64,000 nt of DNA from Falsiroseomonas stagni DSM 19981 (lineage in GTDB: Bacteria > Pseudomonadota > Alphaproteobacteria > Acetobacterales > Acetobacteraceae): positions 124,001-188,000 of the forward strand of contig NZ_FOSQ01000010.1 in the NCBI RefSeq assembly GCF_900114315.1, written 5' to 3'. The notes below the pieces were generated by a model. That model had not been told where the DNA came from and searched no databases. It saw only the letters and a list, made by a program, of their open reading frames with translations. Position numbers and translations under genes: made by a program. Below are positions 1-64,000 of this stretch, in pieces; the stretch's first letter is position 1, and each line of letters starts with the position of its first letter.

Positions 1-1100
1 ATGGCCGAATAGGGCGCGGCCACGAGCAGGACCACGGCGATGTACAGGACCAGGTTGAGCAGGAGCGTGAGGTCGTTCGGCGGCAGGGCCAGGTACATCG
101 CCGCCGACAGCGAGCACAGCACCAGCATGTGGAACATGTAGGCGCTGTAGGAGAGGTCGCCGAGCCACTGCAGCGGCCGCGCCGCCAGCCAGCGCCCGGC
201 GAAGCCCCGCGCCACCGCCGCCGTCAGGCAGATGGCGCCGACCATGTTGTAGAGCGGCACGTTGAAGAAGACCTGGTCCGGCGCGGTGAAGGGCGCCGGC
301 AGCCAGGAAAAGGGCGCGTGGCCCGGCAGGTAGGAGCCCAGGAACAGCCCCGCCGCGGCAAGCCACGGCACCGCGCGATCCGGGATGCGCACCGCATTCA
401 CCAGCGCCCCGCCCAGCATGACCAGCACGAAGATCGCGAAAGGGCCGAGCAGCAGGACGGCGAGTACCGCGAAGCAGATCACCGGCACCGCGCGCACGCC
501 ATGCGGCATGGCGATGCACAGCAGCAGGATCATGATCGCGCCGAGGAATTCGTGGCGGAGCGTCCAGAAGGCGGTATTGAAATGGGACTCGCCCGTTATC
601 AGAACATTCCAGGCCATGTCGCGCAACGCATTGGCCAGCGTCATCTCTGCCGCCGGCATCTGCGCGCCGAAGGTGATGGATCCCGTTGCCGCCGCCACAT
701 CCTGTGTCGCGTAGAGCCCGCCCTGGGACAGCAGCCAGGAAAACAGCACGATCGGCGCCATGGCGACCGTCAGGCGGATGTAGCGCCCCCACAGCCGTTC
801 GGGCCTGCCCGTATAGTAGGGCAGCGTGAAGACGTAGCCGGACAACGCGAAGAAGGTCATCACCGCGAAATTGCCGCCGGTCAGCAGCGACACGCCCGGC
901 ACCGTCAGCCATGACGCGAGCCAGTGCGGGTTCGCGGTCGGCGGGAACATCGCCGGGCTGAAGGGCGTCAGCGCATCCGGCACATAGGCCATGATGAAGT
1001 GCACGATCATGATCTGGATGCAGAGCACGCCGCGCAGACCATTCAGCCCGGCGTGGCGCCCACCGGCGCCATGCTCCACTGCAGCGCCGACCAGCGCCAT
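1..1100 (-). CDS. Acyltransferase family 3 membrane protein (3' end cut by window)
   Basis: The frame runs from an ATG at 1100 off the left edge, giving about 366 codons without a stop. A GGAGGAAGG ribosome site lies about 7 bases upstream of the ATG. The protein is an array of hydrophobic helices, and early motifs (GLRGVLCIQIMIVHF, then FFALSGYVFTLPYY) match the acyltransferase 3 / OpgC fold: the N-terminal R and H of the family and the conserved FFxLSG(Y/F) segment. Such proteins move acyl groups onto sugars or lipids at the inner membrane; the substrate cannot be read from sequence. It lies 70 bases downstream of murA on the same strand, so co-transcription is possible. The C terminus is missing only because the window ends. 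Confidence 0.85.
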   Translation of the reverse strand, partial: MALVGAAVEHGAGGRHAGLNGLRGVLCIQIMIVHFIMAYVPDALTPFSPAMFPPTANPHWLASWLTVPGVSLLTGGNFAVMTFFALSGYVFTLPYYTGRPERLWGRYIRLTVAMAPIVLFSWLLSQGGLYATQDVAAATGSITFGAQMPAAEMTLANALRDMAWNVLITGESHFNTAFWTLRHEFLGAIMILLLCIAMPHGVRAVPVICFAVLAVLLLGPFAIFVLVMLGGALVNAVRIPDRAVPWLAAAGLFLGSYLPGHAPFSWLPAPFTAPDQVFFNVPLYNMVGAICLTAAVARGFAGRWLAARPLQWLGDLSYSAYMFHMLVLCSLSAAMYLALPPNDLTLLLNLVLYIAVVLLVAAPYSA

Positions 1101-1170
1101 GCGTCACCCTTCCTCCACGCCTCGTCCCGCGCGGACCGCATCACGCCGCGCCGCTGCCGTTCAGCGGGCG

Positions 1171-2424
1171 TCAGACCCGCTCGATCTCCGCGCCCACCGC
1201 GCCCAGCTTCCGCTCGATCGATTCATACCCGCGGTCGAGGTGATAGACCCTGTTCACGATCGTCTCCCCCTGCGCCGCCAGGCCCGCCAGCACCAGGCTG
1301 ACGGAGGCGCGGAGGTCGGTGGCCATCACCGGCGCGCCGGACAGCTTCGGCACGCCGCGGACGATGGCGCTCTGGCCGTGATACTTGATGCGCGCACCCA
1401 TGCGGGTCAGCTCCGGCACATGCATGAAGCGGTTCTCGAAGATGGTCTCCGTGATCATGGAGGCCCCTTCGGCGACGCACATCAGCGCCATGAACTGCGC
1501 CTGCATGTCGGTGGCGAAGCCGGGGAAGGGCTCCGTCATCACATCGGCGCCGCGCAGGCCGTTGGACCGCGTGACGCGCAACCCGCCATGCTCCTCCGCC
1601 ACATCCACGCCGGCCTCCCGCATCACGCGGACCACGGCGCCGAGATCGACCATCCGCGCGCCCTCGAGGAACACGGAACCGCCGGTGATGGCGGCGGCGC
1701 AGGCATAGGTGCCGGCCTCGATCCGGTCGGGGATGATGGGATGGGTCGCCGCACCCAGGGTCTTCACCCCCTCCACCACCAGGCGGTCGGTGCCGATGCC
1801 CTCGATCCGCGCGCCCATGCGCATCAGGCACATGGCGAGGTCGCCGATCTCCGGCTCCCGCGCCGCATTCACCAACTCCGTCACGCCATCCGCCAGGCAG
1901 GCGGCCATCAGCAAATTCTCGGTCGCCCCGACACTGACCTGCGGGAAGATGATCCGCGCGCCCTTCAACCCCTGCGGCGCCTTCGCATGCATGTACCCGC
2001 CTTCGAGGTCGAAGACGGCGCCCATCTGCTCCAGCCCCTTGATGTGGAGGTCGACCGGCCGGGTGCCGATGGCACAACCGCCCGGCAGGCTGACCCGCGC
2101 CTCCCCGAACCGCGCCACCAGCGGACCCATCACCAGCACGGAAGCGCGCATCTTGCGCACCAGGTCGTAGGGCGCTTCCAGATTGGTCGCGGCGCCCGAC
2201 AGGGTCAGCGTCCGCGCCGCCTTGTCATGCACCACCGTCAGCCCATGCTGCGCCAGCAGATGCCGCATGGTGGCGATATCCGCGAGGTCCGGCGCATTCT
2301 CCAGCACCAGCGGCCCATCGCTGAGCAACCCCGCCGCCATCAAGGGCAGCGTGGCATTCTTGGCCCCCCCGATCGGAATGGACCCGTTGAGCGGCCTGCC
2401 CCCGCGAATGCGAATACGGTCCAT
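1171..2424 (-). CDS. murA: UDP-N-acetylglucosamine 1-carboxyvinyltransferase
   Basis: MurA transfers enolpyruvate from PEP to UDP-GlcNAc, the first committed step of peptidoglycan synthesis, in the cytoplasm. The 417-residue length is normal for the family. The N-terminal GGAKNATLP segment holds the substrate-binding Lys22. The loop [15 protein letters not shown] holds the fosfomycin-target cysteine, here Cys117 (Cys115 in E. coli). The cysteine is not replaced by Asp, so the enzyme belongs to the fosfomycin-reactive type by sequence. A large palindrome-rich gap separates it from dcd upstream; the acyltransferase follows 70 bases downstream. Confidence 0.97.
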
Positions 2425-2463
2425 GGCGCGTGGCCTCCGACTCTAGAATGTGGCGCGGTTCAT

Positions 2464-2656
2464 GCGAGGGGCGCTGCCCCTCGCGCTCCCCGCCGAGGGG
2501 CAGCGACCCCTCGGAACCCCCTTCATGGGGTCAGGGGAGAGGGGCCGTAGCGTCCGCGTGTCCGGCGGTGCCGCCGGCCCCTCTCCCCTGACCCCATCAT
2601 GCCGCGGTCCAGGGTCCCGCTGGACCCTGGTGGGGGGTGCCGGGGGGCAAAGCCCC
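2464..2656. repeat. Five-hairpin extragenic cassette, copy 1
   Basis: The murA-dcd gap carries five successive perfect or near-perfect palindromes: H1 2464-2484 (core GGGGCGCTGCCCC), H2 2493-2514 (core GGGGCAGCGACCCC), H3 with 23-bp perfect arms at 2525-2547 and 2575-2597, H4 2609-2630 (CCAGGGTCC / GGACCCTGG with loop CGCT) and H5 2644-2656 (GGGGC-AAA-GCCCC). The same order of five hairpins, with different stem bases but the same loops in H1, H2 and H4, occurs at 59815-60035. No coding frame in the gap looks real. Function is unknown: transcription attenuation or a REP-like element are both possible. Confidence 0.75.
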
Positions 2657-2678
2657 TTGGCAATGACCCGCGCCCCCC

Positions 2679-3233
2679 TCAGAGTCGTGGCAGCGACACG
2701 CCGCGTTGGCGCATGTACTTGCCCTTGCGGTCGGCGTAGCTGGTTTCGGGGGCGCTGGCGCCTTGCAGGAACAGGAACTGGCAGATGCCTTCATTCGCGT
2801 AGATGCGGGCGGGCAGTGGGGTGGTGTTGCTGATTTCGATCGTGACCTGGCCTTCCCATTCCGGTTCCAGGGGGGTGACGTTCACGATCAGGCCGCAGCG
2901 CGCATAGGTGGATTTGCCGAGGCAGATGACCAGCACGTCGCGCGGGATGCGGAAGTATTCGATGGTGTGGCACAGCACGAAGCTGTTGGGCGGGATGATG
3001 CAGGTATCGCCCCGGCGCGTGACGAAGCCCTGGTCCGAGAACACCTTCGGGTCGACGATGGCGTTGTCGACATTGGTGAAGATCTTGAATTCGTCGGCCA
3101 GGCGCGCGTCGTAGCCGAAGGAGGAGAGGCCGTAGCTGATCACCCCTTCCCGTCGCTGGCTTTCGACGAAGGGTTCGATCATGGCCTTGTCCTGGGCCAT
3201 CTGGCGGATCCAGGTGTCGGGCATGATGGACAT
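2679..3233 (-). CDS. dcd: dCTP deaminase
   Basis: Deaminates dCTP to dUTP in the pyrimidine deoxynucleotide pathway. The 184-residue protein shows the family signatures [11 protein letters not shown] near the N terminus, [10 protein letters not shown] in the middle, and [15 protein letters not shown], which contains the catalytic Glu in the WEG-type loop. The length and the C-terminal nucleotide-binding tail ([13 protein letters not shown]) are normal for the monofunctional trimeric enzyme. It lies 60 bases after the 54-codon gene on the same strand and probably shares its transcript. Confidence 0.96.
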
Positions 3234-3293
3234 GGGGGTGGCGGGCCTCTCGGTCGTCGGGGCCGAGGGGTTACCCCAGGCGGGCCGGGTGGG

Positions 3294-3458
3294 CTAGTCC
3301 TTCCTGGCGTCGCCGGGGGGCGGCGTGGGCGGGGTGTCCTCCGCCCGGGCGCGGGCCTGGGCTTTCCGCTTGCGGAGATTCTCCCGCAGCGCGGCTGCCA
3401 GGCGGGCTTCCCGTTCGGCCTTGCTGCCGGGGGCGGGGGGTGGCGCTTTCTCGGCCAT
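3294..3458 (-). CDS. Small basic protein, 54 aa, function unknown
   Basis: A short reading frame starting at the ATG at 3458 and ending with TAG at 3294-3296. Its ATG overlaps the TGA of the upstream receptor gene as TGATG, a typical translational-coupling arrangement. The centre is a highly charged helix (REARLAAALRENLRKRKAQ) between Pro-rich ends. Short proteins with an LAAxLRENLRxRKAQ core are, as I recall, common hypothetical proteins of alphaproteobacteria, often near murA. No function is known to me. Support is the coupled start, the spacing to dcd and the family resemblance; no homology search was run. Confidence 0.7.
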   Translation of the reverse strand: MAEKAPPPAPGSKAEREARLAAALRENLRKRKAQARARAEDTPPTPPPGDARKD

Positions 3459-4420
3459 CAATCCGCGCGGATATTGGCAGCGCGGACCACGGCGGCCCAG
3501 CGCGTGACTTCGGATGCGATGAAGGCGGTGTATTCGGGGGCGGACATGCGGCGCGGCGTGGCGCCGGTCTCGACCAGGCGGGGGGCGATTTCCGGCGTCG
3601 CGAGGCCGGTCAGCACTTCGGCGTTCAGGCGCGTGACGATCGCCTCCGGCGTGCCGGCGGGGGCGGAGAGGCCGAACCAGGTGGAGGCGACGAGGTCGGG
3701 GTGGCCGAGTTCCTTGAAGGTCGGCAGGTCCGGCCAGCCTTCCACCCGGCTGTCGGCGGTGACGGCCAGCAGGCGGAAGCGGTCGTTGCGCCCGGCCTCG
3801 ACCAGGGTGGTGATCATGCCGTCCACCGCATTCGACATCAGGTCGTTCATCATGGGCCCGCTGCCGCGGTAGGGGACGTGGGTCGTCTCGATCCCGGCGG
3901 AGCGTTGCAGGATGGCCTGCTTGGCGTGGGAGGAGGTGCCATTGCCCGGGGAGCCGATGGTCATCCCGGGCCGCGCCTTCGCGGCCGCCACGAACTGCTC
4001 GAAGGTCCGGATCGGGCTGCTGGCGCTGACGGCGAGAACGGAGGGGATTTCCGCCATCACCGCGATATGGGCGAAGTCCCGGACGGAATCGTAGGGCATG
4101 GAGCGGTAGACGCTCGGCCCCACGCCGAAGCTCGCGATGTTGGAGACGACGAGGGTGTGGCCGTCCGGCGCGCTTTTCGCGACGAAGTCGGAGCCCACGG
4201 TGCCGCCGGCGCCGGCGCGGTTCTCGATCACGAAGGGCTGGCCGAGCACGCTGGCCAGGCGCTGGCTGACCAGGCGGGCGATGAAATCGGTGGTGCCGCC
4301 GGGCGGGAAGGGGACGACGACGCGGACGGGGCGGCTGGGGTAGCCGGTTTGCGCGCGGGCCAGGCCCGGCAGGGCGAGGGAGGTGGCAGGCAGCAGGGCC
4401 AGCAGGTCGCGACGGCGCAT
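3458..4420 (-). CDS. Tripartite tricarboxylate transporter (Bug) substrate-binding protein
   Basis: A 320-residue periplasmic receptor. The start at 4420 gives an Arg-rich signal peptide (MRRRDLLALLPATSLALPG, cleavage after ARAQ); an alternative ATG at 4450 adds ten residues and weakens the signal. After the signal comes the typical Bug opening YPSRPVRVVVPFPPGG, followed by VIENRAGAGGTVGSDFVA, which lines the carboxylate-binding pocket. Bug receptors bind small carboxylates or aromatic acids for TctAB-type secondary carriers. No tctA or tctB is present, so it is an orphan receptor, as is usual in bacteria with large Bug families. It diverges from the monooxygenase operon at 4490. Confidence 0.93.
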   Translation of the reverse strand: MRRRDLLALLPATSLALPGLARAQTGYPSRPVRVVVPFPPGGTTDFIARLVSQRLASVLGQPFVIENRAGAGGTVGSDFVAKSAPDGHTLVVSNIASFGVGPSVYRSMPYDSVRDFAHIAVMAEIPSVLAVSASSPIRTFEQFVAAAKARPGMTIGSPGNGTSSHAKQAILQRSAGIETTHVPYRGSGPMMNDLMSNAVDGMITTLVEAGRNDRFRLLAVTADSRVEGWPDLPTFKELGHPDLVASTWFGLSAPAGTPEAIVTRLNAEVLTGLATPEIAPRLVETGATPRRMSAPEYTAFIASEVTRWAAVVRAANIRAD

Positions 4421-4489
4421 GAAGGGGGTCCCGTTCCCGATTCCGGTCATGCCCCTATAGCATGGTCGCCGCGTGTCGGAGGGGGGCGG

Positions 4490-6118
4490 ATGGCACCGGT
4501 CTTGATCGTGGGTGGCGGGCCGGTTGGGCTCTGCCTCGGCATCGCGCTGGCCCGGGCGGGTGTCGCCGCCGTGCTGGTGGAGGAGAGGGAGGGTCCGGCC
4601 CCGCATCCCAAGGCCACGCTGCTCGGCGCGCGGTCCATGGAGCATTTCCGCGCCTGGGACCGGCTGGACCTGAAGGTGGCAGACGCCGCGATGCAGCAGG
4701 AGGAGGACTACTTCATCCTCTTCTGCGACCGCCTGGCGGGGCATGAATTGCATCGCTTCCGATCGCCGGGGCTGGAGGCGGTGCGGCGGCGGGCGCCGGC
4801 GGCGGTGGCGCGGTTCCGCGAACTCGCCTGGTCCCCCTGGGGCAAGACGCAGATCGGCCAGCAGGCGCTGGAGCCGGTGCTGCTGGCGGAGGCGCGGCGC
4901 CAGCCTTTGCTGGAGTTACGGCATGGCTGGCGGCAGGTGGATTTCGCGCAGGTCTCGGGCGGCGTCATCGGCCACATCGAGCATGTCGCGACCGGGCGGC
5001 GGGAGAGCATCGCCGCGCGCTGGATGGTCGCCTGCGATGGCGGGGCCAGCGCAGTGCGAAGGCGGCTCGGCATCCGCATGGGGGGGCGCGGGCGGATGAG
5101 GAGCAATGTCAGCTACCTGTTCCGCGCGCCCGACTTCCTGGCCGCGCATGGCAAGGGGCTGGCGAACCTCTATTTCTGCCTGGCGCCGGATGCCTTCGGC
5201 GTCTTCACCGCCATCGACGGGCACAGCACCTGGAACTACCAGCACTATTGGGCCGACCCGGCGCGCGACGCGGCGCAGGATGATCCGGCGGTGGTGCTGC
5301 ACCGCGCGATGGGCAAGGCGTTCGCGTTCGACCTGCTGGCGACGACGCATTGGCACCACCACCAATCCGTCGCGCATCGCTGGCGGGATGGCCGCGTGTT
5401 CCTGGCGGGGGATGCGGCGCACCTGTTCGTGCCGACGGGCGGCGTCGGCATGAACACGGGCATCGGGGATGCGGTGGACCTCGCCTGGAAACTGGCCGCG
5501 GTGGAGCAGGGCTGGGGCGGGGATGGGCTGCTCGACAGCTATGAGGCCGAGCGCAAGCCGGTGGCCTGGCGCAACAGCGTCATCAGCGCCAACAACTCCG
5601 ACCGCATCGACATGGTGATGGGGGAGGTCGCGCCGGATATCGCGACGTCGGAGCCCGCGCGGGATGCGCTGCGCCAGCGCATCCTGTGGATGGCGAAGCA
5701 GTTCAACAGCGCGGGGACGCATCTGGGCTACCGCTACGCCGACAGCCCGATCGTGGTGCCGGATGGCACGCCGGAGCCGCCGGATGATCCGGGACAGGTG
5801 GTGCCCAGCACCTGGCCCGGCAGCCGCTTCCCGCATGGCTGGCTGGCGGATGGGTCGAGCACGCTGGACCTGGTGGACAGGGGCGGCTTCACGCTGCTGG
5901 CGGCTTCCGGGGCCTCGGCACCCGGCCTGGCCGCGGCGCTTCGCGCGCAGGGCGTGAAGCTGGCGGAGCGCGCGGTGGCGGACCCCGTCGCGGTGGATCT
6001 GATGCAGCGCCCCCTGGTGCTGCTGCGCCCGGACGGGCATGTGGCATGGCGGGGCGCGGCGGACCCGGCCGAGGCCGAGGCCATCGCGCGCCGCATCCGG
6101 GGAGGGGAAGCAGCATGA
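4490..6118 (+). CDS. FAD-dependent aromatic monooxygenase (class A)
   Basis: A 542-residue flavoprotein hydroxylase. The open frame extends far upstream, but the ATG at 4490 follows a GGAGGGGGG ribosome site and begins directly with the Rossmann segment APVLIVGGGPVGLCLGIAL (GxGxxG). Later motifs are the DGG region near residue 180 (VACDGGASAVRR) and GDAAHLFVPTGGVGMNTGI near residue 308, which binds the FAD ribityl/pyrophosphate. The C-terminal 120 residues match the thioredoxin-like tail of MhpA/phenol-hydroxylase types. The substrate is probably a phenolic or N-heteroaromatic acid. The stop overlaps the next start (ATGA), and the Asp/Glu-racemase enzyme and solute receptor downstream support a catabolic operon. 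Confidence 0.9.
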   Translation: MAPVLIVGGGPVGLCLGIALARAGVAAVLVEEREGPAPHPKATLLGARSMEHFRAWDRLDLKVADAAMQQEEDYFILFCDRLAGHELHRFRSPGLEAVRRRAPAAVARFRELAWSPWGKTQIGQQALEPVLLAEARRQPLLELRHGWRQVDFAQVSGGVIGHIEHVATGRRESIAARWMVACDGGASAVRRRLGIRMGGRGRMRSNVSYLFRAPDFLAAHGKGLANLYFCLAPDAFGVFTAIDGHSTWNYQHYWADPARDAAQDDPAVVLHRAMGKAFAFDLLATTHWHHHQSVAHRWRDGRVFLAGDAAHLFVPTGGVGMNTGIGDAVDLAWKLAAVEQGWGGDGLLDSYEAERKPVAWRNSVISANNSDRIDMVMGEVAPDIATSEPARDALRQRILWMAKQFNSAGTHLGYRYADSPIVVPDGTPEPPDDPGQVVPSTWPGSRFPHGWLADGSSTLDLVDRGGFTLLAASGASAPGLAAALRAQGVKLAERAVADPVAVDLMQRPLVLLRPDGHVAWRGAADPAEAEAIARRIRGGEAA

Positions 6119-6885
6119 CGGTGGAATACGCGCCACGCGGCCTGGTCGGCGTGCTGACGCCGCAGGCGAACACGACGGTGGAGCCGGAATTCGCCATGCT
6201 CTGGCCCGCCGGCATCGCCATGCTGAATGCGCGCCTGACCAGCCCGAAGGACACCATCATCGCCCGCCTGCTGGACTATCTGCGGGACCTGCCCGGCGCG
6301 GCCGCGTCATTCGCCAATGCGCCGATCGACGCCATCGCCTTCGCCTGCACCGGCGCCAGCTATTATGCCGGTGTCGCTGAGGAGGATGCGCTGGTGGCGC
6401 GGATGGAGGATCGCCTCGGCATCCCCGTCATCACCGCCGCGACCGCGGTGCGCGATGCCTTCCACGCGGTGGGGGCGGAGCGCATCGGGTTGGTCTCGCC
6501 CTATCCCGATGACCTGACGGATGCCGCGACCGGCTATTGGCGCGCGCGGGGATTTGACGTGGTGGATGTGTCGCGGGGGGCGATGGCTGATGGCAGCTTC
6601 CACCCGATCTACGCCATGAACGCCGAGGGCGCCGCCGCTGCCCTCGCCGCGTTGCCGGCGGGGCGTGCGCAGGCGGTGGCGATGCTGGGCACCGGGATGC
6701 CGACCCTCGGCGCCATATTGGGGAAACCTTTCGTGGGGGAGGCGCCGGTGACCTCCTGCATGCATGCGCTCGCCTGGCGCTGCGTGCGCGCCATGACGAA
6801 GCAACCCGCCGATGCCGCCAGCCTGCTGGACTGGGTACGCGGGGAGGATTGGGGCAAGCGGTACCGGGAGCGCCTGGGCGCGTGA
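6115..6885 (+). CDS. Asp/Glu racemase-fold enzyme, maleate isomerase / arylmalonate decarboxylase group
   Basis: 256 residues. The N terminus (GLVGVLTPQANTTVEPEF) is the family signature for binding a carboxylate. The first catalytic cysteine is present as Cys78 in AFACTGASYY. At the second catalytic position the sequence reads MLGTGMPTLG, so a glycine (about residue 192) stands where maleate isomerases have a second Cys. Known maleate isomerases use two Cys; arylmalonate decarboxylase uses only the second. This enzyme keeps only the first, so its reaction is uncertain. It is coupled to the monooxygenase by ATGA, suggesting it acts on a ring-cleavage or side-chain acid of the same pathway. 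Its stop lies inside the first of three tandem palindromes. Confidence 0.85.
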   Translation: MTVEYAPRGLVGVLTPQANTTVEPEFAMLWPAGIAMLNARLTSPKDTIIARLLDYLRDLPGAAASFANAPIDAIAFACTGASYYAGVAEEDALVARMEDRLGIPVITAATAVRDAFHAVGAERIGLVSPYPDDLTDAATGYWRARGFDVVDVSRGAMADGSFHPIYAMNAEGAAAALAALPAGRAQAVAMLGTGMPTLGAILGKPFVGEAPVTSCMHALAWRCVRAMTKQPADAASLLDWVRGEDWGKRYRERLGA

Positions 6886-6944
6886 CGCGCCCGGGAGCGC
6901 ATGGGCGCGTGACGCGCCCGGGAGGCAGGGGCGCGTGAAGCGCC
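6876..6944. repeat. Three tandem palindromes of about 27 bp spanning a stop and a start codon
   Basis: The palindrome GGGCGCGTGACGCGCCC occurs at 6876-6892 and again exactly 27 bases on at 6903-6919. A third, degenerate copy, GGCGC-GTGAA-GCGCC, is at 6930-6944. The TGA in the first copy is the stop codon of the upstream enzyme, and the GTG in the loop of the third copy is the start codon of the receptor gene. A second locus with the same design is at 56573-56640. Confidence 0.85.
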
Positions 6945-8101
6945 GCGCTGTCCTGCTCGCGCTGCCGGCCCTGCTGGCGCGGCCGGTGCGGGCGCAGGCG
7001 GATCGCGTCGTGATGCTGGCGGATGCCGCGACGCGCGCGCAGCTGACCCGCGGGCGGGGGGGCGATGTCGCCGGGCTGGGCATCGCCTGGACGATCTCCG
7101 ACACGCCCTACGACCGCGTGGTGCGCGATGCGGGGCTGGCCACGGGCAGCTACGACCTGGGGCTGCTGCCGCATCACCTGGTCACGCCGCGCGCCGCGGC
7201 GCTGTTCCTGCCGCTGGATGACGCGCCAGCGGATATCCCCCCCGCGCTGCGCCGGGCCTTCACGATCGAGGGCCGGCTATACGCCCTGCCCTTCGCGCAG
7301 GTGACGCAGGCGCTGTTCCGCAACACCGCCATCACGCGGGATGCGCCGCCGCCCGCGACGGCCGCCGCGCTGCTGGCCGCCTGTCGTGACGCGACGGCCG
7401 GGCCTGTCGCCGGGCTGGTGGCGGATGGAACGGACCTGGCCTTCGACCTGGCGCGGCTGTGGGATGGCGATGTGCTCGGCCCCGACCTGGCGCTGCGGGT
7501 GACGGAACCCGGCATGATCCGGGGGCTGGAGGCCCTGGCCGCCCTGTTCGCCGAAGGGGTGCTGCCCCGCACCCTGCCACGCTTCACGCCGGCGGAGGCG
7601 CTGCGGGAGATGCAGCTGGGCCGCGGCGCCTGGGCGCTGGCCCCCTTCGCCCGGCATGAATGGCTGAACCGCGCGGGCGCGAGCCGGGATGCGGGACGGA
7701 TCGAGGCATCCGCCATCCCCGGTGCGGCGGGGGGCGCGGCGCCGGTGACGATGGCGCTGCGGGCGCTGGTCGTGCCCCGCAATGCGCCCAACCCGGATGC
7801 CGCGATGCGCGCGCTGCGCCGGCTCGGCGGGGCGGAGGAAGCGGTGAGGCTGGGGCTGAACGGCCTCGGCCCCGCGCGGCTGTCCGCGCTGTCGGACCCG
7901 CGCTACGCCGCCGCCACGCCCTGGGCGACGGCGGAAGCCGCGGCGCTGCGGGTCGCGAGGCCAACGCTGCCCCCCTTCGCGCAGGCCGCGCGGGCGGATG
8001 CGATCATCCGCGCGGAGCTGGAGGCGATGCTGGTCCGCCCCAGGGCGCCGAGGGAAACGGCGGAGCGGATCGCCTTCCGGCTGAGGCCCCTGCTGACCTG
8101 A
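6935..8101 (+). CDS. Extracellular solute-binding protein (ABC family 1-like)
   Basis: 388 residues from a GTG start at 6935, chosen because GGGAGG lies about ten bases upstream and the product then begins with a short signal peptide (VKRRAVLLALPALLARPVRA, cut near AQA). The body has the layout of family 1 receptors: a DLGLLPHHLVTP hinge segment, LPLDD, YALPFAQVTQALFRN (the usual YGLPxxxxxxxxxYN motif) and a C-terminal lobe with AALRALVVPRNAPN. The ligand is unknown. No permease or ATPase genes follow, so the other transporter parts must be elsewhere. Position behind the monooxygenase and racemase-fold enzyme suggests uptake of the operon substrate. Confidence 0.82.
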   Translation: MKRRAVLLALPALLARPVRAQADRVVMLADAATRAQLTRGRGGDVAGLGIAWTISDTPYDRVVRDAGLATGSYDLGLLPHHLVTPRAAALFLPLDDAPADIPPALRRAFTIEGRLYALPFAQVTQALFRNTAITRDAPPPATAAALLAACRDATAGPVAGLVADGTDLAFDLARLWDGDVLGPDLALRVTEPGMIRGLEALAALFAEGVLPRTLPRFTPAEALREMQLGRGAWALAPFARHEWLNRAGASRDAGRIEASAIPGAAGGAAPVTMALRALVVPRNAPNPDAAMRALRRLGGAEEAVRLGLNGLGPARLSALSDPRYAAATPWATAEAAALRVARPTLPPFAQAARADAIIRAELEAMLVRPRAPRETAERIAFRLRPLLT

Positions 8102-8129
8102 GCCGGGCAAACCGCCAGAGGCCGCCCCG

Positions 8130-8909
8130 TCATCGTGACCGGAGAAAATCCAGCACCATCGCGTTGAACAGGGCGGGCGCTTCCCAGTTGATGGCATGGC
8201 CGGCATCCGGGATCACCCGGAACTCATGCCGCGGCAGGTTCGACGCCCAGAGCCGCATCAGCGCCGGCGGCGCGTAGAGATCCGCACCCCCCGCGATGAC
8301 CAGCGCCGGGCATCCGATGGTCGCGACTTTCGAGAAACTGTTGGGCGTGCGCAGCGGCTGCGGCGTGCCGTCGGCGCGCATGGCGTTGCGGTCGATCTCG
8401 ATCCAGCGCGCCAGCCCCGCGGGTTCGAAGCCGCGATAGGTGGGGCCGAGTTCGCGCATCTCGCTCGGTAGCGCCTTGAAGGCGGGGGTGGCGATGCGGC
8501 TGTAGGGCTCCGTGATGGCGGGGTCGATGAACTGGCCATAGCTGGCGCCGACGATCAGCGATAGCAGCCGGTCGCCGCGCCAGGCCGCGTAATCCAGCGC
8601 CGCGAAGCCGCCGCCCGCGACGCCGAGCAGGTGGAAGCGCGGCAACGACAAATGTGTTGCGAGCGCGTCGAGGTCTTCCGCGATGCTGCCGGGCTGCGGT
8701 CCCGTATCGGGCCTCGGCACGCTTCGCGCCCAGCCGCGCCGGTCGAAGGCGATGACGCGGAAACCCGCCTCCGCGAAGGGCGCCGTCTGCATCTCCCAGC
8801 TATCGGCGTTGCCGGTGTTCGCGTGCATCAGCACCAGGGGCACGCCATCCCCGCCGCTGTCGAGGTAGTACAGGTCAACGCCCGGCAGGGAGGCGATCAT
8901 GCCAGCCAT
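8130..8909 (-). CDS. Alpha/beta hydrolase-fold protein with Ala in place of the nucleophile Ser
   Basis: 259 residues with the usual fold markers: LVLMHANTGNADSW (oxyanion region), FDRRGWARS, a candidate acid in GGADLYAPP and the catalytic His in DAGHAINWE. The nucleophile elbow, normally GxSxGG, reads LLGVAGGGFAAL, and the codon at this place is GCG (Ala). The gene overlaps the end of the preceding hydrolase gene by 13 bases, so the two are co-translated. Without Ser, Asp or Cys at the elbow, normal ester hydrolysis is not expected; a lyase-like role or a binding role is possible. Related sequences with Ala at this site may form a subfamily, which I cannot check. Confidence 0.85.
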   Translation of the reverse strand: MAGMIASLPGVDLYYLDSGGDGVPLVLMHANTGNADSWEMQTAPFAEAGFRVIAFDRRGWARSVPRPDTGPQPGSIAEDLDALATHLSLPRFHLLGVAGGGFAALDYAAWRGDRLLSLIVGASYGQFIDPAITEPYSRIATPAFKALPSEMRELGPTYRGFEPAGLARWIEIDRNAMRADGTPQPLRTPNSFSKVATIGCPALVIAGGADLYAPPALMRLWASNLPRHEFRVIPDAGHAINWEAPALFNAMVLDFLRSR

Positions 8910-9721
8910 TCCCGGAACAGCGCGTTCACCTGGTCCGCTGCCTCATAGGCCACCCAATGCCCGGCGCCGGGCACCAGCGCGATGCGCGCATCCGGCCGGG
9001 CGCGGCGCAGCGCATCGGTGCGCAGCGTGATGTCCGGCATCGCGACATGGTCGCGATCCCCCCAGATGGCGTTGACGGGCACGCCCTTCGCACGCGCCAG
9101 GGCATCGGACAGCATGGTGGCGGTGGCGAAGGGGCGGCTGCGCAGACGCGAATTGATGAAGGCGCGTTCCTGGATGGCCAAAGCGAGGTCATCGATCCTC
9201 GCGGTATCGGCGATCATCATGGAGCCGAGGTTGTGGCGATGCGCCGCGACCCGCGCTTCCCCTTCCTTGTCCCGCACTTTCATCAGTGGCACGGGATTGC
9301 GGGGCGTGCCCATGGAACCGGCGCCGAGGATGGTCACGCTGCGCAGCCGGGGCGCCAGCAGCGCCGCGACATGGCCCGCGATGTTGGCGCCGAAGGAGAA
9401 GCCGGCGAGGTCGACATTCTCCGTCGCCGGCACCAGCTGCCGAAGCCCGGCGGTGACGGCGGCCGCGACATTGCCCGGTGAATGCTCCCCCGGCGGATTG
9501 GCGCTGTCGCCGAGGCCCGGCAGGTCCGGCACCAGCACGGCGCGCTGCGCGGCGAAGGGCTCGATCTGCCGCGTCCAGTGCAGCCAGGACCCGCTGCCGC
9601 CATGCAGCAGCACCAGCGGGCGGCCCGCGCCCTCGTTCCAGCAGCGCCAGACCATCGTGCCATCGCCGCAGGGCGTCTCCCGCCGCGTCGCGCTGGCATC
9701 GAGGCGATCCAGGAACTCCAT
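8897..9721 (-). CDS. Alpha/beta hydrolase
   Basis: 274 residues starting at the ATG at 9721, which overlaps the TGA of the acyl-CoA dehydrogenase gene (TGATG). The catalytic set is complete: LVLLHGGSGSWLHW oxyanion loop, nucleophile Ser in DLAGFSFGANIAG, acid in WGDRDHVAMP and His in PGAGHWVAYE. The length and C-terminal helix match meta-cleavage-product or small ester hydrolases. It is the middle gene of a three-gene operon with an acyl-CoA dehydrogenase in front and a hydrolase-like protein lacking its serine behind, which suggests breakdown of an acid or ester. The substrate is unknown. Confidence 0.9.
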   Translation of the reverse strand: MEFLDRLDASATRRETPCGDGTMVWRCWNEGAGRPLVLLHGGSGSWLHWTRQIEPFAAQRAVLVPDLPGLGDSANPPGEHSPGNVAAAVTAGLRQLVPATENVDLAGFSFGANIAGHVAALLAPRLRSVTILGAGSMGTPRNPVPLMKVRDKEGEARVAAHRHNLGSMMIADTARIDDLALAIQERAFINSRLRSRPFATATMLSDALARAKGVPVNAIWGDRDHVAMPDITLRTDALRRARPDARIALVPGAGHWVAYEAADQVNALFREWLA

Positions 9722-10887
9722 CAGTAACTCCTCGGCAGTCCGAGCACACGCTCGGCGATGTAGCACAGCACCAGCTGCGGGCTGACCGGCGCGATGCGCG
9801 GGATGAAGCTTTCGCGCAGCAGGCGTTCCAGATGGTATTCCTGGGCGTAGCCATAGCCGCCCAAGGTCATCACCGCCTGCTGGCAGGCGTTGAATCCTGC
9901 CTCGCCCGCCAGGTATTTCGCGGCATTGGCCTCCGCCCCGCATGGCATGCCCTGGTCGTAGCGCCAGGCCGCCTGCATCACCATCAGCCGCGCCGCTTCC
10001 AACTGCATCCAGCAGGCGGCGAGGGGATGCTGGATCGCCTGGTTCTGGCCGATGGGGCGGCCGAAGACCACGCGTTCCTTCGCATAGCGGCTGGCGCGCG
10101 CGATGGCGGCGAAGCCGATGCCCACCGCTTCGGCGGCGACCAGGATGCGTTCGGGATTGAGGCCGTGCAGGATGTAGTCGAAGCCCTTGCCCTCCTCCCC
10201 GATCCGGTCCTCCTCCGGCACTTCCAGCCCGTCGATGAAGAGCTGGTTCGAATCGACGGCGTGGCGGCCCATCTTGGGAATCTCCCGCACCTCGACACGG
10301 GATCGGTCCAGCTTCGTGTAGAACAGCGACAGGCCCTCGCTCCGCTTCCTCACCTGGTCCAGCGGCGTGGTGCGGGCCAGGATCAGCATGCGGTCGGCGA
10401 CCTGCGCGGTGCTGATCCAGACCTTCTGGCCGGTGACGATGTAGCGGTCGTTCCGCTTCTCCGCCGTCGTGCGAAGCTGCGTGGTGTCGAGGCCCGTATT
10501 GGGTTCCGTCACCGCGAAGCAGGCGCGTTCCCGCCCCGCGATCAGCGGCGGCAGCATGCGGGCCTTCTGTTCATCCGTGCCATGCACCACCACCGGCATG
10601 GGGCCGAAGATGTTCATGTGCACGGCGGAGGCACCGGACATCGCCGCACCGCTCTGCGCGATCTCCTGCATCATCACGGCCGCTTCCGTCACGCCGAGTC
10701 CCGCGCCGCCGACCGCTTCCGGCATGCAGATGCCAAGCCACCCATCGGCCGCCAGCGCCTGGTGGAATTCATGCGGGAAGCTGTGGGCGCGATCCTTCGC
10801 CAGCCAGTAATCGTCGCCGAAGCGGGCGCAGATGCGGCCGATGGCCTCCCGCAGCGCCTCCTGCTCGGCCGAGAGCTGAAAATCCAT
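9721..10887 (-). CDS. Acyl-CoA dehydrogenase
   Basis: 388-residue flavoenzyme of the acyl-CoA dehydrogenase superfamily. The start at 10887 (MDFQLSAEQEALREAIGRI) follows GGAGGAGA and gives the standard N-terminal helix. Signatures seen are ACFAVTEPNTGLDTT (FAD/substrate loop), YIVTGQKVWISTAQVAD, the VFGRPIGQNQAIQHPLA segment, and GGYGYAQEYHLERLLRES near the C terminus. It oxidises an acyl-CoA at the alpha-beta bond; chain specificity is not evident. It heads an operon with two hydrolase-fold genes. Its start codon is only 34 bases from the divergent aminotransferase start, so the two promoters must overlap or extend into the coding regions. Confidence 0.94.
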   Translation of the reverse strand: MDFQLSAEQEALREAIGRICARFGDDYWLAKDRAHSFPHEFHQALAADGWLGICMPEAVGGAGLGVTEAAVMMQEIAQSGAAMSGASAVHMNIFGPMPVVVHGTDEQKARMLPPLIAGRERACFAVTEPNTGLDTTQLRTTAEKRNDRYIVTGQKVWISTAQVADRMLILARTTPLDQVRKRSEGLSLFYTKLDRSRVEVREIPKMGRHAVDSNQLFIDGLEVPEEDRIGEEGKGFDYILHGLNPERILVAAEAVGIGFAAIARASRYAKERVVFGRPIGQNQAIQHPLAACWMQLEAARLMVMQAAWRYDQGMPCGAEANAAKYLAGEAGFNACQQAVMTLGGYGYAQEYHLERLLRESFIPRIAPVSPQLVLCYIAERVLGLPRSY

Positions 10888-10921
10888 GCCGGTCTGTCTC
10901 CTCCGCGCGGAGCGTGCCAGC

Positions 10922-12058
10922 ATGGCCGCCGAGCGCAACCCCGAGGGCCCGCCAGTGCCGCTGTTCGACCCCGCCGCCTTCCGTATTCCGCGCGGCGTGA
11001 TCCATGCCTGCGCGGCCGGGGAGACGCCGGTGCTGCACGCGCAGGCCGCGGCGCTGGACCGCCATGCCGTGGACAAATCCGAAGGCCCCGCCGGCCGCGC
11101 GCGGCTGGATGCGGAGGTGGAGCGGCTGCGCGCGCGGCTCGGCGCCTGGTGGAAGGTGGAGGCGGCGGGGATCGGACTCGTCTCCTCCGTCGCCGAGGGC
11201 ATGTCCATGCTGGTGGAGAGCCTGGACTGGCAGCAGGGCGACGTGGTGCTGGTGGATCGCAACGAATACGCCAGCGTGGTGGTGCCGCTGGCGATGCGGT
11301 GTGGCGTGGAACTGCGCTTCGTGCCCATGGCCGATCCCGATGCGGTGGCCGCGGCGGCGACGGGGCGGGTGCGGATGATCGCGGTCTCCGCCGTCTCCTA
11401 CCTCGATGCGCGATCGCATGACCTGGCGGCGCTGCGCCAGGTGGCGGACCGGGCGGGCGCGATGCTCGTCGTGGATTTCACCCAGGCCAATGGCTGGATG
11501 CCGATCGAGGCTTCGGTCGCGGATTTCGCCTTCTCCGCCTGCTACAAATGGATGCTGGGGCTGACGGGGCTGGCGGTGGCGTATTGGAACCGCGCGCGCC
11601 AGCCGGATTGGGCGCCGGCGACGGCGGGATGGTATTCGATCGTCACGGGGCCGCGGCCCGACTATGCCGCGCCCATCGCGCTGCGGCCGGATGGCGGGCG
11701 CTTCACCCGCGGCAATCCGGCGCATGCGCCGGCCTATGCGCTGCACGCCGCGCTCGATTTCCTGGAAGCCGTGCCCCAGGGCGTGGTGCAGCGGCATGTG
11801 CAACGCCTCACGGTCGGGCTGCTCAAGCGGCTCGATGCCGCCGGCATTCCCTCCATCACACCGCCCGATCCGCGGCAGCACGGCGCCAGCGTCTGCATCG
11901 CCCATGACCGCGCAAGCGCGATCGTGGAGGCGATGGCCGGGCGTGGCGTGCTGGCCTGGAACGGGCGCGGGCGCATCCGCATCAGCTTCCACGGCTACAA
12001 CGACGAACGCGAACTCGACCCCATCATGGCCGCGCTGACCGCCGCCATGGCTTCCTGA
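10922..12058 (+). CDS. Aminotransferase class V-fold PLP enzyme
   Basis: 378 residues from the ATG at 10922, preceded by GGAG; a longer frame from 10886 lacks a ribosome site and would overlap the divergent gene. It has the fold type I class V layout: an N-terminal HACAAGETPVL segment, a middle MLVVDFTQANGWMPI that carries the PLP-ring aspartate, and FAFSACYKWMLGLTGLAV with the Schiff-base lysine. C-terminal RIRISFHGYNDERELD is the small-domain signature of the kynureninase/isopenicillin-epimerase/cysteine-desulfurase group. The exact reaction is unknown. It is followed after 15 bases by a PLP aldolase-type gene, so a joint role in amino-acid breakdown is likely. Confidence 0.88.
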   Translation: MAAERNPEGPPVPLFDPAAFRIPRGVIHACAAGETPVLHAQAAALDRHAVDKSEGPAGRARLDAEVERLRARLGAWWKVEAAGIGLVSSVAEGMSMLVESLDWQQGDVVLVDRNEYASVVVPLAMRCGVELRFVPMADPDAVAAAATGRVRMIAVSAVSYLDARSHDLAALRQVADRAGAMLVVDFTQANGWMPIEASVADFAFSACYKWMLGLTGLAVAYWNRARQPDWAPATAGWYSIVTGPRPDYAAPIALRPDGGRFTRGNPAHAPAYALHAALDFLEAVPQGVVQRHVQRLTVGLLKRLDAAGIPSITPPDPRQHGASVCIAHDRASAIVEAMAGRGVLAWNGRGRIRISFHGYNDERELDPIMAALTAAMAS

Positions 12059-12073
12059 CGGATAGGACCGACC

Positions 12074-13183
12074 ATGCTCCAGCACCCCCCCGCCGAGCCC
12101 GGCATGCGCGAAGAGGATATCGACACCCCCGCGCTGGTGCTCGACCTCGACGCCTTCGAACACAACCTCGACACCATGGCGGCGTTGCTGGCGCCCACGG
12201 GCACGAAGCTGCGCGCCCATGCCAAGACGCATAAATCGCCCATCGTCGCGTTGCAGCAGATGCGGCGCGGCGCGGTCGGGCAATGCGTGCAGAAGGTGGC
12301 GGAGGCCGAGGCGCTGGCCTGGGGCGGCGTGCCCGACATCCTGGTGAGCAACGAGGTCATCGCGCCGCGCAAGCTGGCGCGCCTCGCGGCGCTGTCCGGC
12401 ATCGCCAGGGTCGCCGTCTGTGCCGATGACCTGGCGGGCATCTCGGCCATCGAGGCCGCGGCGGAACACGCCGGCATCCGCATGACGGTGCTGGTCGAGA
12501 TCGATTGCGGCGCCGGCCGATGCGGCGTGGAGCCCGGCCCGCAGGCGGTGGCGCTGGCGGAACGCATCGCGGCCAGCCCGCACCTGATCTTCGGCGGGCT
12601 GCAATCCTACCACGGCAACGCCCAGCATCGCCGCACGCCCGAACAGCGCCGGGACGCCATCGCCCATGCCGCGGAAGGCACGCGCCGCACGGTCGAGCAA
12701 CTGCGCCAGCGCGGCCTGGAATGCGCCATCGTGGGCGGCGCCGGCACCGGCACCTTCCAGCACGAAGCCGCATCCGGCATCTGGAACGAGATCCAGGCGG
12801 GCTCCTACGCCTTCATGGATGCCGATTACGGCCGGAACGAGGACCCGCCCCCCTTCCGCCACAGCCTGTTCGTGCTGGCGGAGGTGATGAGCGCGCCGCG
12901 GCCGGGCTTCGCCGTGCTGGATGCCGGGCACAAGGCGGTCGCGGTCGATTCAGGGCTGCCGCTGGTGCATGGGCGGCCGGGGCTCGCCTATACCGGCGCC
13001 TCCGACGAACACGGGAATATCAAGGCGGAGGACCCGGCGCTGGCGCCGAGGCTGGGGGAGAAGCTGCGCCTCATCCCCGGCCATTGCGACCCGACGGTTG
13101 ATCGCTACGACTGGTATGTCGGCGTCCGCAAGGGCCGGGTCGAATGCCTCTGGCCCATCGCGGCGCGGGGCGGCATGGCGTAG
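12074..13183 (+). CDS. D-threonine / 3-hydroxyaspartate aldolase-type PLP enzyme (DSD1 family)
   Basis: 369 residues, fold type III (alanine-racemase-like barrel). The PLP lysine is Lys51 in RAHAKTHKS. Further family blocks are VEIDCGAGRCGV, GGLQSYHGNAQH, NEIQAGSYAFMDADYG, VDSGLPLVHGRPG and a metal-binding C terminus PGHCDPT then DWYVGVRKGRVE, with the His and Cys that bind the divalent metal in D-threonine aldolase and D-serine dehydratase. These blocks strongly resemble the beta-hydroxyaspartate aldolase BhcC type. The other bhc genes are not adjacent, so an assignment to that glyoxylate pathway is not made. Cleavage or dehydration of a D- or beta-hydroxy amino acid is the safe description. 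Confidence 0.88.
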   Translation: MLQHPPAEPGMREEDIDTPALVLDLDAFEHNLDTMAALLAPTGTKLRAHAKTHKSPIVALQQMRRGAVGQCVQKVAEAEALAWGGVPDILVSNEVIAPRKLARLAALSGIARVAVCADDLAGISAIEAAAEHAGIRMTVLVEIDCGAGRCGVEPGPQAVALAERIAASPHLIFGGLQSYHGNAQHRRTPEQRRDAIAHAAEGTRRTVEQLRQRGLECAIVGGAGTGTFQHEAASGIWNEIQAGSYAFMDADYGRNEDPPPFRHSLFVLAEVMSAPRPGFAVLDAGHKAVAVDSGLPLVHGRPGLAYTGASDEHGNIKAEDPALAPRLGEKLRLIPGHCDPTVDRYDWYVGVRKGRVECLWPIAARGGMA

Positions 13184-13229
13184 CCGCCCATTGGGGCAGC
13201 CCATCGGGCATGAGCCGGGGCGCGCGGCC

Positions 13230-14417
13230 TCAGCGCGCTTCGGCCGTGCGGATCCGAGGCGCGGCCTGGGGTGGCGTATTCGGGATGGGGACGCTGCGGT
13301 TGGTGGTGGTCCGCGTCGGCTGCGCCGCCGCCGGGCGCGGCGGCTGGCGTGTGGCGGTGGCCGGGGCCTGGCGGGTGGGCGTCGCCGTGCGGGCGGGGGT
13401 CGCCTGGCGAGGGCGGGGCGCGGCCTGGGCGCTCGCGGTCGTCCGCGCCACGGGCTGCTGGCGGGATGCCGCCGGCGTGGCCGATGGCGGGCGGGATGCC
13501 GTCTGCGCCGCCGCGGGACGGGGGCGCGGGGCGGGCGCGGCATCGGCGTTCCGCACCACGCCGGTGGTGGCCCGCGCCATCGCCGGGCGGGGGGTGACGC
13601 CCATGCTGCTGAAGGACTGGTCGAGCAGCGCGGCCATGTGCTGGTCCCGCTCCACCCAGGAATTGCCGCCGAAGACGGCGCCCACCACGCGCTGGCCGCC
13701 GCGGCTCGCGCTGGTGACGATGTTGAAGCCGCTGTCGCGGATGTAGCCGGTCTTGATGCCGTCCACGCCCTCATACTCGCCGAGCATGCGGTTGTGGTTG
13801 CGCAGGCGCAGGCCGCGGAACTGGGCGTGCTGCATGCCGAAATAGTGGTAGCGGTCGGGGAAATCCTGGATCAGCCGGCGCCCGAGCGTCGCCATGTCCC
13901 GCGCCGTCGTCACCTGGTCGGGGTCCGGCAGGCCGGAGGCGTTGCGGAAGGTGGTGCGCGTCATGCCGAGCGAGCGGGCCCGCATCGTCATCATCTGGGC
14001 GAAGCGTTCCTCCGAGCCCCCGAGACGTTCGCCGACGGCCGCCGCCACGTCATTCGCCGATTTGGTGACCAGCGCCATGATGGCCTGCTCCACCGTCAGG
14101 CTCTGGCCCGGCGGGAAGCCGAGCTTGGAGGGGGGGCGGGAGGCCGCTTCCGCGGAGATGGGCACGGCGGAGGTCAGGGTGAGGCGCCCTTCGCGCAGCG
14201 CCTCGAACACCATGTAGAGGGTCATCATCTTGGTGAGGGAGGCGGGGTGCCGCGTCTCATCCGGGCTGGCGCCGACCAGCATGGCGCCGGTGCGGTTGTC
14301 GACCACGATGGCGGAATAACGGTCGCTGCCGATCTGTGCCTGGGCGGCCGGGGCAGGGCCCAGGACGGACAGGGCAAGGCCGACGAGTCCCGCACAGGTC
14401 CCGAGCCGGAAACGCAT
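13230..14417 (-). CDS. D-alanyl-D-alanine carboxypeptidase (peptidase S11)
   Basis: 395 residues starting at 14417 behind AGGGGGACT, giving a signal peptide (MRFRLGTCAGLVGLALSVLG, cut after AAQAQ). The penicillin-binding motifs are complete: SxxK at Ser60-Lys63 (HPASLTKMM), SxN at Ser120-Asn122 (TKSANDV) and KTG at Lys222 (DGIKTGYI). It trims the terminal D-Ala of peptidoglycan stem peptides in the periplasm. After the catalytic domain (to about 285) there is no PBP5-like beta domain or amphipathic anchor; instead about 100 residues are Ala/Pro/Thr/Arg-rich and disordered, possibly wall-binding through positive charge. Confidence 0.94.
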   Translation of the reverse strand: MRFRLGTCAGLVGLALSVLGPAPAAQAQIGSDRYSAIVVDNRTGAMLVGASPDETRHPASLTKMMTLYMVFEALREGRLTLTSAVPISAEAASRPPSKLGFPPGQSLTVEQAIMALVTKSANDVAAAVGERLGGSEERFAQMMTMRARSLGMTRTTFRNASGLPDPDQVTTARDMATLGRRLIQDFPDRYHYFGMQHAQFRGLRLRNHNRMLGEYEGVDGIKTGYIRDSGFNIVTSASRGGQRVVGAVFGGNSWVERDQHMAALLDQSFSSMGVTPRPAMARATTGVVRNADAAPAPRPRPAAAQTASRPPSATPAASRQQPVARTTASAQAAPRPRQATPARTATPTRQAPATATRQPPRPAAAQPTRTTTNRSVPIPNTPPQAAPRIRTAEAR

Positions 14418-14767
14418 GGATAGTCCCCCTGGCGGCACACCCCCCGTGCACCGCCACCCAAGGCAACCTAGGGAAGAAAGACCCCCTCTGTCCATGGGGG
14501 CGTTTGCGGAACAAGGCGTAACAGCAAGGGCTTAACGCCTTGCCTTGCAGCGGCTTGGCATCCGGTGGCGCGGTTGTGCGGCCCGGCCGGGCGGCGGACG
14601 AATGCGATTTCATTCACCGAAATTGCTGCACTGCAAAATTGTGCTTGCATCGGAATGCGAGCGCGGGCACATAGGATCACGTGCTGCATCGCAGCAAAAC
14701 CCCTGGGGCCGGGTCGCTGGCTCCCGCCGCGCCGGGCGCCGGCGAACCAAGCTTGAGGAAGACCCCC
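14418..14767. promoter_or_regulatory. Divergent control region, carboxypeptidase / phasin
   Basis: 350 bases without a gene. The carboxypeptidase side (14418-14580) holds only its ribosome site and GC-rich leader. The phasin side is locally AT-richer and carries TGC-type repeats: TTGCTGCACTGCAAAA at 14623-14638 and a perfect 6-3-6 palindrome at 14682-14696, followed by GAGGAAG before the phasin ATG. A TTGCAT (14645-14650) could be a -35 element, but the -10 is not clear. Confidence 0.5.
14682..14696. promoter_or_regulatory. PhaR-type operator upstream of phasin
   Basis: TGCTGC-ATC-GCAGCA is a perfect inverted repeat with a three-base spacer, 71 bases before the phasin ATG. It contains CTGC-N3-GCAG, the recognition pattern described for the PHB-granule repressor PhaR in Paracoccus and Rhodobacter. 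A related TGC-rich site lies 58 bases upstream. PhaR represses phasin genes until polyhydroxybutyrate granules titrate it, so the match fits the downstream gene. Binding is inferred, not shown. Confidence 0.7.
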
Positions 14768-15289
14768 ATGGCCAGTGAGCCGAAGACCGAATCCAAGCGC
14801 AACATCGCGCTGGTCGAGAACGCCGCGACGCAGGGCGCCGCGGCGACCAAGAAGATCATCGACAACGGCGCCACGACGGCGCGTGCCGCAATGGAGAAGG
14901 GCATGGAACAGGCGACGAAGACGGCCGAGGGTTTCTTCAAGGCCGCCGAGGAGGCCGCTGAGTTCGGCCGCGGCAACATCGAGGCCTTCACCAAGGCCAC
15001 GCAGACCCTGACGGTCGGCTTCCAGGACCTCGGCAAGCAGTATTTCGCCGTGTCCCAGGCCCTGACGGACCATGCGCTGGAAAGCGCGAAGGCCCTGGCC
15101 GCGGTGAAGTCCCTGAAGGAAGCCGCCGACATCCAGGCCGCCTTCGCCAAGGCGTCGCTGGAGCGCACGATGAGCGAGGCGACGAAGCTGCAGGAAGCCG
15201 CCTATCGCCTGGCCGAGCAGGCCTCCGCGCCGCTCGCCGCCCGCATGACGCTGGCGGTCGAGAAGATGGCCAAGCCGCTCGCGGCCTGA
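14768..15289 (+). CDS. Phasin family protein
   Basis: 173 residues from the ATG at 14768 (GAGGAAG nine bases upstream). The sequence is nearly all amphipathic helix, rich in Ala, Lys, Glu and Thr, with no cysteine. The central part (FGRGNIEAFTKATQTLTVGF, LGKQYFAVSQALTDHALE) is the Phasin_2 family signature of alphaproteobacteria. Phasins coat polyhydroxyalkanoate granules and limit their coalescence. It stands alone, with a PhaR-type operator upstream and a strong terminator downstream (15336-15399), so it is probably monocistronic and induced when granules form. Confidence 0.92.
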   Translation: MASEPKTESKRNIALVENAATQGAAATKKIIDNGATTARAAMEKGMEQATKTAEGFFKAAEEAAEFGRGNIEAFTKATQTLTVGFQDLGKQYFAVSQALTDHALESAKALAAVKSLKEAADIQAAFAKASLERTMSEATKLQEAAYRLAEQASAPLAARMTLAVEKMAKPLAA

Positions 15290-15335
15290 CGCCCGGGGGC
15301 GGGGGTGGACATGTCCCCCCTGCCTCGCGCCTACC

Positions 15336-15399
15336 GGCCCGCCCGGTGCCCGCGCCCTGCCCCTTTCCGGGGTGGGACGGGCACCGAGGCGGGCCTTTT
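15336..15399 (+). terminator. Rho-independent terminator after phasin
   Basis: A long stem pairs GGCCCGCCCGGTGCCCG (15336-15352) with CGGGCACCGAGGCGGGCC (15378-15395), one base bulged, followed by TTTT at 15396-15399. It lies 47 bases after the phasin stop and separates it from clpS. Confidence 0.8.
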
Positions 15400-15607
15400 G
15401 CGTTTCGGTCCGGCGGAATCCGGCCTAGGATCATGTGATGATGTCCCCCGGGCGGGGAAATCCGGCCTGGGCTAACGGGCGGTAAACCCCGGCGGGGTTC
15501 TTCTGCGGGAGAATTTCGTCAAGCCCTTCACTCCCGGCCCCTCGCTCCGATATCCTATGCAGGACGACGACCGGGCGTTCACTCCCCGGCAGGCAACCAA
15601 GGCAGGC

Positions 15608-15949
15608 ATGAGCGACAGCGACAAGCGCCCAGGACAGGGCAATGGGGCGGACGGGCCGACCACCGGCGTGGTGGTCAAGGCGCGGCCGCGCACCCGCAAG
15701 CCCTCCATGTACAAGGTGCTGATGCTGAACGACGACTACACGCCGATGGAATTCGTCGTGCATGTCCTCGAACGCTTCTTCCAGAAAAGCCGGGAGGAGG
15801 CGACGCGCATCATGCTGCACGTCCACCGCCGCGGCGTCGGCGTCTGCGGCGTCTATACCTATGAGGTGGCCGAGACCAAGGTCACCCAGGTGATGGACCT
15901 CGCGCGACAGAATCAGCACCCGCTCCAGTGCACGATCGAAAAAGAATGA
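15608..15949 (+). CDS. clpS: ATP-dependent Clp protease adaptor ClpS
   Basis: 113 residues from the ATG at 15608; an earlier in-frame ATG at 15557 has no ribosome site and adds an unusual N terminus. ClpS binds N-degron substrates and hands them to ClpAP. The core shows [20 protein letters not shown] (the NDD(Y/F)TPMEFV signature with the amino-group-binding Asn-Asp), [19 protein letters not shown] and the terminal PLQCTIEKE. The N-terminal 35 residues are flexible, as expected for the part that enters ClpA. clpA follows on the same strand after a structured 159-base spacer. Confidence 0.95.
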
Positions 15950-16108
15950 TCGTGGCGCCGCCATCTCCCGGGCGGCGGATGGAAGGAAGGCCGGGCAAAC
16001 CGGCCTGCGGGGGACTGTCCGAAGCAGGAGGGAGCGACCACATTGAGGGCAACCCGCGCCGCAGCGTTCCGTTGAACGCCCAGGCCACCCGTTAGGGAGC
16101 GTCAGACC
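15950..16108 (+). other. Structured clpS-clpA spacer
   Basis: The 159-base gap contains consecutive potential hairpins: GCCGCC/GGCGGC (15957-15962 with 15971-15976), GGCCGG-GCAAA-CCGGCC (15989-16005) and CTGC/GCAG (16005-16008 with 16024-16027). It then has a purine-rich GCAGGAGGGAGCGACCA and the clpA ribosome site AGGGAGCG. There is no run of T, so it is not a classical terminator. It may be a cis-acting leader or a processing site; no known RNA family was recognised. Confidence 0.4.
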
Positions 16109-18463
<2,355 letters not shown>

Positions 18464-18496
18464 CTTTCCTCAGGCTGCCGCGGTCTATGATGCGAA

Positions 18497-18526
18497 GGCG
18501 TCTCCGGTTGACCGGAGGCGCCTTTT
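18497..18526 (+). terminator. Rho-independent terminator after clpA
   Basis: GGCGTCTCCGG (18497-18507), loop TTGA, CCGGAGGCGCC (18512-18522; one G-U pair), then TTTT. It lies 34 bases after the clpA stop and 22 before the next ATG. Confidence 0.85.
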
Positions 18527-18547
18527 GCCTGTCTGGGAGAGAGAGCC

Positions 18548-18907
18548 ATGACCACCGATACCCGCGTGACCGATTGGGACGAATACAGCGGCGCGCTGCG
18601 CGAACGCGGCAAGGAGTTGGGGCAGATCCATCCCGAACTGATGAAAGGGTTCGGCGCGCTGAGCCGCGGGGCCTCCTCCACCAAGCATATCGATGCCAAG
18701 ACGCGGGAGTTCATCGCCCTCGCCGTCGCCGTCACCACGCGCTGCCAGGGCTGCATCGACGCCCATGTCCGCAAGGCCAAGGCGCTGGGCGCGACGAAGG
18801 AGGAGATTGCGGAGGCGCTGGGCGTCGCCGTGGCGCTGAACGCCGGCGCCGCGCTGACCTATTCGCTGCATGTGCTGGATGCGATGGACGGCGCCGGGCA
18901 GGGCTGA
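18548..18907 (+). CDS. Carboxymuconolactone decarboxylase / AhpD-like protein
   Basis: 119 residues with the all-helical CMD fold. The redox motif is CQGC (Cys66 and Cys69) followed by His73, in TTRCQGCIDAHVRKAK. This CxxC-xxxH arrangement is typical of AhpD-like peroxidase partners, not of the true lactone decarboxylase. The start follows a GGGAGAGAGAG ribosome site. It sits alone behind the clpA terminator. A thiol-dependent hydroperoxide reductase role is the usual family inference. Confidence 0.9.
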   Translation: MTTDTRVTDWDEYSGALRERGKELGQIHPELMKGFGALSRGASSTKHIDAKTREFIALAVAVTTRCQGCIDAHVRKAKALGATKEEIAEALGVAVALNAGAALTYSLHVLDAMDGAGQG

Positions 18908-18934
18908 CCGCCGATGTGATAGGGTGGCCCCGCC

Positions 18935-19261
18935 ATGCCGACCATCCAGGACATCGACCGGGCGGAGGCCGCCCACCTCGCCGCCGCCCGCACGCCGCTG
19001 ATCGCGGCGCTGACGGCGGCGGCGCAGGGGAAGCCCTGGCACTACATCCTGTTCGGCTCGCTGGCCCGCGGTACAGCGCGGCGGGGGAGTGACGCGGACA
19101 TCGCCATCGTGGGCGCCGGGCGGGACTGGGCGGAGGCCGAGAGCGCCGCCTGCGACGCCTGCCGGGCGCTGCGGCTGCGGGGGGATGTGATGCTGTGGGA
19201 GGATCTGGCCGACTTCATCCAGGAGGAGGCGCAGCGTGACGGAATCCCCTGTGGCGCCTGA
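18935..19261 (+). CDS. mntA: MntA-type nucleotidyltransferase antitoxin
   Basis: 108 residues of the minimal nucleotidyltransferase (MNT) fold. The signature GSLARGTARRGSDADIAIVG has Gly41-Ser42, Arg45-Gly46 and the metal-binding Asp53 and Asp55; a third acidic residue, Asp84, is in LRGDVMLW. In characterised MNT-HEPN pairs this protein adds AMP groups to a tyrosine of the HEPN toxin and so silences it. It overlaps the toxin gene by 26 bases, antitoxin first, which favours antitoxin-led coupled synthesis. All three catalytic Asp are kept, so an active adenylyltransferase is expected. Confidence 0.88.
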   Translation: MPTIQDIDRAEAAHLAAARTPLIAALTAAAQGKPWHYILFGSLARGTARRGSDADIAIVGAGRDWAEAESAACDACRALRLRGDVMLWEDLADFIQEEAQRDGIPCGA

Positions 19262-19730
19262 CCCGCGTTGGACACCGATCCAGCGCCTCCGCGATGCGGC
19301 TATCGACGATCTGAGCCTCGCCATCTCGCTCTGGGACGAGCATTCGGCGGCGGCCCCGGGGCGTGGCCGGCGCATCGAGGAGAAGGCGATCCAGAAATGC
19401 CTCCAGGACGCCTATGCCAGCATGGAGCAGGTCATGCTGCGCATGCTGGCCTATGCGGGCGATCCGAAACCGGTAGGCAGTAACTGGCATGAGGACCTCC
19501 TGGTGATGGCGATCAACCCGTCCCGCGGGCGCCCCGCCTTTGCGCGTCATCTCCATGCCGAGTTGGATGAATTGAGGCGGTTCCGGCACGTGGCGGTGCA
19601 TGGCTATATCGGCTTCAAGTTGATCCGCGCCGCCCCGGCCGTGGAGGCCGCGCGCCGCCTGCTGGCCGAACTCCCCGCGGCCTTCGATGCCTTCGGCCGA
19701 GACTTCGGCCTGCTGCCGCCCTCAACCTGA
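19236..19730 (+). CDS. hepT: HepT-type HEPN ribonuclease toxin
   Basis: 164 residues starting with GTG at 19236 behind a very strong AGGAGGAGG site located inside mntA. The decisive motif is RHVAVHGY: Arg117-X4-His122-X-Tyr124, which is RX4HXY. In HEPN toxins the Arg and His form the RNase site at a dimer interface, and the Tyr is the residue adenylylated by MntA. The flanking helices (KAIQKCLQDAYASMEQVMLR and ELDELRRFRH) fit the four-helix HEPN bundle. It is longer than the commonest HepT (about 130-145 aa). Its end overlaps the convergent hydrolase gene by nine bases. Confidence 0.87.
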   Translation: MTESPVAPDPRWTPIQRLRDAAIDDLSLAISLWDEHSAAAPGRGRRIEEKAIQKCLQDAYASMEQVMLRMLAYAGDPKPVGSNWHEDLLVMAINPSRGRPAFARHLHAELDELRRFRHVAVHGYIGFKLIRAAPAVEAARRLLAELPAAFDAFGRDFGLLPPST

Positions 19731-20558
19731 CGGCTGAAGAAACCCCACCACCGTCTCGAACACCGGCGCCTTCGCAAGGCCCAGCGCGCGCACCGGCGCC
19801 GCCATGGCGGACAGCACGCCCACATGCTCCACGCCCGGGTAGACGAGCAGCGTCACCGGCCGCCCGGCAGCGCGCAGGTCGCGCGCCAGGTCCACCGCGT
19901 GGAACGGCCCCACCACCCGGTCATCCGCCCCATGCAGCAGCAGCATCGGCGGCGCGCCGGCCAGGTCCTCCGGCCGCGACACCGCCGCGATCCGGCCGCC
20001 GGGGGCATGGGCAAAGATGCTGATCGTGGGTTCCTCATCCGGCTGCCAGGCGATGGGGGCGGCCAGCAGCACGCCGCCGGCCAGCGCGTCCCGCGTTGCC
20101 CCCGCGGCATCCAACCAGCGCGGGTCCAGCGCGAGCGCAGCCGCGATGAAGCCGCCGGCGGAGTGGCCCATGACGAAGATCGGCCGGTCCGGCATCTCGC
20201 CACGCAGCCAGGCGACGGCGCGCGCGCCATCCTCCACGAAATGCGGCCAGCGCCCGGCGGGCCACAGCCGGTAATCCGGCACCGCCACCGCGATACCCTG
20301 GGCCGCCAAGGTCCGGGCGAGAAAACCGTAGTCACCCCGCCCGCCACTGGTCCAGCCGCCGCCATGGAAGAAGACCACCAGCGGGGTCCGCGCCGTCACC
20401 GTCGCGGGCAGCACCAGGTCCAGCCGTTGGCGGGGCAGGGGGCCATAGGCCAGGCCCTCCCGCGTCACCGCACCGCCGCGCGGCGTCAGCGCCCCCGCGA
20501 TCCGCGCCGGCGAACAGGCGGCGGCCAGCAGCGGCAGGGCGAGCAGCGCGCGCCTCAG
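19722..20558 (-). CDS. Alpha/beta hydrolase lipoprotein, probable CTG start
   Basis: A carboxylesterase-like protein with HGGGW oxyanion motif (VVFFHGGGWTSG), nucleophile Ser in GHSAGG, acid in LLHGADDRVV and His in YPGVEHVG, as in the BD-FAE/esterase group. The frame runs far back into ppk2, but the natural N terminus is a lipoprotein signal, LRRALLALPLLAAACS, with lipobox Cys15. No ATG, GTG or TTG exists in that region; the only start just before the signal is CTG at 20558, overlapping the ppk2 stop as CTGA, with AGAGGA upstream. So a CTG start (278 aa) is proposed. It is likely anchored to the outer or inner membrane. Confidence 0.82.
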   Translation of the reverse strand: MRRALLALPLLAAACSPARIAGALTPRGGAVTREGLAYGPLPRQRLDLVLPATVTARTPLVVFFHGGGWTSGGRGDYGFLARTLAAQGIAVAVPDYRLWPAGRWPHFVEDGARAVAWLRGEMPDRPIFVMGHSAGGFIAAALALDPRWLDAAGATRDALAGGVLLAAPIAWQPDEEPTISIFAHAPGGRIAAVSRPEDLAGAPPMLLLHGADDRVVGPFHAVDLARDLRAAGRPVTLLVYPGVEHVGVLSAMAAPVRALGLAKAPVFETVVGFLQPSG

Positions 20559-21433
20559 GGGCCGAGGTCCTCTCGCGCCTGGGCCAGGGCGGCGCGCTGC
20601 GCGTCGCTCACCACGGGGTAGTGCAGGCCGAGCCCCTCCATCGCCCGCCCGATGGCGGCGACGACGACCAGGCGTGTGAACCACTTCCGGTCCGCCGGCA
20701 CCACGTACCACGGCGCCTCCTTCGTCGCGGTGGCGCGGATCGCCTGCTGGTAGGCGTCCTGGTAGGCGTCCCAGTGCTGGCGTTCCTGGACGTCGGCGGC
20801 GCTGAACTTCCAGTTCTTCTCCGGCTCCTCGATGCGGGACAGGAAGCGGCGCTTCTGCTCCTCCGGGCTCACATGCAGGAAGAACTTCAGCACCACCGTG
20901 CCCTGCCGGCCGAGGTACCGCTCATAGGCCGCGATATCCTCCAGCCGCTGGTCCCAGATCTTCTTGCCGACCAGGCGGGGCGGCAGCTTCTGGTGCTCCA
21001 GGATCGTGGGGTGGACCCGCGCCACCAGCACTTCCTCGTACCAGCTGCGGTTATGGATGCCGATCTGGCCGCGGGACGGCAGGGCGATGGAATGGCGCCA
21101 CAGGAAATCATGGTCCAGCTCCGTCGAGGTCGGCGCCTTGAAGGACACGACATGGCATCCCTGCGGGTTCACGCCGGAAAAGACGTGCTTGATCGCGCCA
21201 TCCTTCCCCGCCGCATCCATCGCCTGGAAGATGCACAGCACGGACCAGCGATCCTGCGCGTAGAGCATGTCCTGGTGGGCGGAGAGGGCATCCACCCCCT
21301 CCTTCAGCAGCGCGGAGGCTTCCTCCTTCTTCAGGTCGAGGCCGCCGGTATCGGCGGGGTCGAAATCCTTCAGGCGGAACTTGCCGCCTTCGACCCGGTA
21401 GCGGGACAGCAGCTTCTCGATCCGCTTTTCCAA
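20555..21433 (-). CDS. ppk2: Polyphosphate kinase 2 family protein
   Basis: 292 residues. PPK2 enzymes transfer phosphate between polyphosphate and nucleotides. The Walker A-like loop is FQAMDAAGKDG (Gly76-Lys77) and the lid and second Asp regions are seen in FLWRHSIALPSRGQIGIHNRSWYE (arginines and NRSWYE, here longer than quoted motifs usually are) and KFFLHVSPEEQKRRF. This matches the subgroup named polyphosphate:nucleotide phosphotransferase; whether AMP, ADP or both are used cannot be said. It starts with ATG at 21433, 16 bases after the MFS stop, and is coupled to the downstream lipoprotein hydrolase. Confidence 0.93.
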   Translation of the reverse strand: MEKRIEKLLSRYRVEGGKFRLKDFDPADTGGLDLKKEEASALLKEGVDALSAHQDMLYAQDRWSVLCIFQAMDAAGKDGAIKHVFSGVNPQGCHVVSFKAPTSTELDHDFLWRHSIALPSRGQIGIHNRSWYEEVLVARVHPTILEHQKLPPRLVGKKIWDQRLEDIAAYERYLGRQGTVVLKFFLHVSPEEQKRRFLSRIEEPEKNWKFSAADVQERQHWDAYQDAYQQAIRATATKEAPWYVVPADRKWFTRLVVVAAIGRAMEGLGLHYPVVSDAQRAALAQAREDLGP

Positions 21434-21449
21434 TCGCGTGTCTCCCGTC

Positions 21450-22685
21450 TCAGCCGCGTCGCCCGGGCGTCAGCATCCACAGCATCGTCAGCACCTGCAG
21501 CGCCACCGTCATGCCGAGTGCCCAGCCGTAACCGGCGGGGTCCCAGCCGCCGGTCGCAACGCGCGGCCAGAGGTCCAGGATCCATCCGATGGCATTCTGC
21601 AACAGGAAGACCAGGCCGAGCATCGACGCATTGATGGCGGTGGCGACCCGCCCCGCCAGTTCCGGCCCGAAGCGCTGCCCGATGGCGGCATAGCCGGAAG
21701 GCCCGGCGGAGGCCGCGAGCGCGAAGGTGAACCACAGCACGCCCAGCGTCACGGGGTCGCGCCAGGGCAGGAAGATCAGCAGCAGCTGCACCACGGCGAT
21801 GATGCCCATGGCCACCAGCGGCACCAGCATCGGCCCCGCGCCGCGCCGTTGCAGGAAGGACGCCGCCTGGCCGGTGCCGGCGCTGCCCACCATCAGCCCC
21901 GCCGAATAGGCCAGCAGCAGCAGCGCCCGCGCAGCGTCATCCATCAGCGCCACGTCCCGGAGCCATGGCCCCGCCCAGAGGCCCTGATAGGTGAAGTTCA
22001 GCGCCGACAGCAGCGCGATGGCGGGGGCGAAGCGCAGGAAGGCGGGGTGGGCGAAGATCTTGCCGAATTCCGCGATCTCCCGCCCGAAGGACCGGCGCGG
22101 CGGCGGCGCGGCGCCCGGCGCGTGATCGGGCCCCCCGTCTGGCACGCTGGTCCAGATCCAGCCCGCGACGCAGACCGTCAGCAGCGACAGCACCACGAAG
22201 ACGCCGCGCCAGCCGATCTCCGGCACCAGCAGCGCGACCGGGACGGTGGCGGCGACGCTGCCGCAGGAGCCGACGAAGATGCCGAGCCCGGTCATCCCCG
22301 CCACCCGGTCCTTCGGGTACCATTGCGTGTTGATCTTCAGCATGGCGATCAGCCCGGCCGAGACGCCAAGCCCCGTCACTGCCCGCCCCACCGCCAGCCA
22401 GGCCGGGCCCGGCGCCACCGCGCAGATCACGAAGCCCAGCGCCGCGATGATGCCCAGCACCGTCTGAACGCGCCGCGATCCCCAGAGGTCGATCGCCAGC
22501 CCCACCGGCAATTGCGCCAGCCCGTATCCCGCGAAGAACACCGCGGCCAGCAGGCCGAGTTCACTGGCGCTCAGGCCGAATTCCAGCGCCAGCAGCGGCC
22601 CGACCACCGCGATCATGGTCCGCGAGGCCTGGTTGACGAAGTTGAGCCCGGCGAGCGGGAGGGTAAGCCGGGCAAACTGGCGCAT
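21450..22685 (-). CDS. MFS transporter
   Basis: 411 residues with about 12 membrane helices. The loop after helix 2 shows a modified MFS motif A (DLWGSRRVQ), and the cytoplasmic mid-loop (residues about 180-205) is Pro/Arg-rich. The N-terminal half resembles nitrate/organic-anion carriers of the MFS (KINTQWYPKDRVAGMTGLGI), but no substrate can be assigned. It lies 16 bases in front of ppk2 on the same strand and 27 bases after the endonuclease-like gene, so the three may be transcribed together. Confidence 0.88.
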   Translation of the reverse strand: MRQFARLTLPLAGLNFVNQASRTMIAVVGPLLALEFGLSASELGLLAAVFFAGYGLAQLPVGLAIDLWGSRRVQTVLGIIAALGFVICAVAPGPAWLAVGRAVTGLGVSAGLIAMLKINTQWYPKDRVAGMTGLGIFVGSCGSVAATVPVALLVPEIGWRGVFVVLSLLTVCVAGWIWTSVPDGGPDHAPGAAPPPRRSFGREIAEFGKIFAHPAFLRFAPAIALLSALNFTYQGLWAGPWLRDVALMDDAARALLLLAYSAGLMVGSAGTGQAASFLQRRGAGPMLVPLVAMGIIAVVQLLLIFLPWRDPVTLGVLWFTFALAASAGPSGYAAIGQRFGPELAGRVATAINASMLGLVFLLQNAIGWILDLWPRVATGGWDPAGYGWALGMTVALQVLTMLWMLTPGRRG

Positions 22686-22712
22686 GCGGCGATGGTGGCA
22701 CGGCTTGCGCCG

Positions 22713-23594
22713 CTACGGCAGCCGCATCCGGATGGAGACGGGACAATGATCGGACAGGCGATCGCGGTAGCTGCGATCGCGCTCGGCATAGGTCAGGACC
22801 GACAGGCTGCGCGGCACCGCCCATTCCCGGGCGGGGCCGCCCAGCAGCAGGTGGCTGATGAAGGGGCGCCCGCCCCTCGAATCCGCCCAGCAGGGGGATG
22901 ACAGGCCCTCGGTCGGCCGCGCCACCGGCGCCGCTTCCTCGATGATGCGGAGGAAGTCGTCGCCCGCGCCCATGCGCCGGTTGAAGTCGCCGAGGATGGC
23001 GAAGGCCATGCCCTCCCGCCGCCGTGCCTCCGCCCATTGGGCGATGATCTCGGCCTGGCGCTGCAGCCCCTGGCAATCGCGGGAGGCCCCGGCGCCGAAG
23101 GGATCCTCCCGGCATCCGGCATCGAGATGGACCGACAGCAGCCGCAGGCGCGCGCCGTTCGGCGCCTCCACGATGATGTCCGCGCCGCGCCGCAGGCTGC
23201 GCCGCAGGCTGCGCCGCGCCCCGGCGCGAAGGTCGAGCGCCGCCAGGTCGCGCTGCGGGATCATGCGCAGCGTGCGGCGCACCGCGAAGCCCGGGCGCTG
23301 GACGTCATCCTCATCCGTCAGATGGATGGCGTAGGTGGCGGGGTCGAAGACCCGCGCGGCGGCCTGTTCGCCATCGATCTCCTGCAACGCGATCACATCG
23401 GCTGCCAGGCGCTGGGCGTAGCCGCGCAGCAGGGTCCAGTCGCCCGGCTCCCGCGCGCGGATGTCGCGCGGCAGGTCGGGGTGGCCGGCGGGCTTCAGCG
23501 TCAGCCAGGCGATGTTCCAGGTGGCGAGCTTGATCTCCGTCTGCGCCGCGGCGGGGGGGGCGAGGAAGAGGAGCAGGGTCAGCAGGATGCGCAT
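22713..23594 (-). CDS. Secreted endonuclease/exonuclease/phosphatase family protein
   Basis: 293 residues with signal peptide MRILLTLLLFLAPPAAAQ. The EEP metal-phosphoesterase motifs are present: LATWNIAWL (Asn), IALQEID (metal Glu), LSVHLDAGC, ILGDFNRR (Asp-Asn) and RLSDHCPVS (Asp-His). The protein should act outside the cytoplasm on nucleic acid or a phosphoester. A 12-bp tandem duplication (about 23188-23213) makes a repeated RRSL in the middle, just before an RGAD segment. It is eight bases from the DUF2075 gene upstream on the same strand. Confidence 0.9.
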   Translation of the reverse strand: MRILLTLLLFLAPPAAAQTEIKLATWNIAWLTLKPAGHPDLPRDIRAREPGDWTLLRGYAQRLAADVIALQEIDGEQAAARVFDPATYAIHLTDEDDVQRPGFAVRRTLRMIPQRDLAALDLRAGARRSLRRSLRRGADIIVEAPNGARLRLLSVHLDAGCREDPFGAGASRDCQGLQRQAEIIAQWAEARRREGMAFAILGDFNRRMGAGDDFLRIIEEAAPVARPTEGLSSPCWADSRGGRPFISHLLLGGPAREWAVPRSLSVLTYAERDRSYRDRLSDHCPVSIRMRLP

Positions 23595-23602
23595 GGCGCG
23601 CG

Positions 23603-25603
23603 CTATAGCAGCAGGACGGGGGCTTCGTCCTGCACGGGCGCGGGGGCGGCCAGCGGTCGGGCGCCGCAGGCTTCGAGGAAAGCGGCGATGCCATCGTAGG
23701 TCGCGGCATCGCGGGTGGGGTCGTGGAAGGGCGTGGCGGCCACGCTGCCGCGGGGTACCCAGATCACCGTCTCGTACCGCGCGCGGGTCAGCAGCACGCG
23801 GTAGGTGTTGCGGACGAAGTCGAATTCCTTGAGGTCCCGCTGCCAGGCCGCGCCGATGAAGCGCCTTGCCTGCCAGCCGGCCTCGCCACGGATGAAGTCA
23901 CCACCCCAGGCGAGGCCCGCCACATCCAGCTCCAGCCCCTGGCAGTCATACTCCGTGGCGATCGTCTCCAGCGCGTCGGAGGCGCGGATGTCCGGCCAGC
24001 GGCGCAGGAACCAATCCGCCACATCCTCCACCTGCACGCCAAGGCCCTCCGCCCGCAGCCGCTTGGCACCCGCGGCGGCGAGAAGCCCCGCACGGCGCTG
24101 CCCGCGCGCCAGGCGGCGCAGTTCGCCCCGCATCGCATCCAGGTCCCGCGTGATGAGGAAGGGCAGGGCGGCGCAGCCCGCGGCGATGTCCCGCGCCTCC
24201 GCCACCGCATTGCGAAGCACGGCGTCCACCCAGGCGGCGCCGGCGCTTTCCCGCACGCTGCGGATCGGCGTCGCGAGGTCGAGCGCCGGGTCGATGCGCA
24301 GCCAGGGCGCGCCGGGGTCGGCCAGGCGCTGGGCGGGTTCCGCCGCCTGCACGGCGCGCGGCGCGGCAACGGCGCGCCAGCGCGGATCGGCGGCGATCAC
24401 GCGGCCCCATTCGGACAGCCCGGCCTCCCCGGTGTTGATCTCCTGCCCATTGCCGATCAGCGCGACGATCACCGCCCAGCCGGCATGGCGGCCCATGATG
24501 TCGAGGGTGTGGGCGGGCTCGCTCATCGTGAGCGTCGAGGGCTTGTTGCGCGTGCCCAGCACGGCCTTGGCCTCATCCCAGGCGCGCTGCGCTTCGTCGA
24601 AGACGATCAGGCGTTCGGGCGGCGGCGCCATCAGGCCGGGCCTGGCATTGTCCTCCAGGAAGCGATGTACGTTCTGCAGCGCGGCCTTCACGCGGCGCTC
24701 GGCTTCCGGCCGCTTGCAGTCGCCACGCGCCACCGCATCCCGCGCCAGGGCGGCGCGCAGCACCGTGACCAGCGGCGCATTGCCGGTCAGGAAGGCGGCG
24801 CCATCCATCCGCGCCTCGCCGAAGATGGCGTTGAGGCCGCACAGCGTCTTGCCCGCGCCGGGGCTGCCGGTGACGAAGACGACGATCTTCGCGGCATCCC
24901 GCTGCGCCAGCGCCACCGCGTCGCGGATCGCCTGCGCGGTGCGCGTCAGGTTGGCGGCGTCCGCCCGCGCCGTCGCGATCTCCCGCACCCCATTGCGGGC
25001 ATAGAGCAGCGTCGCCGCCTCCACGATGGTCGGCACGGGGCGGTAGGGGGCGTCGAGCCAGGCCGCGCCATCCAGGGGCGTGGCGGGTTCCGGTGCAGTG
25101 GACTGCACCCAGCGCAAGGCGGCGCCGAGGCCACCGCTGCCGCAGGCGATGGGCTGCGTCACGCCATGCCAGATCAGCGGTGGCTGGACGGGCGGGGCGA
25201 AGCCGCCGGTGCCCGCCACCAGCACCGGCAGGATGGGATGGCTGCGGCTGCCGGCGTGGAAGTCGCGCAGATCCAGCGCGTAATCCTCGGCCTCTGCCAG
25301 GGTCGCACTGGACGCGGCGGCGGTCTTGAACTCCATCGCGATGATCGCGCGGTCCGTCAGCACCACGGCGTCGATGCGCTTTTCCAGGCGCAGCAGGTCG
25401 TATTCCAGCGCGATGGTCCAGGCTTGGCCGCCCGCCTCCGCGATCGCCACGGCCAGGGCATGGAGCTGCTGCTGCCAGGCGTAGTCCTGGTCCACGCTGC
25501 CGGCGTAGCCGCGGGATTGCTGGGCGGCGGCCAGGCGCCCGATCGTGTCGCGCGGGTCCCGCGCCAGAAGCTCCGCCCCCGTGCAGGCGAACCAAGCCCT
25601 CAA
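23603..25603 (-). CDS. DUF2075 (Schlafen-like) ATPase with N-terminal PD-(D/E)xK-like domain
   Basis: 666 residues from a TTG at 25603, two bases after the DUF350 stop; no ATG is available near the N terminus. Residues 60-125 contain RIDAVVLTDRAIIAMEFKT, an Asp and an ExK spaced as in nuclease-like PD-(D/E)xK domains. The ATPase core begins with IVVFVTGSPGAGKT (Walker A, about 240-253), then LIVFDEAQRAW (Walker B) and a helicase-like C-terminal half with TYRVLLTRARYETVIWVP, typical of superfamily 1 motif VI. DUF2075 proteins are predicted DNA/RNA helicases and sometimes lie in defence regions. It may act with the YgiB/YgiC/DUF350 genes or simply be coupled to them. Confidence 0.85.
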   Translation of the reverse strand: MRAWFACTGAELLARDPRDTIGRLAAAQQSRGYAGSVDQDYAWQQQLHALAVAIAEAGGQAWTIALEYDLLRLEKRIDAVVLTDRAIIAMEFKTAAASSATLAEAEDYALDLRDFHAGSRSHPILPVLVAGTGGFAPPVQPPLIWHGVTQPIACGSGGLGAALRWVQSTAPEPATPLDGAAWLDAPYRPVPTIVEAATLLYARNGVREIATARADAANLTRTAQAIRDAVALAQRDAAKIVVFVTGSPGAGKTLCGLNAIFGEARMDGAAFLTGNAPLVTVLRAALARDAVARGDCKRPEAERRVKAALQNVHRFLEDNARPGLMAPPPERLIVFDEAQRAWDEAKAVLGTRNKPSTLTMSEPAHTLDIMGRHAGWAVIVALIGNGQEINTGEAGLSEWGRVIAADPRWRAVAAPRAVQAAEPAQRLADPGAPWLRIDPALDLATPIRSVRESAGAAWVDAVLRNAVAEARDIAAGCAALPFLITRDLDAMRGELRRLARGQRRAGLLAAAGAKRLRAEGLGVQVEDVADWFLRRWPDIRASDALETIATEYDCQGLELDVAGLAWGGDFIRGEAGWQARRFIGAAWQRDLKEFDFVRNTYRVLLTRARYETVIWVPRGSVAATPFHDPTRDAATYDGIAAFLEACGARPLAAPAPVQDEAPVLLL

Positions 25604-25604
25604 G

Positions 25605-26006
25605 CTACGTGCTCAAGCACGCCGCGTTCAGCATCCCGACCGCGATGGCCACCGCCGCCTTCAGCACGGATCCGGCACGCCCCCCCTTTTCCATCGACTC
25701 GCGCCAGCCGCTGCCCAGCAGCCGGGCGGCGACGAAGAAGGCCAGCGTCTGTACCACCAGCGCCACCACCGCCCAGACCGCGGCATCCAGGATGTTCACG
25801 CTATGCGCGAAGGCGCTGGCGATGGGGAGGGCGAAGCCGATCATGGCGCCAGCGAAGCCGATGGCCGCGCCCTCATTCCCCGCGCGGATCAGCGCCAGTT
25901 CGGCATGGGGCGTCACGCGCAGATAGACCGCCATCGCCCCCGACAGCAGCGCGATGCCGACGATGAAGTAGATCAGGAAGCCGGGCAGGGTGGCGAGGCT
26001 GGTCAC
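25605..26006 (-). CDS. DUF350 membrane protein (YjfL-like)
   Basis: 133 residues with four hydrophobic helices (about 8-27, 45-67, 72-96, 108-130). The GTG start overlaps the TGA of the YgiC-type gene as GTGA. DUF350 proteins form a small membrane family usually linked to YjfC/YgiC synthetase-like and YgiB-type lipoprotein genes, which is exactly the order seen here (27136-27423, 26003-27133, 25605-26006). Function in the envelope is unknown; the linkage suggests a three-part module. Confidence 0.88.
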   Translation of the reverse strand: MTSLATLPGFLIYFIVGIALLSGAMAVYLRVTPHAELALIRAGNEGAAIGFAGAMIGFALPIASAFAHSVNILDAAVWAVVALVVQTLAFFVAARLLGSGWRESMEKGGRAGSVLKAAVAIAVGMLNAACLST

Positions 26007-27133
26007 GATGGGGTCACTCCCTCGAAGAGGTGCGGCACGAAGCGGCTGCTGTCCCGCGTGATGGGCGTCGCATCCTCCCGGATGCCGATCCCGCAGGCGC
26101 GCCCCGCGATGATCCAGGACCCGATCACGGGGTAGCGGCCATCGAAGCAGGGCAGTTCGGCATATTCCTGCCAGAGGCGCGGCTGCGCGGCATAGGGGCC
26201 CGGCGTCTCGATCCCCGGCGCGGTGATGTTCGCACCCTCCCGCCCCCAGAGCGGCTTGGACAGTTCCGGCCCGCCGGTCTTCCCGGGTTCGAGAAAGGCC
26301 GGCAGCAGGTTGGGGTGGTCCGGGAACAGGTACCAGAGCAGGGAGAGAAACGCCTTGGAGGCGGGGATGAGGCGCCAGCAGGGCTCGATCCAGCGAGTCG
26401 GCGCGGTGGCGATGTTGGCGGCGAAGGGCTCCGCCAGCAGCCAGTCCCAGGGGTAGAGCTTGAAGATCGCGGCGATCTCCCGCTCCTCCATGTCCCGGAA
26501 GCGGCCGCGGCCCCAGCCGATCTCGTCCATGAACAGGAAGGGCGCCTCGATCCCCGCCTGGATGGCGGTGTCGCGGAGGTAGTCGATAGTGCCGCGATCC
26601 TCCGCGTGGTTCCGCACGCAGGCGAAATGCACGCGCGCCGGCAGGTCCATGGTCGGCCAGGCGGCGATCAGCGCCTCATGGATCGAATTGAACTGGTCAG
26701 CGGGGCGGGGCTCGCCCTCGCTCAGGCATTGCAGCCATTCCCACTGGATGACGCTGGCCTCGAACAGCGCGGTCGGCGTGTCGGCGTTGTATTCCAGCAG
26801 CTTCGGCGCCCCGGTGCCGTCCCAGCGCAGGTCGAGCCGCCCGTAGAGAGAGGGTTCCCGCTTCTCCCAGGATTTCTCCACCAGCGGCCAGGCGCCGGCG
26901 GGAATGCCGAGCGGGCCGTGCATGCCGTGTCGCACGGCATAATCCACCGCCTCCCGGCACCGCGCCTCGATCTCCACCGTCGCATCGTCCAGCGTGTCGA
27001 TCGCGGCGCTTGTGAAGCGGTAGCAGGCGGTCTCGTCCCAATAGGGCTCGCCGGCGATTTCCGCGAAGGCGAAGCCGAGCCGCGCGGCGCGTTCCCGCAG
27101 GTCCGGCCGCGGGGCCATCGAGACGCGCTGCAC
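26003..27133 (-). CDS. Glutathionylspermidine synthase-like ATP-grasp protein (YgiC/YjfC type)
   Basis: 376 residues. A GTG start at 27133 is preferred over the ATG at 27118 because the product then begins MQRVSMAPRPDLRE, in register with MERVSITERPDWRE as I recall for E. coli YgiC. Conserved blocks are GEPYWDETACYRFT, LYGRLDLRWDGTGAPKLLEYNADTPT (quoted in part), FKLYPWDWLL and PLWGREGANI, matching the C-terminal amide synthetase domain of glutathionylspermidine synthase. YgiC itself is not known to make glutathionylspermidine; an ATP-dependent amide ligase acting on an unknown substrate is the inference. It is coupled at both ends to its neighbours. Confidence 0.9.
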   Translation of the reverse strand: MQRVSMAPRPDLRERAARLGFAFAEIAGEPYWDETACYRFTSAAIDTLDDATVEIEARCREAVDYAVRHGMHGPLGIPAGAWPLVEKSWEKREPSLYGRLDLRWDGTGAPKLLEYNADTPTALFEASVIQWEWLQCLSEGEPRPADQFNSIHEALIAAWPTMDLPARVHFACVRNHAEDRGTIDYLRDTAIQAGIEAPFLFMDEIGWGRGRFRDMEEREIAAIFKLYPWDWLLAEPFAANIATAPTRWIEPCWRLIPASKAFLSLLWYLFPDHPNLLPAFLEPGKTGGPELSKPLWGREGANITAPGIETPGPYAAQPRLWQEYAELPCFDGRYPVIGSWIIAGRACGIGIREDATPITRDSSRFVPHLFEGVTPS

Positions 27134-27135
27134 GC

Positions 27136-27423
27136 TCAGCCGCCGCCCGAGGAGGAGGAGCCCCCGAAGCCGCTGCGGGCGGAGGAACCGCCATGGCTGA
27201 CGCTATCGGTGGCGGAGGAGGTCCGGCCGCTGAACCAGGAGCGGGAGAAGGAGGAGGAGGAACGCGACGTGCTGCGCTGGCAGATCTGCTCCGCGTTGGG
27301 GCGCAGTTCCGCCCGCGCCCGCGCGCATTCCTGGGCGCGGGCATCATCGTCGCCGCAGGCTGCGAGCAGGGTGGTCACACCGCCCCCGAGGAGCACCAGG
27401 CGCAGGGCTTTGGTTCGTCTCAC
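27136..27423 (-). CDS. YgiB-like small lipoprotein
   Basis: 95 residues from a GTG at 27423. The N terminus is a lipoprotein signal (RLVLLGGGVTTLLAACGDDD) with the lipobox Cys. The C-terminal half is very rich in Ser and Gly (GGSSARSGFGGSSSSGGG), as in the YgiB family (DUF1190), although it is shorter than E. coli YgiB. It ends two bases before the YgiC-type start. Its place at the head of a ygiC-DUF350 operon supports the assignment. Confidence 0.75.
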   Translation of the reverse strand: MRRTKALRLVLLGGGVTTLLAACGDDDARAQECARARAELRPNAEQICQRSTSRSSSSFSRSWFSGRTSSATDSVSHGGSSARSGFGGSSSSGGG

Positions 27424-27468
27424 GCGGGGAGCGTAACAGCGCCCCGCGCCGCTGGCGAAGCCTTTCCG

Positions 27469-28353
27469 CTACCGCCGCGACGGCCTCCGGGCAGGCCAGG
27501 TCGCCAGCAGCATGCTGCCCGTCAACAGAACAAAACCCGCGGCATGGGTGGCGGTGAAGGCCTCTCCCAGGAAGAAGATGGCGACGAGGGCGGAGGTCGC
27601 GGGCAGGAAGGCCGTGAAGACGCCGGCGATGCCCGCCGGTGCGCGTCTGATGCCCTGGTACCAGAGCAGGAGGCACAGGACAGAAGCCGTCAGAGAATGG
27701 AAGACCAGCAGCCCCGCCGTCGCGGGTTCCGTCAGCGCCACCACGGCGCCCGCCACCGGGATGCAGAAGGGCAGCAGCATCAGCGCGGAGAACACCTGCA
27801 TCCAGAGGCTGGCGGTGACGACCGGCGCATGGCCCGCCAGGCGCTTGGCGAGCAGCACATAGAGCGCTTCCCCGCACACGCCGCCGAAGACGAGGAGATT
27901 GCCGATCACGCTGCCATGCGCGCCATCGCTGCCGAGCCGCGCCAGCGTGATCGCCGCCATGCCGAAGGCGGCCAGCGCCACCGCCGCCCATTGCCGCGGC
28001 GGCAGCCTTTCCCGCAGCCACAAGGCGCTGCCGATGGCGACGACGGCGGGCAGCGTCGCCAGCACGAGCCCCGCTTCCAGCGCCGTGGTCAGCCGGAGGC
28101 CGGCCAGCAGCCCCGCATTGTAGATGACCGTGCCGAAGAAGGCCTGGAGTGCCAGGTTCCACAGGCCGCGCCGCTGGATGCGCGGCAGGCCCTCCATGGC
28201 TTTCGCCAGCGGCCACAGCACCAGCACGGCCAGCGCGCAGCGCAGGCCCGCGATCATGGGGATGGGCAGGTCCGCCGCCAGCAGCTTCGCCACGCCCACA
28301 TTGGCGCCGACGAACGCCATGGACAGCGCCAGCTGGAAATAGGCGAGGAGCAC
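27469..28353 (-). CDS. EamA/DMT-superfamily transporter
   Basis: 294 residues from GTG 28353 with ten hydrophobic segments in two EamA repeats (about 1-135 and 150-285). The family pattern is seen in GLRCALAVLVLWP near the second helix and in GVFTAFLPATSALVAIFFLGEAF (in part), where a conserved Pro and Glu end repeat two. EamA carriers export metabolites such as amino acids; the substrate is unknown. It is 45 bases from the YgiB-like start and 45 from the DUF482 gene, all on the same strand. Confidence 0.88.
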   Translation of the reverse strand: MLLAYFQLALSMAFVGANVGVAKLLAADLPIPMIAGLRCALAVLVLWPLAKAMEGLPRIQRRGLWNLALQAFFGTVIYNAGLLAGLRLTTALEAGLVLATLPAVVAIGSALWLRERLPPRQWAAVALAAFGMAAITLARLGSDGAHGSVIGNLLVFGGVCGEALYVLLAKRLAGHAPVVTASLWMQVFSALMLLPFCIPVAGAVVALTEPATAGLLVFHSLTASVLCLLLWYQGIRRAPAGIAGVFTAFLPATSALVAIFFLGEAFTATHAAGFVLLTGSMLLATWPARRPSRR

Positions 28354-28398
28354 GGGGCGGAGCCTACACCCGTTCGAGGGGTTCCTAGAAGCCGCCGC

Positions 28399-29562
28399 TC
28401 AGCCTTCGCCATCCCTCTTGAAGGGCGACATTTCCGCGAGTGCCCCGATCTCCCGCATCATCGCGGGGCGTTCCTGGGCCAGGAAATCATCCACCGCGCG
28501 GCGCAACCCGCGATGTTCGATCCAATGCGCGGAATAGGTCGGCACGGGCAGGTAGCCGCGCTGGATCTTGTGCTCGCCCTGGGCGCCGGCCTCCACGCGG
28601 GGCAGCTTGTGCTCGATGGCGAAATCGATGGCGCGGTAGTAGCAGAGCTCGAAATGCAGGAAGGGGGCGTCCACCAGGCAGCCCCAGTTGCGGCCATACA
28701 GCGCATCCTGCCCCAGCAGGTTCAGCGCGCCGGCGACGGGTTCCCCATCCTGCTCCGCCACCATCAGCACGACCCTGTCGCCGAGCCTTTCGCCCAGCAG
28801 CGGCCAGAAGGATTTTTTCAAGTACGCGCTGCGGCCCCATTTCTTGTCGGAGGTGGAGACGTAGAAACGATGAAACGCCTCCCAGTGCCGGGGCGTGATC
28901 TCATGCCCGCGCAGGGTCTTGCAGACGAAGCCGGAGGCTTCGGCATCGCGCCGCTCCCGCTTGATCTGCTTCCGCTTGCGGGATGCCAGCGCGGCCAGGA
29001 AGTCGTCGAAGGTCCCGTAGCCCGCATTGGTCCAGTGGAACTGCGTGCCGATGCGTTGCAGCCAGCCCGCCTGGCCCAGCGCCTCCCACTCCCGCGCCTC
29101 GCAGAAGGTGACGTGGATGGAGGAGAGGTCGAGCTGCCCGCAGGCCTGCACCAGCCCCTGGGCCAGCGCCTCCACCCCGATCCCCGCGCCTTCGCGAACC
29201 AGCAGCCGCGGGCCGGGCACCGGGCTGAAGGGGGCGGCCACCTGGAGCTTCGGATAGTAGCGGCCGCCCGCACGCTCGAAGGCATCCGCCCAGCCATGGT
29301 CGAAGACGTACTCGCCCTGGCTGTGCGTCTTCGCATACATCGGCGCGCAGGCCAGCAGCCGCCCGCCATCGTCGCGCAGCGCCGCATGCTGCGGCAGCCA
29401 CCCCGTCCGCGGCCCCACGCTGCCCGATTCCTCCAGCGCGAGGAGGAAGGCGTGGCTGACGAAGGGATTCCCCGGCCCCGCGCAGGCATCCCAGTCCGGC
29501 GCGGGGATGTCCGCGATGGAGGGATGGAGCGAAAGGCTCAGGGATGGCGCCGTGTCGGGCAT
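28399..29562 (-). CDS. DUF482 / FemAB-like GNAT-fold protein
   Basis: 387 residues. The sequence matches the family annotated as peptidogalycan biosynthesis protein (DUF482): PFVSHAFLLALEESGSVG at the N terminus, CAPMYAKTHSQGEYVFDHGW, LASRKRKQIKRERRDA, and GRNWGCLVDAPFLHFELCYY. The second half has the GNAT acyl-CoA fold with VAGALNLLGQDALYGRNWG. A wall-related aminoacyl or acyl transfer is the family inference, and no substrate has been assigned. The ATG follows TGGAG. It is 42 bases from ridA upstream. Confidence 0.87.
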   Translation of the reverse strand: MPDTAPSLSLSLHPSIADIPAPDWDACAGPGNPFVSHAFLLALEESGSVGPRTGWLPQHAALRDDGGRLLACAPMYAKTHSQGEYVFDHGWADAFERAGGRYYPKLQVAAPFSPVPGPRLLVREGAGIGVEALAQGLVQACGQLDLSSIHVTFCEAREWEALGQAGWLQRIGTQFHWTNAGYGTFDDFLAALASRKRKQIKRERRDAEASGFVCKTLRGHEITPRHWEAFHRFYVSTSDKKWGRSAYLKKSFWPLLGERLGDRVVLMVAEQDGEPVAGALNLLGQDALYGRNWGCLVDAPFLHFELCYYRAIDFAIEHKLPRVEAGAQGEHKIQRGYLPVPTYSAHWIEHRGLRRAVDDFLAQERPAMMREIGALAEMSPFKRDGEG

Positions 29563-29604
29563 GCGACTCCAGTTTGGGGCGGGGTGGCGATGCTCAAGAC
29601 GGCC

Positions 29605-30072
29605 TCAGGCGATCTCGAACATCCCTTCCACTTCCACCGCGGCATCGGCGGGCAGGGACGGCACGCCGATGGTGGTGCGCGCATGGCGCCCGGCTTCCCC
29701 GAACACGGCGACCGCCAGGTCGGAAGCGCCGTTCATCACCACCGCGTGCTGCGTGAAGTCCGGCCCCGCCGCGATGAAGCCGCCGAGGCGCACCACGCGC
29801 TTCACGCGATCCAGGTCCCCGCCGCAGGCGGCCTTCACCTGCGCCACCAGGTTGATGAAGCAGACCCGCGCCGCTTCCTGCCCCTGTTCGATGGAAACGC
29901 CAGCGCCGACCTTGCCGGTGAAGGCGACCTTGCCATCCACGAAGGGGATCTGGCCGGAGACGACCAGCAGATTCCCCACGATGTTGTAGGCGATGTAGTT
30001 CGCCACCGGCGCGGCCGGCACCGGCAGCGTGATGCCGAGCTTCGCGAGGTTGCCTTCGATCGTTCCAGCCAT
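29605..30072 (-). CDS. RidA family protein
   Basis: 155 residues of the YjgF/YER057c/UK114 fold. RidA removes reactive enamine/imine intermediates produced by PLP enzymes. The conserved Arg that binds the carboxylate is in HARTTIGVPSLPADAAVEVEG, the family C-terminal block. N-terminal LLVVSGQIPFVDGKVAFTGKV also fits. At 155 residues it is longer than archetypal RidA (about 128 aa) and belongs to a RidA-related group with an extra N-terminal helix. The ATG follows GGAGA. Confidence 0.92.
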   Translation of the reverse strand: MAGTIEGNLAKLGITLPVPAAPVANYIAYNIVGNLLVVSGQIPFVDGKVAFTGKVGAGVSIEQGQEAARVCFINLVAQVKAACGGDLDRVKRVVRLGGFIAAGPDFTQHAVVMNGASDLAVAVFGEAGRHARTTIGVPSLPADAAVEVEGMFEIA

Positions 30073-30126
30073 GGCGCGGTCTCCGTTCTTGCCGGGCGGG
30101 AGACTGCGTCGGCTGGGCGGAAAACG

Positions 30127-31659
30127 CTACCCGACCAGCTTGAACTGCCGGCGGCGCGTGCGCGGCGCCGGGGAGGCCGGCAGGTCCATCGGAAGCAGCG
30201 GCGCCTGTTCGGCGGCATGCCCCGTGGCATCGGGCGCGCAATCCTCTTCCGAGGGATCGGCCAGGTCGCGCCGGCCGAGATAGTCCAGCGCCAGCCGCCG
30301 GAAGGCCCAGTCGAGCACCGAGGTCGCGCGGCGGATCGCCGGGTCGCCCTCCACCGCGCCGGCGGGGCCGAAGCGGGTATAGGCGTGGGCCTCCACGTAA
30401 TGGTCCAGCGCCACGCCGTACTGCAGCCCGATGGAGACGGAATGCAGCATCGCATCCATCAGGCTGCGATAGGCCGCACCTTCCTTGGTCAGCGCGATCG
30501 AGACCTCGGACAGCTTGCCGGCGCCGTCCTCCGTGGTGCGGAGCACGACCTTGTGGCCGCCGACCGAGACGCGCCAAACGCTGCCGCCCGGCCGCGTCGG
30601 CAGCCCGGTGGCGCGGGCGGGCAGGGGCGCGGGGGCGCTGGCCGGCGCGGCGCTGGCGAGCGGCATCGGCGGCGCGACATGCAGGAAGGGCGCGATGGCC
30701 TGCGCCATGGCGATCCAGGTCGAATCGGGGGCGGGGGCGAGGAGGCGCTCGGCCTCCGCCCGGCCGAGGCGGAGCGCGGCGCGGGTCGGCACCTCCGCCA
30801 CCCAGCCCTCGCGGTCCAGCGACAGGCGCGTCGGCCCACTGGCCGGGGCCAGGCCGCCGATCTCCGCGCCCAGCAGGCGTTCCACCGCATCCGGGGCGGC
30901 GAGGGCGACCAGCGCCTGGTGCCGCAGGCCGAGGCTGCCGGCCGCTTCATCGAGCGCGGCGCGGGCGGCGGCGGCCAGGCCCGGCACGACGGTCGCTTCG
31001 GGCGGGGAGGGGGCGATCAGCGCCACCGGCTCCCGCGCGCCAAGGCGCTCCGCGATCCGGCCCGACTCGGCCTCTGCCGCGCCGCGGGTCAGGGCGGCGA
31101 TGGCGGCGCCGACGGCGCGGGCCTCCGCGGAATCATAGGAAAGGCCCAGGCCCGCCAGCAGGCCGGCGAGGTCGGCGAAGCCGATCGACAGGCGGGGCGA
31201 CTTCGCGCCCGTCCAGATGTCCAGCATCCGGACGCCGACCGCGACGGCGGCGGCATAGGCGCCGGCATCGAAGCCGCCTTCCGCATCCAGGAAGGCCGGC
31301 AGGTTCAGCACGAAGCGGCTGGCGGAGCGGGCATCGCCGCGCCAGATGGCGAGCCCCGGCGCCGCCGCGCGCGCCAGAAGCAGGCCGCGCAGCGCATGGG
31401 CCATGCGATCCCCTTCCGCCGCATCGGCCAGGATGCCGAGCTGGCGGCCGCGGGTGACGAGGGGCGCGATCCAGCCCTCCGCCAGGCGGGGCAGGGCGAC
31501 CGGGGCGTGGCCCGGGGCGATGGCGGCAATGGCCTCCGCCGCTTCCTCATCCCAGGAGACGGGGAGGGCGACGGCGCGGGGCTTCGAATCCGGGTCCGGC
31601 GCGGCGCGGGTGCGCCACAGAGCCATTCCGTCCCAGATCGTCCCGGCCAAGCTTGTCAT
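30127..31659 (-). CDS. Shortened NrdJ (class II ribonucleotide reductase)-derived protein
   Basis: 510 residues behind AAGGTGG. Three blocks align by eye with adenosylcobalamin-dependent reductase NrdJ. They are an N-terminal RAVALPVSWDEEAAEAIAA; a middle block with VLNLPAFLDAEGGFDAGAY, VRMLDI and LAGLLAGLGLSYDSAEARAV (about 115-220); and a C-terminal block VGGHKVVLRTTED, KEGAAYRSLMDAMLHSVSIG, LQYGVALDHYVEAHAYTRFG, RRATSVLDWAFRRLALDYLG (about 365-465). The central catalytic barrel with the C-x-E radical cysteine is absent, the CNLAS-type cysteine is lost, and there is no C-terminal CxxC finger; only one Cys remains. It cannot reduce ribonucleotides, so a regulatory or structural role is inferred. 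Confidence 0.8.
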   Translation of the reverse strand: MTSLAGTIWDGMALWRTRAAPDPDSKPRAVALPVSWDEEAAEAIAAIAPGHAPVALPRLAEGWIAPLVTRGRQLGILADAAEGDRMAHALRGLLLARAAAPGLAIWRGDARSASRFVLNLPAFLDAEGGFDAGAYAAAVAVGVRMLDIWTGAKSPRLSIGFADLAGLLAGLGLSYDSAEARAVGAAIAALTRGAAEAESGRIAERLGAREPVALIAPSPPEATVVPGLAAAARAALDEAAGSLGLRHQALVALAAPDAVERLLGAEIGGLAPASGPTRLSLDREGWVAEVPTRAALRLGRAEAERLLAPAPDSTWIAMAQAIAPFLHVAPPMPLASAAPASAPAPLPARATGLPTRPGGSVWRVSVGGHKVVLRTTEDGAGKLSEVSIALTKEGAAYRSLMDAMLHSVSIGLQYGVALDHYVEAHAYTRFGPAGAVEGDPAIRRATSVLDWAFRRLALDYLGRRDLADPSEEDCAPDATGHAAEQAPLLPMDLPASPAPRTRRRQFKLVG

Positions 31660-31873
31660 ACCGCCACCTTAGGGGCCCTCGGGCCGGGACGGAAGCCGTA
31701 TGTGGTGGTGTTGCGGCGCCGGAACCGCAACATCCTGTGGACAGAATCGGTGACACGCATCGGCTCCGCGGATTTTGCGCGGCGGGCCCCATTGTGCGAA
31801 ACTGCCGACGTCCGCACATGGCGGGCCGGCCTCCCCCAGGCCGTCCCCCCTTGGGCCGCTGCGAGGATCTCCG
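31660..31873. promoter_or_regulatory. Divergent region, NrdJ-derived gene / NDUFA12
   Basis: 214 bases between divergent starts. It contains a perfect 8-bp inverted repeat, TGTTGCGG (31709-31716) and CCGCAACA (31725-31732), with an 8-base loop. CCTGTGGACAGAATC follows just downstream. No convincing -10/-35 pair was found. The palindrome may be an operator for either gene. Confidence 0.4.
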
Positions 31874-32230
31874 ATGTCGGTGCTGCTGCGCCTCACCTCC
31901 GCCCTGTCCGGCCGCAAGATCGGCACGGACCGCTTCGGCAACGCCTATTACGAGTCCAAGGCCGATTACCGTGCCTATGGCCGCAAGCGCCGCTGGGTGC
32001 TGTTCGCCGGTGCGGCGGAAGCCACCAAGGTGCCGCCGGAATGGCATGGCTGGCTGCATCACACCGCGCCGGCGCCGCTGCCGGAGACGAAGCGCCATGC
32101 CTGGATGCTGGACCACCAGCCCAACCAGACCGGCACGGCCAATGCCTATCGCCCCGCCGGGCACGACTATGCCGGTGGCCGCCGCGCCGTGACGACCGGC
32201 GACTACGAGGCATGGACCCCCGGCACCTGA
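31874..32230 (+). CDS. NADH:ubiquinone oxidoreductase subunit NDUFA12 family protein
   Basis: 118 residues from the ATG at 31874 (GAGGATC upstream). The block DRFGNAYYESKADYRAYGRK, then RRWVLF and PPEWHGWLHHT, is the B17.2/NDUFA12 signature. This is an accessory subunit of complex I in alphaproteobacteria and mitochondria, bound to the matrix arm. As usual in alphaproteobacteria it is not with the nuo operon but next to mlaD, DUF2155, aat and acc genes. Confidence 0.96.
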   Translation: MSVLLRLTSALSGRKIGTDRFGNAYYESKADYRAYGRKRRWVLFAGAAEATKVPPEWHGWLHHTAPAPLPETKRHAWMLDHQPNQTGTANAYRPAGHDYAGGRRAVTTGDYEAWTPGT

Positions 32231-32258
32231 TGCGGGACCGCAGGCAGGACCCCTCCGC

Positions 32259-32783
32259 ATGAAGGGCCGTTCGATCGCCGAGGTCATGGCCGGCGCCGTG
32301 GTGCTGCTGGTGGCCGCCGGCTTCCTTCTCTTCGCCGTCACCAATAGCGGCCGGACGACCATGTCCGGGCCGGCGCTGACGCTGACCGCCAAGTTCGACC
32401 GGATCGACGGGCTGGCCCCCGGGGCGGATGTGCGCATCGCCGGCGTGAAGGTGGGCTCCATCACCGGCCAACGGATCGATCCGCAGAGCTTCCTGGCCGT
32501 GCTGACCATGCGCATCGATGGCAGCCTGCGCATCCCCTCCGACAGCTCCGCGGAGATCGCGAGCGAGGGGCTGCTGGGCGGGCGCTTCGTCTCCCTGGTG
32601 CCGGGCGGGTCGGAGCGGATGCTGCGGGACGGGGGGGAGATCACCATCACCCAATCCGCGATCAGCCTGGAAAGCCTGCTGGGACGATTCATCTTCTCCA
32701 TGACCCAGGGGTCCTCCTCCTCCCCGGGCGCCCAGTCCCCTGGGGCACAGGCACCGGAAGGCGCCGCCACGCCCCGGCCATGA
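32259..32783 (+). CDS. mlaD: MlaD-type MCE domain lipid transport protein
   Basis: 174 residues. One N-terminal membrane helix (AEVMAGAVVLLVAAGFLLFA) is followed by an MCE domain: KFDRIDGLAPGADVRIAGVK, GSITGQRIDPQSF and ASEGLLGGRFVSLVPGG. MlaD forms the periplasmic hexamer of the phospholipid transport system that keeps outer-membrane asymmetry. The Pro/Ser/Ala-rich C terminus is flexible. The ATPase and permease (mlaF, mlaE) are not adjacent here. Its TGA overlaps the next start (ATGA). Confidence 0.92.
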   Translation: MKGRSIAEVMAGAVVLLVAAGFLLFAVTNSGRTTMSGPALTLTAKFDRIDGLAPGADVRIAGVKVGSITGQRIDPQSFLAVLTMRIDGSLRIPSDSSAEIASEGLLGGRFVSLVPGGSERMLRDGGEITITQSAISLESLLGRFIFSMTQGSSSSPGAQSPGAQAPEGAATPRP

Positions 32784-33004
32784 CCACGCCACTCGACCCG
32801 CCCGCCGCCTGGCCGGGCGCCGATGGCGCGCCGCTGTCGTGCCGGGAGAAGCTGAAGGTGCTGGCGGAGAACCACCGGGAGGCCGCGCAGGTGCTGCGCG
32901 ATGCCTTCGAGGATGCGGTACTGATGGGCGTGGACGAGGCCGCCATGCGGCGCATCCTGGCCGAGATGGTCGCCGCCCTGCCGAGCCCGAAGCGCGCCGC
33001 ATGA
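32780..33004 (+). CDS. Small protein, 74 aa, function unknown
   Basis: 74 residues, coupled at both ends by ATGA overlaps (with mlaD before and DUF2155 after), which supports translation. The sequence is soluble and mainly helical (REKLKVLAENHREAAQVLRD, MGVDEAAMRRILAEMVAAL) with a Pro-rich N terminus. I do not recognise a family. Its fixed place between mlaD and DUF2155 suggests a small helper of the same operon. Confidence 0.72.
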   Translation: MTTPLDPPAAWPGADGAPLSCREKLKVLAENHREAAQVLRDAFEDAVLMGVDEAAMRRILAEMVAALPSPKRAA

Positions 33005-33375
33005 TCCGGACCGCCATCGTCGCCGCGATGCTGGCCTGCGGGCTGGCGATGCCCGCCGCCGCGCAGGAATGGCGGCCGCAGCGCATCGCGGTCCTCCAGG
33101 CGCTGGACAAGGTAACGGCGCGCGTCATCACGCTGCGCGCCACGCTGAACCAGCCGGAGCGCTTCGGCAGCCTGACCATCACCGTCCGGTCCTGCAACGC
33201 CCGCGCGCCGGATGAGGTGCCGGACGCCGCCGCCTGGCTGGAGATCACGGACAGCCGGGCGCCCGCCAATGGCGCGGCGGTCTTCCGCGGCTGGATGTTC
33301 GCGGAAGCCCCCGGCGTGAACATGCTGGAACATCCGGTCTACGACATCCGCATCATGGAATGCCGCGCCAATTGA
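33001..33375 (+). CDS. DUF2155 domain protein
   Basis: 124 residues from the ATG at 33001, which overlaps the preceding stop. A signal peptide (AMLACGLAMPAAAQ) leads into IAVLQALDKVTARVITLRAT, the hallmark of DUF2155, and further to LTITVRSCNARAPDE and GWMFAEAPGVNMLEHPVYDI. The two Cys (SCN and MEC) may form a disulfide. Family members are periplasmic proteins of unknown function found beside aat and the acc genes in many alphaproteobacteria; a link to envelope or lipid processes is suggested by this context only. Confidence 0.92.
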   Translation: MIRTAIVAAMLACGLAMPAAAQEWRPQRIAVLQALDKVTARVITLRATLNQPERFGSLTITVRSCNARAPDEVPDAAAWLEITDSRAPANGAAVFRGWMFAEAPGVNMLEHPVYDIRIMECRAN

Positions 33376-33403
33376 GGCGCCCCCCGGCCAGGATGGAGCG
33401 CGC

Positions 33404-33796
33404 ATGAACTTCCCCGATGCCGTCGCCAGCGCGCTGCGCAACTACGCGACCTTCGCCGGCCGGGCGCGGCGATCGGAGTTCTGGTTCTTCCAACTCTTCA
33501 GCATGCTGGCGCAGGTCATTGCCGGCATCATCGACGATGCGGCGACGGGCGGCGTGCTGGGCGCCGTCCTGGCGGTGGCGCTGCTGATCCCCTCCATCTC
33601 CGTCGGCGCGCGGCGGCTGCATGATGATGGGCGCAGCGGCTGGTGGCAGTTGCTGATCCTCGTGCCGCTGATCGGCTGGATCATCCTGCTGATCTGGTAC
33701 TGCCAGCATGGCGAGACCGGCCCGAACCGCTTCGGCCCCGACCCGCGCGCCGGCACCCTGCCGCCGGGCCAGCGCCCCTGGCCGGTCAACCGGTAG
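33404..33796 (+). CDS. DUF805 membrane protein
   Basis: 130 residues with three to four membrane helices. The start of the family signature, YATFAGRARRSEFWFFQLF, is followed by the central ARRLHDDGRSGWWQLLILVP and by IILLIWYCQHGETGPNRFGPDP, all typical of DUF805. Function is unknown. Its TAG stop (33794-33796) directly abuts the reverse-strand TAG of aat (33797-33799), leaving no spacer between the convergent genes. Confidence 0.92.
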   Translation: MNFPDAVASALRNYATFAGRARRSEFWFFQLFSMLAQVIAGIIDDAATGGVLGAVLAVALLIPSISVGARRLHDDGRSGWWQLLILVPLIGWIILLIWYCQHGETGPNRFGPDPRAGTLPPGQRPWPVNR

Positions 33797-34480
33797 CTAT
33801 TCGCCGCGGCTGGCGTCCCGGAGGCGGCGTACCTCGGCCTCCACCGCCGCCGGGTCCGGTTCGTCGTCCCAGCGCGCCTGTTCCTCCACCGCCTCCGACA
33901 ACAGGTGCTTATAGGCCTGGCGGGGGATCTCCGTGCAGCCGAACTGGGCCAGGTGGGTCGTCTGGAACTGGCTGTCGAGCAGCGTGAAGCCAAAGAGGCG
34001 GAGGCGGGCCACCAGGTGGACGAGGGCGACCTTGGAGGCGTCCCGCGCCGTGCTGAACATGCTCTCCCCGAAGAAGGCGCCGCCAAGCGCCACGCCGTAG
34101 AGGCCGCCCACCAGCTTCGGCCCGCCCTCCGCCGGGGCCCAGGCCTCCACCGAATGGGCGTGGCCCATGCGATGCAGGGTGCTGAACAGGCGCTCGATCT
34201 CCGGGTTGATCCAGGTGTCCTCCCGCCCCGCCGCCGGCGCCGCGCAGCCCGCGATGACGCCGGCGAAGTCGCGGTTGGTGGTGATGAGGTAGTCGCCCGC
34301 CAGCACCGTCCGCGCCAGGCGCCGGGACAGATGGAAACGGTCCAGCGGCAGCACGCCGCGCATCTCGGGGTCCAGCCAATAGAGCCGGTCGCCCCGGCGG
34401 GTTTCCGCCATGGGGAACAGCCCCGCGCGATAGGCGCGGAGCATGAGTTCCGGGGTGATGTCGAACTGTCTTCGGCTCAC
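33797..34480 (-). CDS. aat: Leucyl/phenylalanyl-tRNA--protein transferase
   Basis: 227 residues from a GTG start at 34480. The enzyme adds Leu or Phe to N-terminal Arg/Lys and makes type 2 N-degrons, which ClpS (15608-15949) recognises. Signatures: [55 protein letters not shown] and [15 protein letters not shown]. It lies in the conserved DUF2155-aat-accC-accB block, but here is separated from accC by a 200-bp hairpin element. Confidence 0.96.
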
Positions 34481-34525
34481 CAGGCCATCCTACCCGCCCT
34501 GGCTGTCCAGGGCGAGGAATGTCTC

Positions 34526-34727
34526 ATACCAACGGCCGCTTGCAGCGACTCGTTGGTATTCCTTTTTCGTGCCTCAATCGCCGGCGCCCGCTCCGCGGGC
34601 TTGGCGTCACGGCAGTGCCGTGACCGTGCCTCTGGCACGCCTTCGGCGTGACGCACTGGCCGCGGGCCGCATTCGCGGCCTCGGCCGACTTCGTCGGCCG
34701 CAGGTCACTCCATCGGGCCGTTGGTAT
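34526..34727. repeat. 202-bp hairpin cassette with 12-bp terminal inverted repeats
   Basis: The aat-accC gap is bounded by ATACCAACGGCC (34526-34537) and its exact complement GGCCGTTGGTAT (34716-34727). A first inner hairpin uses ATACCAACG/CGTTGGTAT (34526-34534 with 34551-34559). Then come palindromes CCCGC-TCC-GCGGG, GTCACGGCAGTGCCGTGAC, CGTGCCTCTGGCACG, GGCCGCATTCGCGGCC and CGGCCGACTTCGTCGGCCG. A 26-base stretch (34662-34687) is identical to 40532-40557. The right end touches the accC stop codon. No protein is encoded. This looks like a REP/BIME- or MITE-like element. Confidence 0.75.
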
Positions 34728-36070
34728 CAGTGACCCCGGCTGACGAACTTCTCCAGCCAGTGGATGGTGTAGTCGCCGGCCTGGAATTCCGGGTCCGCCA
34801 CGATGCGCTGGTGCAGCGGCAGGGTGGTCTTGATGCCGCTGACCACCATCTCGTCCAGCGACCGCTTGAGGCGCGCGATTGCCTCCGCCCGCGTCTGCCC
34901 ATGCACGACCAGCTTGGCGACCAGGCTGTCGTAATGCGGCGGCACGGTGTAGCCGGAATAGAGCGCGCTATCGACGCGAACGCCGAGCCCGCCCGGCGCG
35001 TGGTACATGTCCACCCGGCCGGGGTTGGGGGCGAAGGTCTCGGGATCCTCCGCCGTGATGCGGCATTCGATGGCGTGGCCGGAGAAGCGGATATCCGCCT
35101 GGGTGTAGCCCAGCGGTTCGCCGGCGGCGACGCGCAGCTGTTCCTTCACCAGGTCGACGTTGCAGACCATCTCCGTCACGGGATGTTCGACCTGCAGCCG
35201 GGTGTTCATCTCGATGAAGGCGAACTGGCCATCCTGCCACAGGAATTCCAGCGTGCCGGCATTGCGGTAGCCGAGCTGCTTCAGGCCCTTCGTCACCTGC
35301 GCGCCCAGCGCATCGCGCTCGGCCGCCGTCAGCACGGGGCTTCCGGCTTCCTCGACCAGCTTCTGGTGGCGGCGCTGGAGGGAGCAGTCACGCTCCCCGA
35401 AATGCACGACATTGCCGTGCATGTCCGCCATCACCTGCAGCTCGATATGCCGCGGGCGGTCCAGGTACTTCTCCATGTAGACGCTGTCATCGCCGAAGGC
35501 GGCCTTGGATTCGGTGCGCGCGACCCGCCAGGCTTCCTCCAGCTCATCCTCGCTGCGCGCCACCTTCATGCCGCGCCCACCACCGCCGGCGGCGGCCTTG
35601 ATGAGGACGGGGTACTTGATCTCATCCGCCACCGCGCGGGCTTCCTCGAAGCTCTCCAGCGCGCCGAGGCTGCCGGGGACGAGGGGGACGCCGAGGGAGC
35701 GCATCGCGTCCTTGGCCGCGATCTTGTCGCCCATCATGCGGATATGCGCGGCCGTCGGGCCGATGAAGGCCAGGCCGTGGGCCTCCACCATCTCCGCGAA
35801 ATTCGCGTTCTCCGACAGGAAGCCGTAGCCCGGGTGGATGGCGTCGGCGCCGGTGATGGCGGCGGCCGACAGGATGGCCGCCATGTTCAGGTAGCTGTCG
35901 CGGGCCGAGGGCGGGCCGATGCAGACGCTTTCATCCGCGAGCCGCACATGCATGGCGGTGCTGTCGGCCGTCGAATGCACGGCGACGGTGCGGATGCCCA
36001 TCTCCTGGCAGGCGCGATGGACGCGGAGCGCGATCTCGCCCCGGTTCGCGATCAGGACCTTGCCGAACAT
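34727..36070 (-). CDS. accC: Acetyl-CoA carboxylase biotin carboxylase subunit
   Basis: 447 residues, ATP-grasp fold. It carboxylates the biotin on AccB, the first half-reaction of malonyl-CoA formation for fatty acid synthesis. The N terminus MFGKVLIANRGEIALRVHRA is canonical. The glycine-rich ATP loop is KAAAGGGGRGMKV; the catalytic region has EMNTRLQVEHPVTE, and the bicarbonate-binding arginine follows in the usual place. It follows accB after 13 bases in an aroQ-accB-accC operon. Confidence 0.98.
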   Translation of the reverse strand: MFGKVLIANRGEIALRVHRACQEMGIRTVAVHSTADSTAMHVRLADESVCIGPPSARDSYLNMAAILSAAAITGADAIHPGYGFLSENANFAEMVEAHGLAFIGPTAAHIRMMGDKIAAKDAMRSLGVPLVPGSLGALESFEEARAVADEIKYPVLIKAAAGGGGRGMKVARSEDELEEAWRVARTESKAAFGDDSVYMEKYLDRPRHIELQVMADMHGNVVHFGERDCSLQRRHQKLVEEAGSPVLTAAERDALGAQVTKGLKQLGYRNAGTLEFLWQDGQFAFIEMNTRLQVEHPVTEMVCNVDLVKEQLRVAAGEPLGYTQADIRFSGHAIECRITAEDPETFAPNPGRVDMYHAPGGLGVRVDSALYSGYTVPPHYDSLVAKLVVHGQTRAEAIARLKRSLDEMVVSGIKTTLPLHQRIVADPEFQAGDYTIHWLEKFVSRGH

Positions 36071-36083
36071 GATGCTGTCCCGA

Positions 36084-36548
36084 TCACTCGATGATGAGCA
36101 TGGGTTCGCCGTATTCGACCGGCGACCCGCTCTCGATCAGGATCCGCGTCACGACGCCGGCGCGGGGCGCGCGAATCTGGTTGAAGGTCTTCATCGCCTC
36201 GATCAGCAGCACCGTCTGGCCCTGCGCCACGCGGCCACCGACCGTGATGAAGGGCGCGGCCCCCGGTTCCGGCGCCAGGTAGGCGACGCCGACCATGGGG
36301 GAGGTGACGGCGCCGGGATGGGCGGCATCGCTGACGGGGGCGGGCGGCGCGGCGACCGGGGCGGCCGCGGCGGCGGCCGGTGCCGCGGCGGGGCCGGCGG
36401 CGACGGTCGCGACCTGCTGCACGGTGATCTGGCGCGCGACCCGGATGCGGCTGTCCTTCTCGACCAGCTCGATCTCGGTCAGGTCGGTCTCCCGCAGGAT
36501 CTTCGCGAGTTCGCGGATCGCCGCGGGGTCGAATTGGACGCCCGACAT
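36084..36548 (-). CDS. accB: Acetyl-CoA carboxylase biotin carboxyl carrier protein
   Basis: 154 residues. An N-terminal helical domain (IRELAKILRETDLTEIELVE) is followed by an Ala/Pro-rich linker (about 50-75) and the biotinyl domain from about 78. The biotin lysine is in LIEAMKTFNQIRAPRAG; the usual AMKL/AMKM is AMKT here, a variant I associate with this alphaproteobacterial group. ATG directly follows the aroQ stop (TGAATG), and accC follows after 13 bases. Confidence 0.96.
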   Translation of the reverse strand: MSGVQFDPAAIRELAKILRETDLTEIELVEKDSRIRVARQITVQQVATVAAGPAAAPAAAAAAPVAAPPAPVSDAAHPGAVTSPMVGVAYLAPEPGAAPFITVGGRVAQGQTVLLIEAMKTFNQIRAPRAGVVTRILIESGSPVEYGEPMLIIE

Positions 36549-36992
36549 TCAGGGCTCTCCTTCTGCGGCGACGATATCCGCCATGGCGCGCAGCGCCAGC
36601 GCATAGCCCCGGATGCCGAGGCCCGCGATGACGCCCGTGGCCACCTTGGACACGTAGCTCAGGTGCCGGAATTCCTCCCGGCGGTGGATGTTGGAGATGT
36701 GGACCTCCACGATCGGGAGGTCCACGGCCTTCAGCGCGTCCATCAGGGCGATGGAGGTGTGGCTGTAGGCGGCGGGGTTGATGATGATGCCGGCGGCGCG
36801 GCCGCGGCATTCCTGCACCCAGGTCACCAGTTCGCCCTCGCCATTCGTCTGGCGAAAATCGATCGCGAGGCCGAGCTGCTCGGCCGTTTCGGCGCAGAGC
36901 GCCTCCACGTCGTCCAGCGTCTCGGCGCCATAGATCTCCGGCTGGCGGGTGCCGAGCAGGTTGAGGTTCGGACCGTTCAGCACGGCGATCAT
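36549..36992 (-). CDS. aroQ: 3-Dehydroquinate dehydratase, type II
   Basis: 147 residues from the ATG at 36992, the normal type II length; a longer frame from 37097 is rejected. It dehydrates 3-dehydroquinate in the shikimate pathway. Signatures: [19 protein letters not shown] with the catalytic Tyr21 and a lid Arg, [13 protein letters not shown], and [18 protein letters not shown] with the catalytic His. The operon aroQ-accB-accC is a common alphaproteobacterial arrangement. It diverges from thiS across 212 bases. Confidence 0.96.
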
Positions 36993-37204
36993 CGCCGGTC
37001 TCAGGGAAGTCGGCGTCAAGAAGGGATGTCCCGTTTCTCGCGACTGGCTCGCAGGGAAGGGTGCGCCTAGCACGGTGCCTCCGCGCCGGGCAAGCACGCG
37101 CCCGGGTTGTGGGCGGCCTGCCCGGCCCTGGGATATGCCAGACCCGCGCCCGCCGCGCCCCCCGATCTCTTGTCCCGGCCGCCGCCGCCCGCCATGTTCC
37201 GGGC

Positions 37205-37417
37205 ATGACGGGGACGATATCCATCGAGGTGAACGGCGAAGCGCGCCAGGTGCCGGAAGGCGCCTCCGTGCATGACCTGTTGCACCTCATCGGGCTTGCG
37301 GCGCCGAAGGTGGCGGTGGAGCGGAACCTGGAGATCGTGCCGCGTTCCGCCTGGGCTGCCACGCGACTCGGCGCCGGGGACCGGCTTGAGATCGTGCATT
37401 TCATCGGAGGTGGCTGA
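37205..37417 (+). CDS. thiS: Sulfur carrier protein ThiS
   Basis: 70 residues from the ATG at 37205. It carries the ubiquitin-like ThiS fold and the C-terminal Gly-Gly required for adenylation and thiocarboxylate formation (HFIGGG). [20 protein letters not shown] and [15 protein letters not shown] are family blocks. thiG follows after a single base. No thiamine-pyrophosphate riboswitch signature was found upstream. Confidence 0.94.
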
Positions 37418-37418
37418 G

Positions 37419-38219
37419 ATGGACGGGATCGCCCCCCTGGCTGACACCGACGAAGGCTGGACCGTCGCCGGCCGCCGCTTCCGCTCCCGCCTGGTCGTGG
37501 GCACGGGGCGCTACAAGAGCCTCGAGGAGACCGCGGCCTCCATCGAGGCCAGCGGCGCGGAGATGGTGACGGTCGCGGTGCGGCGCGTGAACCTCTCCGA
37601 CGCCTCCCAGCCCATGCTGCAGGATTTCGTGCCGCCGGATCGCTACACCTACCTGCCGAACACCGCCGGTTGCTTCACCGCGCAGGATGCGGTCCGCACG
37701 CTGCGTCTGGCGCGGGAGGCCGGGGGCTGGAACCTGGTGAAGCTGGAAGTGCTGGGCCCGCCGCCCTTCCTCTACCCCGACATGCGCGCGACCTTCGAAG
37801 CCGCCGAGGCCCTGATCAAGGACGGGTTCGAGGTGATGGTCTATTGCGCCGACGACCCCGTGGCCGCGAAGCGGCTGGAGGAGATGGGCTGCGTCGCCAT
37901 CATGCCGCTCGGCGCGCCGATCGGGTCGGGGCTTGGCGTCGCGAACCCCTTCATGATCCGGGCGATCATCGCGCAATCCAAGGTGCCGGTACTGGTCGAT
38001 GCCGGCATTGGCACGGCGAGTGACGCGGCGCTGGCCATGGAACTCGGCTGCGACGCGGTGCTGCTGAATTCCGCCATCGCCCATGCCCGCGACCCCGTCC
38101 GCATGGCGCGCGCCATGAAGGCAGCGGTGGAGGCGGGGCGGGACGCCTTCCTTGCGGGGCGCATGCCGCGGTCGCCGGCGGCGGACCCGTCTTCCCCGAC
38201 CACCGGGTTGATCGCCTGA
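37419..38219 (+). CDS. thiG: Thiazole synthase ThiG
   Basis: 266 residues from the ATG at 37419, with GGAGGTGG supplied by the end of thiS. ThiG makes the thiamine thiazole from 1-deoxyxylulose 5-phosphate, ThiS thiocarboxylate and dehydroglycine. The Schiff-base Lys is Lys108 in NLVKLEVLG. Other blocks: [33 protein letters not shown] and [19 protein letters not shown]. thiO, thiE and thiC are not adjacent. Confidence 0.97.
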
Positions 38220-38237
38220 ATCAGGCTCGCCCCCGGC

Positions 38238-38267
38238 TTGTGTGACGGTTTCGTCACGACCTAGATT
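38238..38267 (+). promoter_or_regulatory. Promoter with palindromic spacer before small lipoprotein gene
   Basis: TTGTGT (38238-38243) and TAGATT (38262-38267) are 18 bases apart, an acceptable sigma-70-type pair. The spacer contains GTGACG-GTTT-CGTCAC (38242-38257), a palindrome placed where a repressor would block polymerase. It could alternatively be a weak thiG terminator stem, but no T run follows. Confidence 0.5.
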
Positions 38268-38304
38268 CGTCCCGTTGGGTGGGAAAGTCCTCGGGAGACA
38301 GACA

Positions 38305-38688
38305 ATGATCCGTCGTGGCGCATTGGGCGTGCTGGCTGGCGCGGCCCTGATGCTGGGGGCCTGCACGCCCCAGCAGCCCCAGCAGGTGGTGGTGGTGCAG
38401 CAGCCGGTGTCGCAGGCCTGCGACACCAGCTTCGTCGTGGTGAACAACTCCGGCGCGACGGTGGAGCGGCTGTATTTCAGCCATTCCAGCCTGGGCGGCT
38501 GGGGCAATGACCAGCTGGGGCAGAGCGTGCTGCCGCCGGGCCGGCAGGTGTCCTACCGCGCCGCCAATACCGGCAATTACGATTTCCGCGTCGTCTGGAC
38601 CAATGGCCGGGCGGCCGAGATCCGCGGCGTGAATGTCTGCCGGGCCAGCCGCATCACGGTGACGAATGGCGGGCTGCTGGCGAGCTGA
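38305..38688 (+). CDS. Small secreted lipoprotein
   Basis: 127 residues from ATG 38305 (TCGGGAGACAGACA upstream). The signal GVLAGAALMLGAC has the lipobox Cys, then a Gln/Val-rich linker (PQQPQQVVVVQQPVSQ). The mature domain contains FVVVNNSGATVERLYFSHSS and a beta-rich C-terminal half (YDFRVVWTNGRAAEIRGVNV) with two Cys that may pair. Proteins with this VVNNSGxTVxxLYxS pattern are small periplasmic domains of unknown function in Acetobacteraceae. It has its own probable promoter. Confidence 0.82.
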   Translation: MIRRGALGVLAGAALMLGACTPQQPQQVVVVQQPVSQACDTSFVVVNNSGATVERLYFSHSSLGGWGNDQLGQSVLPPGRQVSYRAANTGNYDFRVVWTNGRAAEIRGVNVCRASRITVTNGGLLAS

Positions 38689-39143
38689 AGCGGCGCTGTG
38701 GCCTTTGAGCCACTAAGCCGTTTAAGCCGTTTATGCCGATTTAGGGCGTTTAGTCGCACATCGCGGGGTGGTCCCGGCGCCCGCCGCCGGCCTTCGGGCC
38801 GGTGGGCGGGCGCGCCTGTCCCGGCGGCGCTGGGAACATAACAGAAACATCGTGGGTAACGCCAGGAAATTCGCGGGCGCTGGCGGCGGCAAACCCAGTC
38901 TTTTCCTGGGGTGCGACTCGCGGTTCCGGCTGAATCGCGCGGGAAGTCAGGGGTTTCCAGGAGCCATCCCGGCGCCCCCGGGGGGCCGACAGGCGGTGTT
39001 TCCGGCGCCTTAACCGACCCCGCGGAAAAAAAACGGCCAGGGGCGAAAAAGGCGCTTTCCAGCCGGGGGCGTCGCGCCTATATGCCGCCCCAGACGCAGT
39101 ACGCACGTGCCGAAGGCCCCAGGCCCACGGAACCAAGGACGAC
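38689..39143. other. Gene-poor region before the ornithine decarboxylase leader
   Basis: No credible gene. It starts with short AT-richer direct repeats (38713-38753, two AAGCCGTTT units plus related ones). GC-rich sequence follows with two A-runs near 39025-39050. A weak promoter-like pair CTTTCC (39055-39060) and TATATG (39079-39084), 18 bases apart, may start the decarboxylase transcript near 39091. Open frames on both strands here lack ribosome sites and protein-like composition. Confidence 0.45.
38713..38753. repeat. Short direct repeats, AAGCCGTTT type
   Basis: Two perfect tandem AAGCCGTTT units (from 38715) are followed by ATGCCGATTT and AGGGCGTTT. The composition is clearly more AT-rich than the surroundings, just after the small lipoprotein gene. 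Protein binding or replication-related use is possible; nothing further can be read. Confidence 0.55.
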
Positions 39144-39350
39144 GATGCGGCCGAAGCCCCCAAAGGGTGACGGGCGCTGTCGCACATCCATGGTCACCGC
39201 GGCGCAAGGTTAACGCAACGACGTCAAGCGTTCTGGCAACCCCGGCGGCTCACCCCGCCGGTTCAACTTGGTCGCTGGTTCGTTCGACCGTTTCGTCAAT
39301 CTGGGGCCGCCCCGCAGGGCCGCCCCCGCCGTTTGGGGAGTTTGGGCGCG
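39091..39350 (+). promoter_or_regulatory. Long 5' leader of ornithine decarboxylase (possible speF-type leader)
   Basis: About 260 bases lie between the candidate promoter and the decarboxylase ATG. The leader holds a small open frame (39144-39212) with its own ribosome site and several GC-rich pairings near the start codon. In alphaproteobacteria, ornithine decarboxylase genes carry a conserved RNA leader (Rfam speF motif). Position and gene fit; the structure could not be checked here. Confidence 0.4.
39144..39212 (+). CDS. Candidate leader peptide, 22 aa, upstream of ornithine decarboxylase
   Basis: ATG at 39144 is preceded by AAGGACGACG and followed by 22 codons and TAA. The peptide is basic (MRPKPPKGDGRCRTSMVTAA) with consecutive prolines, a feature that can slow ribosomes. 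It lies 138 bases before the decarboxylase ATG. Enterobacterial speF is controlled by the unrelated arrest peptide SpeFL, so an ornithine- or polyamine-sensing role is only an analogy. Confidence 0.35.
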
Positions 39351-40481
39351 ATGAACCCAAAGATCGCCGCGTATCTGCGCGACCACGCGCCGGCCACGCC
39401 CTGCCTCGTGCTGGATGTGGACCGCGTCGAGCAGAATTACCGCCGCCTGATGGCCGCGATGCCGCTCGCCCGCGTCTATTACGCGGTGAAGGCGAACCCG
39501 GCCGCCCCGATCCTCGATCGGTTGACCGCGCTCGGCTCATCCTTCGACGCGGCCTCCTGGGAAGAGATCGAGGCCTGCCTGGCCGCCGGTGCGCGCCCGG
39601 CCGACATCTCCTTCGGCAACACCGTCAAGAAGGTCAGCGCCATCAAGGCCGCGCATGCGGCCGGCGTCACCATGTACGCCTTCGACAGCGAGCCGGAGTT
39701 GAAGAAGCTCGCCCAGCACGCGCCGGGCGCGCGCGTCTATTGCCGCATCCTGGTCGAGAACAAGGGCGCGGAATGGCCGCTTTCCCGCAAGTTCGGCTGC
39801 GAGATGGGGATGGCGAAGGCGCTGATGGTGAAGGCGGCCGAATGGGGTCTCGACCCCTATGGCATCTCCTTCCATGTCGGCTCCCAGCAGACGCAGACCG
39901 GCGCCTACCAGGCGGCGATCGCCCGCGTGGCCATGCTGTTCACCGACCTGCGCCAGGCCGGCGTGAACCTCCGCATGGTCAATCTCGGCGGCGGCTACCC
40001 CGTGCGCTACCGCGCCGAGGTGCCGGAGATCGACGCTTTCGGCGATGCCATCATGGGCGCCATGGCCGAGCATTTCGGCAATGCGCTGCCGGAGATGGTC
40101 ATCGAGCCCGGCCGCTTCATGGTGGGCGATGCCGGCGTGGTATCCTCCGAGGTCGTGCTCGTCTCCCGCAAGGGGGAGGATGATCCGGTGCGCTGGGTCT
40201 ACCTCGACATCGGGCGCTTCGGCGGGCTGGCGGAGACGGAGGGCGAGGCCATCCGCTACGCCTTCCGCACGCCCCATGACGGCGGCGCGGAAGGCCCCGT
40301 GACCATCGCGGGCCCGACCTGCGACAGCACGGACACGCTGTATGAGAAGTCCAACTACCGGCTGCCGCTGGCGCTGGATTGCGGCGACCGCGTGGAACTG
40401 ATCGCCACGGGCGCCTATGTCACCACCTATGCCAGCCAGGCCTTCAACGGCTTCAAGCCGCTGGCCGAGCATTACATCTAG
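39351..40481 (+). CDS. Ornithine/lysine decarboxylase (fold type III)
   Basis: 376 residues from the ATG at 39351 (TTGGGGAG upstream). It is a eukaryote-type, alanine-racemase-fold decarboxylase. The PLP lysine is Lys47 in VYYAVKANP. Further blocks: FDAASWEEIEACLAAG, SFHVGSQQTQ, NLGGGYPVRY, IEPGRFMVGDAG and the active-site Cys in AGPTCDSTDTLYE, followed by DRVELIATGAYVTTYASQAF (a shared-site Asp/Tyr region). It makes putrescine from ornithine and may also use lysine. A long leader precedes it and a strong terminator follows. Confidence 0.94.
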   Translation: MNPKIAAYLRDHAPATPCLVLDVDRVEQNYRRLMAAMPLARVYYAVKANPAAPILDRLTALGSSFDAASWEEIEACLAAGARPADISFGNTVKKVSAIKAAHAAGVTMYAFDSEPELKKLAQHAPGARVYCRILVENKGAEWPLSRKFGCEMGMAKALMVKAAEWGLDPYGISFHVGSQQTQTGAYQAAIARVAMLFTDLRQAGVNLRMVNLGGGYPVRYRAEVPEIDAFGDAIMGAMAEHFGNALPEMVIEPGRFMVGDAGVVSSEVVLVSRKGEDDPVRWVYLDIGRFGGLAETEGEAIRYAFRTPHDGGAEGPVTIAGPTCDSTDTLYEKSNYRLPLALDCGDRVELIATGAYVTTYASQAFNGFKPLAEHYI

Positions 40482-40485
40482 CCCT

Positions 40486-40580
40486 CAGGCGCCGGGCGCC
40501 GGCTCCGCCGGCTTGGCTCGCCGGACTACCGGCGGGCCGCATTCGCGGCCTCGGCCGCCCTTGGCGGCCGCCTGCTGCGC
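40486..40580. repeat. Hairpin cassette related to 34526-34727
   Basis: The decarboxylase-Lrp gap carries CCGGC-TCC-GCCGG, GGCCGCATTCGCGGCC and CGGCCGCCCTTGGCGGCCG in the same order as the aat-accC element. A 26-base stretch at 40532-40557 is identical to 34662-34687. Stem bases that differ between the two copies differ on both arms (CCCGC/GCGGG against CCGGC/GCCGG; GA/TC against GC/GC), so pairing is preserved. Confidence 0.75.
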
Positions 40581-40590
40581 ATCGGAACGG

Positions 40591-40622
40591 AACGGCGGCC
40601 GAAAGGCCGCCGTTTCTTTTTT
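40591..40622 (+). terminator. Strong rho-independent terminator after ornithine decarboxylase
   Basis: AACGGCGGCC (40591-40600), GAAA tetraloop, GGCCGCCGTT (40605-40614), then TCTTTTTT. A perfect 10-bp stem with a long T run, 27 bases before the Lrp start. Confidence 0.95.
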
Positions 40623-40648
40623 GCGGGCGTCCGCGCTAACCTGCCGCC

Positions 40649-41113
40649 ATGGATGAGATCGATCGCAACCTGGTCGTCGCGCTGCAGGAGAACGGCGCGG
40701 CGGGGCTGGCTGAACTGTCCAAGGCCGCCGGCCTGTCCGTCTCCGCCACCGCGGAGCGCGTGAAGCGGCTGGAGGAGCGGGGCGTGATCCGCGGCTGGCG
40801 GATCGACCTGGACCCCGTGGCCGCCGGCTGCCCGCTGCTGGCCTTCGTCTTCGTCGCCATGCGGCCGGGGAAGGACGACGCCACCTTCCTGCGCGCCATG
40901 AAGCGGCATGAGGCGGTGCTGGAATGCCACACCGTCACCGGCGCCTGGTGCTACCTGGTGAAGCTGCGCCTGGCCGACATCGCCGCGCTGGAAGCCTTCG
41001 TGTCGGACGAAGTGCGCGGCCAGCCGGGCGTGGAGCGGACGGAAACGATCCTGGCCCTGGCCAGCCCGAAGGAGACGGCGATCCTGCCGGTGGCGGCGGC
41101 GCAGGAGGAATAG
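40649..41113 (+). CDS. Lrp/AsnC family transcriptional regulator
   Basis: 154 residues. N-terminal winged helix (IDRNLVVALQENGAAGLAEL, SVSATAERVKRLEERGVI) and C-terminal RAM effector domain (CHTVTGAWCYLVKLRLADIA). Lrp/AsnC proteins sense amino acids as octamers. It lies immediately after the decarboxylase gene but behind the terminator, so it has its own start. A role in controlling the decarboxylase or the peptide transporter is possible from position only. Confidence 0.94.
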   Translation: MDEIDRNLVVALQENGAAGLAELSKAAGLSVSATAERVKRLEERGVIRGWRIDLDPVAAGCPLLAFVFVAMRPGKDDATFLRAMKRHEAVLECHTVTGAWCYLVKLRLADIAALEAFVSDEVRGQPGVERTETILALASPKETAILPVAAAQEE

Positions 41114-41148
41114 GCGGGGCGGCCGCGAGCCCCCCCCGCCACCTCACC

Positions 41149-42729
41149 TCAGTTGGATGGCCGGGCGCCCATCGCGACGGTCCGCTCATCCATGCGCGGC
41201 TCGTAGGTGATGCCGCGGCGCGTCGCCCAGAAGTTGACCAGCTGGAAGAGCGGGATCATCGCCGTCTCCCGGTCCACCATCGCGACCGCTTCCTGCAACA
41301 GCCGCTCCCGCGCCGCATCGTCCAGCGTCGCGGTGGCGCGGGCCGTCAGCGCATCCAGCTCCGGGTTGGAGTAGCGGGAGTTGTTGGAGGCGCCGGTGCG
41401 CTTCTCCCGGTCGAAGGTGCCGAAGATGTTGACCAGCATGTAGCTGGCCTCCCCGGTCACGCTGCCCCAGCCGGCCAGGCGGGCATTGTGTTCCTGCCGC
41501 GCGGTGCGGGCGGCATAGGCTGCCCAGGGGAGGGATTCGACCTGGGTGCGCACGCCGATGCGCGTCCACATCTGCGCCACCGCCTGGGCGGTACGGGCGT
41601 CATTGGGGTAGCGGTCGTTCGGGGTATGCAGCGTCAGGCGGAAGCCCTGCGGGAAGCCCGCTTCCGCCAGCAGGCGGCGGGCGGCTTCCGGGTCCGGGCG
41701 CGGGGCGGTGACGGCGGGGTTGTAGGAATAGGACCCCGGCGGCAGCCACTGGCCGGTGGGGCGCGCCGTGCCTTCCATCACGCGGTCCGACAGCGCTTCC
41801 CGGTCGATGGCGACGGAGAGCGCGCGGCGGACACGCGCATCCAGCATCGGGTTGCGGGGCAGGGGGCGGCCTTCATTGTCCGAGACATGGACGGGCGGGC
41901 CATCGGTGCGGGAGAAATCGGTCATCAGGTAGATCAGGCGCAGGCCCTGGATCTCCGAGATCGAGACGCGCGGGTTCTGTCGCAGCCGCGCGATGTCGGA
42001 ACTCGGCACCTGGTCGATCACATCGAGGTCGCCGGCCAGGATGCCGGCGGTGCGCGCCGCGTCATTGGCGATGAAGCGGTAGGAGACGCGGGCCCAGGGC
42101 TCCGCGCCCCGCCAGTAATCGGGGTTGCGGGTGAATTCGGTGCGATCGCCGGGGCGGTAGGTGCCGATGCGGTAGGGACCGGTGCCGATGGCGGCGCGGC
42201 CGCTGTTGTAGTCCTCCGTCGCGGCCCCTTCGCCGACATGACGGGAGATGATCTGGATGGAGGCCAGTTCCGTCGGCAGCAGGGGATGCGGGGCGGCGGT
42301 GTGGAAGCGGATGGTCAGCGGGTCCATCACCTCCGCCCGCGTGATGGCTCGCACGAAGCCGCCGAAGCCGCCGGGGCTGTTCGGCACGTTGGGGGCGCGG
42401 CCGATGGTGAAGACGACGTCGTCGGCCGTGAAGGGGCGGCCGTCATGCCACTTCACGCCAGGGCGCAGCTTGAATTCCCAGACCGTGTCGGAAATCGCCC
42501 GCCAGCTTTCGGCCAAAGCGGGCTGGATGCGGGCCTGTGCATCCTGTTCCACTAGGCGGTCGAACAGATGCATGGTCAGGCTGATATTGGGGGAGGCGTT
42601 GTAGAAATGCGGGTCGAGCGAGGTCGGCGACCCGCCGATGCCGATGGTGAGGTTCTGGGCGAGGGCCGGGGGAGCGAGAAGCAGGGCGAGTGCCGCGAGG
42701 CCGGCGGGGCGGGGGAGGCGGTGTCTCAT
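41149..42729 (-). CDS. ABC transporter substrate-binding protein, family 5 (peptide type), copy 1
   Basis: 526 residues with signal peptide (LPRPAGLAALALLLAPPALA). Family 5 features: LTIGIGGSPTSLDPHFYNAS, LAESWRAISDTVWEFKLRPG, KWHDGRPFTADDVVFTI and the late IGVRTQVESLPWAAYAAR. It is clearly paralogous to the divergent receptor at 42833-44422; many segments are shared almost word for word. Only 103 bases separate the two starts. It is the lone gene on its strand here and ends 35 bases from the convergent Lrp gene. It may serve the same Dpp-type permease with a different ligand. Confidence 0.94.
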   Translation of the reverse strand: MRHRLPRPAGLAALALLLAPPALAQNLTIGIGGSPTSLDPHFYNASPNISLTMHLFDRLVEQDAQARIQPALAESWRAISDTVWEFKLRPGVKWHDGRPFTADDVVFTIGRAPNVPNSPGGFGGFVRAITRAEVMDPLTIRFHTAAPHPLLPTELASIQIISRHVGEGAATEDYNSGRAAIGTGPYRIGTYRPGDRTEFTRNPDYWRGAEPWARVSYRFIANDAARTAGILAGDLDVIDQVPSSDIARLRQNPRVSISEIQGLRLIYLMTDFSRTDGPPVHVSDNEGRPLPRNPMLDARVRRALSVAIDREALSDRVMEGTARPTGQWLPPGSYSYNPAVTAPRPDPEAARRLLAEAGFPQGFRLTLHTPNDRYPNDARTAQAVAQMWTRIGVRTQVESLPWAAYAARTARQEHNARLAGWGSVTGEASYMLVNIFGTFDREKRTGASNNSRYSNPELDALTARATATLDDAARERLLQEAVAMVDRETAMIPLFQLVNFWATRRGITYEPRMDERTVAMGARPSN

Positions 42730-42832
42730 GGCAGGTTTTTTCTCCCGGATTCAGGTTCCGGGCTTCAACCTAGCCTCACCTGTGGCACGCTGCTACACGG
42801 AACGGGTAGTCTGGGGACCGGGGAGAATGGCG
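42730..42832. promoter_or_regulatory. Divergent promoter between paralogous peptide receptors
   Basis: 103 bases between the two family 5 receptor starts. It contains CTGTGGCACGCTGCTACACGG-like sequence with GGGGACCGGGGAGA before the + gene. No clear -10/-35 pair or operator could be defined. Confidence 0.35.
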
Positions 42833-44422
42833 ATGCGATACAGCATCCGGACAGCCGCGTTGGCTGGTGTTTCGGCAATCGCGTTCGGGGCGGCGGGCGC
42901 GGCCGCGCAGAACCTGACGATCGGCGTCGGATCGCCGGTCACCTCGCTAGACCCGCATTACCACCAGCTGTCGCCGAACAATGCCGTCAGCGACATGATC
43001 TTCGAGAAGCTGATCGACACCGACGCCGCCGCGCGGAACATCCCGGGGCTGGCGACGGAATGGCGCGCGGTCGGCCCGACCGTCTGGGAATTCAAGTTGC
43101 GGCCGGGTGTTCGCTTCCACAACGGCAATCCCTTCACGGCCGAGGACGTGGCCTTCACGATCCAGCGCCTGCCGAATGTGCCGAACAGCCCGTCCTCCTA
43201 TGCCGCCTACGCAAGGCCGATCGTGCGGATGGAGATCGTCGATCCGCTGACCATCCGCTTCCACACCGCGGCGCCCTATCCGCTGCTGCCGCTCGACATG
43301 ACGAATGTCCGCATCCTGGATGCGGAGACGCATGCGACGGCGACGACGGAGCAGTTCAACGCCGGCACCATGGCGATCGGCACCGGCCCCTTCCGCGTGC
43401 AGTCCCACCGCAGCGGCGATCGCATCGAGTTCGAGCGCAACGCCGCCTACTGGGGCACCGCGCCGGCCTTCCAGCGCGTCTCCTACCGCATGATCACGAA
43501 CGATGCGTCGCGCACCGCGTCGCTGCTGTCGGGGGACCTCGACTTCATCGACCAGGTGCCGACGACGGACCTGGCGCGGCTGCGCGCCGACCAGCGCCTG
43601 GCGCTGTCGGAGACGGTGGGGCTGCGGCTGATCTTCCTCGGCCTCGATCACCTGCGCGCGGCCGGGGAGAATTCGCCCCACATCACGGATAATGACGGGC
43701 GGCCGCTGGGCCGGAACCCGCTGAAGGACGTGCGGGTGCGGCGCGCGCTGTCCATGGCGATCGACCGCGGCGCGATCACCAGCCGCATCATGGAAGGGGC
43801 GGCGACGCCGTCCGGGCAGTTCCTGCCGCCGGGCACCTTCAGCCATGTGGCGGATGTGCCGGCGCCGGCCTTCGATCCCGATGGCGCGCGGCGCCTGCTG
43901 GCGGAAGCGGGCTACCCCAACGGCTTCCGCATCCAGCTGAACAGCCCGAACGACCGCTACATCAACGATGCCCGCATCGCCCAGGCGATCGGCGCGATGT
44001 GGACGCGCATCGGCGTGCGCACCACGGTGGAAGCGCAGACCTGGTCCATCTTCGTCAACCGCGCCGCGCGGGCCGAATACTCCGCGCATCTCATCGGCTG
44101 GGGCTCCAACCCCGATGGCAGCCACCCGCTGCGCAACATCATGGCCACCGTCAGCAGCGAACGCGGCTGGGGCGCGTCCAACCGCGGCCGCTATTCCAAT
44201 ACCGAGGTGGATGAACTGCTGAGCCAGGCGCTGGTGGAACTGGACGAGCCGCGGCGGGAGCAGATCCTGATCCGCGCCCAGCGGATGGCGCATGAGGACG
44301 TGGCCGTCATCCCGCTGCATATCCAGACCAACATCTGGGCCATGCGCCGCGGGCTGACCCACACGCCGCGCGTCGATGAACTCACGCGGGCGCAGGATGT
44401 GCGCCCGGCTGCCGCACGGTGA
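42833..44422 (+). CDS. ABC transporter substrate-binding protein, family 5 (peptide type), copy 2
   Basis: 529 residues from ATG 42833 (GGGGAGA upstream; an ATG six bases earlier is equally possible). The signal is RTAALAGVSAIAFGAAGAAA. The same motifs as its divergent paralogue appear: LTIGVGSPVTSLDPHYHQLS, LATEWRAVGPTVWEFKLRPG, RFHNGNPFTAEDVAFTI and YPNGFRIQLNSPNDRYINDA. It is the first gene of a complete Dpp-type operon (permeases 44460-46356, ATPases 46353-48379), so this copy is the cognate receptor. Ligand likely a peptide or similar solute. Confidence 0.94.
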   Translation: MRYSIRTAALAGVSAIAFGAAGAAAQNLTIGVGSPVTSLDPHYHQLSPNNAVSDMIFEKLIDTDAAARNIPGLATEWRAVGPTVWEFKLRPGVRFHNGNPFTAEDVAFTIQRLPNVPNSPSSYAAYARPIVRMEIVDPLTIRFHTAAPYPLLPLDMTNVRILDAETHATATTEQFNAGTMAIGTGPFRVQSHRSGDRIEFERNAAYWGTAPAFQRVSYRMITNDASRTASLLSGDLDFIDQVPTTDLARLRADQRLALSETVGLRLIFLGLDHLRAAGENSPHITDNDGRPLGRNPLKDVRVRRALSMAIDRGAITSRIMEGAATPSGQFLPPGTFSHVADVPAPAFDPDGARRLLAEAGYPNGFRIQLNSPNDRYINDARIAQAIGAMWTRIGVRTTVEAQTWSIFVNRAARAEYSAHLIGWGSNPDGSHPLRNIMATVSSERGWGASNRGRYSNTEVDELLSQALVELDEPRREQILIRAQRMAHEDVAVIPLHIQTNIWAMRRGLTHTPRVDELTRAQDVRPAAAR

Positions 44423-44459
44423 GGCCGCCCAGCGCGGGACGACCTGAAAGGAACCCGGC

Positions 44460-45431
44460 ATGAGCGTCTATCTCCTCCGCCGGCTGATCCAGGCCGTCGG
44501 CGTCGTGCTGGCCATGTCGCTGATCGTCTTCGTCGGCGTCTTCGCCATCGGCGATCCGGTCGAGATCCTGATCAGCCCCGATGCGGACCAGATGGAGCGG
44601 GAGCGCGCCATCAAGGCGCTCGGCCTCGACCTGCCGCTGTGGCAGCAATACGGGATCTTCCTGGGCAAGGCGCTGCAGGGCGACCTCGGCCGGTCCTTCG
44701 TCTTCAACGAACCCGCGCTGACGCTGATCATGCAGCGCATGCCGGCGACGCTGGAACTCGCGCTGGCCGCCACCTTCGGTGCCATCCTGATCGGCCTGCC
44801 GCTCGGCCTCTATGCCGGGCTGCGCCCGAACAGCGTGGGGTCGAAGGCGATCATGGCGGGATCGATCCTCGGCTTCTCCCTGCCGACCTTCTGGGTCGGG
44901 CTGATGCTCATCATGGTCTTCGCGGTGCAACTCGGCTGGCTGCCCTCCACCGGGCGGGGGGAGACGGTGACGATCCTCGGCACCCGCTGGTCCTTCTTCA
45001 CCATGGATGGGCTGGCCCACATGGTGATGCCGGCGCTGAACCTCGCCCTGTTCAAGATCAGCCTCGTCATCCGCCTGACCCGCGCGGGGGTGCGGGAGAC
45101 GATGCTGATGGACTACGTGAAGTTCGCCCGCGCCAAGGGGCTTTCCCCCTTCCGCGTCACCTTCGTGCATGTCTTCAAGAACATCCTGATCCCCGTCGTC
45201 ACCGTCACGGGGCTGGAGTTCGGCAGCACCATCGCCTTCTCCGTCGTCACGGAATCGATCTTCGCCTGGCCCGGCATGGGCAAGCTGATCATCGACAGCA
45301 TCAACGTGCTCGACCGGCCCGTGATCGTCGCCTACCTGATGATCATCGTGCTGATGTTCATCACCATCAACCTGATCGTGGACCTCACCTATTCGGTGCT
45401 CGATCCGCGCGTCCGGCTGGAGGGCAAGTGA
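44460..45431 (+). CDS. ABC transporter permease, DppB type
   Basis: 323 residues, six membrane helices. The start follows AAAGGAAC. The first helix, IQAVGVVLAMSLIVFVGVFA, and the N-terminal periplasmic loop are typical of DppB. The EAA loop that contacts the ATPase is RLTRAGVRETMLMDYVKFAR then AKGLSPFRVTFVHVFKN. Forms the membrane channel with the next gene; stop and next start are one base apart. Confidence 0.95.
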   Translation: MSVYLLRRLIQAVGVVLAMSLIVFVGVFAIGDPVEILISPDADQMERERAIKALGLDLPLWQQYGIFLGKALQGDLGRSFVFNEPALTLIMQRMPATLELALAATFGAILIGLPLGLYAGLRPNSVGSKAIMAGSILGFSLPTFWVGLMLIMVFAVQLGWLPSTGRGETVTILGTRWSFFTMDGLAHMVMPALNLALFKISLVIRLTRAGVRETMLMDYVKFARAKGLSPFRVTFVHVFKNILIPVVTVTGLEFGSTIAFSVVTESIFAWPGMGKLIIDSINVLDRPVIVAYLMIIVLMFITINLIVDLTYSVLDPRVRLEGK

Positions 45432-45432
45432 G

Positions 45433-46356
45433 ATGAGTGCGGCTGTCGAGACACCCCCCGTCATCCCCGCCAAGGACAAGGTGGAGACGCCGTTCCAGCG
45501 CTTCGTCTCCGAATTCGCGGAGTCGAAGCTGGCGCTGTTCGGCCTTGTCGTCTTCACCATCATCGCGGTGGTGGCGATCCTGGCGCCCTTCATCTCCCCC
45601 CAGAACCCCTATGATTTGGCGGTGCTGGACATCATGGATGGGCGGCTGGAGCCGGGGTCGAAGTCCGGCGACGGCGAGACGACCTTCTACCTGGGCACGG
45701 ATGACCAGGGGCGGGACATGCTGTCCGGCATCATGTACGGGCTGCGCATCTCGCTGACCGTCGGCGCCGGTTCCGCCTTCATCGCCTGCATGGTCGGCGC
45801 CTCGCTGGGCCTGCTGGCGGCCTATGCCGGCGGCAAGACGGACAGCGCCATCATGCGCGTCGTCGACCTGCAGCTGTCCTTCCCCTCCATCCTCGTCGCG
45901 CTGATGATCCTGGCCTTCCTTGGCAAGTCGATCACCAACGTCGTCATCGCCATCGTCGTGGTGGAATGGGCCTATTACGCCCGCACGGTGCGCGGCACCG
46001 CGCTGGTGGAGCGAAGGCGCGAATACATCGAGGCCGCGGAATGCCTGGCGCTGCCGAAGCGCCGCATCCTGTTCGGCCATCTGCTGCCGAACTGCCTGCC
46101 GCCGCTGATCGTCATCGGCACCATGCAGGTGGCGCGCGCCATCGCGCTGGAAGCGACGCTGTCCTTCCTCGGCCTCGGTGTGCCGATCACGGAACCCTCG
46201 CTCGGCCTGCTGATCGCCAATGGCTACGAATACATGCTCAGCGGCAAATACTGGATCAGCTTCTATCCCGGCATCGCGCTGCTCGTGACCATCGTCTCCA
46301 TCAACCTGGTCGGCGACCAGTTGCGGGACGTGCTGAACCCGAGGCTGAAGAAATGA
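45433..46356 (+). CDS. ABC transporter permease, DppC type
   Basis: 307 residues, six membrane helices with the DppC N-terminal cytoplasmic tail (residues 1-35). The EAA loop is RRREYIEAAECLALPKRRIL. Motifs FYLGTDDQGRDMLSGIMYGL and EATLSFLGLGVPITEPSLGL are family hallmarks. The TGA overlaps the next ATG (ATGA). Confidence 0.95.
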   Translation: MSAAVETPPVIPAKDKVETPFQRFVSEFAESKLALFGLVVFTIIAVVAILAPFISPQNPYDLAVLDIMDGRLEPGSKSGDGETTFYLGTDDQGRDMLSGIMYGLRISLTVGAGSAFIACMVGASLGLLAAYAGGKTDSAIMRVVDLQLSFPSILVALMILAFLGKSITNVVIAIVVVEWAYYARTVRGTALVERRREYIEAAECLALPKRRILFGHLLPNCLPPLIVIGTMQVARAIALEATLSFLGLGVPITEPSLGLLIANGYEYMLSGKYWISFYPGIALLVTIVSINLVGDQLRDVLNPRLKK

Positions 46357-47336
46357 CGGCGCCCACGCTCGAGGTCCGGAACCTCTGCACCCACTTCTTC
46401 ACCCGCGCGGGCGTGGTGCGCGCGGTCGACGACGTCTCCTTCACCGTGCGGCGGGGGCAGGTGCTGGGGCTGGTGGGTGAATCCGGGTCGGGGAAGACCG
46501 TGACCGGCTTCTCCATCATGGGGCTGGTGGATGCGCCCGGGCGCATCGTATCGGGCAGCATCCTGTTCCAGGGGAAGGATCTGGCGAGCCTGTCGGAGGA
46601 GGAGATGCGCCACCTCCGCGGCAATCGCATCGCCATGATCTTCCAGGACCCGATGATGACGCTGAACCCGGTCCTGCGGATCGACACGCAGATGATCGAG
46701 ACGGTGCAGGCGCATGAGAAGGTCAGCGACGACGAAGCCCGCGCCCGCGCGCGCGATGCGCTCGGCATGGTGGGCATCCCGTCCCCGGATGAGCGGCTGA
46801 AATCCTACCCGCATCAGTTCTCCGGCGGCATGCGCCAGCGCGTCGCCATCGCCATCGCGCTGCTGCACCGGCCGGACCTGATCGTGGCGGATGAACCCAC
46901 CACCGCGCTCGACGTCACGATCCAGGGGCAGATCCTGGCGGAGGTGCAGAAGCTCTGCGCCAATACCGGCACGGCGATGATCTGGATCACGCATGACCTG
47001 TCCGTCGTCGCCGGCCTCGCCGACGACATCGCGGTGATGTACGCGGGCAAGGTCGTGGAATACGGCGATGTGGGAGAGGTGCTGGACACGCCGCTGCATC
47101 CCTACACCCATGGCCTGATCGGCAGCGTGCCGTCGCGCAACAAGCGGGGCGAACCGCTGCGGCAGATTCCCGGCATGACGCCCTCGCTGCTCAACCTGCC
47201 GGAGGGCTGTGCCTTCCGCGCCCGCTGCCCGCGCGCGCAGACGGATTGCGTGCAGCGGCCCGAATTGCGGGAATGGCTGCCCGCCCGCTTCGCCCGCTGC
47301 CACCACCCGCATCGCGAAGAGGCCGCCGCGGCATGA
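46353..47336 (+). CDS. Oligopeptide ABC transporter ATPase, DppD type
   Basis: 327 residues from ATG 46353. Walker A GESGSGKT, Q-loop FQDPMMTLNP, signature FSGGMRQRVAIA and Walker B LIVADEPTTALD are present, followed by the H-loop ITHDLSV. The C-terminal oligopeptide domain (GCAFRARCPRAQTDC) has four Cys typical of the family iron-sulfur or metal site. Coupled on both sides by ATGA. Confidence 0.96.
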   Translation: MTAPTLEVRNLCTHFFTRAGVVRAVDDVSFTVRRGQVLGLVGESGSGKTVTGFSIMGLVDAPGRIVSGSILFQGKDLASLSEEEMRHLRGNRIAMIFQDPMMTLNPVLRIDTQMIETVQAHEKVSDDEARARARDALGMVGIPSPDERLKSYPHQFSGGMRQRVAIAIALLHRPDLIVADEPTTALDVTIQGQILAEVQKLCANTGTAMIWITHDLSVVAGLADDIAVMYAGKVVEYGDVGEVLDTPLHPYTHGLIGSVPSRNKRGEPLRQIPGMTPSLLNLPEGCAFRARCPRAQTDCVQRPELREWLPARFARCHHPHREEAAAA

Positions 47337-48379
47337 GCGCGACTGACGAGCAGATCTACGCGACCCGGACCTTCACCGACACCGAAGTGCCGATGATCGA
47401 GTTGAAGGGCGTCTCTCGCCGCTTCTCCAAGAAGCTCGACATCGCGGCGAAGCTCGCCCGCAAGCTCGGCGCCGATGTGCGGGAGGAGATCGTGCACGCC
47501 GTGGACGGCGTCGACCTCCGTGTCCGCAAGGGGGAGGTCGTCGGCCTGGTCGGTGAATCCGGCTGCGGCAAGTCCACGCTGGGGCGGATCGTGGCGGGCA
47601 TCCTGCCGCAATCCGATGGCCAGGTCTTCTGGAAGGGCCAGGACGTCGCCGGCCTGCATGGCGATGCCGAACGCACGGCCAAGCTGCGCCGGCAGATGAT
47701 CTTCCAGGACCCCTATGCCAGCCTCAATCCCCGCATGAAGGTGGCGGATATCGTGGGGGAGGCGCCGCAGGTCCATGGCCTGATCAAGCGCGGCGGCTTC
47801 GACGAGTATGTGGATGAGCAGATGCGCCGGGCGGGGCTCGATCCCGCCTTCAAGCGCCGCTACCCACACCAGTTCTCCGGCGGCCAGCGCCAGCGCATCG
47901 GCATCGCGCGTGCACTCGCCGTGCAGCCGGAATTCATCGTCTGCGACGAAGCGGTGGCCGCGCTCGACGTCTCGATCCAGGCGCAGATCCTGAACCTGTT
48001 CATGCGGCTGCGGCGGGAACTGGACCTCACCTACCTGTTCATCAGCCATGACCTCGGCGTGGTGGAACACCTCAGCGACCGCGTCGTGATCATGTATCTC
48101 GGCCGGGTGGTCGAGGAAGCGCCGACCGAGCGTGTCTTCAGCGCGGCAAACCACCCCTATACCCGCAGCCTGCTGGACAGCGTGCCGCGCATCGGCAACC
48201 GCAAGCGCGCCTTCGCGACGGTGAAGGGGGAGATCCCGTCGCCGCTCAACCCGCCCTCCGGCTGCCACTTCCACCCGCGCTGCCCGCTCGCCTTCGACCG
48301 CTGCAAGGTGGAGGTGCCGAAGCTGAAGACGGTGGGCGCCCTGCATCGCAGCGCCTGCCACCTGAACGACGCTGGCTGA
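47333..48379 (+). CDS. Oligopeptide ABC transporter ATPase, DppF type
   Basis: 348 residues from ATG 47333. Walker A GESGCGKST, FQDPYASLNPRM, FSGGQRQRIGIARAL, Walker B FIVCDEAVAALD and ISHDLGV are complete; the Walker B region has VCDEAVAALD where most have DEPTSALD, a common DppF variant. A 25-residue insert between strands one and two (KKLDIAAKLARKLGADVREE) precedes the Walker A. The cysteine cluster GCHFHPRCPLAFDRC ends the protein. Last gene of the five-gene transporter operon. Confidence 0.96.
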   Translation: MSATDEQIYATRTFTDTEVPMIELKGVSRRFSKKLDIAAKLARKLGADVREEIVHAVDGVDLRVRKGEVVGLVGESGCGKSTLGRIVAGILPQSDGQVFWKGQDVAGLHGDAERTAKLRRQMIFQDPYASLNPRMKVADIVGEAPQVHGLIKRGGFDEYVDEQMRRAGLDPAFKRRYPHQFSGGQRQRIGIARALAVQPEFIVCDEAVAALDVSIQAQILNLFMRLRRELDLTYLFISHDLGVVEHLSDRVVIMYLGRVVEEAPTERVFSAANHPYTRSLLDSVPRIGNRKRAFATVKGEIPSPLNPPSGCHFHPRCPLAFDRCKVEVPKLKTVGALHRSACHLNDAG

Positions 48380-48439
48380 GCCGGGCGCCTCCGCGCGGGG
48401 CGCTTGCGCGGAGGGGGGCGGTTGGAGGATCAAGGGTGC

Positions 48440-50254
48440 ATGAGCACCCCTGCCGACATCCTCCCCCCCACCGGCGATCCCGTGGTCGATCCCTTGGGCG
48501 ACGTCCCGATCGACTATGTCGTGGTGAGCTTCCTCGGCGACCTGCCGCTGCTGCGCCTGCAGGCCCGCAGCTTCGCCCGCTACCACGTGGCCGACGACAT
48601 CGGCCGCATCATCGTCGTCAACAACGACAATGACAGCACCGCCTTCGACCAGCGCTTCGAGGCCGAGATCCTACCCCTCTACGGCGCGCTGGCGGAGAAG
48701 GTCCAGGCGGTGCGGGCGGATGACCTGCTGCCGGGCATCACGAAATCCCGCCGCGGCTGGCGGCGCCAGCAGGCGCTGAAGCTGGCGGCCTGCCGCCTGG
48801 TGCGGTCGCCCCTGGCCGTCTGCATCGACAGCAAGAACCACCTGATCCGCCCCGCGGGCAAGGCGGTGTACCGGACGCCGGAAGGCCGGCTGATCGTGCC
48901 GGCGCGGCGACGCTGGTCGGTGCCCGAGGCCTGCCTGCGCTATTTCGGGGTGGCGGAGGAAGCCTGGCCCGCCGATGCCGCCAATGTCACCACCCCCTAT
49001 CCGCTGGTGACGGCGCAGGTCCTCTCGCTGCTGGAGGAACTGGACCGGCGCGGCGAGAACCTGGCCACGCTGTTCGAGACACGGGGGGAGTTCTTCGAAT
49101 TCGCCCTCTACCACGCCTGGCTGGTCGCGCAGGGGCTGGACGGGCTCTATGACCTGCATGCGCCGATCATCGCCACCGGCCTCTGGCCGCATAAATTCGA
49201 CGATCCCGATCGCCCGCTGCGGCGCCTGGTGGCGCAGACCGGCCTGCCGCATGTCCATTGGATGGCGATCCACCGCAAGACGCGGGATGTGACGCCGGCG
49301 CTCAAGGATGTCGTGACGGGCCTATGGCAGGGGTTCGGCCTGACCGAAACGACGGAGGAAGGCATCGCCATCCTCTCCGCCGGCACCATGGCGCCCGGCG
49401 TGGAGGAAACCCCGGACCGGGAGGAAGGCGCGGATGAGGCGGAGGGCGAGGCGGCGGCCGCTTCCCCCCGGCCGGCACCCGCCGCCCCGGCGGTGCCGAT
49501 GGTCGATCCCGTCGATGCCCTGCTGCTGCCGGGCTTCCGCACGGGGCGGGAGACGCTGGACGTCCTGAAGGTCTTCGCCGGGCTGGCGGGGCCGCGGGTG
49601 CTCGACCTCGGCTGCTATCGCGGCGGGTCGACCCTGGTGATGGCGCTGCTGGGCAAGCATGTGGAGGCGCTGATCGATGGCCGCTTCTGGCCCGACCGCC
49701 TGGCGCCGATCCTGGAGCCGCGCGGCATGCGCGCGCTGAACCTGCCCTATGAGCAGTATGAACCGGCGGCGCCGCTGGACGGCATCTGGGCGTCGCATGT
49801 GCTGCAGAATGCGCGCAATCCCGGGCTGTTCCTGGATCGCTGCCGCCGCCACCTCAGGGATGATGGCTGGCTGGCGGTGGTGGTGCCGCCGCTGCGATCC
49901 CGCATCACGGCGGGGAAGGTCAATCCGGGCTGGAACCTGGGCGCGCTGATGTACGCGCTGCTGGCGGCGGGCTTCGACCTGACCCGCGGCCACTTCCTGA
50001 CGCATGGCTTCAACGTGGTGGCCTTCGTGCCCAAGGCGGCGCGGGTGCTGGAACGCCCGGCCGACGCCTTCGCCGACCCGTCGCTGTGGCCCTTCAAGCT
50101 GGATGCGAAGCGCGGATTCGAAGGCGACATCCCATTCTGCAACTGGCCGCAGGAATTCCGCGACCGGATGGCGACGGGGCTGTCCGAACTGGCGCTGGAG
50201 GGACCGGAGGCCGCGCTGGCGGAGGCACGGCGCCTGGCGATGATCTGGGTCTGA
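48440..50254 (+). CDS. Fusion of a DUF6492-like glycosyltransferase domain with a SAM methyltransferase
   Basis: 604 residues from ATG 48440 (GGAGGATCAAGGG upstream). Residues 18-300 look like a nucleotide-sugar transferase-type domain of DUF6492 kind: YVVVSFLGDLPLLRLQARSF, IIVVNNDND and VCIDSKNHLI. A disordered Glu/Ala/Pro linker (about 320-370) leads to a class I methyltransferase: VLDLGCYRGGSTLVM (motif I, about 386-400), then LDGIWASHVLQNARNPGLF and DDGWLAVVVPPLRSR. Such fusions usually modify cell-surface glycans. Target unknown. It is 60 bases downstream of the transporter operon but probably a separate unit. Confidence 0.75.
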   Translation: MSTPADILPPTGDPVVDPLGDVPIDYVVVSFLGDLPLLRLQARSFARYHVADDIGRIIVVNNDNDSTAFDQRFEAEILPLYGALAEKVQAVRADDLLPGITKSRRGWRRQQALKLAACRLVRSPLAVCIDSKNHLIRPAGKAVYRTPEGRLIVPARRRWSVPEACLRYFGVAEEAWPADAANVTTPYPLVTAQVLSLLEELDRRGENLATLFETRGEFFEFALYHAWLVAQGLDGLYDLHAPIIATGLWPHKFDDPDRPLRRLVAQTGLPHVHWMAIHRKTRDVTPALKDVVTGLWQGFGLTETTEEGIAILSAGTMAPGVEETPDREEGADEAEGEAAAASPRPAPAAPAVPMVDPVDALLLPGFRTGRETLDVLKVFAGLAGPRVLDLGCYRGGSTLVMALLGKHVEALIDGRFWPDRLAPILEPRGMRALNLPYEQYEPAAPLDGIWASHVLQNARNPGLFLDRCRRHLRDDGWLAVVVPPLRSRITAGKVNPGWNLGALMYALLAAGFDLTRGHFLTHGFNVVAFVPKAARVLERPADAFADPSLWPFKLDAKRGFEGDIPFCNWPQEFRDRMATGLSELALEGPEAALAEARRLAMIWV

Positions 50255-50255
50255 T

Positions 50256-50345
50256 ACCGGGCGCACGAAGGTTTCAACTTCGTGCCCCGCGCCGCAGGGC
50301 GACATGTCATGCGTTCGGCGTGACGGGCCCCGGCCCCGGCGGGGC
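50256..50345. repeat. Hairpin-rich intergenic element, third candidate cassette
   Basis: Immediately after the fusion gene stop are GCACGAAG-GTTTCAA-CTTCGTGC and the palindrome GGCCCCGGCCCCGGCGGGGCC. TTCGGCGTGACG is also present and is shared with 34642-34653. The element begins GATACC, like the ATACC end of the 34.5-kb cassette. The relationship to the other two copies is weaker than theirs to each other. Confidence 0.5.
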
Positions 50346-50356
50346 CGGGCCGGTTG

Positions 50357-51043
50357 TCACGTCCGCTTCTGAAGCGGCTCCCTTGTCGTTCCCCGGCCGC
50401 GGCCGGGCGGGTCCGACGGGTCGCTGTCCGACACGCCGGAGGCCGGCGGCCGACTACCGCCCCGGCCACGCCCGGGTGGGTCGTTCGGGTCGGTATCGGT
50501 AGGCCCGCTGGCGCCCTTCTGGCCGGGGCGATTCCCCCCGCCGCGTCCGCCATTGACGGCATCGGAGGGGTCGCTGTCCGTCACGCCGGTGCGGGGCTGG
50601 CGGCCGCCATTGGGCGGGTCGTTCGGGTCGGCGTCCGTGACCCCGGTGCTGCCCTGGCGGTTGCCGCCACGGCCCTGGCCGGGCGGGTCGCTGGGGTCGC
50701 TGTCGGAGGTGCCGGCATTGGGCCGGCTGCCGCCGCGGCCCTGGCCGGGCGGGTCGCTGGGGTCGCTGTCGGAGGCGCCGGTATTGGGCCGGCTGCCGGT
50801 GCGGCCATTGCCGGGTTCGTCGCCGGGGTCGCTATCCGTCAGGCCGCTGCGGGCGGGCGGGGGGCTGGCGCCGCCGCCCTTGCCGCTGCCGCCGGGGCTG
50901 CCACCGGGATTGGGGTTGCCGCCGCCGCCGGATTTGGCGCCCTGCGCCATCGCAACGCCTGGCAAGGCCGCCGCGCCACCCAGGCTGGCCAGGCGCAGGA
51001 CCAGCAGGCGGCGGAACAGGGGGGACCCAGGGGGTACGGACAT
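50357..51043 (-). CDS. Secreted repeat protein with seven (S/T)DxDPxD units
   Basis: 228 residues from ATG 51043 behind GGGAGGAAGGAG. A signal peptide (RRLLVLRLASLGGAAALPG, cut after VAMAQ) and a Gly/Asn/Pro-rich segment precede seven repeats starting at residues 69, 91, 113, 136, 155, 182 and 205. Each begins (S/T)D(S/A/T)DP(S/G/N)D and most continue with PPGxGRGG. The acidic DxDPxD is spaced like calcium-binding loops, and the Arg-Gly tails add positive charge. There is no known domain. A calcium-responsive or surface-binding matrix role is a guess. DNA-level repeats of about 66 bases occur within 50680-50800. Confidence 0.75.
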   Translation of the reverse strand: MSVPPGSPLFRRLLVLRLASLGGAAALPGVAMAQGAKSGGGGNPNPGGSPGGSGKGGGASPPPARSGLTDSDPGDEPGNGRTGSRPNTGASDSDPSDPPGQGRGGSRPNAGTSDSDPSDPPGQGRGGNRQGSTGVTDADPNDPPNGGRQPRTGVTDSDPSDAVNGGRGGGNRPGQKGASGPTDTDPNDPPGRGRGGSRPPASGVSDSDPSDPPGRGRGTTREPLQKRT

Positions 51044-51430
51044 CAGGCGCTCCTTCCTCCCGGCCATGTTCCGGTGCCGGCGACGCCAGGACAAGAGCTT
51101 TCCCGGATGGCGGTTCCGGGGTGCCCGCATGGCGGTGGCGGGGCCGCGGTCCAGGCAGGGCGCATGCCGCCCGCTACCCGATGGCGAGGCGCGGACACAA
51201 CCGCGTAACGATCCCACCGCAGGATTCCGCGGCGACGCCGGATGCAAGGGTGGATCGGTCCGCCTGCCAGGCATGGGATTCGGCGCGACTCGCAGGGTGG
51301 GTCGATGATGGCGCGCGACAGGGATGCCGGCCCGGTCCTGCGAGAACCCGTGGCGGGGCTGGCGACGGTGGGGGAACAGAACACCAACACCGGGCTTGCG
51401 GTTATGTTCCCTTTATGTTCACATACTCGC
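51044..51430. other. 387-base intergenic region
   Basis: Divergent gap between the repeat protein and the small SOS gene. Apart from the strong ribosome site at its left end and the SOS box at 51406-51420, nothing can be assigned. An in-frame extension of the small gene to 51242 is unlikely because it would translate through the SOS box. Confidence 0.5.
51406..51420 (+). promoter_or_regulatory. LexA (SOS) box, GTTC-N7-GTTC
   Basis: GTTCCCTTTATGTTC matches the alphaproteobacterial LexA operator GTTC-N7-GTTC exactly: both half-sites perfect, seven-base spacer. It ends ten bases before the ATG of the 67-codon gene, in a locally AT-rich patch that also offers CATACT (51422-51427) as a -10. Confidence 0.8.
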
Positions 51431-51634
51431 ATGAGCACCATCGCCCTAGACCCCCGCCTGTCGGCCGGCGCTGTCCCGGCCGATCTTCGCATCCCCCTGC
51501 CGCCGCGCGGCCGCCGCCTGGCGCGCCCCGCGGTGCGGGAACCCGCCTGGCGGGAGGCGATGCGCTGGTCGCTGATCGGCCTGACCGCCAGCATGGCGGC
51601 GGGCGAGGTCGCGCTGAGGTTGTTCGGTCCCTGA
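51431..51634 (+). CDS. Small SOS-controlled protein with C-terminal hydrophobic helix, 67 aa
   Basis: 67 residues. No ribosome site precedes the ATG and a LexA box ends ten bases upstream, so the mRNA may be leaderless or nearly so. The N-terminal 45 residues are Pro/Arg-rich and cytoplasmic by charge; residues about 46-65 (WSLIGLTASMAAGEVALRLF) form one hydrophobic helix with a single Glu. Small membrane proteins induced by LexA in alphaproteobacteria include SidA, a division inhibitor of Caulobacter; the comparison is by size, regulation and topology, not sequence. It is convergent with the histidine kinase gene, six bases apart. Confidence 0.72.
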   Translation: MSTIALDPRLSAGAVPADLRIPLPPRGRRLARPAVREPAWREAMRWSLIGLTASMAAGEVALRLFGP

Positions 51635-51640
51635 AGCGGC

Positions 51641-52987
51641 TCAGACCGGCAGGGTCGCCAGCGCCTGCAACCCGCCCCGCTGGCGGTTCTTGAGCACGAC
51701 ATCGCCGCCATGTGCCCGCAGGATGTTGCGCGCGATGGGCAGGCCGAGGCCGGTGCCGCCGGTCTCCCGGTTCCGGCTGGTCTCCAGGCGCCGGAAGGGC
51801 TGGAAGACGTTCTCCAACTCCGATTCGGGCACGCCCGGCCCCTCATCCTCCACCAGGATCCGCACCATGCCGGTGGCCGGTGGCACCAGGGTCAGCCGCG
51901 CCGCGCCGCCATAGGCCACGGCATTGCCGACCAGATTCGCCAGCGCCCGCTTCAGCGCGCCGGGCCGGGCCATGACGGTCAGGTGTTCAGGGCCTTCATA
52001 GGTGATGGCATCGGCGAAATCGGGCCGCGCATCCGCCGTCTCGTCCAGCACGGTGCGGCAGAGGGAGGCGAGGTCCACGGGGACCGAGGGCTCGCCGGTC
52101 GATTCGTCCCGCGCGAAGGCCAGGGTGGCGGCGATCATCGCCTCCATCTCATCGAGGTCCGCCAGCATCTTCCGGCGCTGCTCGTCATCATCCAGGAATT
52201 CGGCGCGGAGCTTGAGGCGCGTGATCGGCGTCTTCAGGTCATGGCCGATGGCGGCCAGCATCTGGGTGCGGTCGCCGACATAGCGGCGGATGCGTTCCGC
52301 CATGGTGTTGAAGGCGCGCGCGGCGGTCGCGACCTCGGAGGGCCCGTCCTCCGGCAGGGGGGGCGCGTTCACGTCCCGGCCGAGGCGATTCGCGGCCTCG
52401 GCGAGCGACCGGACCGGCCGCGTCAGCCGCCGCACGGCCCAGAGCGTCAGCAGCCCCGCCGCCAGCGTCATCAGCACGAAGGCGAAGAGGAAGTGCTCCG
52501 AATGCCAGGGGCGGGGCGGGGGGAATTCGAGCTTCAGGTTCAGCCAGCCATAATCCGGGAAGCGGAAGCTGACGGTCAGCACGTCCGGCCGCGGGTCGAA
52601 GGAGGCGATGACCTCCCTCGGCCGGAAGCGCGGCGGCGCGCCCATCATCGAATCCAGCCGGAACAGTCGGATCAGCGGCGGGGGCGGGGGCGGGAAGCCG
52701 TGACGGGCGGCGGGTTCGTAATCATAGGAGGCCCGAAGCCCCGGCGGCAGTTCGAGATCCGCCAGCATCCCGGCGCGGCGTTCGGGCGGCAATTGCAGCA
52801 GGCTGCGCCAGACGCTGAAGACGCGCTGCGATACCTCCCGCCCCTGTTGCAGGCGCTGCAGGTCCACGCGGTCCAGCGCATGGATGGTCAGGCCCGCCAC
52901 CTGGACCACCACCAGGCCGAAGAGCAGCACGGCCGCCGTGCGCCCCGCCAGGCTGCAGGGCCACAACCAGCGCAGCCAGCGGAACAC
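51641..52987 (-). CDS. Sensor histidine kinase (EnvZ-like)
   Basis: 448 residues from GTG 52987. Membrane helices at about 17-37 and 166-186 enclose a periplasmic sensor of about 130 residues with a run of prolines (FPPPPPPLIRLF). A HAMP domain (187-240) leads to the dimerisation box LAAIGHDLKTPITRLKL with phospho-His249. The ATPase boxes are LVGNAVAYGG (N), VEDEGPGVP (G1) and GGTGLGLPIARNI (G2). Its partner regulator is two bases upstream. Signal unknown. Confidence 0.95.
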   Translation of the reverse strand: MFRWLRWLWPCSLAGRTAAVLLFGLVVVQVAGLTIHALDRVDLQRLQQGREVSQRVFSVWRSLLQLPPERRAGMLADLELPPGLRASYDYEPAARHGFPPPPPPLIRLFRLDSMMGAPPRFRPREVIASFDPRPDVLTVSFRFPDYGWLNLKLEFPPPRPWHSEHFLFAFVLMTLAAGLLTLWAVRRLTRPVRSLAEAANRLGRDVNAPPLPEDGPSEVATAARAFNTMAERIRRYVGDRTQMLAAIGHDLKTPITRLKLRAEFLDDDEQRRKMLADLDEMEAMIAATLAFARDESTGEPSVPVDLASLCRTVLDETADARPDFADAITYEGPEHLTVMARPGALKRALANLVGNAVAYGGAARLTLVPPATGMVRILVEDEGPGVPESELENVFQPFRRLETSRNRETGGTGLGLPIARNILRAHGGDVVLKNRQRGGLQALATLPV

Positions 52988-52989
52988 TG

Positions 52990-53718
52990 TCAGCCACGCT
53001 CCACGGTCGAGGCCAGGACATAGCCCCCGCCGCGGACGGTCTTGATGACCTGCGGGTTGCGCCCGTCATCCTCCAGCTTGCGGCGGAGGCGGGAGACGGC
53101 GACATCGATCGCCCGGTCGAAGGGCCCCGCCTGCCGACCGCGCAGCAGGTCCATCAGCATGTCGCGCGTCAGCACGCGGTTCGGGCGTTCCACCAGCACC
53201 ATCAGCAATTCGTATTCGCCGCCGGTCAGCGGCACCTCCACCCCCTGAGGGTTCAGCAGGCGGCGGCGGGCGGGTTCCAGCACCCAGCCGGAGAAGCGGA
53301 TGACCTTGGCGGGCGGTTCCTGGGACGGGCCCGTGCTGCTGTCCGCCGTCGCGCGGCGCAGCACGGCGCGGATGCGGGCCAGCAATTCGCGCGGGTTGAA
53401 GGGCTTCGCGACATAGTCGTCCGCGCCGAGTTCGAGGCCGACGATGCGGTCCGTCTCCTCCCCCATCGCGGTCAGCATCACGATCGGCACTTCCGACTGG
53501 GTGCGCAGCCAGCGTGCCAGGTCGAGGCCCGATTCCCCCGGCATCATCAGGTCCAGCACCACCAGGTGGTAGCGGCCTAGCGGCCATAGTTTCCGCGCTT
53601 CCCGCGCATCGCGCGCGGCGGTGACGCGGAGCGACTGCTTCTCCAGGAACTTCGTCAGAAGCTCCCGGATCTCGCGGTCATCATCGACGATCAGGATATG
53701 CGGTGCGGTGGCGTCCAT
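52990..53718 (-). CDS. OmpR family response regulator
   Basis: 242 residues from ATG 53718. Receiver domain: acidic pair in LIVDDDREI, phospho-Asp56 in VVLDLMMPGESG, Thr in MLTAMGEE and Lys in YVAKPFNPREL. C-terminal winged helix: LTGGEYELLMVLVERPNRVL and DVAVSRLRRKLEDDGRNPQV then KTVRGGGYVL. No ribosome site precedes this ATG, but TATGTT lies 13 bases upstream, so the transcript could be almost leaderless. A longer frame from 53781 is less natural. Confidence 0.94.
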   Translation of the reverse strand: MDATAPHILIVDDDREIRELLTKFLEKQSLRVTAARDAREARKLWPLGRYHLVVLDLMMPGESGLDLARWLRTQSEVPIVMLTAMGEETDRIVGLELGADDYVAKPFNPRELLARIRAVLRRATADSSTGPSQEPPAKVIRFSGWVLEPARRRLLNPQGVEVPLTGGEYELLMVLVERPNRVLTRDMLMDLLRGRQAGPFDRAIDVAVSRLRRKLEDDGRNPQVIKTVRGGGYVLASTVERG

Positions 53719-53799
53719 GGCTGTAACATAGCGCGCGCGCGCCCAGGCCGAAGCGCCATCCGCGCGCGGATGTTGCGGCATGTGACGGGGGCGGCGCGC

Positions 53800-53944
53800 G
53801 CAACGAAGCGTTGCACTTCCTGACCTTTGGCCCCCTCGGCCCGTAACCTTCGTGTGGTCATATGCGAAGCATCAGGCGCCACCCCCGCCGCGGAACCCCG
53901 GCTTCCCCCCGCGGCGGCGACCCCCCTCGCTCCCCGGGGTGGCG
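53800..53944. repeat. Nested inverted repeats upstream of alkA
   Basis: GCAACG-AAG-CGTTGC lies near 53800. Then CGCCACCCC (53877-53885) pairs with GGGGTGGCG (53936-53944), and inside it CCGCCGCGG (53885-53893) pairs with CCGCGGCGG (53909-53917). The nested stem ends 19 bases before the alkA ATG, so a 5' structure in the alkA mRNA is possible. Confidence 0.6.
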
Positions 53945-53963
53945 TCGTGTAGTGGCGGCGGGG

Positions 53964-54674
53964 ATGGCACCCTCCCTCCCATCCCCGCCGCCCTTCTTCC
54001 CCCATCCGCCGGATTGGGCGCGGGACGGGCTTGCCGCCCTGGCGGTGATCGACCCGGACATGGCGCGGATCGAGCAGACGGCCGGGCCGCTGCCCTGGCG
54101 GTCCCGCCCGGCGGGTTTCGCGGGCCTGCTGCGGACCATCTGCGGGCAGCAGATCTCCAACCAGGCGGCGGGGGCCATCTGGGGGCGGCTTTCCGCCATC
54201 CCCGGCGCGCTGGACCCCGCGGGGCTGCTGGCGCTGGATGATGCGACGCTCTGCGGCGTGGCCGGCCTGTCCCGGCCCAAGGCGGCACATGCGCGGTCCC
54301 TCGCCACGGCCATCCGGGACGGCACGCTGCGGATCGATGAACTGGGCGGGATGGGGGATGAGGAGGCGGTCGCGCACCTCTCCGCCATCCGCGGCCTGGG
54401 ACGCTGGACGGCGGAGGTGCATCTGCTGTTCGCCCATGACCGGCGCGACATCTTTCCCAGTGGCGACATCGCGCTGGCGGCCAGCGTGGTGCATCTGAAG
54501 GGGCTGGCGGAACGGCCGAAACCCAAGGCGCTGGCGGCCTACGCGCTGCGCTGGCAGCCCTGGCGGGGGCTCGCCGCGCGGCTGCTGTGGCACCATTGGC
54601 GCCAGGTGACGGGGCGGCCGTTGATCGAGGATGGCTTGCCGCTTGCCCCGCCCGGCGCCACCGTCCCCGCATGA
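53964..54674 (+). CDS. alkA: DNA-3-methyladenine glycosylase II
   Basis: 236 residues from ATG 53964; a start at 53862 would add an Arg/Pro-rich stretch encoded by the nested repeat and is rejected. The HhH-GPD fold is evident: GLLRTICGQQISNQAAGAIW, the hairpin LSAIRGLGRWTAEVHLLF and the catalytic Asp168 in FPSGDIAL. It removes alkylated purines in base excision repair. It lacks the N-terminal AlkA domain of E. coli and so is the short type. The next start overlaps its stop (ATGA). Confidence 0.93.
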   Translation: MAPSLPSPPPFFPHPPDWARDGLAALAVIDPDMARIEQTAGPLPWRSRPAGFAGLLRTICGQQISNQAAGAIWGRLSAIPGALDPAGLLALDDATLCGVAGLSRPKAAHARSLATAIRDGTLRIDELGGMGDEEAVAHLSAIRGLGRWTAEVHLLFAHDRRDIFPSGDIALAASVVHLKGLAERPKPKALAAYALRWQPWRGLAARLLWHHWRQVTGRPLIEDGLPLAPPGATVPA

Positions 54675-55834
54675 GCCTTTCCGCCCGCATCCGCGCGACC
54701 GCCGCCCCCCCGATTCCCGCCGCCCGCGCCTGGGCCGCGCGCTATGCCGGACAGGCCGGGCCGGCGCTGGACCTGACGCAGGCGGTGCCGGGCTACCCGC
54801 CGCCGCCCGAACTGCTGGCGAAGCTCGGCGAGGCCGCGGGCAGCGCGGCCTGCGCGGGCTACGGCCCCATCGCCGGCGACACGGCGCTGCGCGAGGCGCT
54901 GGCCGAGGATATGGCCCGCTTCTACGGCGCGCCGATCACGGGGGCGGATGTCGCCATCACCGCCGGCTGCAACCTGGCCTTCGCCATGACCATGGCCGTG
55001 CTGGCGGCGGAGGGGGAGGGCGTGCTGATTCCCACCCCCTGGTATTTCAACCATGAGATGGCGCTGACCATGCAGGGCGTGCGCGCCGTGCCGCTGCCCA
55101 CGCGGGCGGAGGACGGCTTCGTGCCCAGCGTCGCGATGGCCGACCTCATCATGAAGGCCGCCACCATCAAGGCGGTGGTGCTGGTCAGCCCCAACAACCC
55201 GACCGGCGCCGTCTATCCGCCGGAGGTCATCCGGGCCTTCGCCGATCTCTGCCGCCGCCGTGGCGCGATGCTGGTGCTGGACGAGACCTACCGGGATTTC
55301 CTCCGCCCGGACCAGTCGCCGCCCCACGCGCTGTTCCAGGACCCGGACTGGGGCGATGTGCTGGTCCACCTCTACAGCTTCTCCAAATCCTACTGCATCC
55401 CGGGGCACCGGCTGGGCGCCATCGCCTGCGGGCCGGCCTTCCGGGCGGAACTCGACAAGGCACTCGACACCTTCCAGATCTGCCCGCCGCGGCCGGCGCA
55501 GACGGCGCTGAGCTGGGCCATCCCCGCGCTGCGCGACTGGCGGGACGGCAACCGCGCGCTGATGGCGGACCGGGCGCGCGCCTTCCGCGATGGCGTGTCG
55601 CAGCTGCCGGGCTGGCGGCTGGATGCCATCGGCACCTATTTCGCCTATCTCCGCCTGCCCGAGGGCGCGCCCGATGCGCTGGCCTCCGCCGAGAAACTGG
55701 CGGCGGAGCAGGGGCTGATGGGCCTGCCCGGCCCCTTCTTCGGACCGGGGCAGGATCGCCATATCCGCCTTGCCTTCGCCAATGCGGGGCTGGAGGTGCT
55801 GGCCCAGGTGCCAGGCCGCCTCGCCAACCTGTAG
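54671..55834 (+). CDS. PLP-dependent aminotransferase, class I/II
   Basis: 387 residues from ATG 54671, coupled to alkA. Fold type I markers: ITAGCNLAFAM, VLIPTPWYFNHEMALTM, LVSPNNPTGAVYPPEVI with the Asn that binds the PLP ring, VLDETYRDFL with the PLP Asp, and Lys239 in YSFSKSYCIPGHRLGA. A C-terminal Arg for the substrate carboxylate is in IRLAFAN. Amino-donor specificity is unknown. Its place after a repair gene is probably chance. Confidence 0.93.
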   Translation: MSLSARIRATAAPPIPAARAWAARYAGQAGPALDLTQAVPGYPPPPELLAKLGEAAGSAACAGYGPIAGDTALREALAEDMARFYGAPITGADVAITAGCNLAFAMTMAVLAAEGEGVLIPTPWYFNHEMALTMQGVRAVPLPTRAEDGFVPSVAMADLIMKAATIKAVVLVSPNNPTGAVYPPEVIRAFADLCRRRGAMLVLDETYRDFLRPDQSPPHALFQDPDWGDVLVHLYSFSKSYCIPGHRLGAIACGPAFRAELDKALDTFQICPPRPAQTALSWAIPALRDWRDGNRALMADRARAFRDGVSQLPGWRLDAIGTYFAYLRLPEGAPDALASAEKLAAEQGLMGLPGPFFGPGQDRHIRLAFANAGLEVLAQVPGRLANL

Positions 55835-55846
55835 GAACCCGCCGCC

Positions 55847-56584
55847 ATGACCGAGCAAGCCCCCGAGGTCTGCACCCCCGATGGCTGCGGCCCCGCCGCT
55901 GCCACCGACGCGCCTGTCGCCCTGGCCCCCGCGCCGTCCGGGACCATTGACGTCATCTCCGACGCCATCTGCCCCTGGTGCTGGATCGGCAAGCGCAACA
56001 TGGAAGCCGCGCTGGCCGAACTCGGCGAGCAGGGCCTGCATTTCGCGGTCCGCTGGCGCCCCTATCAGCTCAACCCCGACATGCCTGTGGAGGGGGTGGA
56101 GCGCGCGGCCTATCGCACGGCCAAGTTCGGATCGCTGGAGCGCAGCCGCCAGATGGATGCGCGGCTGGTGGAGGCGGGGAAGGTCGTGGGCCTCGATTTC
56201 CGCTTCGACCGCATGATCCGCACCCCCAATACCGTCGCCGCGCATCGGGTGATCCGCTTCGCCGAGCAGGCCGACCGGCAGGATGCGGTGGTGGAGGCGC
56301 TGTTCCGCGCCTATTTCAACGAAGGCCGCGACATCGGCGACCATGCCGTGCTGGCGGCGGTCGCGGCGGAAGCGGGCCTCGATGGCGTGGCCGCCATGCT
56401 GGCTTCCGACGAGGGCGCGCAGGAGGTCCTGGCGGAGGACATGGCGGCGCGGCGCGCGGGCCTCGATGGCGTGCCCTCCTTCCTCATGGAGCGGCACCTG
56501 CTGTTCAGCGGCGCGATGCCGGGCCCGAACATGGCGGACGCCTTCCGCCGGGCGCATGCGATCCTCTCAGCCCGCGCCGCGTGA
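55847..56584 (+). CDS. DsbA family oxidoreductase (FrnE-like)
   Basis: 245 residues. The thioredoxin-like active site is CPWCW (Cys42 and Cys45) in ISDAICPWCWIGKRN, and the cis-Pro is in LDGVPSFLMERHLLFSGAM. There is no signal peptide, and the N-terminal tail has two Cys (VCTPDGCG) that might bind metal. FrnE-type proteins act in the cytoplasm on thiols or polyketides. Its stop TGA lies inside the first of three 27-bp palindromic repeats. Confidence 0.92.
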   Translation: MTEQAPEVCTPDGCGPAAATDAPVALAPAPSGTIDVISDAICPWCWIGKRNMEAALAELGEQGLHFAVRWRPYQLNPDMPVEGVERAAYRTAKFGSLERSRQMDARLVEAGKVVGLDFRFDRMIRTPNTVAAHRVIRFAEQADRQDAVVEALFRAYFNEGRDIGDHAVLAAVAAEAGLDGVAAMLASDEGAQEVLAEDMAARRAGLDGVPSFLMERHLLFSGAMPGPNMADAFRRAHAILSARAA

Positions 56585-56640
56585 AACGCGGTCCGGTCCC
56601 GCGCCGCGTGAAACGCGGTCCGGTCCCGCGCCGCGTGAAG
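56573..56640. repeat. Three 27-bp tandem repeats with stop codon in the palindrome
   Basis: CCGCGTGAAACGCGG (CCGCGT-GAA-ACGCGG) with CCGGTCCCG spacers recurs every 27 bases; GTGAA sits at 56581, 56608 and 56635, the last copy ending in a changed base. The first GTGAA contains the TGA stop of the FrnE-like gene. Same period and same stop-in-palindrome design as at 6876-6944, but with different stem bases. Confidence 0.85.
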
Positions 56641-56724
56641 CACGGCGACACGAAGTCACGCCCCGCGTGAATTCCTTGTCAAACCGTCGCGCGCTAGGCT
56701 CCCGCAACTCAGGGGAGCCTCGCG

Positions 56725-57282
56725 ATGGAATGGGTGATTCTCGGGATCGTCGTCCTGCTGCTGCTGTGGCTGGTCGTCGTCTACAACCGCCTGGTGGCGC
56801 TGCGTCAGTCCACCGGCCAGGCCTGGGCGGATATCGAGGTCCAGCTCAAGCAGCGGCATGACCTGATCCCCAATCTGGTGGAGACGGTGAAGGGCTATGC
56901 GGCGCATGAACGCGGCACGCTCGACGCCGTGGTGCAGGCGCGCAATGCCGCCGTTTCCGCCAACGGCCCCGAAGCGGCCTCTGCCGCGGAGGGCCAGCTT
57001 TCCGGTGCGCTGGGGCGGCTGTTTGCGCTGTCGGAAGCCTATCCCGACCTCAAGGCCAATACGAACTTCCTGTCCCTGCAGGGGGAGTTGTCGGCGGTGG
57101 AGGGCAAGATCGCCGCCGCGCGGCGCTTCTTCAACAGCGCGGTGGCGGAATTCAACAGCGCCATCCAGTCCATCCCGGCCGTGTTCTTCGCGGGCAGCCT
57201 GGGCTTCACGCCCCGCGGCTTCTTCGAACTGGCGGAGAATGAACGCGCGGCCGTCAACACCGCGCCCACGGTGAAGTTCTAG
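56725..57282 (+). CDS. LemA family protein
   Basis: 185 residues. One N-terminal membrane helix (ILGIVVLLLLWLVVVYNRLV) is followed by the coiled LemA domain: QAWADIEVQLKQRHDLIPNL, VKGYAAHERGTLDAVVQARN, LKANTNFLSLQGELSAVEGK and a C-terminal GFTPRGFFEL. LemA proteins are N-out membrane proteins of unclear function, often next to an M48 peptidase, as here (next gene five bases on). Confidence 0.95.
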   Translation: MEWVILGIVVLLLLWLVVVYNRLVALRQSTGQAWADIEVQLKQRHDLIPNLVETVKGYAAHERGTLDAVVQARNAAVSANGPEAASAAEGQLSGALGRLFALSEAYPDLKANTNFLSLQGELSAVEGKIAAARRFFNSAVAEFNSAIQSIPAVFFAGSLGFTPRGFFELAENERAAVNTAPTVKF

Positions 57283-57287
57283 CCCCG

Positions 57288-58616
57288 ATGCAGGCCACCG
57301 GCCTTCGCACCCATGGATGGAACACCGCGCTGCGGTCCATCCTGCTGCTGGCCGGCTTCCCCTTCCTGCTGGTCGCCATGGGCTATGCCATCGCGCTGTT
57401 CCTGGTGGCCTGGGACGCGCCGACCGTCGCCAAGGGCTTCGCCCAGGCCTGGCGGCTGCTGCCGACCATCATCCCATTGGCCCTGGTCGTCGCCGCGATC
57501 TGGTTCGCCATCGCCTGGAAGGCCAACCTCCGCATCCTGGAAATCGCCAGCGGCGCGAAGCGGGTGGCCGACCCGCGCGACGAACCACGCCTGTGGCGCC
57601 TGGCGGAGGAACTCTGCATCGCCCGCGGCATGACGCTGCCGCGGCTTTCCGTCATCGAAAGCCCCGCCCGCAACGCCTTCGCCGCGGGGCTGACGCCCGA
57701 CCGATCCATGGTCGCCGTCACGCGCGGACTGATGGACGCGCTGGACGACCGGGAGCTTTCCGCCGTGCTCGCCCATGAACTCGCGCATATCCGCAACGGC
57801 GATGCGCGGATCGGCGTCATCGCAACCGTCTTCTGCGGCGTCATCACCCTTGTCACCGATGGCGTCTGGAACATCCTGAAGGCGATGCGGCATGTGCGGC
57901 TGGGCGGCGGCGGGCGGTCATCCTCCTCCTCCTCCTCCAGCCGCAGCGGCAACAGCGGCGGCGCGGGTGTCGTCGTCGTCCTCATCCTCGTCGCCATCGT
58001 CATCGCGGTGATGGCGCATGTGCTGGCGATCGTGCTGCGCATGGCGCTGTCGCGGAACCGCGAATACCTGGCCGATACCGGGGCGGTGGAGATGACGCAG
58101 GACGCGGATGCGATGATCAGCGCGCTCCGCAAGGTCGCGCAGCGGCCGCAATTGCCGGAGGTCGCCGAACAGGTCCGCGCGCTGTTCCTGCATGACCGGG
58201 CGCTGAGCCGCAATGTCGGCTGGTTCGCCACCCACCCGCCCATCGAACGGCGGATCGAGGCGCTGGTCCGCTACGCCGGCGGGCACGATCCGGGGCCGCT
58301 GCCGGAGATCGCGGACGATCCCCCTCCGGCGGAAGACGCCACGGACCCCGACGCCACCCTCGCCCCCTGGAAGCCGGAACACGCGCCCGCCTTTGCCGGC
58401 GGCGGCGAAGCCTCCCCCTGGGCGCCCGGCACCGCAGAGCAGACCGCGCCGCTGGCGCCGCGGTCCGAGCAGCAGGAAAGGCTGGACGCCATGGCCGCCT
58501 TCGCCCGCACCCTTGATGCCGGGATCATGCAGAACCAGGCGAAGCGGGAGGAAGCGCGGCGCGAAGGCCGCAACCCGGACGAGGCCGCGCCACCGCCGCC
58601 CCACCGCCCACGCTGA
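57288..58616 (+). CDS. M48 family membrane metallopeptidase
   Basis: 442 residues. Zinc motif HELAH (His163-Glu164-His167) in LSAVLAHELAHIRNGD, third ligand Glu in SRNREYLADTGAVE. Membrane helices lie at about 18-42, 58-78, a third near 172-195 and a fourth near 225-250, in HtpX-like topology. Between the last two is a run of eight Ser (in GGGGRSSSSSSSSRSGNSGG), encoded by repeated TCC. A Pro/Glu/Ala-rich C-terminal tail (about 325-442) is absent from HtpX. It is coupled to lemA. Membrane protein quality control is the likely role. Confidence 0.92.
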   Translation: MQATGLRTHGWNTALRSILLLAGFPFLLVAMGYAIALFLVAWDAPTVAKGFAQAWRLLPTIIPLALVVAAIWFAIAWKANLRILEIASGAKRVADPRDEPRLWRLAEELCIARGMTLPRLSVIESPARNAFAAGLTPDRSMVAVTRGLMDALDDRELSAVLAHELAHIRNGDARIGVIATVFCGVITLVTDGVWNILKAMRHVRLGGGGRSSSSSSSSRSGNSGGAGVVVVLILVAIVIAVMAHVLAIVLRMALSRNREYLADTGAVEMTQDADAMISALRKVAQRPQLPEVAEQVRALFLHDRALSRNVGWFATHPPIERRIEALVRYAGGHDPGPLPEIADDPPPAEDATDPDATLAPWKPEHAPAFAGGGEASPWAPGTAEQTAPLAPRSEQQERLDAMAAFARTLDAGIMQNQAKREEARREGRNPDEAAPPPPHRPR

Positions 58617-58622
58617 AACCGA

Positions 58623-59261
58623 TCAGGCCGTCTCCAGCATCGCCTGGCGCAGCTTGCGCACGGCACTGCCCGGCGTCGTCACCACGGGCCGGCCCGTCGC
58701 CTCCGCCACCAGATCAGCCGCGCGCGCCAGGCTGAACTGGCCGAGCAGCACCACGTCGCAATCCTTGAGCGCGCGGGACGCCTCCGCCGCCAGGCGGTCA
58801 TGCGTCGCCAGGTCGCCCGCATCCAGCGCCGCCAGCGCCCCGGGCGCCAGGCAGGGCACCAGATCCACCCCCGGCGGGAACTCCGGCGGCATGGAAGCCA
58901 GGGTGCCCGGGAAGGTTGCCAGCAGACCGATGCGGCGGCCGATCCCCACCGCCTCCTCGATCGCGGCCTCGTTCGGCTTCAGCACGGGCAGCGGCGCGAC
59001 ATCCGCGGCCACGGCATCGATGCACGGCCCGAAGGCGGAACAGGAGAACAGGATGCCCTGCGCGCCCGTGCCGACGGCATAGCGGCCGAGCGTGCGGAAC
59101 CGCTCCGTCATCGCGGGCGTCAGCACGCCATCCCGCGCCAGATCGGCCGAGAGGCTGTCATCCAGCAGGTTCATCAGCGTCGCTTCCGGCCATAACTCCC
59201 GGAAGGCTGCCTCGATCGGCGGCGGCGAATGCCGCAGCGCATGGATCAGCGCGATGCGCAT
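58623..59261 (-). CDS. Asp/Glu racemase superfamily protein
   Basis: 212 residues from ATG 59261 (GAGGGG upstream). The first catalytic Cys is in ILFSCSAFGPCIDA. The second half has VVLLGQFSLARAADLV where a second Cys (usually C(S/T)) would be expected; a Gln-Phe pair stands there. Family members racemise Asp, Glu or hydantoins, or decarboxylate malonates. It is the second such enzyme in the window (see 6115-6885), also with one of the two Cys replaced. It is five bases from the secreted protein gene upstream. Confidence 0.85.
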   Translation of the reverse strand: MRIALIHALRHSPPPIEAAFRELWPEATLMNLLDDSLSADLARDGVLTPAMTERFRTLGRYAVGTGAQGILFSCSAFGPCIDAVAADVAPLPVLKPNEAAIEEAVGIGRRIGLLATFPGTLASMPPEFPPGVDLVPCLAPGALAALDAGDLATHDRLAAEASRALKDCDVVLLGQFSLARAADLVAEATGRPVVTTPGSAVRKLRQAMLETA

Positions 59262-59266
59262 GCCCC

Positions 59267-59713
59267 TCAATTCCCCACGCAACGCAGTAGGGGAGAGGGG
59301 AACTCGGCGCAATTCGGGAACACGATCTCATTCGGCCCGCGCCGCTCCACCCGCAGGCTGTTGGGCCCGCCCGGGCAGCCGAAGCCGATATCCGTGGGCA
59401 GGCGCGCCCCCAGCGGCCCCGACTGCGCCGGCACCGGCACCAGGCGGAACTCCAGCGCATCCGGCCCGGTCGCCACCGTCTCGATCAACCGCTGGCGATA
59501 GGGGACATCGAAGACCGAGGCGCGCATCACGACATCACGCGTGAAGATGACACTGGGCTGGCCCGTGCAGCGCGGACCGCTCGTCTCCCCCGGCGGGAAG
59601 ACACCGCCGGTCCAGGACCCGAACACCCAGGCATGCGGCGGATCACCCTGCTGGGCATCCGCACTGCCACCCAGGGCCAAGGCCACACCCACCACCAGCA
59701 TCCAGCGTCGCAT
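59267..59713 (-). CDS. Secreted protein of unknown function, 148 aa
   Basis: ATG 59713 behind GGGGAGCGGGG. A signal peptide (RRWMLVVGVALALGGSADAQ) leads to a 128-residue mature protein with four Cys (GPRCTG, GFGCPG, PNCAEF, RCVGN) that probably form two disulfides. The domain opens with AWVFGSWTGGVFPPG, which is shared by small periplasmic proteins of Acetobacteraceae. No function is known to me. Confidence 0.78.
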   Translation of the reverse strand: MRRWMLVVGVALALGGSADAQQGDPPHAWVFGSWTGGVFPPGETSGPRCTGQPSVIFTRDVVMRASVFDVPYRQRLIETVATGPDALEFRLVPVPAQSGPLGARLPTDIGFGCPGGPNSLRVERRGPNEIVFPNCAEFPSPLLRCVGN

Positions 59714-60058
59714 GCCCCGCTCCCCGCTCCCCGCTCGTCCGGCCCATGATAACCCGCCGCGCTGGCAGGGCACACCCCCGGGGGCGGTGACGGGGCGGCG
59801 CGTTGGTGGACGCAGAGAGGGGCGCTGCCCCTCTCCGCACCTCACCCCGCCAGGGGGCAGCGGCCCCCTGGACCGCGAGGTTTCATCGGAAGTCAGGAGA
59901 GGGGCACCGCGGTCGCGCTGGACATGAGCGCGCTCCGGGCCCCTCTCCTGCCTTCCGATCAATTCATGGGTTCCCAAGGGCCCGCTGGCCCTTGGCAGGG
60001 TTGGGGTATCGGGGAAGGGACGGCGTCCCTTCCCCGGGCAACCGGCGCAGCCCTCCGG
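59714..60058. repeat. Five-hairpin extragenic cassette, copy 2 (59815-60035) and flanks
   Basis: 345 bases without a gene. Hairpins in the same order as at 2464-2656: H1 59815-59835 (core GGGGCGCTGCCCC), H2 59850-59871 (CCAGGGGGCAGCGGCCCCCTGG, shown in part), H3 arms 59887-59905 and 59939-59957, H4 59974-59995 (loop CCCGCTGG) and H5 60011-60035 (GGGACGGCGTCCC). Loops match copy 1 while stems differ, so structure is conserved more than sequence. Confidence 0.75.
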
Positions 60059-61273
60059 TCACGCCGCCGCAGGTTTCGCCACGGCCTGCGGCGCCGGGTC
60101 TTTCACCGGCAGGTGGATCAGGGCCGCGAAGGCGGAGGCGGCGACGCCGGCCCACCACATGGCGTCGTAGTTGCCGGTGCGGTCCAGCACCACGCCGCCC
60201 AGCCAGGCGCCGGTGAAGCCGCCGATCTGGTGGCCGAGGAACACCAGCCCGAAGATGGTGGCGAGCCAGCGCGTGCCGAAGTTGCGGGCGACGAGCGCGA
60301 TGGTGGGGGGCACGGTCGAGAGGTAGAGGATGCCCATGAAGGCGGAGAAGATCAGGACGGTGGTCGTGGTCTTTTCCACCATCATGAAGGTCGCCATCAG
60401 CACGCCGCGCAGGGCGTAGATCGTCACCAGCAATTCGCGCCGCTTCCAGCGTTGCGTGAGTTCACCGGCGCCGAGCGATCCCACGATGTTGAACAGCCCG
60501 ATCAGGCTGATGGCCCCGGCGCCGACCGCGACCGGCAGACCGCAGGTGTGGACGAAGCCGGGCAGGTGGGTGGTGAGGAAGGAGATGTGCAGCCCGCAGA
60601 CGAAGAAGCCGAAGAAGAGGAACCAGAAGCTCGGCGTGCGGAAGGCGCGCTTGAGGGCGTCGGTGGCGCTTTCCTCGCTGGCGGCGACGACCTTGGTGCG
60701 CGGCGGCTCCGCCAGGACGAAGGAGAGCGGGATCATCAGCAGCGCGACCGCGGCCATGCCGATCATCGTCGCCTGCCAGCCGATGGTGGCGATGCCGAGG
60801 CCCGCCATCGGCACGACCAGGAACTGGCCGAAGGAGGATCCGGCGGTGCCGAGGCCGGCGGCGCGGCCGCGCTGGTTTTCCGGCAGCAGGCGGGTGAGGG
60901 TGGAGATGATGACGGGCATGCCGGCGGCGGAGACCGCGACGCCCATGATGACGCCCGCGAAGACCGTGAAGACGCCGAGATGGGTGGCGAGCGCCATGCC
61001 GAGGATGCCGCCAGCATAGAGCAGCGCGCCGCCGATCACCACCGCGCGGCCGCCGAAACGGTCGGCGAGCTGGCCGCAGAGGGGCTGGCTGATGCCGTTC
61101 ATCAGCACCTGCAGCGCGATGGCGAAGGAGAAGCCGGAGGCGGTCCAGAGGTTCTGTTCCGTCATCGGCGCCAGGAACAGGCCGAAGGAGTTGCGCAGCC
61201 CCATGGCGAGGGCGGCCGCGAGGACCGCGCAGGTCATCAGCAGTCCGGCGGAGATGACGGGCCGCGAGGTCAT
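60059..61273 (-). CDS. MFS transporter (monocarboxylate/oxalate-type group)
   Basis: 404 residues from ATG 61273. Twelve helices. Motif A-like QLADRFGGRAVV is in the loop after helix 2, and MGLRNSFGLFLAPMTEQN is the conserved opening of the monocarboxylate/oxalate:formate group. The second half opens LKRAFRTPSFWFLFFGFFV and repeats motif-A-like TQRWKRRELLV. Organic anions are the likely substrates. The five-hairpin cassette begins 24 bases past its stop. Confidence 0.88.
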   Translation of the reverse strand: MTSRPVISAGLLMTCAVLAAALAMGLRNSFGLFLAPMTEQNLWTASGFSFAIALQVLMNGISQPLCGQLADRFGGRAVVIGGALLYAGGILGMALATHLGVFTVFAGVIMGVAVSAAGMPVIISTLTRLLPENQRGRAAGLGTAGSSFGQFLVVPMAGLGIATIGWQATMIGMAAVALLMIPLSFVLAEPPRTKVVAASEESATDALKRAFRTPSFWFLFFGFFVCGLHISFLTTHLPGFVHTCGLPVAVGAGAISLIGLFNIVGSLGAGELTQRWKRRELLVTIYALRGVLMATFMMVEKTTTTVLIFSAFMGILYLSTVPPTIALVARNFGTRWLATIFGLVFLGHQIGGFTGAWLGGVVLDRTGNYDAMWWAGVAASAFAALIHLPVKDPAPQAVAKPAAA

Positions 61274-61375
61274 CGGGGTGGTGTCCTGACGTTTCTCCGC
61301 CAGTCTTTCATCCCCGGCCGGGCTTCTCAATCACGGAAGCCCGCGCCAGGCACAACCCTGCCGCATTGCGGTATG

Positions 61376-61410
61376 CGTCAGGCGCGGGACGCGCCTGTGG
61401 CGTCACGCCC
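61376..61410. repeat. Paired palindromes at a stop codon, related to the 27-bp repeats
   Basis: AGGCGC-GGGAC-GCGCCT (61380-61396) and GGCGT-C-ACGCC (61399-61409). GCGTCA occurs at 61375-61380 and 61400-61405. The second palindrome holds the reverse-strand TGA (61403-61405) of the methyltransferase gene. It resembles the stop-in-palindrome repeats at 6876 and 56573 but with a 25-base period. Confidence 0.5.
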
Positions 61411-62515
61411 CCTTGCGGATGGCGATGCCGAAGGAGGTGATGATGTAGCGGTCCACATAGAGCTTGATGTGGGGCAGGCCGTGCGGCGGCAGATCCACCA
61501 CCTCATCCATCGCGTCGTAGCCGGTGTGCAGGTTCAGCGGCAGCACCTGGTGGCCGAGGGAGGCGAGGTGGGCGCACAGCGCCTCCACGTCGCGTCGCCG
61601 CGGCAGCACATGGACCCCGTTGTCCAGCGTGTCGCCGTTGGAACTGAGGTTGAAATCCATCGTGTGCACCGCGAAGCCGCCGGGCTTCACCGTGCGCAGG
61701 CTGGCTTCGACGAAGGCCATGCCCTTCTCGATGCTGCCGAGGTGGTGGAGCGCGGACATGGACCAGCAGCAGTCGAACTGCCCGTCCAGGCTGGCGGGGA
61801 TGTCGTTCATGTCCACCGCGCCGAATTCCACCAGCCGTTCGAAATCGTCGAGGTGGACGATCTGGGCATGGAACAGGTCGCCGAGCCCGCTGGCGTATTG
61901 GTTGGCGCCGCGCCAGCGCGCCTGGCCGACGCTGTCGCTGGCCGGCTCGTCCGTCGCCAGCACCTCCACCCCTCGGGAGGCGAGGAGGGAGGGGATGCGT
62001 TCGCGCCCGCAGCCGAAGCCGATCGCCCGCCGCCCGAGGCCGATCAGCCCATGGGAGGCGAGGACGGAGGTGATGTAGGCCATCTCCCAGGTCCGCCGGT
62101 GCGGGTGGGCGTGCACGGAGAGTGCTTCCGCGATCTCGGCGTAGACGGGTTCCTTGAACTGGCTGCCGGTGCAGACCTGGCTCACCGGCTCATCCAGCGT
62201 GGGCTGTTCGTGTTTCCAGGCGATGTCGGTGCGGGGCGGGCGGAGCAGGAAGGGCGGCACGCCGAAGCGGCGGCGGCCGCCATCGACGCTGTCCATGAAC
62301 TGCCGGAATTCCCAGGTCTCCGCGAAGGCGCGGCGCATCCCATCCAGCGTCTGGTGGCTGCTGTGGAGGGTGATCTCCTCCTCATCCGCCGGTTCGCGCC
62401 CGCAGAACAGGCGAAGGGCCCAGGCCGCGGCTTCCCGCGCCGTGTCGTTGCCCGCGCGGAAGTCGCGCATCGCCTCGCGATTCCCGCCCTCGTCCCGCTC
62501 CGACGTCCCTGCCAT
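61403..62515 (-). CDS. Class I SAM-dependent methyltransferase
   Basis: 370 residues from ATG 62515, which overlaps the bcp stop as TAATG. A 150-residue N-terminal region (including TLHSSHQTLDGMRRAFAETW and PPFLLRPPRTDIAWKHE) precedes the methyltransferase core with motif I AIGFGCGRERIPSLLASRG, EVLATDEP, then FDCCWSMSALHHLGSIEKGM and LRTVKPGGFAVHTMDFN. This layout matches glycan/FkbM-like transferases of surface polysaccharide clusters only loosely, and the target is unknown. Confidence 0.82.
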   Translation of the reverse strand: MAGTSERDEGGNREAMRDFRAGNDTAREAAAWALRLFCGREPADEEEITLHSSHQTLDGMRRAFAETWEFRQFMDSVDGGRRRFGVPPFLLRPPRTDIAWKHEQPTLDEPVSQVCTGSQFKEPVYAEIAEALSVHAHPHRRTWEMAYITSVLASHGLIGLGRRAIGFGCGRERIPSLLASRGVEVLATDEPASDSVGQARWRGANQYASGLGDLFHAQIVHLDDFERLVEFGAVDMNDIPASLDGQFDCCWSMSALHHLGSIEKGMAFVEASLRTVKPGGFAVHTMDFNLSSNGDTLDNGVHVLPRRRDVEALCAHLASLGHQVLPLNLHTGYDAMDEVVDLPPHGLPHIKLYVDRYIITSFGIAIRKGA

Positions 62516-62994
62516 TACAATCCCTTCGCGGCTTCCATGACCTGCGCGGCATGCGCTTCCGGCTTCACCTTGCGCCACACCTTGGCGACCTTGCCATCGG
62601 CGCCGACCAGGAAGCTCGACCGCTCCATGCCCATATAGGTCTTGCCATACATCGACTTCTCGACCCAGACCCCGAAGGCTTCCGCGACCTTGTGGTCCTC
62701 ATCCGAGGCCAGCGGGAAGGTCAGGTTGTACTTGGCGGCGAATTTCTCGATGGGCTTCATCGGGTCGGGGGAGACGCCGATGACGGTCAGGCCGATCTTG
62801 CCGAGCTGGGGCAGGGCTTCCTGGATGCCGCAGGCCTGCTTGGTGCAGCCGGGCGTGTCGGCCTTCGGGTAGAAATAGAGGAGGTAGGGCTTGCCCGCGA
62901 GGTCAGCGCTGCTGACGGTGCGGCCGCTGGAGGCCGCCATGGTGAAGGCGGGGGCGGCGGCGCCCTCGGCGGGGCCTGCGGCGGTGTCGGGCAT
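62515..62994 (-). CDS. bcp: Thioredoxin-dependent thiol peroxidase (BCP-type peroxiredoxin)
   Basis: 159 residues from ATG 62994; the longer frame to 63108 is not needed. Peroxidatic Cys50 in FYPKADTPGCTKQACG and a resolving Cys55 five residues on, the BCP arrangement, with the active-site Thr and Pro before it and Arg in MERSSFLV. It reduces peroxides in the cytoplasm. It follows glnE by 13 bases; the glnE-bcp pair is common in alphaproteobacteria. Confidence 0.95.
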   Translation of the reverse strand: MPDTAAGPAEGAAAPAFTMAASSGRTVSSADLAGKPYLLYFYPKADTPGCTKQACGIQEALPQLGKIGLTVIGVSPDPMKPIEKFAAKYNLTFPLASDEDHKVAEAFGVWVEKSMYGKTYMGMERSSFLVGADGKVAKVWRKVKPEAHAAQVMEAAKGL

Positions 62995-63007
62995 GGCGGG
63001 GTCTCTC

Positions 63008-64000
63008 TCAGGCGGGGGGGATGGTCGGGTCGCCGACATGCCGGATGAAGCTTTCGCGCACCCGGGCGGCGGCGTCCCGCATCTGTGCGCGGAGTGCCTC
63101 CTGGTCAACCGGCGGGTGGGGCAGGGCGGTGGCGAGGGCGCGGAGCAGCGCGGCGGCCACGGGCTCGGGCAGCGCTTCGTCCCGCCACTGGCCGACGGTC
63201 AGGCGCAGATGGGCGGTGATGGCGCGCCACAGGCGATCCGCCGCCACCAGCCCTTCCGCCTCCGCCGCCGGCAGGATGCGGGCCTTGGCCAATGCCGACA
63301 GCGCCAGGCGCGTGGTGGGGGAGAGGATGGCCGGCAGCCGCGCGGCGTGGGCGACCTGCAGGGCCTGGGCGATGAACTCCACCTCGATCAGCCCGCCCGG
63401 GCGGTGCTTCACGTCCCACGGCCCTTCGCCCGGCAGGTCCCGCAGCAGGCGCGCGCGCATGGCGGTGGCGTCGGCCAGGACCTGGGCGGCATCGGCGGGG
63501 CGGGTCTGGGCGTGGCGGATCGCGGCTTCCACCTTCCGGCGCAGCCCCGGCGCGCCGGCGACGAAGCGCGCCCGAGTCAGCGCCATGCGTTCCCAGGTCC
63601 AGGCGCTTTCCGCGTGGTAGCGTTCGAAGGCGGGCAGCGACACCGCGACCGGGCCCTTCGAGCCTGACGGGCGGAGCCGCATATCGACCTCGTAGAGCCG
63701 CCCTTCCGCCCCCGGCGCGGTCAGCGCGCCGACCACCTGGTTGGCGAGCCGCCCGAAATACTGGCTGGCGGCCAGGATCTTCTGCCCGCCCGTGCTCTCC
63801 GTCGCTTCCTCCGCATGGTCATAGACCAGGATCAGGTCGAGGTCGGAGCCCGGCAGCATGTCCCGGCCGCCGAGCTTGCCCAGCGCCACAACGCCGAGAT
63901 TGCCGCCCGACACCTTGCCGTGGCGCTTCGCGAAATCCTGCGCGATGCGCGGCAGCAGCCCGGCGATCGCGGCATCGGCCAGGGCGCTGCGGGCGATGCC
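63008..64000 (-). CDS. glnE: Glutamine synthetase adenylyltransferase GlnE (C-terminal part, cut by window)
   Basis: About 331 codons remain; the frame is open to the window end. GlnE adds or removes AMP on glutamine synthetase in response to PII. The part seen is the second nucleotidyltransferase module: GVVALGKLGGRDMLPGSDLD with GS..D.D metal motif, YEVDMRLRPSGSKGP, WERMALTRARFVAG and the GlnE helical linker VKHRPGGLIEVEFIAQALQ. The N-terminal deadenylylation module lies outside the window. Confidence 0.95.
   Translation of the reverse strand, partial: GIARSALADAAIAGLLPRIAQDFAKRHGKVSGGNLGVVALGKLGGRDMLPGSDLDLILVYDHAEEATESTGGQKILAASQYFGRLANQVVGALTAPGAEGRLYEVDMRLRPSGSKGPVAVSLPAFERYHAESAWTWERMALTRARFVAGAPGLRRKVEAAIRHAQTRPADAAQVLADATAMRARLLRDLPGEGPWDVKHRPGGLIEVEFIAQALQVAHAARLPAILSPTTRLALSALAKARILPAAEAEGLVAADRLWRAITAHLRLTVGQWRDEALPEPVAAALLRALATALPHPPVDQEALRAQMRDAAARVRESFIRHVGDPTIPPA

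Follow-up and report, generated by a model that had tools for sequence, protein, structure and literature searches.

An apparently dead descendant of class II ribonucleotide reductase retained in the Acetobacteraceae

Ribonucleotide reductase is essential, and its gene is expected to vanish once the enzyme has been replaced. The closest described relative of the gene analyzed here is the class II reductase NrdJ with a long C-terminus (PRK07562/NF005736; structures 7b9p and 7b9q). The C-termini of long class II NrdJ proteins are predicted to contain an IscU-like domain, a possible oligomerisation module (PMC9669993, section 8), and according to PMC5704485 the Stackebrandtia NrdJ without its cysteine-rich C-terminal domain remains a monomer with dATP. 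Section 8 of PMC9669993 also covers split class II reductases, in which the non-catalytic NrdJb has its IscU-like domain apart from the active barrel, carries a zinc finger and pairs with NrdJa. Inactive large chains are also found in betaherpesviruses (HCMV UL45, HHV-6B); these are reported to have lost catalysis and to work by binding other proteins, acting on host signalling.

The gene described here, referred to as pseudo-NrdJ, resembles long NrdJ in the order of its blocks, half of the barrel fold, the TSCPD domain and, in some alphaproteobacteria, the locus. It differs from NrdJ in having 510 rather than about 1200 residues, in lacking the barrel's first half as well as the catalytic and redox cysteines, the phosphate loops and the zinc ribbon, and in having a family-specific tail of its own. 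Like NrdJb it is non-catalytic, but it has no ribbon, usually has no NrdJ in the same genome, and carries a dead half-barrel. The betaherpesvirus homologues are viral, whereas this protein is bacterial, of class II descent, and apparently decayed in place family-wide. MCMV M45 is another inactive betaherpesvirus homologue of the large subunit. The TSCPD family itself (PF12637) is matched over its cut-off, and the domain makes up only about a fifth of the protein. No description of the gene was found in the literature searched, and 'ribonucleotide' occurs 0 times in the main text available for PMC10715153.

Composition of the gene and its match to NrdJ

The window analyzed is the whole 64,000-nucleotide stretch of Falsiroseomonas stagni DSM 19981 (contig NZ_FOSQ01000010.1, positions 124,001 to 188,000), and coordinates are given within it. 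The features of the locus are as follows.

28399..29562, minus: FemAB_like gene, next in the row (PF04339; synteny)
29605..30072, minus: RidA/YjgF-family gene directly downstream of pseudo-NrdJ (PF14588/PF01042)
30127..31659, minus: pseudo-NrdJ gene, 510 codons plus stop; intact frame, ATG start
30130..30156, minus: tail motif 2, RRRQFKLVG, residues 502-510, an RRxLRLV-like end
30130..30243, minus: C-terminal tail, residues 473-510, where NrdJ continues to its zinc ribbon (pLDDT <50 at 480-510)
30178..30201, minus: tail motif 1, PLLPMDLP, residues 487-494, a pattern of dead-form tails
30244..30597, minus: TSCPD (IscU-like) domain, residues 355-472 (PF12637; hhalign E 4.3e-48; pLDDT 94.7)
30598..30654, minus: Pro/Ala-rich variable linker, residues 336-354 (pLDDT <50 at 335-356; identity 0.25)
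30655..31029, minus: barrel block 2, residues 211-335, at the place of NrdJ PTGT, GIEP and QPFI (alignment; hhalign P 0.0024 alone)
31030..31314, minus: barrel block 1, residues 116-210, corresponding to NrdJ 'NLxxF ... LGLGYANIGGLLM ... YDS' (PF02867; hhalign; 7b9q/7b9p match)
31315..31659, minus: N-terminal cap, residues 1-115, with APGLAIWRG for NrdJ APNSPQWFN (alignment; hhalign P 0.0098 alone)
31664..31670, minus: Shine-Dalgarno-like AAGGTGG, 4 nt before the ATG (read from the sequence)
31829..32230, plus: NDUFA12-family gene, divergent neighbor (synteny; start codon a guess)
32259..32783, plus: MlaD gene, part of the conserved locus (synteny)

The preliminary description had recognized an intact gene of 510 codons with a ribosome site, and the ATG start and upstream AAGGTGG agree with this; the strand, absent from that description, is minus. 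A genome search found this single match in the host. Within the window, pseudo-NrdJ and the RidA-family gene form a same-strand pair (29605-31659). The plus strand carries a 1689-codon open frame (27193-32262) antisense to several genes, which is probably a high-GC artefact.

Sequence models matched both NrdJ and the TSCPD family. The Pfam TSCPD model (PF12637) covered residues 365-458 (E 2.7e-6; 28.0 bits, cut-off 22.8), and the reductase barrel model (PF02867) aligned residues 118-207 to positions 232-334 of its 523 (E 1.7e-5), at a score of 24.1 that is 0.2 bits over the cut-off of 23.9. The NCBIfam NrdJ model PRK07562 scored 172 bits in two stretches, far below its cut-off of 1737, and the sole PDB entries found by sequence were 7b9p and 7b9q, a vitamin-B12-dependent reductase. 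These matches, together with the dN/dS values given below, ruled out a chance or frame artefact. In profile-profile comparison (hhalign) against 13 full-length NrdJ proteins, residues 116-481 aligned colinearly (E 5.4e-59), with residues 96-215 (E 1.1e-15) and 355-475 also matching separately; residues 1-115 and 205-335 were weak alone, yet colinear with NrdJ and bridged by the longer dead form of G210. Assignment of the N-terminal cap is supported by this G210 homologue (287.7 bits to the NrdJ model), because it aligns there to the NrdJ N-terminus, with VRIDRVF for MRIxRxF and APCAPLWSA for APNSPQWFN. The earlier reading of a truncated NrdJ with its blocks in the right order was therefore borne out by colinear profile alignment and by structure comparison, with the cap and residues 205-335 weak on their own.

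The blocks of the short form are, in order, the cap, the strand after TACNLAS, the LGLGYANIGG helix region, the former PTGT/GIEP region, the QPFI segment, the linker and the TSCPD domain. Alignment with full-length NrdJ placed a large deletion directly after the cap, at APNSPQWFN, with the first half of the barrel gone. Among short forms the TSCPD domain was the best conserved part, with a mean pairwise identity of 0.56 compared with 0.25 for the linker, and it was 43-54% identical to the TSCPD domain of NrdJ.

The AlphaFold2 model of pseudo-NrdJ had a mean pLDDT of 81 and a pTM of 0.64; pLDDT fell below 50 in the linker and at both ends of the chain (residues 1-8 and the last 31). When it was compared with the PDB by Foldseek, the first 24 rows were the R. 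sphaeroides and T. maritima NrdJ structures (best 7b9q, E 2.7e-9), at a TM-score on the query of about 0.3, as expected of half a barrel. The structural prediction proposed in the preliminary description thus yielded a modeled half-barrel for which class II NrdJ structures rank first. With the TSCPD domain modeled alone, no Foldseek row against the PDB reached E 0.001; 12 of the first 50 rows were IscU or IscU-containing complexes, the best of them at E 0.36, which is not significant. These rows would agree with the IscU-like prediction of PMC9669993, section 8. At the top of the list for this model stood two rows of T7 gp1.2 in complex with E. coli dGTPase, whose E-values of 0.17 and 0.20 are likewise not significant.

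The catalytic core and redox cysteines, said at the outset to be missing, were searched for as text in unaligned sequences. Seven motifs (NxCxE, HAC[FV], ACNLA, PTGT, SPQWFN, GSG[TV]G and CxxC) were present in 13 of 13 full-length NrdJ proteins, and none was found in 34 distinct short forms or in 4 longer dead frames. Thus the thiyl-radical cysteine of the finger loop (N-x-C-x-E), the redox cysteine pair (HAC[FV], ACNLA) and the substrate-phosphate loop (PTGT) were each absent from all 34 short forms and all 4 longer frames. The zinc ribbon was a gap in 20 of 20 aligned short forms, a count from an alignment, used for the first model as well, that sets the first ~95 residues against the wrong part of NrdJ; other alignments gave the better register, and the motif search was repeated on unaligned sequences. 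CxxC was found in 0 of the 34. The best cysteine column among 27 diverse short forms was occupied in 12. The sole cysteine of the host protein, C474, lies outside the TSCPD domain, so that domain has none of the cluster-ligand cysteines of an IscU-like Fe-S scaffold. Nucleotide binding, suggested earlier, is unlikely in the manner of NrdJ, since PTGT, SPQWFN, GSGTG and the NPCSE finger loop were absent from 34 of 34 short forms.

Distribution, locus and descent

The preliminary description treated the gene from the sequence of a single genome; with more genomes compared, it proved to occur across the family, to be under selection and to occupy an ancestral nrdJ locus. Every one of 35 same-family genomes had a match, in some of them broken up between contigs. 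The 150 genomes next drawn from the order all fell in the host's family and included the host itself; 145 of them, from 39 of 41 genus codes, matched. The five genomes for which both the sequence and the profile search were empty were G061 and four genomes of g57, which indicates that the gene is dispensable there. Three further family genomes had been left empty by the search with the NrdJ model; the profile search found a match in G273, and none in G215 and G237, which are 82-84% complete.

Across the class, 192 of 289 genomes drawn matched the profile. Among the matches listed in this draw, the short form at full length occurred only in the family members G000, G059 and G060; other families mostly had NrdJ frames of ~1170-1370 aa matching around the TSCPD domain, and shorter frames were seen there in G468 (918 aa), G433 (812), G350 (852), G477 (1062), G470 (1059) and G450 (325, at a contig start), and in an earlier genome search in G042 (282). 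A mobile origin was disfavored by the ancestral locus and by the finding that 0 of 3 phage and 0 of 16 plasmid records matched more than 80% of the query; in the records listed, 3 of 3 phage and 10 of 16 plasmid, similarity was confined to residue 353 onward.

Gene neighborhoods were counted in loci longer than 5500 bases with a short-form match above 150 bits (n = 42, with L046 and L130 identical). NDUFA12 and/or MlaD was divergent from the short form in 40 of these loci, and RidA was on the same strand in 38, within 311 bases in 37. Full-length nrdJ had a divergent NDUFA12 gene in 6 of 21 alphaproteobacterial loci (L056, L057, L058, L059, L074 and L075), part of which also had a divergent MlaD or DUF2155 gene, and L058 had RidA and FemAB_like genes downstream as well. 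These neighbors were not found at the other 15 full-length loci, 13 of which are from Rhizobium. Because pseudo-NrdJ occupies the same locus as full-length nrdJ in some alphaproteobacteria, it appears to have decayed in place.

In a tree of 66 rows, from which duplicates, fragments and distant NrdJ proteins had been left out, all 49 dead forms made up one clade near the alphaproteobacterial NrdJ, with a support of 100/100 from a bootstrap that had not settled and with L127 and L116 on long branches. This single clade and the shared locus are consistent with catalysis having been lost once, in place. The homologues come in stages of about 1200, up to 800 and about 500 aa. The three g54/g81 homologues are without TSCPD domain and tail and keep other parts of the barrel (the C-lobe), and the longer G210 form keeps both C-lobe and TSCPD domain, so that trimming followed more than one route. 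The nested position of these longer forms in the tree would require deletions in parallel, or else it reflects a long-branch effect. L133, L134 and L135 hold dead NrdJ homologues at the same locus, without TSCPD domain and tail and with a C-terminal barrel lobe. A kinship with the 'ribonucleotide reductase-like protein' PRK06948 was also considered and set aside; the two hits examined, L084 and L090, score above the NrdJ_Z cut-off and resemble normal class II enzymes rather than dead forms.

Selection and the reductases of the same genomes

The dN/dS of pseudo-NrdJ was 0.11, 0.15 and 0.17 against the three closest relatives and 0.26-0.38 in comparisons with five more distant ones, two of which gave a value above 1 for the linker. 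The neighboring genes gave 0.06-0.22 (RidA), 0.15-0.18 (FemAB_like) and 0.04-0.29 (MlaD), so that in the closest pairs pseudo-NrdJ is constrained about as much as FemAB_like and less than RidA and MlaD. These values and the intact frame are not those of a pseudogene with a broken frame or relaxed selection. A slowly decaying, functionless relic caught before its loss would account for the several stages of shrinkage, for the five genomes of 150 with no match, and for loci such as L104, where pseudo-NrdJ is 43% identical as against 67-69% for FemAB_like and RidA. This explanation is disfavored and rather improbable, given the purifying selection, the breadth of retention (145 of 150 family genomes), an internal stop in one piece only (G166) among the matches listed, and a family-specific tail motif kept in 50 of 56 tails. 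Taken together, pseudo-NrdJ is almost certainly a dead descendant of NrdJ maintained by selection.

The host genome contains a class I NrdAB reductase, whose NrdA has no ATP-cone by Pfam, and full-length NrdJ was not found in it. NrdB was present in 56 of 58 family genomes sampled; the exceptions, G218 and G263, belong to one genus (g100). Among the matches listed for 150 family genomes, these two were also the only ones to exceed the NrdJ model cut-off, a strict threshold that none of 14 control genomes reaches. Their NrdJ proteins had all six motifs tested, none of the ancestral neighbors and a place outside the dead clade, and in both genomes the dead gene is still in its old position next to NDUFA12 and MlaD. 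The regions concerned, L118 (G218:C58:44000-57000) and L120 (G263:C83:94000-107000), carry an intact NrdJ off the ancestral locus and no NrdB match. These genomes have apparently switched back from a class I to a class II reductase. G210 encodes an additional class II-type reductase of 825 aa (L138 526-3003, minus) with NPCGE, APTGT and C-terminal CxxC pairs, and in several genomes of the family similar frames of ~760-930 aa give matches to the NrdJ model.

These data bear on two regulatory explanations. The co-occurrence with full-length nrdJ put forward in the preliminary description as a check was seen, over the strict cut-off and among the matches listed, in 2 of 150 genomes, which leaves its proposed regulator of true NrdJ poorly supported. 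The broader proposal of a nucleotide- or cobalamin-binding protein or NrdJ regulator agrees with an ancestral enzyme that binds nucleotides and cobalamin, and with the identity of the two TSCPD domains; the phosphate-loop, effector-loop and catalytic motifs searched are nevertheless missing from all 34 short forms and the host has no NrdJ, which makes it highly improbable. A regulator or assembly partner of class I NrdAB, standing in for the absent ATP-cone, is also unlikely, although less so. The sole ATP-cone match in the host is a 154-aa frame of NrdR size, a lone ATP-cone match is the rule in the family (55 of 58 genomes), and according to PMC5704485 the C-terminal domain took part in dATP-responsive oligomers of a NrdJ. 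Against a partner of this kind, four of the five genomes without pseudo-NrdJ have no second ATP-cone (G118 has one), and across the 58 genomes compensation for the missing cone was not supported. The first half of the reductase barrel, which carries the effector and dimer regions, is deleted here, and both g100 genomes keep the dead gene with no NrdB match. Persistence of the remnant with either reductase speaks against a regulator of NrdAB or of NrdJ.

Tail motifs and possible function

Tails were compared as unique sequences of 12-110 residues, after removal of four rows that were NrdJ of other phyla. Motif 1, with the pattern P-x-LP[LM]-x-[LIFVM]-P, was found in 50 of 56 dead-form tails and in none of the full-length NrdJ tails printed. 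The RRxLRLV-like end, motif 2, was found in 54 of 56 and may be inherited from the NrdJ stretch after the TSCPD domain, for example NLYLVRGG in L059. The sequence LPLDLP resembles clamp-binding motifs of the QLxLxL/F kind, and alphaproteobacterial HdaA has QLPLDLP. A replisome-linked adaptor with a variant sliding-clamp-binding motif, which would be a special case of a scaffold, could also draw on a reading one step earlier, where the host tail reads QAPLL and Q-x-P-x-L occurs in 22 of 56 tails, and on the ELPLF (G210) and SLSLPF (G198) of divergent members at about the place of the motif. It is very unlikely, however: in the LPLxL register none of the 50 tails with motif 1 has Q at the glutamine place, in the earlier register 20 of 50 do and the others have R, E, A, P and so on, and the g54/g81 forms are without the motif.

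The preferred explanation is a pseudoenzyme that decayed in place and was kept as a protein-interaction adaptor or scaffold. As a whole this statement is probable; the evolutionary part is well supported, and the role is inferred. In an ancestor within the family, the nrdJ at this locus lost its zinc ribbon and the first half of its barrel, everything between SPQWFN and the far end of the TACNLAS region. It also lost its catalytic residues, and in most descendants, nearly all of which have NrdAB, purifying selection has maintained it at the original position. The parts left that could make contacts are the cap helices, the half-barrel, the TSCPD domain and the linear-motif tail. A role in protein contact is proposed because the protein has lost the active site, the phosphate loops and the redox cysteines and retains the half-barrel, the TSCPD domain and the conserved tail. 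The TSCPD domain might self-associate, as has been proposed for it in NrdJ oligomers, and a partner might be bound by the tail motifs. That the TSCPD domain and tail are the working parts is possible, although somewhat short of probable, and since the g54/g81 forms have neither, these two parts are not the whole function everywhere. The retained function could go back to the original NrdJ, as a task apart from catalysis, or could have arisen later; in both cases it would be independent of the reductase in use.

A remnant at the position where relatives keep a working enzyme suggests that it has another job. Whether this is a new protein family, a pseudoenzyme carved from the organism's own ribonucleotide reductase and kept family-wide for a function independent of dNTP synthesis, is evenly balanced. 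The remnant isolates the little-understood TSCPD/IscU-like domain from catalysis, and the two genomes that again use a class II enzyme and still carry the dead gene are a natural experiment separating the role of the remnant from the reductase used. In annotation, a genome could be wrongly credited with B12-dependent DNA synthesis when NrdJ models are matched only in part. A replaced reductase that has lost its chemistry and yet is kept in 145 of 150 genomes marks either a hidden non-catalytic role of NrdJ or a recruitment; if it is indeed such a new family, either the original NrdJ already performed a further task besides catalysis or its wreck was later taken up as an adaptor.
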